From an uncultured Mycoplasmatota bacterium (GTDB lineage: Bacteria > Bacillota_I > Bacilli_A > RF39 > UBA660): a stretch of DNA of 32,823 nt. Shown here one piece after another: positions 1 to 32,823 of this stretch. The translations under genes and the position numbers were made by a program. The DNA lies in assembly GCA_946498375.1 (NCBI GenBank), contig CAMMOI010000010.1, forward strand, positions 1 to 32,823. Direction: 5' to 3'. Numbering within the stretch: the first letter of the stretch is position 1; each line of letters starts with the position of its first letter. The notes beneath the pieces were generated by a model. That model did not search any database. It saw only the letters and a program-made list of their open reading frames with translations, and was not told the DNA's origin.

Positions 1-386
1 TAACCTTTTTTTGAAAATTCTTTTAAAATATGAGTAGCCCATCTTCTAAATTGAACTGCTCTATCAGAATTAACTCTATATCCAATAGAAATAACCATGT
101 CAAGATTATAATATTGAACATTTCTTTTTACTTCTCTATTTCCTTCTTTTTGAACTAGTAAGAATTTCTTACTAGTTGAATTTTCATCTAATTCATAAGT
201 GTTATATATTTCATTAATATGCATCGTAATATTATTTCTAGTTGTATCAAAAAGTTCTCCTATGGATTTTTGGGTTAGCCACAAATCCCCATCTTCAAAT
301 CTAACTTGGACTCCCTTATCATGTGTTTGCCTTTCAAATATTAAAAACTCTGTACTACTACTTCTAATCATTAAATCTTTTACCAT
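1..386 (-). CDS. RhuM-family protein (partial, C-terminus outside window)
   Basis: The first 128 residues are present and the frame stays open through base 1, so the gene continues outside the window. The ATG at 386 follows AAAGGAGATGATTTG, a strong ribosome site. The N-terminal block reads VRFEDGDLWLTQKSIGELF, then DTTRNNITMHINEI, ENSTSKKFLLVQKEGNREV, VQYYNLDMVISIGYRVNSDR and QFRRWATHILKEF. This order is diagnostic of the RhuM (virulence protein) family, whose N-terminus resembles a DNA-binding phage antirepressor-like fold. The biochemical role of the family is not established. RhuM genes usually sit in genomic islands or near restriction systems and phage genes, which fits the accessory genes that follow to about 2600. 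Identification is confident; function is not. Confidence 0.85.
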   Translation of the reverse strand, partial: MVKDLMIRSSSTEFLIFERQTHDKGVQVRFEDGDLWLTQKSIGELFDTTRNNITMHINEIYNTYELDENSTSKKFLLVQKEGNREVKRNVQYYNLDMVISIGYRVNSDRAVQFRRWATHILKEFSKKG

Positions 387-560
387 CAAATCATCTCCTT
401 TCTTTACATAATCTTTTAGCAGGGTTTACCTTGCGGTATCAACTAAAAAAGCTTATCATTTTTTAACTAAAAACTGCCTATTTGGGTCATTTAATTAAAA
501 AACATCGAAATCTTGATGCGTGCAAACTATATATTGATAAAGATTTTGCTAATTATCCTC

Positions 561-1118
561 TTATATAGCTATATAATTATTTTGTTTAATCCAAATTTGT
601 GCTAAACATTCATTGCAATTTTTATTCCTATTAACACACTGGTTACAATAATTATGGCTTTTATAATAATTTTTCCCTAAATCTTTATATAATTTATAAC
701 CACATCTTTCTAAAACAAACTTAGAATTAACATATTTTTTATTATCTCCCCATGCTTCATAAATTATATTTTCTTTTGATTCATTAGAACACATATTTAA
801 TAATTTTGTACCTATTCCTAGTCTTTGATATCTTTTATCAACTACTAAATAAAGTATTTCTCTAATATTTTCTAATTTAAGATTATATCTATCTGTTTTT
901 ATTATGTTGCTCAAACCACAAGCACCAATTACTTCATTGTTATGTATACAAACATAATAATTATTTATGTCTTTTGATATTGAAGCTATATTATTTTCTA
1001 AGATAGATTTGTTTAAATTTAAATTACATGTTCCAAGTAAATTAGTTACAAGTTTAGCAATGGGTATTATATCATCGTGTTTTGCTTTTCTATATGTTAA
1101 TTCCGTACTTTTTTTCAT
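561..1118 (-). CDS. GNAT-family N-acetyltransferase with C-terminal Cys4 motif
   Basis: This 185-residue protein has a GNAT fold. Strands around residues 54-68 (YYVCIHNNEVIGACGL) lead to the acetyl-CoA-binding motif at 88-103, LYLVVDKRYQRLGIGT, where QRLGIG is the Q/RxxGxG pyrophosphate loop. A later FVLERCGYK at 134-142 is the usual final helix-strand. The substrate cannot be named. The unusual part is residues 158-171, C158-x2-C161-x6-C168-x2-C171, a possible zinc-binding knuckle placed after the catalytic domain. The start at 1118 follows AAGGAGTATTTT. It lies 49 bases downstream of the P-loop gene and may share its transcript. No hairpin terminator was seen between it and the RhuM gene. 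Confidence 0.85.
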   Translation of the reverse strand: MKKSTELTYRKAKHDDIIPIAKLVTNLLGTCNLNLNKSILENNIASISKDINNYYVCIHNNEVIGACGLSNIIKTDRYNLKLENIREILYLVVDKRYQRLGIGTKLLNMCSNESKENIIYEAWGDNKKYVNSKFVLERCGYKLYKDLGKNYYKSHNYCNQCVNRNKNCNECLAQIWIKQNNYIAI

Positions 1119-1167
1119 AAAATACTCCTTATGTTTTATTTATAATTTTCATCTATTTTTAGCTTAT

Positions 1168-1662
1168 TTATTTTACCAATTTTATATTATCTTTTATTAA
1201 ACAATCTTCTAATGTTTCCATATTATTCAATATATACATTTTTTCGTATTTTCTTTTTAATGAATCATCATAGAAAGGTTTAAATACTTGTTTTAATCTA
1301 ATTATGAAATCTTTATTATTTCCTCTTTCTATGCATCGTTTTTCCACTTCACTCCAATTATTAAGGTTTGGATATGCTATAGAATACTTTATATTATGCT
1401 CATCAAAATAATTAAAATGTTCTGGTTTTAATTGAACTAAAACAACATCATATTTTTTACACGCTTCATTTATTGCATCATAATAATTTTGAGGCCATTT
1501 TTCATTTATTTCACGTTTAGTTCCTTTTCTCTGCTCAACAGTTAAATCATTATCAAGAATCTTATGTTTATATGAACTGGATTCTAAATCTATAACATTA
1601 CTATATTTTCTACCTAAAACACTCTTTCCACACGTTGCAAATCCCGCTATTATAATTGCCAT
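1168..1662 (-). CDS. Small P-loop NTPase/kinase-like protein
   Basis: This 164-residue protein opens with a hydrophobic strand and a Walker A loop, G7-FATC-G12-K13-S14, followed by VIDLESS at about 23-29, which resembles the substrate-side acidic strand of nucleoside or adenylate-like kinases. Similar short proteins of the pattern 'IIIAGF..GKS...KY.NVIDLESS' occur in phages and islands and are usually called AAA-family ATPases or hypothetical kinases. The C-terminal half is alpha-helical and charged. The ATG at 1662 has AAAAAGGTGAAAAT in front. The phosphate acceptor is unknown. It is placed with the accessory genes at the left of the window. Confidence 0.75.
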   Translation of the reverse strand: MAIIIAGFATCGKSVLGRKYSNVIDLESSSYKHKILDNDLTVEQRKGTKREINEKWPQNYYDAINEACKKYDVVLVQLKPEHFNYFDEHNIKYSIAYPNLNNWSEVEKRCIERGNNKDFIIRLKQVFKPFYDDSLKRKYEKMYILNNMETLEDCLIKDNIKLVK

Positions 1663-1845
1663 ATTTTCACCTTTTTCTTAAAAACTTTATTTTTATACCA
1701 GCTTCTTTAAATAATCTAATATCCTGCTACTTTAAAATTTTTAATGATTTATTAAATTGCAATCAATCAGTTTATATTTACTTTTTTTCAAGTTTTTAAT
1801 TGTCATAATCAAATTTATTTTATTATAGCATAATTTTTCAGCAAA

Positions 1846-1870
1846 AGAAAAAGTAGAGATAAATCTACTC
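1846..1870 (-). terminator. Rho-independent terminator after the XRE gene
   Basis: Read on the minus strand, AGTAGA pairs with TCTACT around a six-base loop (TTTATC) and is followed by TTTTTCTTTT. It lies only a few bases past the stop codon at 1873, so it ends transcription of the XRE regulator. Confidence 0.75.
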
Positions 1871-1872
1871 TA

Positions 1873-2583
1873 TTATTTGCAATAATTTATTAATTCTTCA
1901 GTCGTTGGTTTAGCATTTTTTTCAATAACCCAATATTCATTATCTTCATCAAAATTACATCTATATACATCATAAAATAAAGTATCATAATAAATAACAT
2001 TACCAGTAAAAGTTGTTTTTATCCTAAATCTTGGTACCTCATTATTCATTTTAACGTTCATATAATCAGTAACTAGTAAAATTAATAAAGTAACAAAAAC
2101 CATCATAAATAAAATAATTGATTGTTTAAATAAACCTAAATGTCTAAAGTTCAAACCAATACCAATAATAAAAATAGTAACTCCTATTGCTGAATAAATT
2201 GATCCCCAACTACTTTCAGCAGGACAAATAGTAATAGCTGTTATAACAATAAATAGCCCAAATACAATTAATAATAAATATATAAATTTAGAATACTTTA
2301 CAATTTTCTTATTGGAATATTCTATGGTATCTAGTATATTTTCTTCTGATCTTTCTTGATAATTATTACAAGTTAAATATTCTCCACTTAATAATTCATT
2401 AATTGAAACATCTAATTGTTTACATAATGGCTTGAATAGCGATAAATCTGGCATGTTTCTGCCATTTTCCCAGTTTCCAATTGTTCGATCTGACACTCCC
2501 AATTTGTCTGATAATTCTTGTTGAGTCATATTTTTCTTTTTTCTACATTTAGCAATAAACTTTCCAATTTTTTCTTGATTCAT
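1873..2583 (-). CDS. XRE-family transcriptional regulator with three membrane segments
   Basis: Residues 5-66 form a Cro/C1-type helix-turn-helix: TQQELSDKLGVSDRTIGNWE contains the scaffold and recognition helices, and NMPDLSLFKPLCKQLDVSINELLSGE is the typical end of the domain. A linker leads to three hydrophobic segments at about 100-118, 128-146 and 154-172, then a soluble tail of about 60 residues. Such HTH-plus-membrane proteins are common in Bacillota and are thought to sense an envelope signal, but the ligand and target promoters are unknown. The ATG at 2583 follows AAAGGAGAATAATTTT. It is monocistronic, with its own terminator at about 1850. Confidence 0.9.
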   Translation of the reverse strand: MNQEKIGKFIAKCRKKKNMTQQELSDKLGVSDRTIGNWENGRNMPDLSLFKPLCKQLDVSINELLSGEYLTCNNYQERSEENILDTIEYSNKKIVKYSKFIYLLLIVFGLFIVITAITICPAESSWGSIYSAIGVTIFIIGIGLNFRHLGLFKQSIILFMMVFVTLLILLVTDYMNVKMNNEVPRFRIKTTFTGNVIYYDTLFYDVYRCNFDEDNEYWVIEKNAKPTTEELINYCK

Positions 2584-2686
2584 AAAATTATTCTCCTTTC
2601 ACACTACCATTTTATAATGTAAAAGTTTTTTATTACAGGAAACATTTCAAGGGTATCAAACAATAAATTATTTATTTCATCCGTAT

Positions 2687-3274
2687 TTATAACCAATCAA
2701 AGTCATTTAAGCTATAACCAAGTTCTTTCATTTTCTCAAATATAATACTTGGAGAAATACCTAATAAAGTATAATAATCTCCCTCAATTTTATCTATAAA
2801 TATAGAGGCTTTTCCTAAAGGAACATATCCACAACAAGTAAAAATTTTACTTTCATTATTAATATACCAAGTTATTTCATCATCTGTTATATTTTTAAAA
2901 TGTACATCTACTTTTGAAAAAAATGTCACGGTTTTATTTTGATATAAATCCATAATTGTAACTCCTGTGTAAGCCGTATTTTTATTTTTTGATAATTCTT
3001 TTAAATTATTATACGCTTCTTCTTTTGTTTTGGGCTTTTCATATTTTTTTGAATTAAAATATATTATAGTATCAGCAGCTATAATAATTGCTTTACCATT
3101 AATTTTTTTGGCAACTGCTTTAGCTTTATTAAATGATAATTCTTCTACATATTTATGAGGCTTTATTTCTTTAGAATTTTCCTTTTCATCACTTACAATA
3201 ACTTCGTATTTTAATCCTATCATGTTTAATATTTCTTGTCTTTGTTTTGAAGATGATGCTAAAACTACTTTCAT
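2687..3274 (-). CDS. maf: Maf-like nucleotide pyrophosphatase
   Basis: This 195-residue protein has the full Maf/YhdE pattern. The phosphate-binding ASSSKQRQEIL is at 6-16, AADTIIYF with the conserved Asp68 is near 66-73, and TAYTGVTIM is followed later by CGYVPLG and a GDYYTLLGISPS-like end. Maf proteins hydrolyse non-canonical or canonical nucleoside triphosphates to monophosphates (dTTP/UTP or m7GTP groups) and are linked to septum arrest in B. subtilis. Length matches the family (about 190). The start is preceded by AAAGGATAGATA. It is the last gene of a tightly packed unit that begins with the radical SAM gene; the gap to the gene upstream is 17 bases. Confidence 0.93.
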   Translation of the reverse strand: MKVVLASSSKQRQEILNMIGLKYEVIVSDEKENSKEIKPHKYVEELSFNKAKAVAKKINGKAIIIAADTIIYFNSKKYEKPKTKEEAYNNLKELSKNKNTAYTGVTIMDLYQNKTVTFFSKVDVHFKNITDDEITWYINNESKIFTCCGYVPLGKASIFIDKIEGDYYTLLGISPSIIFEKMKELGYSLNDFDWL

Positions 3275-3291
3275 TATCTATCCTTTCTATA

Positions 3292-3783
3292 TTAATTTTT
3301 AAATTCTTCAGTGTTTTCAATAACTTTATCAGTTTTTAAAAGCATAATTATTCCTTTACAAATGCCATAGAATATCTTTACTAAAAAGACAATAACAATC
3401 TGAAAGATCATTCCTATGCCAAATAAAGGATATTCAAATCCATTCAAAAAGCAATCCCAACCACTATCTTCACACACGTGTAATAATTCATTGCTAATTA
3501 AATAACTCATAATCCATGTCATTATTATAGAAAAAACTCCCCATAATATTATTAAACTTGCATTAAACTTCCATTTATTATAATTATATTTTAATACTAT
3601 TTTCTTAGAAAATATAAAGTATAAACTTAGTGTAACAAGAAGAAAAAGTACTTCAAAAAGTAACGACAACATCTCTCTACTACTTTGATTTATAAAATGA
3701 TTTTCATCACATAAAATCAAAATAAACCATCCTATTAATTGCCATAGCAAAGCTATTGACAAAGCTTTTTTTAATTCTTTCAT
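3292..3783 (-). CDS. Hypothetical four-helix membrane protein
   Basis: I do not recognise this 163-residue protein. Hydrophobic segments lie at about 9-27, 38-60, 74-95 and 118-146, giving a predicted integral membrane protein with a short acidic tail ending EFKN. Two cysteines at about 104 and 110 (CEDSGWDCF) lie in the loop before the last helix and could pair if that loop faces outward. It sits between the HAD hydrolase (24-base gap) and maf (17-base gap), so it is cotranscribed with them. There are no enzymatic motifs. Confidence 0.75.
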   Translation of the reverse strand: MKELKKALSIALLWQLIGWFILILCDENHFINQSSREMLSLLFEVLFLLVTLSLYFIFSKKIVLKYNYNKWKFNASLIILWGVFSIIMTWIMSYLISNELLHVCEDSGWDCFLNGFEYPLFGIGMIFQIVIVFLVKIFYGICKGIIMLLKTDKVIENTEEFKN

Positions 3784-3807
3784 AAACTAATTCTCCAACT
3801 TTTTTAA

Positions 3808-4461
3808 TTATTTTAAAAAATCATTTATAGAATTTTTTATTTTATCAATTTCATAACCATAGGCTAAGCAAGTATTCCAGCCACACTTTTTGGCATTATT
3901 AATGTTATATTGATTATTATCTATAAACAAAATATTTTCTGGTTTTACCTTTAATTTACTTTCCACATTAATAAAAGCCTTTATATTTGTTTTAGTAAAT
4001 CCTTCCTGATATGATAAAAATACATAATCAAATATCTCTAGATTAATATGTTTTTCTAATGCTTTAAAACATCCAAAAATAAGATCAGAAAACAAAACTA
4101 AAGTAGCTTTATTTTTTAAAGAATAAATATAATTTACTATTTCTTCATATTTATCAGTTTTTTTATAGTTATTAATAAATTCATTTACAAATTCATCATA
4201 GGTAGTATTTAAATTACCTTTGTTATTTATTCTTTGAAACCACTTATATTTATGTTCATAATCATTAAATATACTTATTATATTATTATCCTCATCTTTT
4301 AGCGTATCTAAATATAATTGATATGCTTGTTTTTCTGTTAAGTTATTATTAAATTTTCTCATAGTTTCTTTTATAGCATCTTGATCACAATAATGAAATG
4401 GATATTCTTTTAAAATAACTCCACCCCAATCAAAAATAATTACTTTATTTATAAATACCAC
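3808..4461 (-). CDS. HAD superfamily hydrolase (subfamily IA, variant 3-like)
   Basis: HAD motif I is VIIFDWGGV with the nucleophile Asp11. The residue two further on is Gly rather than Asp, as in the FDxGGV group related to the epoxide-hydrolase N-terminal domain. Motif II is LVLFSD (Ser125), motif III is Lys157 in GFTKTN, and motif IV is NILFIDNN (Asp181). Residues 20-110 form the helical cap. The substrate is probably a small phosphorylated metabolite, not identifiable from sequence. The start is uncertain. GTG at 4461 is the only standard in-frame start, but GAGTGG-TATTT-ATA would place an AUA start at 4452, giving a family-like MNKVIIFDWGG. Confidence 0.85.
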   Translation of the reverse strand: MVFINKVIIFDWGGVILKEYPFHYCDQDAIKETMRKFNNNLTEKQAYQLYLDTLKDEDNNIISIFNDYEHKYKWFQRINNKGNLNTTYDEFVNEFINNYKKTDKYEEIVNYIYSLKNKATLVLFSDLIFGCFKALEKHINLEIFDYVFLSYQEGFTKTNIKAFINVESKLKVKPENILFIDNNQYNINNAKKCGWNTCLAYGYEIDKIKNSINDFLK

Positions 4462-4479
4462 TCATTTCACATTTTATAT

Positions 4480-5000
4480 TTATAATTCATATTCTTTTAT
4501 CTCACAGTTTTTTAATCCCCTATTTAAAAAATTACCATCTTGAATACCTTCAAAATAACCACTAAAAGCTTTAGATACTCCACTATGAGCAACGATTAAA
4601 ACACTTTTATAATTTTTTTCTTTTAATTTTTCTAAAAAATTATATACTCTTTTAAAAAAACTTTGAATATTTTCACTAGTTCCATAAAAAATAGAAGAAT
4701 AATAATTCCAATATTCTTTTCTATTAGTAACTTCTAATGGCATTTTATTTAAATTTCCACAATCTCGTTCTTTAAGACGATTATCTAAAATAATTTTATT
4801 ATTCTTAGCTAATATTTTTGCTGTATGCACACATCTAGTTAAAGGAGAAGAAATAATGATATCAAAACTTAAATTACTTATTTTTTTAGATAATTCTATC
4901 GCTTGTTTTATTCCAATTTCAGTTAGATCTTCATCTTCATTATTATATCTTTTAATACATTGTGTAAAACTTGACCATGTCTTAAGATATATACTTTCAT
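4480..5000 (-). pseudogene. Histidine phosphatase (phosphoglycerate mutase-like), frameshifted near its N-terminus
   Basis: Two overlapping frames together encode one histidine phosphatase. From the ATG at 5000, which has GGAGG nine bases upstream, the frame reads MKVYILRHGQVLHNVLK with the catalytic RHG, and then stops at 4923-4925. The rest of the protein is in the -1 frame: RYNNEDEDLTEIGIKQA, SSPLTRCVHTAKILA, ERDCGNLN and the second histidine in IVAHSGVSKAF, ending at 4480. The frames join at a run of four T on the plus strand (4950-4953, AAAA in the mRNA); one more A would restore an intact gene of about 173 residues. An in-frame ATG at 5016 gives an open frame, but it lacks RHG. This is a real indel, an assembly error or phase variation. 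Neighbours are the radical SAM and HAD genes. Confidence 0.85.
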
Positions 5001-5026
5001 TAAATACTTCCTCCATTAAAAACTAA

Positions 5027-5983
5027 TTAAATATTTTTAAGCAATTTAAGACGATAATCTTTATCTTGATGAAGATTAAAATCTTGATAAAAATTCATTA
5101 ATTTTTGATAATCATAACCATATAATGTTGGTAAAATAGTCTTAAAAGAAGAATAATTTAAAGTTCGATTACCATACCAACATAGATATATTTTATCAAT
5201 ATATTCTTTAGGAATACTTTTAAGTAATAATATAAAATCCTGATGCCTAATAGGCTTATATAAGCCTTGTTGATACAATTTATAAAGCCCAGTATAAGGT
5301 TTTATATTCATTGGAAATAAATTAATTAAATTAACTTCACAGTTTAACAACCATTTTATACTTTCTATAGTATCTTTTATTTGCTCATCTTTTGAAATAA
5401 ATGGCATGCCAAATAAACAATTTGCCTCTGTTTTAAAATCATATGATTTAATTAAATTAATAACTTCTTTAAATTTTTTATTATCTATTATTTTATTTAA
5501 ATAATATCTACGGTAATTATCATTATAGCTTTCAAAACCAAGTTCAATTTCTATTTCTTTTAATCTTAATTTTTCTTTTAATAATTCTAATATTTCTTTA
5601 TTAATATTAGTATAATGACTTTCAAAAACCAAAGTATTTATTTTAGTCTTTGAAAGACAATCTAATAAAGTTACAATATTTTCTTTAGGCATTTCCAAAT
5701 TATCAAAAATACTTCCTAAACTATTAAGTAGTAAAACTTTAGGATTTTTTAAAGATAATACTTCCTTAATAATTTCTTTTATATCATTAGGATTCAAATT
5801 AGTCTTTCTAGGAATTCCGTAATCACACATTATACAATTGCCATTATTACTAAAACGACAACCTTTACTATAAAAACAAATTTGTAATACCTTGCCATCA
5901 AAGAAAGTTTCGTATTTTTGATTAGTAAATCCTTTCATGGTCTTTAAAGCTATATGTTCTTTAATTATTTTTTTATTCATCAT
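5027..5983 (-). CDS. Radical SAM protein, archaeosine-synthase (RaSEA)-like family
   Basis: This 318-residue protein carries an atypical cluster motif, C42-x7-C50-x2-C53, in ICFYSKGCRFSNNGNCIMCD. The long spacing between the first two cysteines, with the GNC-MC-Y/D pattern, is that of the TIGR01210/RaSEA-like family rather than the usual CxxxCxxC. Later LLNSLGSIFDN, IELGFESYND (radical SAM strand with Glu) and EANCLFGMP are typical TIM-barrel elements. Archaeal members help make archaeosine in tRNA. Bacterial homologues exist, but their substrate is not established, so the name should not be transferred. It is the first gene of the unit running to maf; SD AGGAA precedes two ATG codons (5983 and 5980). 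Confidence 0.85.
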   Translation of the reverse strand: MMNKKIIKEHIALKTMKGFTNQKYETFFDGKVLQICFYSKGCRFSNNGNCIMCDYGIPRKTNLNPNDIKEIIKEVLSLKNPKVLLLNSLGSIFDNLEMPKENIVTLLDCLSKTKINTLVFESHYTNINKEILELLKEKLRLKEIEIELGFESYNDNYRRYYLNKIIDNKKFKEVINLIKSYDFKTEANCLFGMPFISKDEQIKDTIESIKWLLNCEVNLINLFPMNIKPYTGLYKLYQQGLYKPIRHQDFILLLKSIPKEYIDKIYLCWYGNRTLNYSSFKTILPTLYGYDYQKLMNFYQDFNLHQDKDYRLKLLKNI

Positions 5984-6023
5984 TTCCTAGTATCTAAATA
6001 CTTCTTTTTTCACATTTTTTAAT

Positions 6024-6395
6024 TTACTTAATTTCTGTAAGCCATAAACCATGTAAATTACAATAAGCATATATTTTAGTATATTCTTTATTATACGAAA
6101 AACAAGCTACTGGTTGATCTTTAGGCGATAATTTTTTTATAACATAATTATTATCACTAGCCAAAATTATAAAAGAAATATAATGTTCATCAGTCATTGG
6201 ATGATCAACTTCTCCTACTTTAATATTAATTAAATCATCTTTAATTTCATATACTGGTAAATGTTTTTCTAAAGAGGCTTCTATAGTATTAGGTGTTGTT
6301 AATTCCATTTTTTGATTGCAACAATCTAAGCTTTCTGTTTTATCCTCCAATTTTAAAATAACATTTCCACATTTTTTACAAACATAAATTTTCAT
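6024..6395 (-). CDS. dfx: Desulfoferrodoxin (superoxide reductase)
   Basis: This 123-residue protein is a two-iron superoxide reductase that reduces superoxide to peroxide in the cytoplasm of anaerobes. The N-terminal desulforedoxin site has C6-x2-C9 and C25-C26. The catalytic Fe(His4Cys) site is complete: H45 in LEKHLPV with the adjacent Glu43-Lys44, H65 and H71 in EVDHPMTDEHY, then C112 and H115 in YCNLHGLW. Spacing matches the Desulfovibrio enzyme with an offset of four. Length is normal. SD TAGGT precedes the ATG by about eight bases. It lies 40 bases upstream of the radical SAM gene and may feed into that unit. Its presence argues for an anaerobic or microaerophilic host. Confidence 0.95.
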   Translation of the reverse strand: MKIYVCKKCGNVILKLEDKTESLDCCNQKMELTTPNTIEASLEKHLPVYEIKDDLINIKVGEVDHPMTDEHYISFIILASDNNYVIKKLSPKDQPVACFSYNKEYTKIYAYCNLHGLWLTEIK

Positions 6396-6470
6396 TTTTA
6401 TACCTACTTTCTATATTTATTATAATTTTAATTATCTTATTTAACAAGATTTAATTACGTTTTTTAAATT

Positions 6471-6495
6471 AAAAAAATGAGGATAAACCTCATTT
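6471..6495 (-). terminator. Rho-independent terminator after the DUF2798-like gene
   Basis: On the minus strand AAATGAGG pairs perfectly with CCTCATTT around TTTAT and runs into TTTTTTT. It lies 22 bases past the stop at 6517. Confidence 0.85.
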
Positions 6496-6516
6496 AATAA
6501 ATTAATCTTGCGTTAA

Positions 6517-6978
6517 TTAATTTTTAAATATTAGTCTAAATATAAATCTAACTAATGGTCCGGCATAAAATATTTGCCAACATAAAGCCATAGGAAAACT
6601 AATTACAAAAGCTTGTAACCAGGTAGATATTACATTTTCTATTCCCGAATAATTAAATAATACTGTTGCTAAAAAGCTCATTATAGGACACATAAAACTT
6701 ACAGTTAATGCAGAAATTATTATACTAATATATATTGGCGCAGTTTTATTAGGATCTACTAATTTAAAAGTTATTTTTTTTACTATTTTACCAATTAATA
6801 TAAATTCTAATAAAAAAGCTATTATTCCCATTAATGGCAATTCTTTAAGAGCTTCTAAAAACACATGATTATTTAACCCCTTTAAAGCTATTGAAATATT
6901 ATAACAAACCATTGCATAAATCATAACTATAACCATAATAATGGAAAATACAAAATCTTGAAATTTAGTTTTTGGCAT
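6517..6978 (-). CDS. DUF2798-like four-helix membrane protein
   Basis: This 153-residue protein has four predicted membrane helices at about 9-31, 45-66, 80-107 and 117-137 and almost no soluble part. The pattern matches DUF2798: a MP(K/R)-start, FS..M...M...Y/N in helix 1, GP-V in the last loop (AGPLVRFIF), and PIM/CP in helix 3. The family has no known function and is widespread in Bacillota. The ATG at 6978 has AAAGGAGATAAAT before it. Terminators on both sides (6471-6495 and 7006-7033) make it a one-gene unit. Confidence 0.8.
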   Translation of the reverse strand: MPKTKFQDFVFSIIMVIVMIYAMVCYNISIALKGLNNHVFLEALKELPLMGIIAFLLEFILIGKIVKKITFKLVDPNKTAPIYISIIISALTVSFMCPIMSFLATVLFNYSGIENVISTWLQAFVISFPMALCWQIFYAGPLVRFIFRLIFKN

Positions 6979-7005
6979 ATTTATCTCCTTTCTATTTTTA
7001 CATAT

Positions 7006-7033
7006 AAAAACAACACAATAATTTAGTGTTGTT
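7006..7033 (-). terminator. Rho-independent terminator after the 7126-7530 gene
   Basis: On the minus strand AACAACAC pairs with GTGTTGTT around a nine-base loop and ends in TTTTTAT. It is about 90 bases beyond the stop at 7126; no other gene lies between. Confidence 0.7.
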
Positions 7034-7125
7034 CGTTATCATTTAAAAAAATGTTCGTTTCCAATTATACCTAATTACAACTGTTGTTTTTTCCTAAACT
7101 ATTATAAAGCGTTATTTAATAAATG

Positions 7126-7530
7126 TCAAATCTTTGTTTTTTGTAATAAACTAAGTAATTTAGATTTTTTTATTGTGTCACTAGATATTTTGATAAGATT
7201 ATTATCTACTGCAACATAGTGCGTAATATTGATATTTTCTGTTGACATCATTTTTTTAATTTCTTCCATAATATAATGTAGTTGAATACAATGTAGAGAA
7301 CCGTCTACTGATGCAAAAATTAAATTATCTATTTTTACTCGGCAAAGAATACTAGCTAATTTAGTAATTACCATATTTACGTGATCATGTTCTAAACACA
7401 CCTTATATATATTAGGGGATATTGCTTTAAGTTTTTCATAAGCTAAAGGTTGCATGTCTTTTAGACATGTCCCTACTATTATCATGTTTTTGCAAATATC
7501 ATAAACATTAGTTTCCATTAAATCTTTCAT
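7126..7530 (-). CDS. Conserved protein of unknown function with five cysteines
   Basis: This 134-residue soluble protein has no signal peptide or membrane segment. The phrases ICKNMIIVGTCLKDM, YEKLKAISPNIYKVCLEHDH and LIFASVDGSLHCIQLHY look highly constrained, and I recall similar proteins in anaerobic Bacillota, sometimes auto-labelled 4Fe-4S ferredoxin. However, the five cysteines (13, 22, 45, 63, 81) do not form a ferredoxin CxxCxxC pattern, so I do not accept that name. C45LEHDH50 and SLHC81 could form a metal site, but this is inference. SD AAGGAAGATAAAT precedes the ATG at 7530. The gap to the mTERF-like gene upstream is 18 bases, so the two are probably cotranscribed. Confidence 0.8.
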   Translation of the reverse strand: MKDLMETNVYDICKNMIIVGTCLKDMQPLAYEKLKAISPNIYKVCLEHDHVNMVITKLASILCRVKIDNLIFASVDGSLHCIQLHYIMEEIKKMMSTENINITHYVAVDNNLIKISSDTIKKSKLLSLLQKTKI

Positions 7531-7548
7531 ATTTATCTTCCTTTTATT

Positions 7549-8139
7549 TTATCTTTTATATTCTTGAGGCATTATTCTATTTTTAATCTGCTCATTTCCT
7601 GGTAAGTCTAAAAAATCATACAACTTAGAATTATCATAAGGATATAAAGCTAATAATTCTTCATTAGAAATTCCAAACCTATTTTCAAATTCTTTATTAG
7701 TCATTTTCAATAAATACCATTTAGTTAAATATTCTTGTTTTTTTCCTAAAAACATCAAACGCGCATATAAGGTGTTAATTCCAATTACATAATATTTAGG
7801 ATTATTTATTAATATTTCTTCTCGTATTTGCTTACCATTATTAGAAACTCCTAAAACTACTAATAGTAGGTATTTTGCTAATAAATCATTTTTATTAGCA
7901 TGCATTAAACTTGGATTGTCTTTAATTATTTGAATAATTTCTAAATGCTCAAAACCTAATTCATTTAAAAATATAATTAGTTCATCTAAATTAGATGCAA
8001 AGCGATCAAAGTATATTCTTTTTTTACTTAAATATTTTTCTATCGAATTATAAAATGCACTTATCTGAGCACTATTTAAATAAATAGAAAGATTTAGTTT
8101 ATCTTCTAATAATTTTTTTACGTTATCATCAAATTTCAT
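7549..8139 (-). CDS. Helical protein with mTERF-like repeats
   Basis: This 196-residue, all-helical protein has no recognised bacterial family name that I know. Two segments resemble the mitochondrial transcription terminator (mTERF) repeat, roughly LxxLGF-xx-EI-xx-I-xxxP-xL-x7-L-xxK-x2-L-xx-LG. Residues 57-97 include LNELGFEHLEIIQIIKDNPS, then a KYLLLVVLG end. Residues 104-132 include EEILINNPKYYVIGINTLY and ARLMFLG. mTERF proteins bind nucleic acid and are known mainly from eukaryotes, so the resemblance needs profile support. SD AAGGAGATAAAAAA precedes the ATG. It is first in a two-gene unit with the 7126-7530 gene. Confidence 0.75.
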   Translation of the reverse strand: MKFDDNVKKLLEDKLNLSIYLNSAQISAFYNSIEKYLSKKRIYFDRFASNLDELIIFLNELGFEHLEIIQIIKDNPSLMHANKNDLLAKYLLLVVLGVSNNGKQIREEILINNPKYYVIGINTLYARLMFLGKKQEYLTKWYLLKMTNKEFENRFGISNEELLALYPYDNSKLYDFLDLPGNEQIKNRIMPQEYKR

Positions 8140-8235
8140 TTTTTTATCTCCTTAAACTGATAATATTATTTTAACACTACTAAAAAAAATGCACAATATA
8201 ATTGCCCATTTCATAAAATATCTTAGGTGATTATT

Positions 8236-8418
8236 ATGTGTCCTAGGAAAAAAGGTAGTGGTTTTTTTAGTATAATTGTGATTATTGGTTTATCAATATT
8301 AATATTTTACCAAGTTATTATTACCTTAATTCTCCCTCTTCGCTTTAATATTTTTATTTTATTAATAGAAGTAGCATTACTTTTCTTCTTCCTTTACAGA
8401 ATAATATGGCCTTACTAA
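8236..8418 (+). CDS. Small two-helix membrane protein
   Basis: This 60-residue plus-strand ORF starts at the ATG at 8236, six bases after AGGTG. A GTG at 8227 lies inside the ribosome site and is not the start. A short basic N-terminus (MCPRKKG) is followed by two hydrophobic segments at about 10-28 and 36-56, separated by LPLRF. A TATAAT at 8197-8202 could be its -10 box. It is alone on its strand, and its last 42 bases overlap the 3' end of the convergent YsxE-like gene. Against it: no homologue recognised, and hydrophobic ORFs arise easily in AT-rich DNA. Confidence 0.5.
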   Translation: MCPRKKGSGFFSIIVIIGLSILIFYQVIITLILPLRFNIFILLIEVALLFFFLYRIIWPY

Positions 8419-9276
8419 TTTTTCTGTAATATATAAATAATCTAATTTAAGACGAACATTTCGACAAGATTGAAATTCATTATCTAATAATGTTATCTCA
8501 TCAATAAGTGATATTAATATAAAAAACAATTTTTTTTCTTCATCTGATAATGGATTTTTTTGTAAATATTCTTCTAATATCGTTTCAAAATCAACATTAA
8601 AAAATTCATTTCTATAAAAACTAACTAAATCTAATACTGGAGTATCAATTTTAGCATGATCCCAACTAATTAGATATCCTCTTTCTTTTTTTAAAAAATG
8701 TTCTGTTTTTAAATTATTATGAATTAAAGCTACTCTTTGTTTGTCTTTAAGCTTAACTAAATCGTACCAACTTTCTAATTCTTCTTTAGCAAAATCTAGG
8801 GATGCCATAATTTTGGAAGCATTTCTAATAAGCAAATAATGGCTTGGTGCCATATAAACTTCTTCATCAATTTTTATAAATAATTCACTATAATATTGTT
8901 TTAGATAATTAATATTATTTAAAACATTTTCATAAATTTCTTTATATTTATCTTCACTTACCTTTTTATAATATGTAGTTTTATAATGTAATAATGCTAC
9001 TAAATCAATCATATCTGAACTTTTTTGCTCAATTGGCATAGAGGTATCTTCGATATATTCATAAATATTTACATCTTTTCGATTGCCATCAATTAATGGA
9101 GGGAAAAAATCGAATCCTCGCGATTTTAAATAAGTAAAAATTTCTTTTATATCCTGATCTTGTTTATCTTTTACAATATATTTCCCTGATGTTGTTTCTA
9201 GTACTGTTACATTATTTTTTAATGTTACTCGATACGGTTTATAAATTTGTTTTATAGCTTCTAAATTATTACTCAT
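8377..9276 (-). CDS. ysxE: YsxE/CotS-like kinase-fold protein
   Basis: This 299-residue protein has the aminoglycoside-phosphotransferase/CotS fold. ETTSGKYIVKD at 27-37 is the N-lobe lysine strand, LVALLH is near 92-97, and RVALIHNNLKTEHFL at 181-195 sits where active enzymes have HGDxxxxN. ISWDHAKIDTPVLDL at 203-217 corresponds to the IDWDxAxxxxPxxDL metal loop. In the catalytic loop the Asp is Asn188 and the terminal Asn is His193, so phosphotransfer is doubtful. In B. subtilis ysxE, a spore-coat-associated CotS relative, lies directly after spoVID. The same order is seen here, and the start overlaps the upstream SpoVID-like gene by eight bases. Confidence 0.75.
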   Translation of the reverse strand: MSNNLEAIKQIYKPYRVTLKNNVTVLETTSGKYIVKDKQDQDIKEIFTYLKSRGFDFFPPLIDGNRKDVNIYEYIEDTSMPIEQKSSDMIDLVALLHYKTTYYKKVSEDKYKEIYENVLNNINYLKQYYSELFIKIDEEVYMAPSHYLLIRNASKIMASLDFAKEELESWYDLVKLKDKQRVALIHNNLKTEHFLKKERGYLISWDHAKIDTPVLDLVSFYRNEFFNVDFETILEEYLQKNPLSDEEKKLFFILISLIDEITLLDNEFQSCRNVRLKLDYLYITEKLVRPYYSVKEEEK

Positions 9277-10093
9277 CTATATTTTGTGGAATAATTATTT
9301 TGGTTCCTACATTAATTTGATCAATATCATTATATTCTTTTATAATATCTATTGAAGTATTATATTCTTTAGCAATACTTTCTAATGTTTCTATCTGCCT
9401 GACTATATGAACATTATAAGTAATAAATTCCTCATCATCTGAAGTAGTATTTATTGTATTTAAAATAGTCTGCTCTTCTTGATGATCTAATCTTTTATTT
9501 GCATCATCTTCTTGTTCTATCTTTTCTGTTTCTAATGTAGTTTCTTGTGGTATTCTAATTTCTTCGTCTGCTGTACTTTGCTTGTCTAAAGATATAAGAT
9601 CATTATCATTAACTAATTGATCTACTGAATTATCTTCCGGTTTTAGATTTTGAGAATTTACTAAAATATCATCTGAATCAATTTGAGTGTTTATTATTTC
9701 TTCTTCTGGCTGTTCAAATAAATTATTAACATCAATTTCTACTCTTTTATCATCAGCAGCCTCTTCTTTTTCAATTAGTTGAGCACTAACTTCAAACTCA
9801 ATATTAATACGTAAAACATCATCACCAATTATATCATAATTGAAATCTAAAATTTCAAAATTTAAAGAATCTAAATCAATTTCTTCAGTTAGTTCAACAT
9901 TAAAAGGTAGTTTATATTCAAATCTTTCTTTGTTTATACATACTTCATGAGTTTTATATTCTCCACTAACAATAAAATTTCCTCCAACTGATTCCTCAGA
10001 AATTTTTAAATCATGTTCTAAAGAAATTGATGTAATTTCAGCAATCTTACTTTTAAATAGTATATCTTTGGTAAATGGTATAGTACTTTTCAT
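9269..10093 (-). CDS. spoVID: SpoVID-like protein with C-terminal LysM domain
   Basis: This 274-residue protein has three parts. Residues 1-108 are a beta-rich N-terminal domain (ITSISLEHDLKI, GGNFIVSGEY, FNVELTEEIDLDSL, LRINIEFEVSA) like that of B. subtilis SpoVID. Residues 109-222 are a long acidic, low-complexity linker rich in D, E, Q and N. Residues 226-270 are one LysM domain (YNVHIVRQIETLESIAKEYN to GTKIIIP). In Bacillus, SpoVID binds SpoIVA and SafA to encase the forespore. The linker is shorter here and no signal peptide is present, as expected for a cytoplasmic protein. SD GAGGGTGAG precedes the ATG. The paired YsxE-like gene supports the call. If the host does not sporulate, the pair has another role. 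Confidence 0.7.
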   Translation of the reverse strand: MKSTIPFTKDILFKSKIAEITSISLEHDLKISEESVGGNFIVSGEYKTHEVCINKERFEYKLPFNVELTEEIDLDSLNFEILDFNYDIIGDDVLRINIEFEVSAQLIEKEEAADDKRVEIDVNNLFEQPEEEIINTQIDSDDILVNSQNLKPEDNSVDQLVNDNDLISLDKQSTADEEIRIPQETTLETEKIEQEDDANKRLDHQEEQTILNTINTTSDDEEFITYNVHIVRQIETLESIAKEYNTSIDIIKEYNDIDQINVGTKIIIPQNIDE

Positions 10094-10285
10094 TATCTCA
10101 CCCTCTCTACAAATTTATATGTAAAACAATTATCTTTTAGAACAATATTAAATTTAAAATTTTTATCACTTTAATAACATTGAAATATATTTTAATATAA
10201 AAATTTTTTTATTAACTAAAAATTAAGTTATTTTTAAAATAATCATTAATCAATAATTAAATATTAAGCATTTTACAATATTTTA

Positions 10286-10291
10286 TATAAT
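10286..10291 (+). promoter_or_regulatory. Candidate -10 box for the 10322-10678 gene
   Basis: TATAAT lies here; the -35 side is weak. A transcript starting about seven bases on (near 10298) would place the strong AGGAGGTGA at 10309-10317 in a short leader, and would leave the TTG at 10301 at the extreme 5' end and so unlikely as a start. The surrounding 10094-10300 gap is a divergent, very AT-rich spacer with nothing else recognised. Confidence 0.4.
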
Positions 10292-10321
10292 TTGTTATAG
10301 TTGCCTTTAGGAGGTGAAATT

Positions 10322-10678
10322 ATCGAAACTATCTACAATTTGCATATTAATAATCAAAACATATTTAACATTCAACAAGATAAAATAATAAAAAATATAT
10401 TAGAAATTATTAAACAGCCAATGTTAGCTAAAGCTTTAAAATTAGATAAAATTATAATTAATATTAACATGGAATTATTGGAAAACAAAAAAGCTTTAGA
10501 CACGTCTAAAGCTATTGGAGAATATCAATTAATGAAAAATTATGTTCAAAAAATTTTAATAAATAAACGTAATGAATTAGCTTTAAATATGTTTGAGGAA
10601 AATTGGAGCAAAAGTAAAATTTGCGAAATATTGAAAATATCACAAAATGAATTAAGTCATTTATTAAATAATAAATAA
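10322..10678 (+). CDS. Unknown protein with C-terminal HTH-like segment, apparent AUC/AUU start
   Basis: I do not recognise this protein of about 118 residues. The only plausible ribosome site, AGGAGGTGA at 10309-10317, is followed by ATT (10319) and ATC (10322). No ATG, GTG or TTG is suitably spaced; the TTG at 10301 is upstream of the SD and the next TTG is at 10340. I place the start at ATC 10322 (seven bases after GGAGG), with ATT 10319 as the alternative. The protein is helical and basic (KAIGEYQLMKNYVQKILINK). Its end, MFEENWSKSKICEILKISQN, followed by a second short helix, resembles a helix-turn-helix. It is convergent with efp and shares its terminator at 10684-10721. Confidence 0.7.
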   Translation: METIYNLHINNQNIFNIQQDKIIKNILEIIKQPMLAKALKLDKIIININMELLENKKALDTSKAIGEYQLMKNYVQKILINKRNELALNMFEENWSKSKICEILKISQNELSHLLNNK

Positions 10679-10683
10679 TTATT

Positions 10684-10721
10684 AAAAAAGAAGACTCATT
10701 TTTTCTTAAGTCTTCTTTTTT
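10684..10721. terminator. Bidirectional terminator between the HTH-like gene and efp
   Basis: AAAAAAGAAGACT (10684-10696) pairs perfectly over 13 bases with AGTCTTCTTTTTT (10709-10721) around a 12-base loop. The A-rich left arm gives a U-run in the minus direction and the T-rich right arm does so in the plus direction, so it serves both convergent genes. Confidence 0.9.
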
Positions 10722-11280
10722 AGGCACGAGATGAATATTTTCCATCTTTAGTTGAAACAATTATTTTTTCTCCTTGAGAAATAAATAGAGGTACTTTTAA
10801 AACATAGCCAGTTTCAATAGTAGCATCTTTCATAGCATTATTTGTTGTATTTCCTTTAGTTGCCTCAACTGTATCAATGACTTCATATTCTATTTTTTCA
10901 GGAAGAGTAATCCCAATAATGTCTCCCTCATAATATGAAATATCTATTTCTAAATTTTCTTTTAAAAATTTAACTTCATCTTTTAATTTTTCTTCAGGTA
11001 TTTCTACTTGCTCATAACTTTGAGTGTCCATAAATACATAATTTGATCCACTTGAATAAAGATATTGCATTTTTTTACGATCAACATGAGCCTTTTCAAT
11101 TTTAATATTTGTATTAAAAGTATTCTCAACAATCGATCCAGTTTTTAAATTTTTAAGCTTAATTCTAACAAATGCCGGACCCTTACCAGGTTTTACATGC
11201 TGAAACTCCTGAATTAAACAAAGATTTCCATCAATTAAAACTGTCATACCATTTTTTATATCATTTATATTAATATTCAT
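10720..11280 (-). CDS. efp: Translation elongation factor P
   Basis: EF-P rescues ribosomes stalled at polyproline. This copy of 186 residues has the three-domain arrangement: an N-terminal KOW-like domain with NGMTVLIDGNLCLIQEFQHV and the loop KPGKGPAF carrying the tip lysine, then two OB domains ending TGYVLKVPLFISQGEKIIV with a terminal GKYSSR-like signature. Two in-frame ATGs exist. The one at 11280 is nine bases after AGAGG and overlaps the previous stop as TAATG; the one at 11286 is only three bases from the SD, so 11280 is preferred. It is the last gene of the pbp-rpmG-ORF-efp run and ends at the bidirectional terminator. Confidence 0.95.
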   Translation of the reverse strand: MNININDIKNGMTVLIDGNLCLIQEFQHVKPGKGPAFVRIKLKNLKTGSIVENTFNTNIKIEKAHVDRKKMQYLYSSGSNYVFMDTQSYEQVEIPEEKLKDEVKFLKENLEIDISYYEGDIIGITLPEKIEYEVIDTVEATKGNTTNNAMKDATIETGYVLKVPLFISQGEKIIVSTKDGKYSSRA

Positions 11281-11522
11281 TAACATCTGCCTCTTTTCTC
11301 ATAAAGTGTTATAGTTCTACGAGGATTACATGTTTTAGAAATTCCTTTAGTATTTGTCTTTGGCTGATTAGCAGTATTATTTTTTAAGCCAGGATGATTA
11401 ATTCCATTCTTAAGATTAGGAATATATTTTTTTGTATCATCATAAAAAACACTATTACCAATACTTGCAACTTGAATTTGAGCAAGTAATGCTTTTTTTA
11501 ATTGTAACAATGTATATTTCAT
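11280..11522 (-). CDS. Small basic protein of unknown function between rpmG and efp
   Basis: The ATG at 11522 follows GGGAGGTTTTT, so this is an 80-residue protein (an ATG at 11552 opens the same frame but overlaps rpmG without an SD). The N-terminal 25 residues form an amphipathic helix (YTLLQLKKALLAQIQVA). The rest is rich in N, K, P and T, with NGINHPGLKNNTANQPKTNT and a basic end with CNPRRTITLYEKRGRC. The phrase pattern looks constrained and may bind nucleic acid or ribosome, but that is inference from charge and context only. Its stop overlaps the efp start (TAATG), so the two are translationally coupled. Confidence 0.65.
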   Translation of the reverse strand: MKYTLLQLKKALLAQIQVASIGNSVFYDDTKKYIPNLKNGINHPGLKNNTANQPKTNTKGISKTCNPRRTITLYEKRGRC

Positions 11523-11532
11523 AAAAACCTCC

Positions 11533-11700
11533 CTATTTACTTGTTTCAACATGCATTGTTGTTCTGCGACAATTATTACAGAATTTTTTTAAATTTAATT
11601 TTCCTTCTGTATTTTTCTTATTTTTACTTGTAGTATAATTTAAAGATTTACATTCACTACATTTTAAAGCCACATTATTTCTATTTTCATTTTTTGCCAT
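11533..11700 (-). CDS. rpmG: 50S ribosomal protein L33, zinc-binding form
   Basis: This 55-residue L33 keeps both cysteine pairs, C14-x2-C17 and C41-x2-C44, so it is the zinc-binding C+ type. It ends with the usual basic CRRTTMHVETSK segment. Start at 11700 follows AAAGGAGGGAATTGTAAA; an upstream ATG at 11751 is in frame but overlaps the penicillin-binding protein end and lacks an SD. In Bacillota a penicillin-binding protein gene is often followed by an rpmG copy, as here. A second, zinc-free L33 may exist elsewhere in the genome. Confidence 0.95.
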   Translation of the reverse strand: MAKNENRNNVALKCSECKSLNYTTSKNKKNTEGKLNLKKFCNNCRRTTMHVETSK

Positions 11701-11751
11701 TTTACAATTCCCTCCTTTTGTCAAACTTAGCATAGCTATTATATCAAACAA

Positions 11752-13728
11752 TTAGTATTTTTCAAAGAGAATTTTAGAAACTTCCTTACTTATATGTTTA
11801 TTTATATAAGAAATATATTCACTTTTACCATTAGTATGACTTACATGAGGAGAAATTACAACTAAACTATACTTAGGATTATCAACTGGGGCAAACATTG
11901 CATAAGACATAGAAATAGTCTTCACATCTACTACATTATCATTATCACTATCATAAAATGACTCACTTGTTCCTGTTTTTCCAGCAGGATTATAGCTTAA
12001 GTCAGTATAACCTGCTCCTGTTCCTCCATCTATTACCTGTCTAAAACCTTCTTTTATTCTATCAAAATACTCTATAGATAAATCTACTGTATTTAAAACA
12101 TTACCAGTATTTTCTAAAAGAATATTATTATCACTATCAACAATTTTTTTCATAAGTCTAAGACTTATTCGTTTTCCACTAGTAGCAATAGTATTAATAT
12201 ATTGAACAATTTCAATTGGTGTATAAGTATCATATTGTCCAATAGCTAAATTAAGTAATAAATCATCGGCTATTTTAGTTCCTTGCAATCCTGGCTTTTC
12301 CTGTGGTAGATCAATATCTGTTAATACACCTAAGCCAAAAGATGCAAAAGTATCACGATATCTTTTAAAATCTTCCAAAGTAGCATCTAGCTTCATATTA
12401 TAATAATATTTTTTTCCTGTTGATTTAATTGCCGTAATAAACTGATAATAATTACTCGACCATTTTAAAGCTGTTATATCATTTATTCTTCCTAAAGATT
12501 TGAAAGAACATTTTTGAGGAACTAAATAAAGCTTAACACAAGAATCAATCATTGAAGAGGAAGTATCTATTAAATTGTTTTGGTAACCTACACTTTGAGA
12601 TGCACCTTTAACAACTGACCCCATTGTATATGAAGAGGTAATAATATTAGTATAAATATTACTAAAAAAAGAAGTATTTTCATCTAATCTTTTACCTGCA
12701 AAAGCTAGGATACTACCATCATTAGGATCACTTATAATAGCATAAGCATGATTATAATATTCAGTATTTTTTTGTTTTTTAGCAAGCAAGATTTTTTCTT
12801 CTAAAATTTTTTCTACTTCCATCTGTAAATTAATATCTATTGATAAAATTACATCATTACCTCTTTTTTCAGGGGTTAACAAGGTTAGAGTATTATCATC
12901 ATTAACTTTATAAGTTGCTTTAGTTCCCTTTAAATATTCTTCATATTCTTCCTCTAAATAACTTGTTCCCACTCGATCATTTAAACTATATCCTTTATTT
13001 AAGTATTCTTCCTTTTTTTCTTTAGGAATACCCTCATCACTAGAACTAACACTACCAAAAATTGTTTTTAAGACATCATCATAAGGATAAGTACGTTCCC
13101 AACTTATACTACCAGTTACGCCTTTTATATTACTTTCCATAACTTTAGCATATTCCTCTTCAGTTGCTTGCGCCTTAATTGTTTTTACTTCGTATTTATA
13201 ACCATTATTCATAAGAGAATAAATATGAGCGGCTAATTTTTGCTTATCATCTAAAGAATTTAACATTTCATCTGTTATTCTTTCTAATTTAAGATTGTAA
13301 ATATCATCGCTATTCAATTTACGATTTTGCAAGGCCTCGTACTCTTCTTGCGTTATTAGTTGTTTTGTTTGTTCATTATTTTTGGCTATATAATAATCTT
13401 TAAGTTCTCTAATGCTTTTTTTATAATCTAAACTAATTAAGTCAGCTAATTTATTAGCAATTTCTAGTTCATCTTCAACTTCTATACCACTAATTTTAGT
13501 ATATACAATTGTTTTAACGCCGATATTATCTACTAATATATTACCATTACAATCTAAAATTCTTCCTCTAGGAGCTGATGATAAAGTAATAATTTTATTC
13601 TGTTTATTTTCTAATCTTTTAGTATAGTAATCTTTATCAATACCATTTAAATAATAGATTCTAATTCCTATAACACTAAATAAACTAAAAATAAATACAT
13701 AAGATATTATTAAAGCTAATCGACGCAT
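11752..13728 (-). CDS. Class B penicillin-binding protein (PBP2/FtsI-type transpeptidase)
   Basis: This is a membrane-anchored peptidoglycan transpeptidase of about 658 residues. Numbered from the ATG at 13740, a membrane anchor lies at 7-29, and APRGRILDCNGNILVDN at 56-72 is the class B dimerisation signature. The active-site motifs are S375-VV-K378, S428-S-N430 and K588-T-G590 (PAGKTGTSES). There are no PASTA repeats. The pedestal insert at about 90-200 is long and charged. The ATG at 13728, five bases after GGTGA, is preferred over 13740, which lies inside the ribosome site. It could act in division or elongation; sequence alone does not decide. It heads the rpmG-ORF-efp run and proves a cross-linked wall. 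Confidence 0.92.
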   Translation of the reverse strand: MRRLALIISYVFIFSLFSVIGIRIYYLNGIDKDYYTKRLENKQNKIITLSSAPRGRILDCNGNILVDNIGVKTIVYTKISGIEVEDELEIANKLADLISLDYKKSIRELKDYYIAKNNEQTKQLITQEEYEALQNRKLNSDDIYNLKLERITDEMLNSLDDKQKLAAHIYSLMNNGYKYEVKTIKAQATEEEYAKVMESNIKGVTGSISWERTYPYDDVLKTIFGSVSSSDEGIPKEKKEEYLNKGYSLNDRVGTSYLEEEYEEYLKGTKATYKVNDDNTLTLLTPEKRGNDVILSIDINLQMEVEKILEEKILLAKKQKNTEYYNHAYAIISDPNDGSILAFAGKRLDENTSFFSNIYTNIITSSYTMGSVVKGASQSVGYQNNLIDTSSSMIDSCVKLYLVPQKCSFKSLGRINDITALKWSSNYYQFITAIKSTGKKYYYNMKLDATLEDFKRYRDTFASFGLGVLTDIDLPQEKPGLQGTKIADDLLLNLAIGQYDTYTPIEIVQYINTIATSGKRISLRLMKKIVDSDNNILLENTGNVLNTVDLSIEYFDRIKEGFRQVIDGGTGAGYTDLSYNPAGKTGTSESFYDSDNDNVVDVKTISMSYAMFAPVDNPKYSLVVISPHVSHTNGKSEYISYINKHISKEVSKILFEKY

Positions 13729-13801
13729 AATCCTCACCATTATTAGTATTGATAAGTATTATTTAACTATACATTTCATATAATAATTTGAGGTGAGTTT
13801 T

Positions 13802-14065
13802 ATAAATATAGCAATTAAAAATTATATTAGTAAATTAAAAAAAGAACAAATTATGTCCTTTGCTCTTATGCACAATATTGTATTATCCCAACCCGAATTA
13901 GATTTTACATATGATTTTATTAAAAACAATTATGAGGATATCATAAAAAATTATGATTCATTTGATTTAGAAAAATATCATCAATATTATTCTGATTCCA
14001 ATTTTTCTAAAATTAAAGTTCTTTTTAAAGAATACTCAGAAAAATTTAAACCATTCTTAAATTAG
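13802..14065 (+). CDS. yqfT: DUF2624 (YqfT-like) protein, apparent AUA start
   Basis: This helical protein of about 87 residues begins INIAIKNYISKLKKEQIMSF and fits DUF2624, whose B. subtilis member YqfT is encoded beside nfo (yqfS); nfo lies close by here too. The only ribosome site, AGGTGA at 13791-13796, is five bases before ATA at 13802. The GTG at 13793 is inside that site. Starting at ATA gives an N-terminus that lines up with the family start as I remember it. The function of the family is unknown. Its stop overlaps the stop of the convergent gene by four bases inside a hairpin (14048-14073). Confidence 0.7.
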   Translation: MNIAIKNYISKLKKEQIMSFALMHNIVLSQPELDFTYDFIKNNYEDIIKNYDSFDLEKYHQYYSDSNFSKIKVLFKEYSEKFKPFLN

Positions 14066-14073
14066 AATGGTTT
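14048..14073. terminator. Bidirectional hairpin containing both stop codons
   Basis: AAACCATTCT (14048-14057) pairs perfectly with AGAATGGTTT (14064-14073) around TAAATT. The plus-strand TAG (14063-14065) and the minus-strand TAA (14062-14064) overlap in the loop and stem base. On the minus strand the stem is followed by AAATTTTT; on the plus strand by ATTTAAT, a poorer U-run. Confidence 0.65.
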
Positions 14074-14610
14074 ATTTAATAGTTGTTCAAATAAGTTTTG
14101 AACATATTTTTTTTCTTGACTTAATTTGTCTTGTTTTTCTTTTAATAGTTTTTCAGCATTTTGCTTTTTTTGCTCTCCTTGTAATAATAAATTATCTAAA
14201 AATTCTCCTAAATTATTTTTATTAAATTTAAAATTATAAAACTCTAATACTTTTTTTAATTTATCTAAAGGCATGCTTGCTAAATTACTGTCTTGATTAA
14301 AAGTTATGCTTTTATTATTAGTAATTCCATTACTAATATAAGTATGAAGATTAGTATTAATTTTATAAACATTTTTATCTTCAAATTCAAAATTTAATAC
14401 ATCAATTTTCTTTCCCGTTATGATTTCGGTTGCATAATCTTGGCCTTGTTTATAATAAACTATTAAATACAATTCATAACTATCAGTCCATCTAACTCTA
14501 TTAATTAAATTATTATTAGAATAAGGATAATAGCCAATAAATTGAGCAATATCTTCTAAATTTATATTGTCTCTTATTTGTTCTAAAGGTACATAATAAT
14601 AATCTTGTAT
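14062..14610 (-). CDS. Unknown protein with C-terminal coiled coil, apparent AUA start
   Basis: A TTG at 14472 would give 136 residues, but the same frame is coding-like for 46 codons further upstream (IQDYYYVPLEQIRDNI, DIAQFIGYYPYSN, LINRVRWTDSYELY). Its 5' limit is a TGA just before AATTTT-ATA. GGGGGTGA lies six bases before ATA at 14610, and no ATG, GTG or TTG occurs in frame between that site and 14472. I therefore place the start at AUA 14610, giving 182 residues. The N-terminal part is mixed alpha/beta; residues about 140-180 are a charged coiled coil (KQKKQNAEKLLKEKQDKL). I do not recognise the family. It starts 15 bases after nfo and is cotranscribed with it. Confidence 0.7.
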   Translation of the reverse strand: MQDYYYVPLEQIRDNINLEDIAQFIGYYPYSNNNLINRVRWTDSYELYLIVYYKQGQDYATEIITGKKIDVLNFEFEDKNVYKINTNLHTYISNGITNNKSITFNQDSNLASMPLDKLKKVLEFYNFKFNKNNLGEFLDNLLLQGEQKKQNAEKLLKEKQDKLSQEKKYVQNLFEQLLNKPF

Positions 14611-14625
14611 AAAATTTCACCCCCA

Positions 14626-15537
14626 TTATTTTTGATAATATTTTCTAATTTTATTTAAAACATCAGAGTCAAATTCTTGTGCTCTAATCATAGCAATTTC
14701 AAACTTATAAGGTGGATAGATTCTTTTTTTATCCTCAGGCGTTGTTCCTATATAAGGAGTTTCTAGTATTTTAGGTATATTTTGTAAACGGGGATTATAT
14801 ATAATATTAATCAAAGAATCAAACCCAATAGTACCAAATCCAATATTAGCATGGCGATCTTTATGCGATGCAAAAGGATTTTTACTATCATTAATATGAA
14901 TACAGCCTATTTTTTCTAGACCTATTTCTTGGTCAAATAAATCTAAATAAGCATCAAAATTTTTCATATCATATCCACCATCATTCAAATGACATGTATC
15001 TAGACAAACTCCAATTTTTTCTTGATTATCTACTCCATCTATAATTGATTTTAGCTGTTTTATATTTCTTCCTAATTCATTACCCTTACCGGCCATTGTT
15101 TCTAATAAAATCTTTACCGGATAATTGTGAGCTAAAATCTGATTTAAACCATTAATTATATTTTCAAGTCCTTGATCTATCGTAGTATTTACTGCACTTC
15201 CTGGATGAAGAACCATTTTTTTAATTCCCATTTGAGCACAGCGTTTTACTTCTTGAATCAAAAAATTTATGCTAAATTGATATTTATCTTCATCGCATCT
15301 ATTAGCTAAATTTACAATATATGGAGCATGAACAATAACATTATCTATACTTATATTTTTTTCTTGCATTAAATTTTTAGCATCGGATAATAGTTGTTCA
15401 TTTATCTCTTTTCTTAAAGTATTAGTAGGAGCTCCTGTATAAAACATAAATGCATTGGCATCATATGATAAAGCTTCTTTTAAACTACCAAGTATTTGAT
15501 TTTCTTTAAAGGATACATGAGACCCAATTATTAACAT
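14626..15537 (-). CDS. nfo: Endonuclease IV (deoxyribonuclease IV)
   Basis: This 303-residue AP endonuclease cleaves 5' of abasic sites in base-excision repair using a trinuclear zinc centre. Metal ligands are visible along the TIM barrel: His in IGSHVSF and IVHAPYIV, His in KMVLHPGS, Glu in ILLETMAGKG, Asp and His in VCLDTCHLNDGGYD, His in CIHINDSK, the DRHANIG motif and Glu in KILETP. Length is slightly above the family norm (about 280-300) owing to the C-terminal helix. SD GGTGA is six bases before the ATG. It is first in a two-gene unit with the coiled-coil gene. The nearby DUF2624 gene mirrors B. subtilis yqfS-yqfT. Confidence 0.96.
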   Translation of the reverse strand: MLIIGSHVSFKENQILGSLKEALSYDANAFMFYTGAPTNTLRKEINEQLLSDAKNLMQEKNISIDNVIVHAPYIVNLANRCDEDKYQFSINFLIQEVKRCAQMGIKKMVLHPGSAVNTTIDQGLENIINGLNQILAHNYPVKILLETMAGKGNELGRNIKQLKSIIDGVDNQEKIGVCLDTCHLNDGGYDMKNFDAYLDLFDQEIGLEKIGCIHINDSKNPFASHKDRHANIGFGTIGFDSLINIIYNPRLQNIPKILETPYIGTTPEDKKRIYPPYKFEIAMIRAQEFDSDVLNKIRKYYQK

Positions 15538-15587
15538 CTTACTTCACCAACTTAATTATCTCAAAAAAAGTCTTTAATTACAAGTTA

Positions 15588-16619
15588 CTATAAACTGTAT
15601 TTATTAATAATATCTTGCCATAGGGCATATACTTTATTATTATCAATCTCTAAATTTGGTACTTCTAAATTATTAATTGCATACTTTATTTTATCAGCCA
15701 AATCATCAATATTATTATTTAAACAAATATAATTGGGATTATTAATTATTTTGGCAACTAATTTATTACAATTAGTGCTTACCACACAAGTATTTAAAGC
15801 AATTGCTTCTAATAAAACATTAGGCATTCCCTCATACAATGAGGATAAAACCAAAACACTAGCCTCCGCAATATAATTATAAATATCTTGAGTGTTATTT
15901 TTTAAAATAACCCGTTTATTAAGATTTAGTTTGTTAATTAAAGCTAATAATTTTTTTTCTAATTTTCCTTGTCCATATATTACTAACTGATAATCTTTAT
16001 ATTCATCAGCAATTTTTGCAAAAGCTTTAATTAATAAAGCTTGATTTTTTTGCTTAACTAACCTTCCCACATTTATTATTATTTTTTGTTTAGTAACTTT
16101 TTTGGGATGGGGCATTTCTATCATATTAGGAATTGTTATAAATTTTGTTTTATATTTAAAATCTTCAATAAAATATTCATCTTGAACAACTATTTTTTCA
16201 GCTTTTTGATAATAGTAATCTCTATATTTACTTAAGTGTCTAAATTCATATTTAGGATCATTTCTAATACATACTATAACGGGAATATTTAATTTAAGTT
16301 TAAGAACTCTAAGGGATGCTTCTGGTAAGAAAGAAAATATAATATCCGGATTAATCTGTAATATTTTATTTTTTAGCATCTTAGTACGTTTATTAGAAAT
16401 CTTAGTAAAAACTTTCTTAATCACATTTTCATTAAATTTATTTTTATTGTCAATCCAAATATGTTTAACTTTACTATCTAATTTATATACACTTTCCATA
16501 TTAATAAAAGTAATAATAGTAATCTCATGCGTATTGGCAAAATGATTAGCTAAATTGCATATAACCCGTTCAGCACCACCATAGGTTAACCCCGGGCTTA
16601 CAATAACAATCTTTTTCAT
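15588..16619 (-). CDS. Glycosyltransferase family 4 (GT-B)
   Basis: This 343-residue GT-B enzyme has the N-terminal donor/acceptor start VSPGLTYGGAERVICNLANH, where GGAE is typical of family 4 transferases. The C-terminal domain shows INVGRLVKQKNQALLIKAF and the EX7E-containing SSLYEGMPNVLLEA, which contacts the nucleotide-sugar. It transfers a sugar from a nucleotide donor, probably to a lipid-linked chain at the cytoplasmic face of the membrane; donor and acceptor are not predictable. Its ATG overlaps the previous gene by four bases (ATGA). It is the last gene of the rmlC-initiated unit; no strong terminator was seen before nfo. Confidence 0.9.
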   Translation of the reverse strand: MKKIVIVSPGLTYGGAERVICNLANHFANTHEITIITFINMESVYKLDSKVKHIWIDNKNKFNENVIKKVFTKISNKRTKMLKNKILQINPDIIFSFLPEASLRVLKLKLNIPVIVCIRNDPKYEFRHLSKYRDYYYQKAEKIVVQDEYFIEDFKYKTKFITIPNMIEMPHPKKVTKQKIIINVGRLVKQKNQALLIKAFAKIADEYKDYQLVIYGQGKLEKKLLALINKLNLNKRVILKNNTQDIYNYIAEASVLVLSSLYEGMPNVLLEAIALNTCVVSTNCNKLVAKIINNPNYICLNNNIDDLADKIKYAINNLEVPNLEIDNNKVYALWQDIINKYSL

Positions 16620-17377
16620 TTTAAATCAGGATTATAAAGTTTGTTTTTTTGTCTAACCGCATCAATTAGAGTTACATCTACCTTATTTTGTTTAGCTTGA
16701 TAAGAGATACTAGATATATCCTTAGGCAAACAAGATCCTGAATAACCACGTTTAACTGGAAAAACAAAAGTATGACTTCGATTTATTCGAGGATCTTTAA
16801 GCCATACTTCTCTTAAAAGATTATAATTTATATTAAAAGACTTAGCTATATCATAAAATTCATTACAAAAAGAAACCTTTAAAGCATAAAAAGCATTTTC
16901 CATATATTTAGCTAACTCAGCTGTAGATGAATCAACTAATACTATTTCAACACTAGAATTATATACCTCTTGATATGCCTCAATTGCTTTTTGAGGATTT
17001 TCCCCTCCTAATGTAATCCAAGGGCGATTAGATAAATCAGCAAAAGGATGAGCTGTAGTTTCTCCATAATATTCGGGTTGGAAAATTATATTTGACTGAT
17101 ATTTTTCATTGGCTTTTTTAGTAAAACCAACAGGAACAGTTGATCTTAAAACAATAGTATCAACCTTTAACCAAGATAAAACCTCCTCAACAGCTAAAGT
17201 ATTACAAGATCCATCTTCATTTTGCGGTGTTGGAACACATACAAATACAACCTCACAAGAGTTAATCTCATCTTTACTTCCTATTTTTTTATATTTATCA
17301 TAACAAACAGCTTTTTCTTTAAATAATTCTAACATTGCACTGCCAACATGACCAAGTCCTACAATTCCTACTTTCAT
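16616..17377 (-). CDS. Short UDP-glucose/GDP-mannose-type dehydrogenase
   Basis: This 253-residue protein keeps the NAD-binding start KVGIVGLGHVGSA, VFVCVPTPQNEDGS, LRSTVPVGFT and the central helical domain with ELAKYMENAFYALKVSFCNE. The active site is intact, with Lys209 and Cys216 in VKRGYSGSCLPKD. It ends soon after, at residue 253. The C-terminal UDP-binding domain of the usual 380-440 residue enzymes is missing, and no frame for it follows, because the next gene starts within the stop. Short forms like this are found in polysaccharide loci. The reaction would be two-step oxidation of a nucleotide-sugar C6 alcohol to a uronate; the substrate is uncertain. SD AGGTAGGG. Confidence 0.85.
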   Translation of the reverse strand: MKVGIVGLGHVGSAMLELFKEKAVCYDKYKKIGSKDEINSCEVVFVCVPTPQNEDGSCNTLAVEEVLSWLKVDTIVLRSTVPVGFTKKANEKYQSNIIFQPEYYGETTAHPFADLSNRPWITLGGENPQKAIEAYQEVYNSSVEIVLVDSSTAELAKYMENAFYALKVSFCNEFYDIAKSFNINYNLLREVWLKDPRINRSHTFVFPVKRGYSGSCLPKDISSISYQAKQNKVDVTLIDAVRQKNKLYNPDLK

Positions 17378-17393
17378 TATAACCCTACCTTTA

Positions 17394-18494
17394 CTATTTT
17401 AAATATTTTTCAAATATTTTTATATATCTATTTAAAACACTACTTATTGTATAATCTAAAGCTAATTTTTTATTTACAACTTTATTTTTATATTTGTGAT
17501 TTTTAAATTTATATACAGCATTTATAAATTCTTGTTCATCATTCATATTTACTACTAATCCATTATATAAATTAGTAATTAAATCTCTATTTCCACGACA
17601 ATTACTAACAATTATATTTTTATTTTTATACATTGCCTCCATTATATTTAAGGGTAATCCTTCTTGGTTAGATACCGATATAATAAGATCACTAATATCT
17701 AAAATATCAGAAATATCATTTCGAAATCCCAAAATCACTACTTTATTTTCCAGCTGGTATTTTTTTAATAACCTATTTATTTTCTTTTCTAATAAATTAT
17801 TACCAACAAACAATATTTTAATATTATCTAAATTCATTTTTGATAATATCTTTAATAATGGAATTTGCCCTTTTCTTTTAGAAATTTCTGCTATATAAGT
17901 TATTATATAATTATTATCTAGATTTAATTTTCTTTTAAGCTGTAACATTTCTGCTTTTTTTAATTTTTTATCTAGTTTAGTTTGATCAAATCCAATTCCT
18001 TTAATATATTCTATATTAGTATTAAAATGTTTTGAAGCACTATTATAATCTTCTTCATTTAAAGTTATTATAGTATCAGTATATTTAGACAATATTTTTT
18101 CTACTGGATAATAAAGAATATAGTTTCTTTTTAAACAACCCTTAAAAAAATGAAATCCATGAGCTATATAAACTATTTTAGTATTATTTTTCTTTCTGGA
18201 AGATATAGCAGCAATTCTACCTACAACTGCCCCCATTGGAGTATTAACAACTATTAAATGATATTTTTCTTTATCAATTACTTTTTTTAAATATTTAATT
18301 GCTAAGATATTGGATAATTTATAGGGGCTTCTTGTAATAGGAATAGAAATTTTTCTATCACAATAGTCAATATTTATATCAGTATTAGTAGCAACATGGA
18401 TAATATAATTATGCTCTTTTAAATATTTTAAATATGGCAAGTGACAAAGATTAATATGCAAATCTGTATTTGCTACATATAAAATTTTTTTCAT
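17394..18494 (-). CDS. Glycosyltransferase family 4 (GT-B)
   Basis: This GT-B enzyme of about 366 residues starts MKKILYVANTDLHINLCHLP, with a central VNTPMGAVVGRIAA and IVYIAHGFHFFKG. The C-terminal domain carries ITYIAEISKRKGQ and the EX7E block VSNQEGLPLNIMEAM. The pattern resembles capsular and cell-wall rhamnosyl/galactosyl transferases that follow the rml genes, but the donor is not certain. The start is ambiguous: a GTG at 18512 would overlap rmlB by eight bases and add six residues, while the ATG at 18494 lacks a close SD. It lies in the middle of the rmlC-initiated unit. Confidence 0.88.
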   Translation of the reverse strand: MKKILYVANTDLHINLCHLPYLKYLKEHNYIIHVATNTDINIDYCDRKISIPITRSPYKLSNILAIKYLKKVIDKEKYHLIVVNTPMGAVVGRIAAISSRKKNNTKIVYIAHGFHFFKGCLKRNYILYYPVEKILSKYTDTIITLNEEDYNSASKHFNTNIEYIKGIGFDQTKLDKKLKKAEMLQLKRKLNLDNNYIITYIAEISKRKGQIPLLKILSKMNLDNIKILFVGNNLLEKKINRLLKKYQLENKVVILGFRNDISDILDISDLIISVSNQEGLPLNIMEAMYKNKNIIVSNCRGNRDLITNLYNGLVVNMNDEQEFINAVYKFKNHKYKNKVVNKKLALDYTISSVLNRYIKIFEKYLK

Positions 18495-18504
18495 ATTGAA
18501 TTTA

Positions 18505-19485
18505 TTATCCACTTTTTTTCTTTTTTAGAAATTCTGGATTATTTTTATACCATTCTATAGTATTTTTTAATTCCTCATCAAAATTAAAAGATAACCGCCA
18601 TCCTAATTCAGCTTCGATTTTAGATGTATTCATATCATATCTTCTATCTTGGCCTTTTCGATCTTCTACATTTAATATATTATCTTTAGATATGTTTAAA
18701 TAATCTAAAACTTGATGCACTACTTCTAAATTAGTTTTTTGGATGTGTCCTCCAACATTATATATTTGGCCTTTTTTTCCTTTATGAATTATTAAATCAA
18801 TTGCTTTTACATGATCAATTACATATATCCAATCACGAATACTTGAACCATCACCGTGTACTATTACTTTTTGCTGACTTAAACTCCTAGATATAGTCAT
18901 TGGAATTAATTTTTCAATATATTGATGTGGTCCATAATTATTAGAACATCTCGAAATTGTTGCATTAAGATTATAAGTTCTAACATAAGCTAAAACTAAT
19001 AAATCAGCACTAGCTTTACTAACAGAATAAGGATTAGATGGTTTTAACATTGAATCTTCATAAAATTGTAAGTCTGGCGCATCTAGTGGCAAGTCGCCGT
19101 AAACTTCATCTGTTGAAATTTGATGAAAACGTTCTACTTTATATTTTAAACAAGCATCCATAAGAACTTGAGTACCAATAATATTGGTTTTTAAAAAAAG
19201 TGAAGGATTACTAATAGAATTATCAACGTGGGATTCAGCAGCAAAGTTAACAACTATATTAAAATGATATTTGGAAAATATCTCTTCTACTAAATTTTTA
19301 TCTGTAATATCTCCTTTAATAAAAGTAAAATTCGGATTATCTTTAAATTCTGAAATATTATAAGTATTCCCGGCATATGTTAAACTATCTAAGCAAACAA
19401 ATTGATAATCAGGATATTTTTTTATCATATATTCTAAAAAATTACTACCTATAAAACCACAACCACCTGTTACTAAAATTTTCAC
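18505..19485 (-). CDS. rfbB: dTDP-glucose 4,6-dehydratase
   Basis: RmlB makes dTDP-4-keto-6-deoxyglucose, the second step of dTDP-L-rhamnose synthesis. The 326-residue SDR has TGGCGFIGSNFLEYM for NAD binding, then FAAESHVDNSI, the catalytic STDEVYGDL (Thr-Asp-Glu) and YSVSKASAD (Tyr-x3-Lys), followed by RCSNNYGPHQ and the VHGDGSSIRDWIYVIDH active-site cover. Length is normal for Gram-positive forms. The start is a GTG at 19485 downstream of AGGAGGTAAAGG. It follows rmlD by six bases. Confidence 0.96.
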   Translation of the reverse strand: MKILVTGGCGFIGSNFLEYMIKKYPDYQFVCLDSLTYAGNTYNISEFKDNPNFTFIKGDITDKNLVEEIFSKYHFNIVVNFAAESHVDNSISNPSLFLKTNIIGTQVLMDACLKYKVERFHQISTDEVYGDLPLDAPDLQFYEDSMLKPSNPYSVSKASADLLVLAYVRTYNLNATISRCSNNYGPHQYIEKLIPMTISRSLSQQKVIVHGDGSSIRDWIYVIDHVKAIDLIIHKGKKGQIYNVGGHIQKTNLEVVHQVLDYLNISKDNILNVEDRKGQDRRYDMNTSKIEAELGWRLSFNFDEELKNTIEWYKNNPEFLKKKKSG

Positions 19486-19491
19486 TTACCT

Positions 19492-20349
19492 TTACCTCCT
19501 TTTTAATTTTTTGCAGTATTCTTCTACAGCCTGCTCATAATGAGCTAATAATTCAAAGTTGTTGTCTAATAAACTCTGCTTGCTTAAGCAAGCATTTAAA
19601 GGACGAGACGCTGAAGATTGTAAACTAGAGGTCAAAATATCACTAACTTTTGTATCTATATTAAGATATTTATAAGCAAGTCTTACTAAATCACTACGTG
19701 AGATGAATCCTTCATTTGTAATATGATAGATTCCATATTTGTCACTTAATGCCAGTTTAATAAGCATACTTGCCAAATGAGGAGCATATGTTGGGGAGCC
19801 TATCTGATCACACACGACATATACTTTATTATGATCTTTGGATAATTCAACCATCTTTTCAATAAAATTATGACCACTTCCTCCAAATATCCAAGCTGTT
19901 CTTACAATAAAACTTCTTTTATATTCTAATACTATATCCTCAGCTAAAGACTTAGTTAATCCATAGACATTTAAAGGATTTTTATGAGAATCTATTTCAT
20001 ATAAATCTTGACTTTTTCCATCAAAAACATAATCAGTACTTATAAATACTAATTTAATATTTGTATCTTTTATAGCGTTAACTATATTTTTAGTTCCTCC
20101 TAAATTTACTTCATAGGCAAGATCTCTTTTTATTTTTTCTGAAGCTTCCACATCAGTAAATGCTGCACAATGAAATATAACATCTGGTTGAAAAACATCT
20201 ACAACTTTTTTTACTTGATCATAGTATCTAACATCCAACGCTTTTTTATCTGCAGCTAATATATCGTGATCATCTACTCCAATTAATCGCAATTCTTGAT
20301 TTATTTGATTACCTAATTGACCAGCTGCTCCAGTTATTAAAAACTTCAT
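19492..20349 (-). CDS. rfbD: dTDP-4-dehydrorhamnose reductase
   Basis: RmlD reduces dTDP-4-keto-L-rhamnose to dTDP-L-rhamnose, the last step of the pathway. The 285-residue SDR has ITGAAGQLGNQ (dinucleotide site), FHCAAFTDVEASE, VFISTDYVFDG, the Tyr-x3-Lys pair in VYGLTKSLAE, and RTAWIFGGSGHNF, all RmlD signatures, then SRPLNACLS near the C-terminus. SD AGGAGG precedes the ATG by five bases. The gap to rmlC is nine bases. Confidence 0.95.
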   Translation of the reverse strand: MKFLITGAAGQLGNQINQELRLIGVDDHDILAADKKALDVRYYDQVKKVVDVFQPDVIFHCAAFTDVEASEKIKRDLAYEVNLGGTKNIVNAIKDTNIKLVFISTDYVFDGKSQDLYEIDSHKNPLNVYGLTKSLAEDIVLEYKRSFIVRTAWIFGGSGHNFIEKMVELSKDHNKVYVVCDQIGSPTYAPHLASMLIKLALSDKYGIYHITNEGFISRSDLVRLAYKYLNIDTKVSDILTSSLQSSASRPLNACLSKQSLLDNNFELLAHYEQAVEEYCKKLKRR

Positions 20350-20358
20350 TTAAACCTC

Positions 20359-20922
20359 CTAAAATCGATATTTTCTAATTAAACTTTTTTGCTTTTGATC
20401 TTTAGGCGATACTATTAAATTGTCTATGTCGTACTTTTTACAAATAGAATTCCAAGCGATATTTATAGTTTCATCGCTATATAAAAGTCCTCTTTCATAA
20501 TCAGGAGCAAATTCATTATCTGCTAAATATTCTACTAAAGTATTATTTTCTAAGGCTAAATATCCTTGAGCAAACCCTTTAGGAATTAGTAAACTTTTAT
20601 TATCATCAGCAGTTAATAAAACTGCTAAATGTTGTAAGTATGTTTTGGATTCTTCTCTTAAATCAACAACTACATCAATAATTGATCCATTTACAACCTC
20701 TACTATTTTGCTTTGAGCATGAGGTGCAATTTGAAAATGCAAGCCTCTTAAAACTCCTTTTTGACTTAAAGCTCTACTACATTGCTTTACCCCGTTAAAA
20801 TCTAATTTATTTTCTAAAAATTCGCTTTCGACATAATATGGCGAAAAATAACCTCGAAAATCATAAAATTGTTTACTTTTTAAAATATAACAATCTTCTA
20901 ATTTTGTTTTATATATTTGCAT
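20359..20922 (-). CDS. rfbC: dTDP-4-dehydrorhamnose 3,5-epimerase
   Basis: RmlC epimerises C3 and C5 of dTDP-4-keto-6-deoxyglucose. The 187-residue cupin has DFRGYFSPYYVESE, then VLRGLHFQIAPHAQSK with the catalytic His, VVDLREESKTY, LIPKGFAQGYLALE, and the C-terminal Tyr region VEYLADNEFAPDYERGLLYS. It is the first gene of a unit with its own promoter just upstream (20951-20979) and order C-D-B. The thymidylyltransferase RmlA is not in the window. SD AAGGTGGG. Confidence 0.95.
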   Translation of the reverse strand: MQIYKTKLEDCYILKSKQFYDFRGYFSPYYVESEFLENKLDFNGVKQCSRALSQKGVLRGLHFQIAPHAQSKIVEVVNGSIIDVVVDLREESKTYLQHLAVLLTADDNKSLLIPKGFAQGYLALENNTLVEYLADNEFAPDYERGLLYSDETINIAWNSICKKYDIDNLIVSPKDQKQKSLIRKYRF

Positions 20923-20950
20923 TCTTACCCACCTTACTTCATTTAAAATT

Positions 20951-20979
20951 AGTATATCAAATTATCTAAAGTTTGAAAA
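20951..20979 (-). promoter_or_regulatory. Sigma-A-type promoter of the rmlC unit
   Basis: Read on the minus strand: TTTTCA (20979-20974), a 17-base spacer, then TATACT (20956-20951) with a TGA just before it, giving an extended -10. The predicted start is near 20944, about 20 bases before the rmlC ATG. It abuts the stop of the methyltransferase gene. Confidence 0.6.
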
Positions 20980-21903
20980 TCATTTTTGCTTTTTTAAAAT
21001 ATAAGTATCATACCCTAATAATTTAAATAATTTATGACGCCTTTTTTTATCTTTAATACACAATAGTTTAGATTCCAATAATATTTTTAATCTATCAAAA
21101 AACAAATTTGCCTTAATTAATTTTAATTTATTTTCCTTATTACGATAAGCTAAATATTTTGACCTAATATGAAATTTCATAAAAGTTTCCATATTTTCTT
21201 TATATGATCTTTCCATAAAATGAAAACCTAAAGCTTTTGATCCTTCTTTTAAATAATATCTAGAAACATCAGATGGCCCTATACTTCCATTTGGAATTAC
21301 CAAATACATAACGCCATCAGCTTTTAGCTTTTTAAAAATAAGCTTAATTGTATCTTCATATTCATCTTCAACAATATGTTCCAAAACATTATCAGCATAA
21401 AAAATATCTATAAAATTATCCGGGATTTTTTTTAAATGATCATATAATGATTTCTCTTCTAAATTGATATTTTCACTCTTAAGTTTTTTTGCTTCATCTG
21501 ATAAAAATACGTCACAGCCATATATTTTTATATTCGGTATATTTTTAATCTTATTTATGGCATAAGCACTTCCTACTCCAGCTTCATAAATAGTAATTTT
21601 TGGCTTTATTTTTTTATAACATTTTATTAAGTCAATTAATAATTCAACAGAAGACATAGTAGAGCCATTAGCTCCCTTTTTTCTATAATTTTTATCTTTA
21701 AGTTTTTTGAAGTCAGCAATTTGAAATATTTTTTCATACGCCATATGACTGTACTCACTTCTTTTCTTAGAAAAAGCTGGTAATTTTCTTATTCGACTAG
21801 CAAAATAACATTCTTCTTGATAGTTTAATAAATTAAGTTGATCAATACTCATACTTGCTAAATTATGTTTTTGATTATTTTTATCAATATAATATTTTTG
21901 CAT
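20980..21903 (-). CDS. Class I SAM-dependent methyltransferase
   Basis: This 307-residue protein has a methyltransferase core. Motif I is IYEAGVGSAYAI at about 105-116, with an acidic residue after the next strand (YGCD131VF). FIDIFYADNVLEHI at 165-178 is the motif IV region, followed by LKADGVMYLVIPNG. This is the form common in glycan loci. The N-terminal 80 residues and the C-terminal basic tail (KDKKRRHKLFKLLG) have no family I can name. It may methylate a sugar of the exported glycan; direct evidence is lacking. The ATG at 21903 follows GAGGTAG. It stands alone between two polysaccharide units and is divergent from the 22021 gene. Confidence 0.8.
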   Translation of the reverse strand: MQKYYIDKNNQKHNLASMSIDQLNLLNYQEECYFASRIRKLPAFSKKRSEYSHMAYEKIFQIADFKKLKDKNYRKKGANGSTMSSVELLIDLIKCYKKIKPKITIYEAGVGSAYAINKIKNIPNIKIYGCDVFLSDEAKKLKSENINLEEKSLYDHLKKIPDNFIDIFYADNVLEHIVEDEYEDTIKLIFKKLKADGVMYLVIPNGSIGPSDVSRYYLKEGSKALGFHFMERSYKENMETFMKFHIRSKYLAYRNKENKLKLIKANLFFDRLKILLESKLLCIKDKKRRHKLFKLLGYDTYILKKQK

Positions 21904-21966
21904 TTTTTCTACCTCAGTTTAATTATATAATATTTATTTTAATGAGGATATATTTTTTTTACTATA

Positions 21967-21995
21967 TAGACCTTAATGCTTTAATTTGCTAAAAT
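21967..21995 (+). promoter_or_regulatory. Candidate promoter of the 22021 gene
   Basis: TAGACC (21967-21972), a 17-base spacer and TAAAAT (21990-21995) preceded by TGC (extended -10). The -35 is poor. It lies 26 bases before the ATG in the divergent spacer 21904-22020. Confidence 0.4.
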
Positions 21996-22020
21996 AAATT
22001 TAGAAAGGAAAATAGCGTTT

Positions 22021-22884
22021 ATGAAACATTTTAAATATATATACCTTAAAGATAATAAAAAAGCTTATTTTTTAAAATATATAAAGAATGCCAATATTCA
22101 AAATTATTATATTTTAAATCCTAAAAGCTTACTTTTTAAAATAATAATACGATTTAAATTTAATCGAGAGTTAATTTGGGGAAATTGGAAGAAAAATATT
22201 CAAAAATATAATTTAGTTATTCTCGGGGAAAACAATTTTAATCCAAACTTTACAAAGTATATAAAAAAACACAATCCTAATTGTAGAATAATTATGTTTT
22301 ATTGGAATTGTATCCATGAGGGATATAAACGTTTTTTAAAAGATCCAAATATTGATGAATTTTATACATTTGATAAAAATGATGCCAAAAAGTATAATTT
22401 AAAATATAATAGTCAGTTTTACACTAAAGACTTAAAAATTCCTAAAAGAAAAATTATTAATGATGTAGTTTTTTGTGGTCGAGCTAAAGGTAGAGAAAAT
22501 ACTTTAAATAATTTACAAAAAATATTTAATGAACATAATTTAAAAAGTAAATTTATAGTTACTATTAAAGAAAAAGATTTTTATCCCTATGATAATTATC
22601 TAAATGATATTTCAGAGTCTAAAGCAGTCCTTGATATCTTTGCTGGAGAGCAAGTAGGATTATCTCTAAGACCTATGGAATCAATCTTTTTTGAAAAAAA
22701 ATTAATTACTAATAATTTAGATATTGTTAACTATGATTTTTATGAACCTCAGAATATATTTATTATTGGTAAAGATAATTTTGATGATATAAAAAGTTTT
22801 TTAGATTCTCCTTATAAAAAAATCAATCAAAAAATTATTGATTATTATGATTATCATAATTGGTTAAAAAGATTTCAAAAATAG
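22021..22884 (+). CDS. Probable glycosyltransferase (capsule/LPS biosynthesis type)
   Basis: This 287-residue soluble protein has a Rossmann-like N-terminal part (YNLVILGENNFN, CRIIMFYWNCI) and a C-terminal part with DVVFCGRAKGRENTL and SKAVLDIFAGEQVGLSLRPM, followed by FFEKKLITNN. The layout is that of GT-B-like proteins labelled lipopolysaccharide or capsular biosynthesis protein, in which the C-terminal Glu-containing block replaces EX7E. Donor and acceptor are unknown. SD AAAGGA is a little far (about ten bases) from the ATG. It is one of only two plus-strand genes in the polysaccharide locus and is convergent with the DUF616 gene, ten bases away. Confidence 0.7.
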   Translation: MKHFKYIYLKDNKKAYFLKYIKNANIQNYYILNPKSLLFKIIIRFKFNRELIWGNWKKNIQKYNLVILGENNFNPNFTKYIKKHNPNCRIIMFYWNCIHEGYKRFLKDPNIDEFYTFDKNDAKKYNLKYNSQFYTKDLKIPKRKIINDVVFCGRAKGRENTLNNLQKIFNEHNLKSKFIVTIKEKDFYPYDNYLNDISESKAVLDIFAGEQVGLSLRPMESIFFEKKLITNNLDIVNYDFYEPQNIFIIGKDNFDDIKSFLDSPYKKINQKIIDYYDYHNWLKRFQK

Positions 22885-22894
22885 ATATAGAGCT

Positions 22895-23923
22895 TTATTT
22901 TTTATAAAAATATATATTATCATAATTATCTGTTAAGCGATGATTTTCATTTAAATCAATTCTATGGACATGTCTTCTAAATACAGGATTATAATCAATA
23001 TAAAATCCCAATATTCCAACATCTTCTTTTTTTAACTTATTTTTCCATAATACATAAGGTAAAATTAGTTGATCGCGTAAAACATTAGATTTAAAAAATT
23101 CTTCATACCAACTATTTAATATTTTTATTGCTATTTTATTATTTAAATCACAAGCAATAATTCCCGCTTCAAATAATCCGTAATGTTTTGGAAAATTTTC
23201 TTTTTTATATTTAGAATTTAATAATTTAATTGCTTCAGTATTACCTAATCCCTGAATTAAACAAGCATTAATCTCTTCGTATACATCTACTCTACTATGA
23301 TGAGAATGAATAGCCAGGCCACTTTTATTTTTAATTTGAGCTAAACATTTTCTAACATCTGATATTATTTGAATACTTCCATCAACATATAATGAATAAT
23401 CATAATTTTTAAAAAATTCTGAAGGATGCATCTTTATATATCTATTTATTAAAACCGGATTATTTTTACATTTCTTTTTTATCTCATCATCTATTGATTG
23501 ATACTGCCATCCCTTTTTATTTTGCTTTAAATTTTCATTATCACTAAATACTACATAATCTATTTGGGGTACTTTAATTGCAGGTTTTCTTAAAATATCA
23601 TAGTTTCCTATAATACATGTATAAACAACAATTTTCTTATTATTAATTATCGTATTATAACTTAAATTTGAACTATAATTAAAATTATTTTTATTTTGGT
23701 TTTTAAAACTTATAAGCTTACTAAATCTTAATAATATTTCTTTATACAAGCGATAATACCGATGCTGTTTAAATAAATCAAATAACATTTTTTTAGAAAT
23801 ATATCTGCTTACATCTTTAATATTATAAAGATTTTTATAGTCTTGATTTATTTTTTCAATTGCCAAAAAATAATCCTCATGAAGCAAAATATTTTTTTTA
23901 CTTAAATTTTCTTTTGATACCAT
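22895..23923 (-). CDS. DUF616 (TOD1/MUCI70-type) glycosyltransferase
   Basis: This 342-residue protein has a DUF616 domain at about 95-325. It includes IVVYTCIIGNYD, DYVVFSDNEN, INRYIKMHPSEFF, SLYVDGSIQI (acidic metal-binding strand), HYGLFEAGIIA and RDQLILPYVL. Plant members of the family (TOD1, MUCI70) are Golgi glycosyltransferases. Bacterial ones occur in surface-glycan loci. The 95-residue N-terminus is basic and helical. It is a paralogue of the N-terminal part of the 26211-27692 protein, including a 33-base identical stretch (23408-23440 and 27237-27269). The ATG at 23923 lies inside the 3' end of the epimerase gene (22-base overlap). It is last in the exporter unit. Confidence 0.85.
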   Translation of the reverse strand: MVSKENLSKKNILLHEDYFLAIEKINQDYKNLYNIKDVSRYISKKMLFDLFKQHRYYRLYKEILLRFSKLISFKNQNKNNFNYSSNLSYNTIINNKKIVVYTCIIGNYDILRKPAIKVPQIDYVVFSDNENLKQNKKGWQYQSIDDEIKKKCKNNPVLINRYIKMHPSEFFKNYDYSLYVDGSIQIISDVRKCLAQIKNKSGLAIHSHHSRVDVYEEINACLIQGLGNTEAIKLLNSKYKKENFPKHYGLFEAGIIACDLNNKIAIKILNSWYEEFFKSNVLRDQLILPYVLWKNKLKKEDVGILGFYIDYNPVFRRHVHRIDLNENHRLTDNYDNIYFYKK

Positions 23924-24876
23924 TTTATTGTAAATTCCAAACCATCATCTAAATTATAATTAGGATTATAACCGAGCAATTTTTTAGCTTTAGTAATACA
24001 CGCCTTACTATCTTTTATGTCCCCTTTTCTTATTGGGCCATAGCTTGGCTTAACTTGACTTTTTAAAATTAAAGCAATTTTAGAAAATAATGAATTTATA
24101 GCAATTGAATCTCCACATGCGATATTAAAAACTTCTCCAGTAGCACTGCTAGGAGCCAGCATAGCTTTTAAATTAGCTTGAACAACATTTTTAACATATG
24201 TAAAATCCCTTGACTGTGTTCCATCACCATTAATAATTATTTTTTTGTTTTCTAATAAATTTTTTATAAATACAGGAATAACGGCACTATATTTTGAGTT
24301 GCAATCTTGTCTTGGACCAAAAACATTAAAATAACGTAAACCAATAGTTTCTAAATCATATAAGTTATTATATAATCTTCCATATTCCTCAACCGTCTTT
24401 TTTGTTAAAGCATAAGGAGATAAAACCGATCCGACCTTATTTTCTATTTTTAATAAATTTTTATCATCACCATAAACAGAAGAACTTGAAGCATAAACGA
24501 ATCTCTTTACCTTATTTAAAGCTGCTGCTTGTAGCATATTTAACGATCCCATAATATTTATTTTTTCATAATCAAGAGGTAATTTAATACTTTTGGGCAC
24601 ACTCCCCCATGCAGCTTGATGAGAAACATAATCAACATTTAAACAAGCATTAATGCATGTATTTAAATCACAAATATCTCCTACTATTAATTCAAAGTTT
24701 TTTTTATTTAATAAATGTTCTATATTCTCTTTTTTTCCAGTAGAAAAATTATCTAAACAACGAACTTTATAACCCATATTTACTAATTCCTCACAAATAT
24801 GAGATCCGATAAAACCAGCTCCTCCAGTTATTAAAAACACTGAATTTTTAGCAAATTTATAATCATTATTCGGCAT
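23902..24876 (-). CDS. NAD-dependent UDP-sugar epimerase (TviC/WbpP-like)
   Basis: This extended SDR of 324 residues reads LITGGAGFIGSHICEELV for NAD binding, DNFSTGKKENI, HQAAWGSVPKS, then ASSSSVYGDD and the catalytic Tyr-x3-Lys in YALTKKTVEEYG. RYFNVFGPRQDCNSKYSAVI and GDGTQSRDFTYV follow. These are marks of UDP-GlcNAc(A) 4-epimerases such as TviC and WbpP. The start is the ATG at 24876, seven bases after GGAGG, not the ATG at 24906, which lies in the preceding gene. The gap to the dehydrogenase stop is one base. The dehydrogenase-epimerase pair suggests UDP-GalNAc-uronate as the product. Confidence 0.92.
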   Translation of the reverse strand: MPNNDYKFAKNSVFLITGGAGFIGSHICEELVNMGYKVRCLDNFSTGKKENIEHLLNKKNFELIVGDICDLNTCINACLNVDYVSHQAAWGSVPKSIKLPLDYEKINIMGSLNMLQAAALNKVKRFVYASSSSVYGDDKNLLKIENKVGSVLSPYALTKKTVEEYGRLYNNLYDLETIGLRYFNVFGPRQDCNSKYSAVIPVFIKNLLENKKIIINGDGTQSRDFTYVKNVVQANLKAMLAPSSATGEVFNIACGDSIAINSLFSKIALILKSQVKPSYGPIRKGDIKDSKACITKAKKLLGYNPNYNLDDGLEFTIKWYQKKI

Positions 24877-24877
24877 A

Positions 24878-26206
24878 TTATAACCTCCAAAAAATGTATT
24901 CTTCATTAAAATCTTCCTTATTTAATATTCCTTTAATATCAAATAAAAGCTTTTTAGAATTCTTTGAATTAAACATTGCTTTAATTTCTAAAACAGATAA
25001 TTTTTTAAACTCATCATGACCCACAGCAATAATTAAAGCATCTAAATTATTCAAATCATTTGATGAGACAAAATTAATATTATTATTATTTGAAAAATTA
25101 TTTAAATCAGCAATAGGATCATAAACTATCGGATTTAAACTATACTCTTTTAATTCTTTTATAATATCAATCACTTTAGTATTACGAATATCAGGGCAGT
25201 TTTCTTTAAAAGTAAAACCTAATATAGCTACTTTTGCATAAGATACATCTAAATCATACATCAACAATTTTTTAATAACATTTTGAGCAATATATTTACC
25301 CATATCATCATTAATTTTACGACCAGATAGTATTATTTGAGAGTGATAGCCTAGTTCTTCAGCTTTATAAGTTAAATAATAAGGATCAACGCCAATACAA
25401 TGACCCCCAACCAATCCTGGATAAAAATTTAAAAAATTCCACTTGGTTTGAGATGCCTTTAACACTTCTAAAGTATCAATATTCATTTTAGAAAAAATAA
25501 TTGATAATTCATTCATAAAAGCAATATTAATATCTCTTTGACAATTTTCGATTATCTTAGCTGCTTCAGCTATTTTAATACCACTTGCTCTATAAATTCC
25601 AGCTGTGATTATTTGCTTATAAATATATTCAATTATATCTAAAGCCACATCATCACATCCAGATACTACTTTTACTATATTTTCTAAACGATGAATTTTA
25701 TCTCCTGGATTGATTCTTTCGGGGGAATATCCTATTTTAAAATCACCCCCGCATTTTAGATGACTAACATTTTCTAATATAGGTAAACATATATCCTGAG
25801 TAACCCCTGGGTATACTGTGCTTTCATAAACAATAATAGATCCTTTACTCATATTATTAGCTACAGTTTTAGTTGCATTTTCCACTAAAGAAAGATCGGG
25901 TGTTTTATCTTTGTTTAAAGGCGTTGGCACTGCTATAATAAAAAATTTAGCTTCTTTTAATTTATTAGAATCACTTGTGAATAAAATAGAGCTATTTTTT
26001 AATTCCTCGTTAAATGTTTTAGTATAATCTTTACCTGCTTTATAATCTTGAATTTTACTTTTATTATAATCATAACCTATAACTTTGAATTTCTTGGCAA
26101 AAGCTAAAGCCAAAGGAAGTCCAACATACCCTAATCCAATAACTGCAATTGAATTTTTTTTACTAATAATATCATTTAATATATTTTCTTTCTCCCATAA
26201 AATCAT
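24878..26206 (-). CDS. UDP-N-acetylhexosamine C6 dehydrogenase (TviB/WbpO-like)
   Basis: This 442-residue nucleotide-sugar dehydrogenase has all three domains. SIAVIGLGYVGLPLALAF at 19-36 is the NAD site, followed by AVPTPLNKDKTPDLS and YESTVYPGVTQ. The central domain has GYSPERINPGDK and EAAKIIENCQRDINIAF. The catalytic cysteine is Cys270 in VGGHCIGVDPYYL. The C-terminal domain is CPDIRNTKVIDI. These variants match the TviB/WbpO group acting on UDP-GlcNAc or UDP-GalNAc rather than UDP-glucose dehydrogenases. It yields UDP-HexNAc-uronate for the exported glycan. SD AGGAG lies seven bases before the ATG; it starts four bases after the GT fusion gene. Confidence 0.93.
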   Translation of the reverse strand: MILWEKENILNDIISKKNSIAVIGLGYVGLPLALAFAKKFKVIGYDYNKSKIQDYKAGKDYTKTFNEELKNSSILFTSDSNKLKEAKFFIIAVPTPLNKDKTPDLSLVENATKTVANNMSKGSIIVYESTVYPGVTQDICLPILENVSHLKCGGDFKIGYSPERINPGDKIHRLENIVKVVSGCDDVALDIIEYIYKQIITAGIYRASGIKIAEAAKIIENCQRDINIAFMNELSIIFSKMNIDTLEVLKASQTKWNFLNFYPGLVGGHCIGVDPYYLTYKAEELGYHSQIILSGRKINDDMGKYIAQNVIKKLLMYDLDVSYAKVAILGFTFKENCPDIRNTKVIDIIKELKEYSLNPIVYDPIADLNNFSNNNNINFVSSNDLNNLDALIIAVGHDEFKKLSVLEIKAMFNSKNSKKLLFDIKGILNKEDFNEEYIFWRL

Positions 26207-26210
26207 TATC

Positions 26211-27692
26211 TTACTCCTTTTTTGTTATTATATTAATTATAATTGATGTATCTATTCCATATTTAGAATTAATAACTTCAAAATTTTTAATAGTAAATTC
26301 CTTTTCCTTAAATAATTGCTTAGAATTATCATCTAATCCTAAAGCTATAATCTGTGCTCTAGAATTAGATAATTTATTCTTTAATAAACTAACTATATTT
26401 TTATTTAATTTAACACTAGATAAAACAATATAATCAAACCTAATTTTTTTATTTAAATCATCTAGTTTATCTATATCTTTCATATAAGCCTTATTATGTT
26501 TTGCTTTTTGTAATTTATATTTTAAGACCTTAAAATCACTAATACATAGAACATTTTTTTGATCATTAAACACTTCACTTTTAGCTTTCAGATAATAAAA
26601 TAAAGCTCTTTCATTAGCAAAAGTATTACAAACAGGACATATTTTACCGTCTTTAAATACTCTTAATCTACTCTGGCAAATAGGACATTTAAATTTCAGG
26701 CCAAAATAATCAATACGCCTTTTTACTTTTCTAAATATACTGTATTTATTTATACCTTTAACAGTACGTAAGTTTTTTTTAGCAAATACACTATGATCAT
26801 AAATACGAAATTTAGGATTTAAGGCAATATTTCTTCCTAATAGACCTACATCATCACAAGTTAAATTGTTTTTAAATAAAATATAAGTAAAACTTAATTG
26901 ATCGCGCAGTGTATTACTTTCTAAAAATTCTAAATACCATTTATTTAGTAAATGTGTCGACTGCTTATTTTTTAAATCGCTAGCAATTATTGTTGCTTCA
27001 AACAATCCAAAATGTTCGGGTATTTTTTCTTGTCTGTATTTTTTTACAAGAGCTTTAATAGCTTCTTTATTTCCCTTATGTGATCGCAAGCAAGCATGAG
27101 CCTCTATATAAATATCATCTCTAGTGCGATGCTCATGCATTGCTAGACCTGTTTTATCATTAATTAAATTAAAACAACCTGCAATATCAGAAATTATGTG
27201 GACATTACCATCAACATACAAAGCATAATCATAATCTTTAAAAAATTCTGAAGGATGCATCTTTATATAGCGATTTACTAAAGTAAAATTATTTTTACAC
27301 TTATTTAATACGTAATTAGGAATTTTTTGATATTGCCATATTTTACTATTTTCAGTTATATTTTCATTATCACTAAAAACTATATAATCAGTATTTTCAG
27401 TTAGAAGTATGGGATCTAATAAAGCATCGTAATCATTTAAAATGCATGTATAAACTACTATTTTTCCTTTTCTTTTTTTAGAAAATGAAGGATTTATTTT
27501 ATATTTTCTAAAATGAGATTTTTTAAATATCGAATCATAAAACAACCAGTATATTCCTCTAAAATCTCGATTAATTATCATTTTTTTTATTCTTTGTTTA
27601 TGACGATATTTTTTTAATACATCTGAATAATATAACTTTAAATATTCTAAATTAAGTTCTTCTATTGCTTTAATAAACTCCTCTTTTTTCAT
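26211..27692 (-). CDS. DUF616 glycosyltransferase fused to a zinc ribbon and methyltransferase-like tail
   Basis: Residues 76-300 are a DUF616 glycosyltransferase (IVVYTCILNDYDA, ALYVDGNVHI, HFGLFEATIIA, RDQLSFTYIL), paralogous to the 22895-23923 protein. Residues 334-362 are a zinc ribbon, C336-PI-C339 and C352-PV-C355, followed by ERALFYYLKAK. This ribbon-plus-helix pattern normally heads a SAM methyltransferase found in glycan loci. The remaining 120 residues have Rossmann-like strands (NVLCISD, FDYIVLSSV, AQIIALG), but I see no GxGxG SAM loop, so methyltransferase activity is doubtful. The fusion is continuous, without a stop or internal start. SD GTGGTGAAGT. It lies 18 bases after the ABC ATPase gene. 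Confidence 0.85.
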   Translation of the reverse strand: MKKEEFIKAIEELNLEYLKLYYSDVLKKYRHKQRIKKMIINRDFRGIYWLFYDSIFKKSHFRKYKINPSFSKKRKGKIVVYTCILNDYDALLDPILLTENTDYIVFSDNENITENSKIWQYQKIPNYVLNKCKNNFTLVNRYIKMHPSEFFKDYDYALYVDGNVHIISDIAGCFNLINDKTGLAMHEHRTRDDIYIEAHACLRSHKGNKEAIKALVKKYRQEKIPEHFGLFEATIIASDLKNKQSTHLLNKWYLEFLESNTLRDQLSFTYILFKNNLTCDDVGLLGRNIALNPKFRIYDHSVFAKKNLRTVKGINKYSIFRKVKRRIDYFGLKFKCPICQSRLRVFKDGKICPVCNTFANERALFYYLKAKSEVFNDQKNVLCISDFKVLKYKLQKAKHNKAYMKDIDKLDDLNKKIRFDYIVLSSVKLNKNIVSLLKNKLSNSRAQIIALGLDDNSKQLFKEKEFTIKNFEVINSKYGIDTSIIINIITKKE

Positions 27693-27710
27693 ACTTCACC
27701 ACTTCTATAC

Positions 27711-28436
27711 TTACTTTTTTAAGTTTTTCATAAACTTTATATAGTCTTTTGTTACTTCATTAACATCTCCATCTTTTATAATTTTGCCTTGATCAATCCA
27801 GATAACTCTATTACATAATTCTAAAATTGTAGAAATACTATGAGATACAATAATAATTGTCTTATTATCATTATTAATTAAATCCATTATTTTTTGATAA
27901 CTTTTTTCTTTAAAATGAATATCCCCTACACTTAAAACCTCATCTATCAAAATAATATCTTTTTCTAAAAACGCAGCAATAGCAAAAGATAATTTAGAAT
28001 ACATACCAGATGAATAAGTACTAACCGGTTTATAAATAAAATCATCTAATTCACTAAAATCAATTATATCATCTAATTTTTCATCAATATAAGTTTTGTC
28101 ATATCCCAGTAACATACCTGATAAATAAATATTTTCATAACCAGTTAAGTTATTATCAAAACCAATTCCTAAAGAGAGCAAACCAACTTTATTTCCAAAA
28201 AGTTTAACCTCTCCACTATCGGGTTCAAAAACACCTGCTATTACATTTAATAATGTTGATTTACCACTACCATTTTGACCAATTATACCTACTACTTCAC
28301 CTTTTGAAACATTAAAAGAAATATTATCTAAAGCTTGAAAAACTTCCTTTTTACCAAATTTAAAACCTAATCTTTGTTTTTTATTAATTAATGTGTAATA
28401 TTTTAAAGACACATTATTTACTTCTATTGCCTTCAT
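27711..28436 (-). CDS. ABC polysaccharide exporter ATP-binding protein (Wzt/TagH-like, short form)
   Basis: This 241-residue ATPase has Walker A GQNGSGKS at 53-60, the signature YSSGMYSKL at 141-149, Walker [10 protein letters not shown] and the switch His199 in IIVSHS. The N-terminal extension before the ATPase core ([10 protein letters not shown]...[12 protein letters not shown]) is typical of the ABC-2 polysaccharide/teichoic acid exporter group. The C-terminal carbohydrate-binding domain of long Wzt proteins is absent, so the chain end is probably not recognised by this subunit. The start overlaps the permease stop as TAATG, implying coupled synthesis of the two subunits. Confidence 0.93.
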
Positions 28437-29218
28437 TACATCACCTTAACATATGTATTTTCATGTTTTTTAATTAATTTTAATCCCACAATACCTAAAA
28501 TTATACTAATAATAAAATAAATACTTAAAATTAATAAATTAGGAGTATGATTATACATAATACACTCTCTACTAGCATCAATTAAAAATGCTACAGGATT
28601 AAAATTTAAAATTAAAAAAGCAAAATTAGAAGGAAGACTTTTAGGAATAGAATAAAATACTCCAGAAAAATAAAAAATAAATTTAAGTAATAAATCAACA
28701 ATATTTTTTAAATCCCTTATATAAACTCCAAAATGCATTAAAATTAATCCAGCACTAAAAGTAAAACAATATAATACTAATAATATTGGAATAAAATATA
28801 AGATTTTTAATGTAATATGTACTTTAAATATAAATAATAAAACAAACACTAAAAAGATAGATATGAAAGTTTGAAACAATAATGTTAAAGTTTTTACAAT
28901 TAATAAATTATATTTAGGAATATAAATTTTTCGAATAATATTTTTATTATCAACAATGGTTTTTACACTAGAATTTAAAACGCGACTAAAATAGTTCCAA
29001 ATAGTTAGTCCAATAAAAACAAATACAGGAAAATTTGGTTCGCTTTTTTTAAAAACTATTGTTACGATAAATATATATATTAACATATAAATTAAAGGAT
29101 TTAATACCCACCATAAGGCATTTAAATAAGAGTTAGAGACTTCACTTTTGAGTTTACACTTAGCACTATATAATATATAGTTTTTATATTTAAAAACAGA
29201 TTTAAAAAAATCAATCAT
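28436..29218 (-). CDS. ABC polysaccharide exporter permease (Wzm/TagG-like)
   Basis: This 260-residue ABC-2 permease has six predicted membrane helices. The N-terminal [20 protein letters not shown] with the following [17 protein letters not shown] is the conserved elbow helix and first membrane segment of Wzm/Tag[36 protein letters not shown] and [14 protein letters not shown] are further family blocks. With the ATPase it would flip a lipid-linked glycan across the membrane. It starts two bases after the stop of a 17-codon ORF that carries the strong SD of the unit. Confidence 0.93.
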
Positions 29219-29220
29219 AA

Positions 29221-29274
29221 TTAAAAAATATTTTCTCTAACTTTATTTACTAACCCTATTTTATAATTTTTCAT
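29221..29274 (-). CDS. 17-residue ORF leading the exporter unit
   Basis: On the minus strand GGAGGATAAAG is followed by ATG at 29274 and the frame MKNYKIGLVNKVRENIF, which stops with TAA two bases before the permease ATG. The permease itself has no SD, so its translation probably depends on ribosomes ending here. The promoter at 29309-29337 lies just upstream. It could be a leader peptide that couples translation, or the 5' remnant of a lost gene. Confidence 0.45.
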   Translation of the reverse strand: MKNYKIGLVNKVRENIF

Positions 29275-29308
29275 CTTTATCCTCCATCAATAAAAAAATC
29301 CTATTAAA

Positions 29309-29337
29309 ATTATAAGTTATTTTCTAATATTTAGCAA
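29309..29337 (-). promoter_or_regulatory. Sigma-A-type promoter of the exporter unit
   Basis: On the minus strand TTGCTA (29337-29332), a 17-base spacer and TATAAT (29314-29309). The predicted start is near 29302, about 20 bases before the GGAGG of the 17-codon ORF. It would drive the unit down to 22895. Confidence 0.65.
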
Positions 29338-29406
29338 CAATAGCTTAATTTATGATTAAATGTTTAAGTTTTTATTTTTTCTAAATTATGATATTATTTT
29401 AAAGTA

Positions 29407-30630
29407 ATGGATGTGATAATCTTGCTTAAAAAAATTAACTTTTATTATCTATTTAGTGTTATTTTAATATTATTTTTTTTATCAATATTACATACTTATG
29501 ATTTTATTGTTTTATATAATTATTCCCATTGGATGTATGTACTAGCTGGTATTGGTCTAATTATTGCTATAATTAATTATAAAAAAAGAAAATTTTGTAA
29601 ATGTGATTTGTATCTTCTAATTATGTTTATTTTTGCTTTAATTTCGACTATATTCTCAGCAAGCGTTCAAACAAGTTTATATGGATTTCAAGGACGCAAT
29701 GAAGGCTTATTAACCTTTGTATCGTATTATATTTTCTTTATTATTGCATCTTTTTTAGATAAAAAAGATAAAATTAAAATATTATATTTAATTTTAATTA
29801 TCGGTTCGTTACATGTTTTCTATGGATTACTACAAATACTTGGAATTTGTAATACTGTAATTGATGGAACTCATTATGCTGCTGGATTTTTACGTAATTC
29901 TGTATTTTATGGCACTTTAATGGTAATATGTTTTACTTTATCTCTTTGCTTATTTTTATTTAAAAATCAAAAAAGATTTATTATATTTTTAATTATATTT
30001 ACTCTTGGTGTTATATCATCAGTATCAATGGGAGCTATATTATCAGCTTTTATTAGTTTTATAATTATTATTGCTTATTTAATAAAAAAGAAAAAAATTA
30101 AAACCAAAAAAGTAATAATAACGCTATTATGCTTTATTATATTTGCTTTAATTATTAATTTAATTCTTAAAAATAGATTATTTAGAGATATTTTTAAATT
30201 TCTAGATGAATTAAAAAATATTTTAGCTGGTAATATGGCCTTAGAATATGGCTCAGAAAGACTATTTATTTGGCAAAATACTTTAAAAAGAATACCATAT
30301 TATTTATTACATGGCGTTGGTATTGATTGCTTTATTTATGCCTTTGATGGTAATTTATTACTTCCCCTAACCCATAAATTTGTTGATAAAGCTCATAATG
30401 AATATTTACAAACTTTATTAACTCAAGGTATCTTTGGCTTTATAAGTTATATACTTTTTATTGTTTGTATATTTAAAAATAATTTAAAACAAGAAAAACC
30501 AATTCTTTTATTTGTTATCATTAGTTATTTAATTCAGGCTACATTTAATATTAGTGTTATTAATGTTGCTTATATATTTTATATAATTTTAGGATTATCC
30601 TATGATAGAAACTTAAGTAAAAAAATATAG
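29407..30630 (+). CDS. O-antigen ligase/polymerase (Wzy/WaaL)-like membrane protein
   Basis: This protein of about 407 residues has ten or more hydrophobic segments. FQGRNEGLLTFVSYYIFF and GFLRNSVFYGTLMVI have the shape of Wzy_C/WaaL-family proteins. The large periplasmic loop at about 250-320 contains ERLFIWQNTLKRIPYYLLHGVG and HKFVDKAHNEYLQTLL, with the conserved Arg and His of the ligase/polymerase active site. It would polymerise or attach the exported glycan on the outer face. The start is uncertain. ATG at 29407 has no SD, whereas TTG at 29422 is preceded by GGATGTGA. It is transcribed away from the exporter unit. Confidence 0.85.
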   Translation: MDVIILLKKINFYYLFSVILILFFLSILHTYDFIVLYNYSHWMYVLAGIGLIIAIINYKKRKFCKCDLYLLIMFIFALISTIFSASVQTSLYGFQGRNEGLLTFVSYYIFFIIASFLDKKDKIKILYLILIIGSLHVFYGLLQILGICNTVIDGTHYAAGFLRNSVFYGTLMVICFTLSLCLFLFKNQKRFIIFLIIFTLGVISSVSMGAILSAFISFIIIIAYLIKKKKIKTKKVIITLLCFIIFALIINLILKNRLFRDIFKFLDELKNILAGNMALEYGSERLFIWQNTLKRIPYYLLHGVGIDCFIYAFDGNLLLPLTHKFVDKAHNEYLQTLLTQGIFGFISYILFIVCIFKNNLKQEKPILLFVIISYLIQATFNISVINVAYIFYIILGLSYDRNLSKKI

Positions 30631-30653
30631 ACATTATCTCTGTCCATATTTTT
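30621..30653. terminator. Bidirectional terminator between the Wzy-like and zinc-ribbon genes
   Basis: AAAAATAT-A-GACA (30621-30633) pairs with TGTC-C-ATATTTTT (30641-30653) with one A-C mismatch and a seven-base loop. The U-runs face both ways. It contains the stop of the plus-strand gene and touches the stop of the minus-strand gene. Confidence 0.8.
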
Positions 30654-31338
30654 AATTAACAACATTATTATCAGAATTTCGATAAACAGTTATCGAAAAT
30701 ATATTATTATTCCAACTAATTTCAATAATATTATATGACTCTACTTCAGAGGAAGATATTGATGATAAGATAGTTTTTCCACTAGCTGTAGATGGATTAA
30801 AATCTGTTAACAACTCATATGAATTGTTTTGAATTAAATAGCCAACATATTTAGTAAGCTCATTAGCTAAATTATTTGATTCTTCAAAATTATAAGTTTT
30901 ATATAAAACTTTATTTTCATAATTATAATCGATACTCTTAACTTTACGATCACCAACAACATATTTAACAGAAGGAATAGAATCTCCCCAAATCGAATAG
31001 TTATTAGAATTATTAGCAATAGCTACTAAAAGTATTTTTGCCATAAAATAAACAAATATTACTATTAAAATTAAGACAATTAATGACTTTATTAAACTAA
31101 AAATTGGTCCTAAAATACTTCTTCTATAAGCCTTTTCATTTAAAGAATAAGTCTTTCTTGTTACTCTTGGCTGTCTTTGAGATCTCGGCTTTATACTATT
31201 ATTTTTTTTAAGATGCCTTTTTTTCTTCTGCAAAGCATCTTTTTCTTTATAAAGATCACTATCTGTAAGCGGTGCTCCACAAAACTTACAAAACTTAGCC
31301 CCAAAATCATTTTCACTATTGCATCTTGGACATAACAT
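30652..31338 (-). CDS. Zinc-ribbon membrane protein of unknown function
   Basis: This 228-residue protein begins with a zinc ribbon, C3-x2-C6 and C17-x2-C20 (FCKFCGAPL), followed by a very basic segment to about residue 70, one membrane helix at about 80-108 (ILGPIFSLIKSLIVLILIVI) and an extracytoplasmic domain of about 115 residues, probably beta-rich (SVKYVVGDRKV, VLYKTYNFEESN, IIEISWNNNIFSITVYR). Such ribbon-helix-exterior proteins are common in Bacillota and have no assigned role. SD GGAG lies about ten bases before the ATG. It is next to, and downstream of, the prepilin gene but separated by a terminator at 31404-31426. Confidence 0.8.
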   Translation of the reverse strand: MLCPRCNSENDFGAKFCKFCGAPLTDSDLYKEKDALQKKKRHLKKNNSIKPRSQRQPRVTRKTYSLNEKAYRRSILGPIFSLIKSLIVLILIVIFVYFMAKILLVAIANNSNNYSIWGDSIPSVKYVVGDRKVKSIDYNYENKVLYKTYNFEESNNLANELTKYVGYLIQNNSYELLTDFNPSTASGKTILSSISSSEVESYNIIEISWNNNIFSITVYRNSDNNVVN

Positions 31339-31403
31339 TTAAACCACTCCTATTATTATTCTTCGTATTTATATTATATCATTTTTTAGTTAAATAAAAC
31401 ATC

Positions 31404-31426
31404 AAAAAAGCAAGCTTGACACTTGC
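31404..31426 (-). terminator. Rho-independent terminator after the prepilin gene
   Basis: On the minus strand GCAAG pairs with CTTGC around TGTCAAG and is followed by TTTTTT. It is 20 bases beyond the stop at 31446. Confidence 0.75.
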
Positions 31427-31445
31427 ATTTTGTTAATTAATCAGT

Positions 31446-31925
31446 TTATTCTGTTGTAGATTGTGATGATTGTGATGTTGAATTATAATCACCAACTCCT
31501 AATGCCTCATCAGTATCATTAGGATACGCTTTATTTGCTCCTCCTGATGTTGCTTGATAAGTTCCATTATGAATATTCCAATTATATACAACTCCAGAAG
31601 CTCCAGATGAAACAGTTATTGTATACTTAAGTCCTGCACTACCACCTTCAATATCTAACTTACAAGGTGAAGTACTTGAACAGTTATCTCCACTACCATC
31701 ATCCTTAAATGTCATTGTACTTGCATTTGAAGTAACTGCTTGCTCAGCATATTTTGTTTGAGCAGCTTTAAGTAAAGATAAAGCCTCAGTAGCAAACGAA
31801 TTTCTTCGTGCATTATTCATAATATTTAATACTGATGGTGCTGCCATTAACATTAATACAGCTAAAATAACGATTACAGCTAGTAATTCAATTAATGTAA
31901 AACCTTTTTTATTTAATGTCTTCAT
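31446..31925 (-). CDS. Type IV prepilin-like protein (ComGC/pseudopilin type)
   Basis: This 159-residue protein starts MKTLNKKG|FTLIELLAVIVIL: a basic leader, Gly before the prepilin peptidase cut, Phe at +1 and Glu at +5, then a hydrophobic helix to about residue 32 that forms the pilus core. The globular part (33-140) has one Cys pair in DNCSSTSPC that could form a disulfide, and several glycine-rich turns. The C-terminus is a Ser/Thr/Gln tail (TSQSSQSTTE). No assembly ATPase, platform protein or peptidase is in the window. Codons look less AT-biased than those of neighbours. SD AGAGGATT. It ends at its own terminator. Confidence 0.88.
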   Translation of the reverse strand: MKTLNKKGFTLIELLAVIVILAVLMLMAAPSVLNIMNNARRNSFATEALSLLKAAQTKYAEQAVTSNASTMTFKDDGSGDNCSSTSPCKLDIEGGSAGLKYTITVSSGASGVVYNWNIHNGTYQATSGGANKAYPNDTDEALGVGDYNSTSQSSQSTTE

Positions 31926-31996
31926 TTTTTAATCCTCTTTTCTACTATAAAAATGATAGCATATAAAGAAAGATAAAGTCAATAATTAAATAGACA

Positions 31997-32218
31997 TTAA
32001 TTGATAATATTTAATACATTATTTATCAAATCAATATTATCTAAAGCATCTCCCAGTTTATCTGTAACTCTAATTTTATATTGCTCTTTCATCGTGGATT
32101 CAAAAACTTTATAATTAGTAACTGAGCGATTGAGCTGTTTATACCAATTAGAATTTAACATTAAATAATTTTTTATTTTCGGATTTTCTCTAAATTTTAT
32201 TTGTAGACTCTTTTGCAT
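31997..32218 (-). CDS. ylbE: YlbE-like protein
   Basis: This 73-residue protein matches the YlbE family: FRENPKIKNYLMLNSNWYKQ at 9-28 with the conserved short helix and N-W-Y, then a helical C-terminus. In B. subtilis ylbE follows ylbD, as here, with two bases between the stop of one and the start of the next. SD GAGGAT lies inside the ylbD end. The molecular role is unknown. Confidence 0.82.
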   Translation of the reverse strand: MQKSLQIKFRENPKIKNYLMLNSNWYKQLNRSVTNYKVFESTMKEQYKIRVTDKLGDALDNIDLINNVLNIIN

Positions 32219-32220
32219 AA

Positions 32221-32577
32221 TTAATCCTCAAAAAATTTATTTAAAGGACGTGGTGTTAAAGGCGTTTTAATACTAGATGCCGAGGATGCATTTTTAGTTG
32301 TCAATTCTGAGATAAATCCTAAAGCTTTTTGGGCCGTATTTATATGTTTTTGAATTGAATTCATATCTACGTTTTTAACCATTTTACTAATACTATCTAA
32401 ACTCATATTACTCGTAGTTTTATCTTCTAAATACGTACTCCAAGCGTTTTGATCATCTCCATATATATCATAAATTTCATAAAATTTTTGCCAAGACATT
32501 TCGTTGTTTTTAACATACTTAATAAGCTCGGGGTGCAAGGAGGCAAATTTTTTAAATTCTTCCTTTTTATTATTCAT
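32221..32577 (-). CDS. ylbD: YlbD-like (putative coat protein) family
   Basis: This 118-residue protein starts at the ATG at 32577, five bases after AGGTGA; a GTG nine bases upstream lies inside that SD. It reads EEFKKFASLHPELIKYVKNN, then SWQKFYEIYDIYGDDQNAWS with the conserved tryptophans. A helical region (MVKNVDMNSIQKHINTAQKA) follows, then a proline/arginine end, TPRPLNKFFED, all in YlbD order. YlbD has been listed as a putative spore coat protein in Bacillus. The pair ylbD-ylbE is a Bacilli hallmark. It is divergent from the candidate small RNA at 32685. Confidence 0.82.
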   Translation of the reverse strand: MNNKKEEFKKFASLHPELIKYVKNNEMSWQKFYEIYDIYGDDQNAWSTYLEDKTTSNMSLDSISKMVKNVDMNSIQKHINTAQKALGFISELTTKNASSASSIKTPLTPRPLNKFFED

Positions 32578-32649
32578 ATCAATCACCTATTTTATTTTAT
32601 GAATAATAAATAAATAGTAGACTATAGTAAATATTTTAATTTTTCGTGT

Positions 32650-32678
32650 TTGCAATATGTAAAAAAGTATGCTATACT
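32650..32678 (+). promoter_or_regulatory. Strong sigma-A-type promoter of the candidate small RNA
   Basis: TTGCAA (32650-32655), a 17-base spacer and TATACT (32673-32678) preceded by TGC (extended -10). The expected start is at 32685-32686, exactly where the pairing stem of the RNA begins. Confidence 0.75.
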
Positions 32679-32684
32679 TTTGCT

Positions 32685-32766
32685 AGAACAGTTAAAGAAG
32701 TAATTAATATCAATCACATATGGGGTTTTGGTTAACTTATTTTTTACTTTAACAACTGTTCTTTTT
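32685..32766 (+). ncRNA. Candidate structured small RNA, about 80 nt, unknown class
   Basis: The predicted 5' end AGAACAG (32685-32691) pairs with CTGTTCT (32756-32762), which is followed by TTTTT. An inner helix TTAAAG (32692-32697) / CTTTAA follows after a CAA bulge on the 3' side. The 50-base apical region contains TGGGGTTTTGGTTAAC. No ORF with an SD is present. It is not a tRNA, and there is no SRP tetraloop/GGAAGCAGC element. It could be a trans-acting sRNA, or a terminated leader of a gene beyond the window; a second terminator at 32776-32812 would catch read-through. Confidence 0.55.
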
Positions 32767-32775
32767 ATAATCGAG

Positions 32776-32812
32776 TAGAGAAAATTAAATAGATTTTCTC
32801 TATTTTAATTTG
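32776..32812 (+). terminator. Rho-independent terminator downstream of the candidate small RNA
   Basis: TAGAGAAAAT (32776-32785) pairs perfectly with ATTTTCTCTA (32793-32802) around TAAATAG and is followed by TTTTAATTTG. There is no U-run in the minus direction. Confidence 0.8.
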
Positions 32813-32823
32813 TCCCTCTCACA

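Follow-up and report, generated by a model that had tools for sequence, protein, structure and literature searches.

Two described systems come closest to the one proposed here. In the Alphaproteobacterium Sinorhizobium meliloti, the sRNA NfeR1 and the two-component regulator NtrBC form an experimentally shown double-negative loop, in which the sRNA pairs with the initiation region of the regulator mRNA and is in turn repressed, at its promoter, by the regulator, as set out in the available part of that paper (PMC10746234). In Bacillus subtilis, a member of the Bacilli like the organism studied here, RnaC/S1022 acts directly on the mRNA of abrB, an autoregulated transcription regulator; the conservation of target pairing was used there, and the available part of the paper states no indirect effect on the abrB promoter (PMC4366234). 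Since comparable circuits are known from experiment, the kind of system is already known. Our locus resembles NfeR1-NtrBC in that an sRNA is predicted to pair with the initiation region of a regulator mRNA, but it concerns an XRE pair in Bacilli, was predicted from sequence, and is likened by circuit and not by RNA sequence (PMC10746234). It differs from RnaC/S1022-abrB in its target family and is likened to it by description, again not by RNA sequence (PMC4366234). The literature searched, available in part, yielded no described sRNA for these uncultured gut Bacilli, and neither this sRNA, nor its target, nor the lineage was found described in it. We propose, with a probability of about two in three, that the locus encodes a stand-alone, trans-acting, base-pairing sRNA that would block translation of xreA, a small XRE repressor gene; overall this best explains the sequences compared.

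The window, 32,823 nucleotides long, is the entire contig C10 of a draft genome (G000) of 37 contigs that is 68% complete, and the sRNA locus sits against its right end (Table 1). Promoter, transcript start, closing stem and T-run were all found where the original prediction had placed them. The predicted start, A32685, lies 7 nt past the -10 element and is the first base of AGAACAGTT, and the 9-bp closing stem runs into TTTTT. The pairing between AGAACAG and CTGTTCT also held, at a distance of 64 bases instead of the 65 claimed. The promoter was picked up by a promoter scan and is nearly invariant in all eight aligned sequences; a terminator scan with a loop limit of 8 was blank at the stem. 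By its sequence, then, the gene has both its own promoter and its own intrinsic terminator. The outer stem of the predicted hairpin would double as transcription terminator and display the conserved apical core. Upstream, after ylbD and a ylbE-like frame, the minus strand carries a prepilin-like gene (31446-31925; N_methyl, 1.4e-08), and similar frames occupy its position in several relatives.

Table 1. Predicted and annotated features at the right end of the window.
Feature	Position	Strand	Remarks
sRNA promoter (predicted)	32650..32678	+	-35 TTGCAA 32650-32655; TG 32670-32671; -10 TATACT 32673-32678; spacer 17
sRNA gene (predicted)	32685..32766	+	predicted transcript of about 82 nt; homologue in 7/8 congeneric genomes
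Closing stem, 5' arm AGAACAGTT	32685..32693	+	
Closing stem, 3' arm, and T-run (intrinsic terminator)	32754..32766	+	arm AACTGTTCT 32754-32762; T-run 32762-32766; equivalent stems of other sequence in relatives
Core block 1 AUAUCAAUCACA	32707..32718	+	predicted seed; complement of the xreA translation start; invariant 8/8
Core block 2 GGGGUUUUGG	32722..32731	+	invariant 8/8; without conserved complementary target
Palindromic box TTTGCAATATGTAAA over the sRNA promoter -35	32649..32663	.	possible operator in common with the xreA/xreB promoter region
ylbD, divergent neighbour	32221..32586	-	GTG frame start 32586, ATG 32577; PF14071 YlbD_coat 2.7e-18
Repeat common to the ends of contigs C12 and C15	32769..32823	.	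outside the sRNA gene; holds an inverted repeat

A DNA search of the nine genomes of the genus gave matches in seven of the eight others (G001 to G007), with E-values of 3e-15 to 6.6e-5 and 72-80% identity. The best match in G008 was 34 bases long (E 0.0016), lay elsewhere in the genome and was taken as chance; the ylbD/rpmF region, sought in G008 by a search without a control, was not found there. When the eight sequences were aligned, the promoter was almost invariant, two blocks, ATATCAATCACA and GGGGTTTTGG, were fully so at 2 to 6 bases from each other, and outside promoter and blocks all eight sequences varied. A peptide encoded within the sRNA was considered and rejected, the ATG in the core of the window's sequence being missing from the other seven.

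Core 1 matches, base for base, the reverse complement of UGUGAUUGAUAU, which stands where translation of xreA starts in all nine genomes. The product of xreA, counted from the ATG, is an HTH_19 protein of 63-66 residues; the gene is flanked by a convergent gene, which we take to be ssb, and by xreB, a second HTH gene that is divergent. It is on contig C1 in the window's genome, and in G001 to G007 too sRNA and xreA are on separate contigs. The xreA/xreB pair, between ssb-like and mur-like genes, is outside evident prophage (L228 1226-1901; equivalents L184, L218, L227 and L230). We searched all nine genomes for the 11-mer complement of core 1, GTGATTGATAT, and obtained 21 hits. Eight were the sRNA genes themselves; nine of the 13 others were the xreA start, one per genome; of the remaining four, one was in ylbD of the window's genome and three were scattered. 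A reversed control pattern gave 14 hits versus these 13 outside the sRNA genes, so the hit count as such was not enriched. Across the nine genomes, no invariant run between -60 and +194 of xreA was longer than the one at bases -10 to +2 (13 bases; the next longest was 8), and of 64 third codon positions just 10 were invariant. Several of the genus genomes are close relatives, G006 to G008 among them, and nine genomes therefore represent fewer than nine independent cases.

About 16 bases separate the end of the xreA -10 box from the ATG, so the mRNA probably starts at or near the paired bases, lacks a strong Shine-Dalgarno sequence and would be nearly leaderless. Core 1 would pair with UGUGAUUGAUAU at the very start of this mRNA; with the weak ribosome-binding sequence and bases one and two of the AUG covered by the duplex, initiation of translation should be blocked. 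As core 1 is exactly antisense to the xreA start, the sRNA probably switches the xreA repressor off. The duplex was predicted at -15.6 to -21.4 kcal/mol, with a cost of 2.0 to 3.8 for opening core 1, and xreA gave the top-ranked duplex in all eight genomes among the 22-108 gene starts compared per genome, a set smaller than the whole genome. Shuffled sRNAs reached an equally long helix with xreA in 3-64 of 20000 trials; at that rate one genome alone would be unconvincing genome-wide, and it is the conservation of both partners that carries the case. In G008 the xreA site is present and no sRNA was found. Taken together, we consider the xreA start a likely site of action of core 1. That the RNA is made, pairs inside cells and represses xreA is our inference.

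Outside the genus, the 11-mer was absent from all 28 XRE-homologue loci searched (best match 64% identity), six of which had an ssb-like gene nearby by a regular-expression test. Starts were left unplaced at seven of 30 such loci and misplaced at one; those that could be read mostly had ordinary ribosome-binding sites, and G102 also looked nearly leaderless. Among 30 loci, a narrow motif test matched an xreB-like gene only in the genus.

The same complementarity could arise if the sRNA had many targets bearing GUGAU-type ribosome-binding sites and xreA were merely the best match, and core 1 presumably resembles in part the 16S 3' tail AUCACC. The ylbD start of the window's genome does carry the same 11-mer (32576-32586, in that genome only), and the starts of rpmF and xreB were among the next-best duplexes in several genomes. 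However, the full 12 bases are kept in nine of nine genomes only by xreA, and the next-best duplexes were generally several kcal/mol weaker and involved differing genes. We regard a many-target sRNA as improbable.

Core 2 raises a different alternative. It is as conserved as core 1, and no conserved complementary site for it was found in the 30 of 42 places read in the genus genomes. Seven relatives, but neither G000 nor G001, carry its ten bases again in leaders of small genes for hydrophobic peptides. A structured RNA acting via a core-binding protein or ligand would account for such a pattern, the xreA match then being a coincidence or some other DNA site. That coincidence would have to strike the longest invariant run of xreA, at the start codon, in all genomes, and the xreA site is absent from other genera, as is the sRNA; the chance that this explanation is right seems slim to us. 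The peptide genes are multi-copy, encode about 23-33 residues and were seen around GGGGTTTTGG in G002 to G008 (e.g. L164 MRNLIVLLKEIIIIKILDILENIKE). At their loci (L164, L165, L166, L167, L172-L177, L180 and L183) the leaders share GGGGTTTTGG with the sRNA, and a direct repeat AGTGCTAT..GCATCTAC faces the genes from the other strand, with a terminator-like stem, GACGCC..GGCGTC, between; we take these loci to resemble Fst/par-type type I toxin-antitoxin loci. GGGGTTTTGGTTGATA was also seen in another repeated context after the hairpin GGAGCGCAATTGCGCTCC (L168, L169 and L181, in G007, G008 and G006), and the transposase frame near it in L168 is presumably IS1634-like.

The translational block of xreA by the sRNA may have a feedback arm: in a more tentative step, an XRE protein from the xreA/xreB pair would bind a shared box in the sRNA promoter and so give a double-negative loop. 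The 15-mer TTTGCAATATGTAAA is identical in six of eight sRNA promoters, and G006 and G007 have TTTGCAATTAGTAAA, one base outside the pattern. The palindrome was spotted by eye before being searched, and its degenerate form occurred at 21 sites in the nine genomes, one to four per genome, with 14 for the control; of these 21, the sRNA promoters account for six and the stretch between xreA and xreB for another six. Upstream of xreA, the best site was exact in six of nine genomes and had one mismatch in two, always at -91 to -93; that of G001 had three mismatches and was counted absent. In G002 the palindromes of the sRNA promoter and of xreA are the identical 15-mer. A box over the -35 would fit repression, and it may also serve ylbD on the opposite strand. 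A third palindrome site, kept in G006 to G008, was rejected as a candidate, being inside a coding frame in the two cases read. We suggest only tentatively, at rather less than even odds, that a double-negative loop is closed through the shared box. More doubtful still is a fuller, lambda-like scheme, genus-specific and outside prophage, in which xreA, xreB and the unlinked sRNA gene would share an operator, XreA would repress xreB and the sRNA, the sRNA would silence xreA by pairing at the 5' end of its mRNA, and core 2, which the leaders of the multi-copy type I toxin-like family also carry, might couple that family to this circuit.

It could also be argued that there is no gene here, only promoter- and stem-like AT-rich DNA conserved as a promoter or operator of ylbD, and the conserved box could indeed serve ylbD on the opposite strand. 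Chance was assessed by counting promoter, offset, stem and T-run together in 200 dinucleotide shuffles of the window, on both strands and by criteria picked post hoc. A 7-bp arm without the TG gave a comparable arrangement in 43 of 200 shuffled windows, as such a view would have it; requiring TG reduced this to 1/200, a 9-bp arm without TG to 7/200, and both together to 0/200. The arrangement thus beats chance only with the extended -10 or the complete stem in the count; counted in that way it is rare by chance, as the original prediction had held. The fold of 32684-32768 had an energy of -18.4 kcal/mol and a z-score of -4.33, with 0 of 200 shuffles equally stable; trimmed to 32683-32766, the z-score was -3.48 (1/200). 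Across the eight sRNA sequences the z-scores ranged from -1.56 to -3.85.

What stands against the absence of a gene is that conservation extends to both cores, which lie 29 to 53 bases downstream of the -10, and that the outer stem is retained in three types of different sequence: AGAACAGTT/AACTGTTCT in the window, GAGTTAAG/CTTAACTC in G001, and a longer form in the other six, whose sRNA bears an extra hairpin. Every type closes and ends in T residues. The original prediction had proposed to look for compensatory changes in the closing stem. Formal covariation was weak within the six long-form sequences, where both sides changed in 2 of 31 pairs and the covariation term was unfavourable (+0.53). 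Three unrelated stem sequences that all close are a stronger argument than formal covariation. Conservation upstream of ylbD, whose absence would have counted against the prediction, was present; the gene is kept beside ylbD in seven of the eight other genus genomes, with a closing stem that survives sequence change. The comparison argues strongly for a real sRNA gene at this locus, and its absence is very unlikely.

The element might also be read as the leader or attenuator of whatever gene follows, and the window leaves room for this in that its contig ends before the next gene. This reading has next to no chance of being correct: the next gene, to which the original prediction had looked for a decision, is rpmF, convergent on the opposite strand in seven of seven relatives, which excludes an attenuator in those seven. 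Lying between divergent ylbD and convergent rpmF in all seven, the element is a gene of its own, a stand-alone sRNA and not a leader. The compared genomes support the predicted gene, its conservation, the lack of a co-directional gene downstream in relatives and the conserved perfect complementarity.

A second stem-loop just after the gene had been read as a terminator insulating its transcription. The stem-loop is real (TAGAGAAAAT 32776-32785 / ATTTTCTCTA 32793-32802), yet it belongs to a repeat that recurs at the ends of three contigs, and in relatives rpmF occupies its place; insulation is thus unsupported, and this role was rejected. All three contigs terminate in this repeat, which carries the inverted repeat at its tip (C12 and C15 at L002 and L003); a mobile element probably interrupted the assembly here, the repeat being its end. 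A search for rpmF elsewhere in the window's genome, at 68% completeness, did not find it, and an insertion after the sRNA gene in this genome is likely.

The class of the RNA, unrecognised in the original prediction, was not recognised by Rfam 15 either: neither the window nor the seven relative loci gave a match at the gathering threshold, and the best sub-threshold hits (15-23 bits versus thresholds of 44-80) were at chance level, so assignment to a family was rejected. The exact core was found in four of 386 sampled family genomes, all of the same genus, of which the sample took in five of the nine members. A sequence-only model of promoter and core (R1) scored 63-89 bits in the genus; in the 386 genomes it had matches at E<=0.1 in 175, reaching at most 22 bits outside the genus among the matches listed. 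Those outside matches, many of them partial, were as a group judged to be noise. In a collection of species genomes the core pattern gave 17 loci, seven of them from this genus and the other ten apparently coding or chance, judged by context; viral contigs gave one match, by chance, and the phages searched gave none. Among 30 ylbD loci of other genera, a start-motif search found rpmF adjoining ylbD in none, and no core with up to two mismatches per block was found. The named records of the genus are MAGs of uncultured Bacilli, six of seven labelled 'Lapin', which would point to rabbit.

The sRNA and its target site co-occur within a single genus; the family's other genera, as far as examined, showed neither of them. 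This joint distribution makes the origin of the pair traceable. For uncultured gut Bacilli, the locus offers a concrete sRNA-target pair whose predicted seed can be tested; should the shared operator prove real, it would form a compact three-part switch that could be rebuilt in a laboratory strain.
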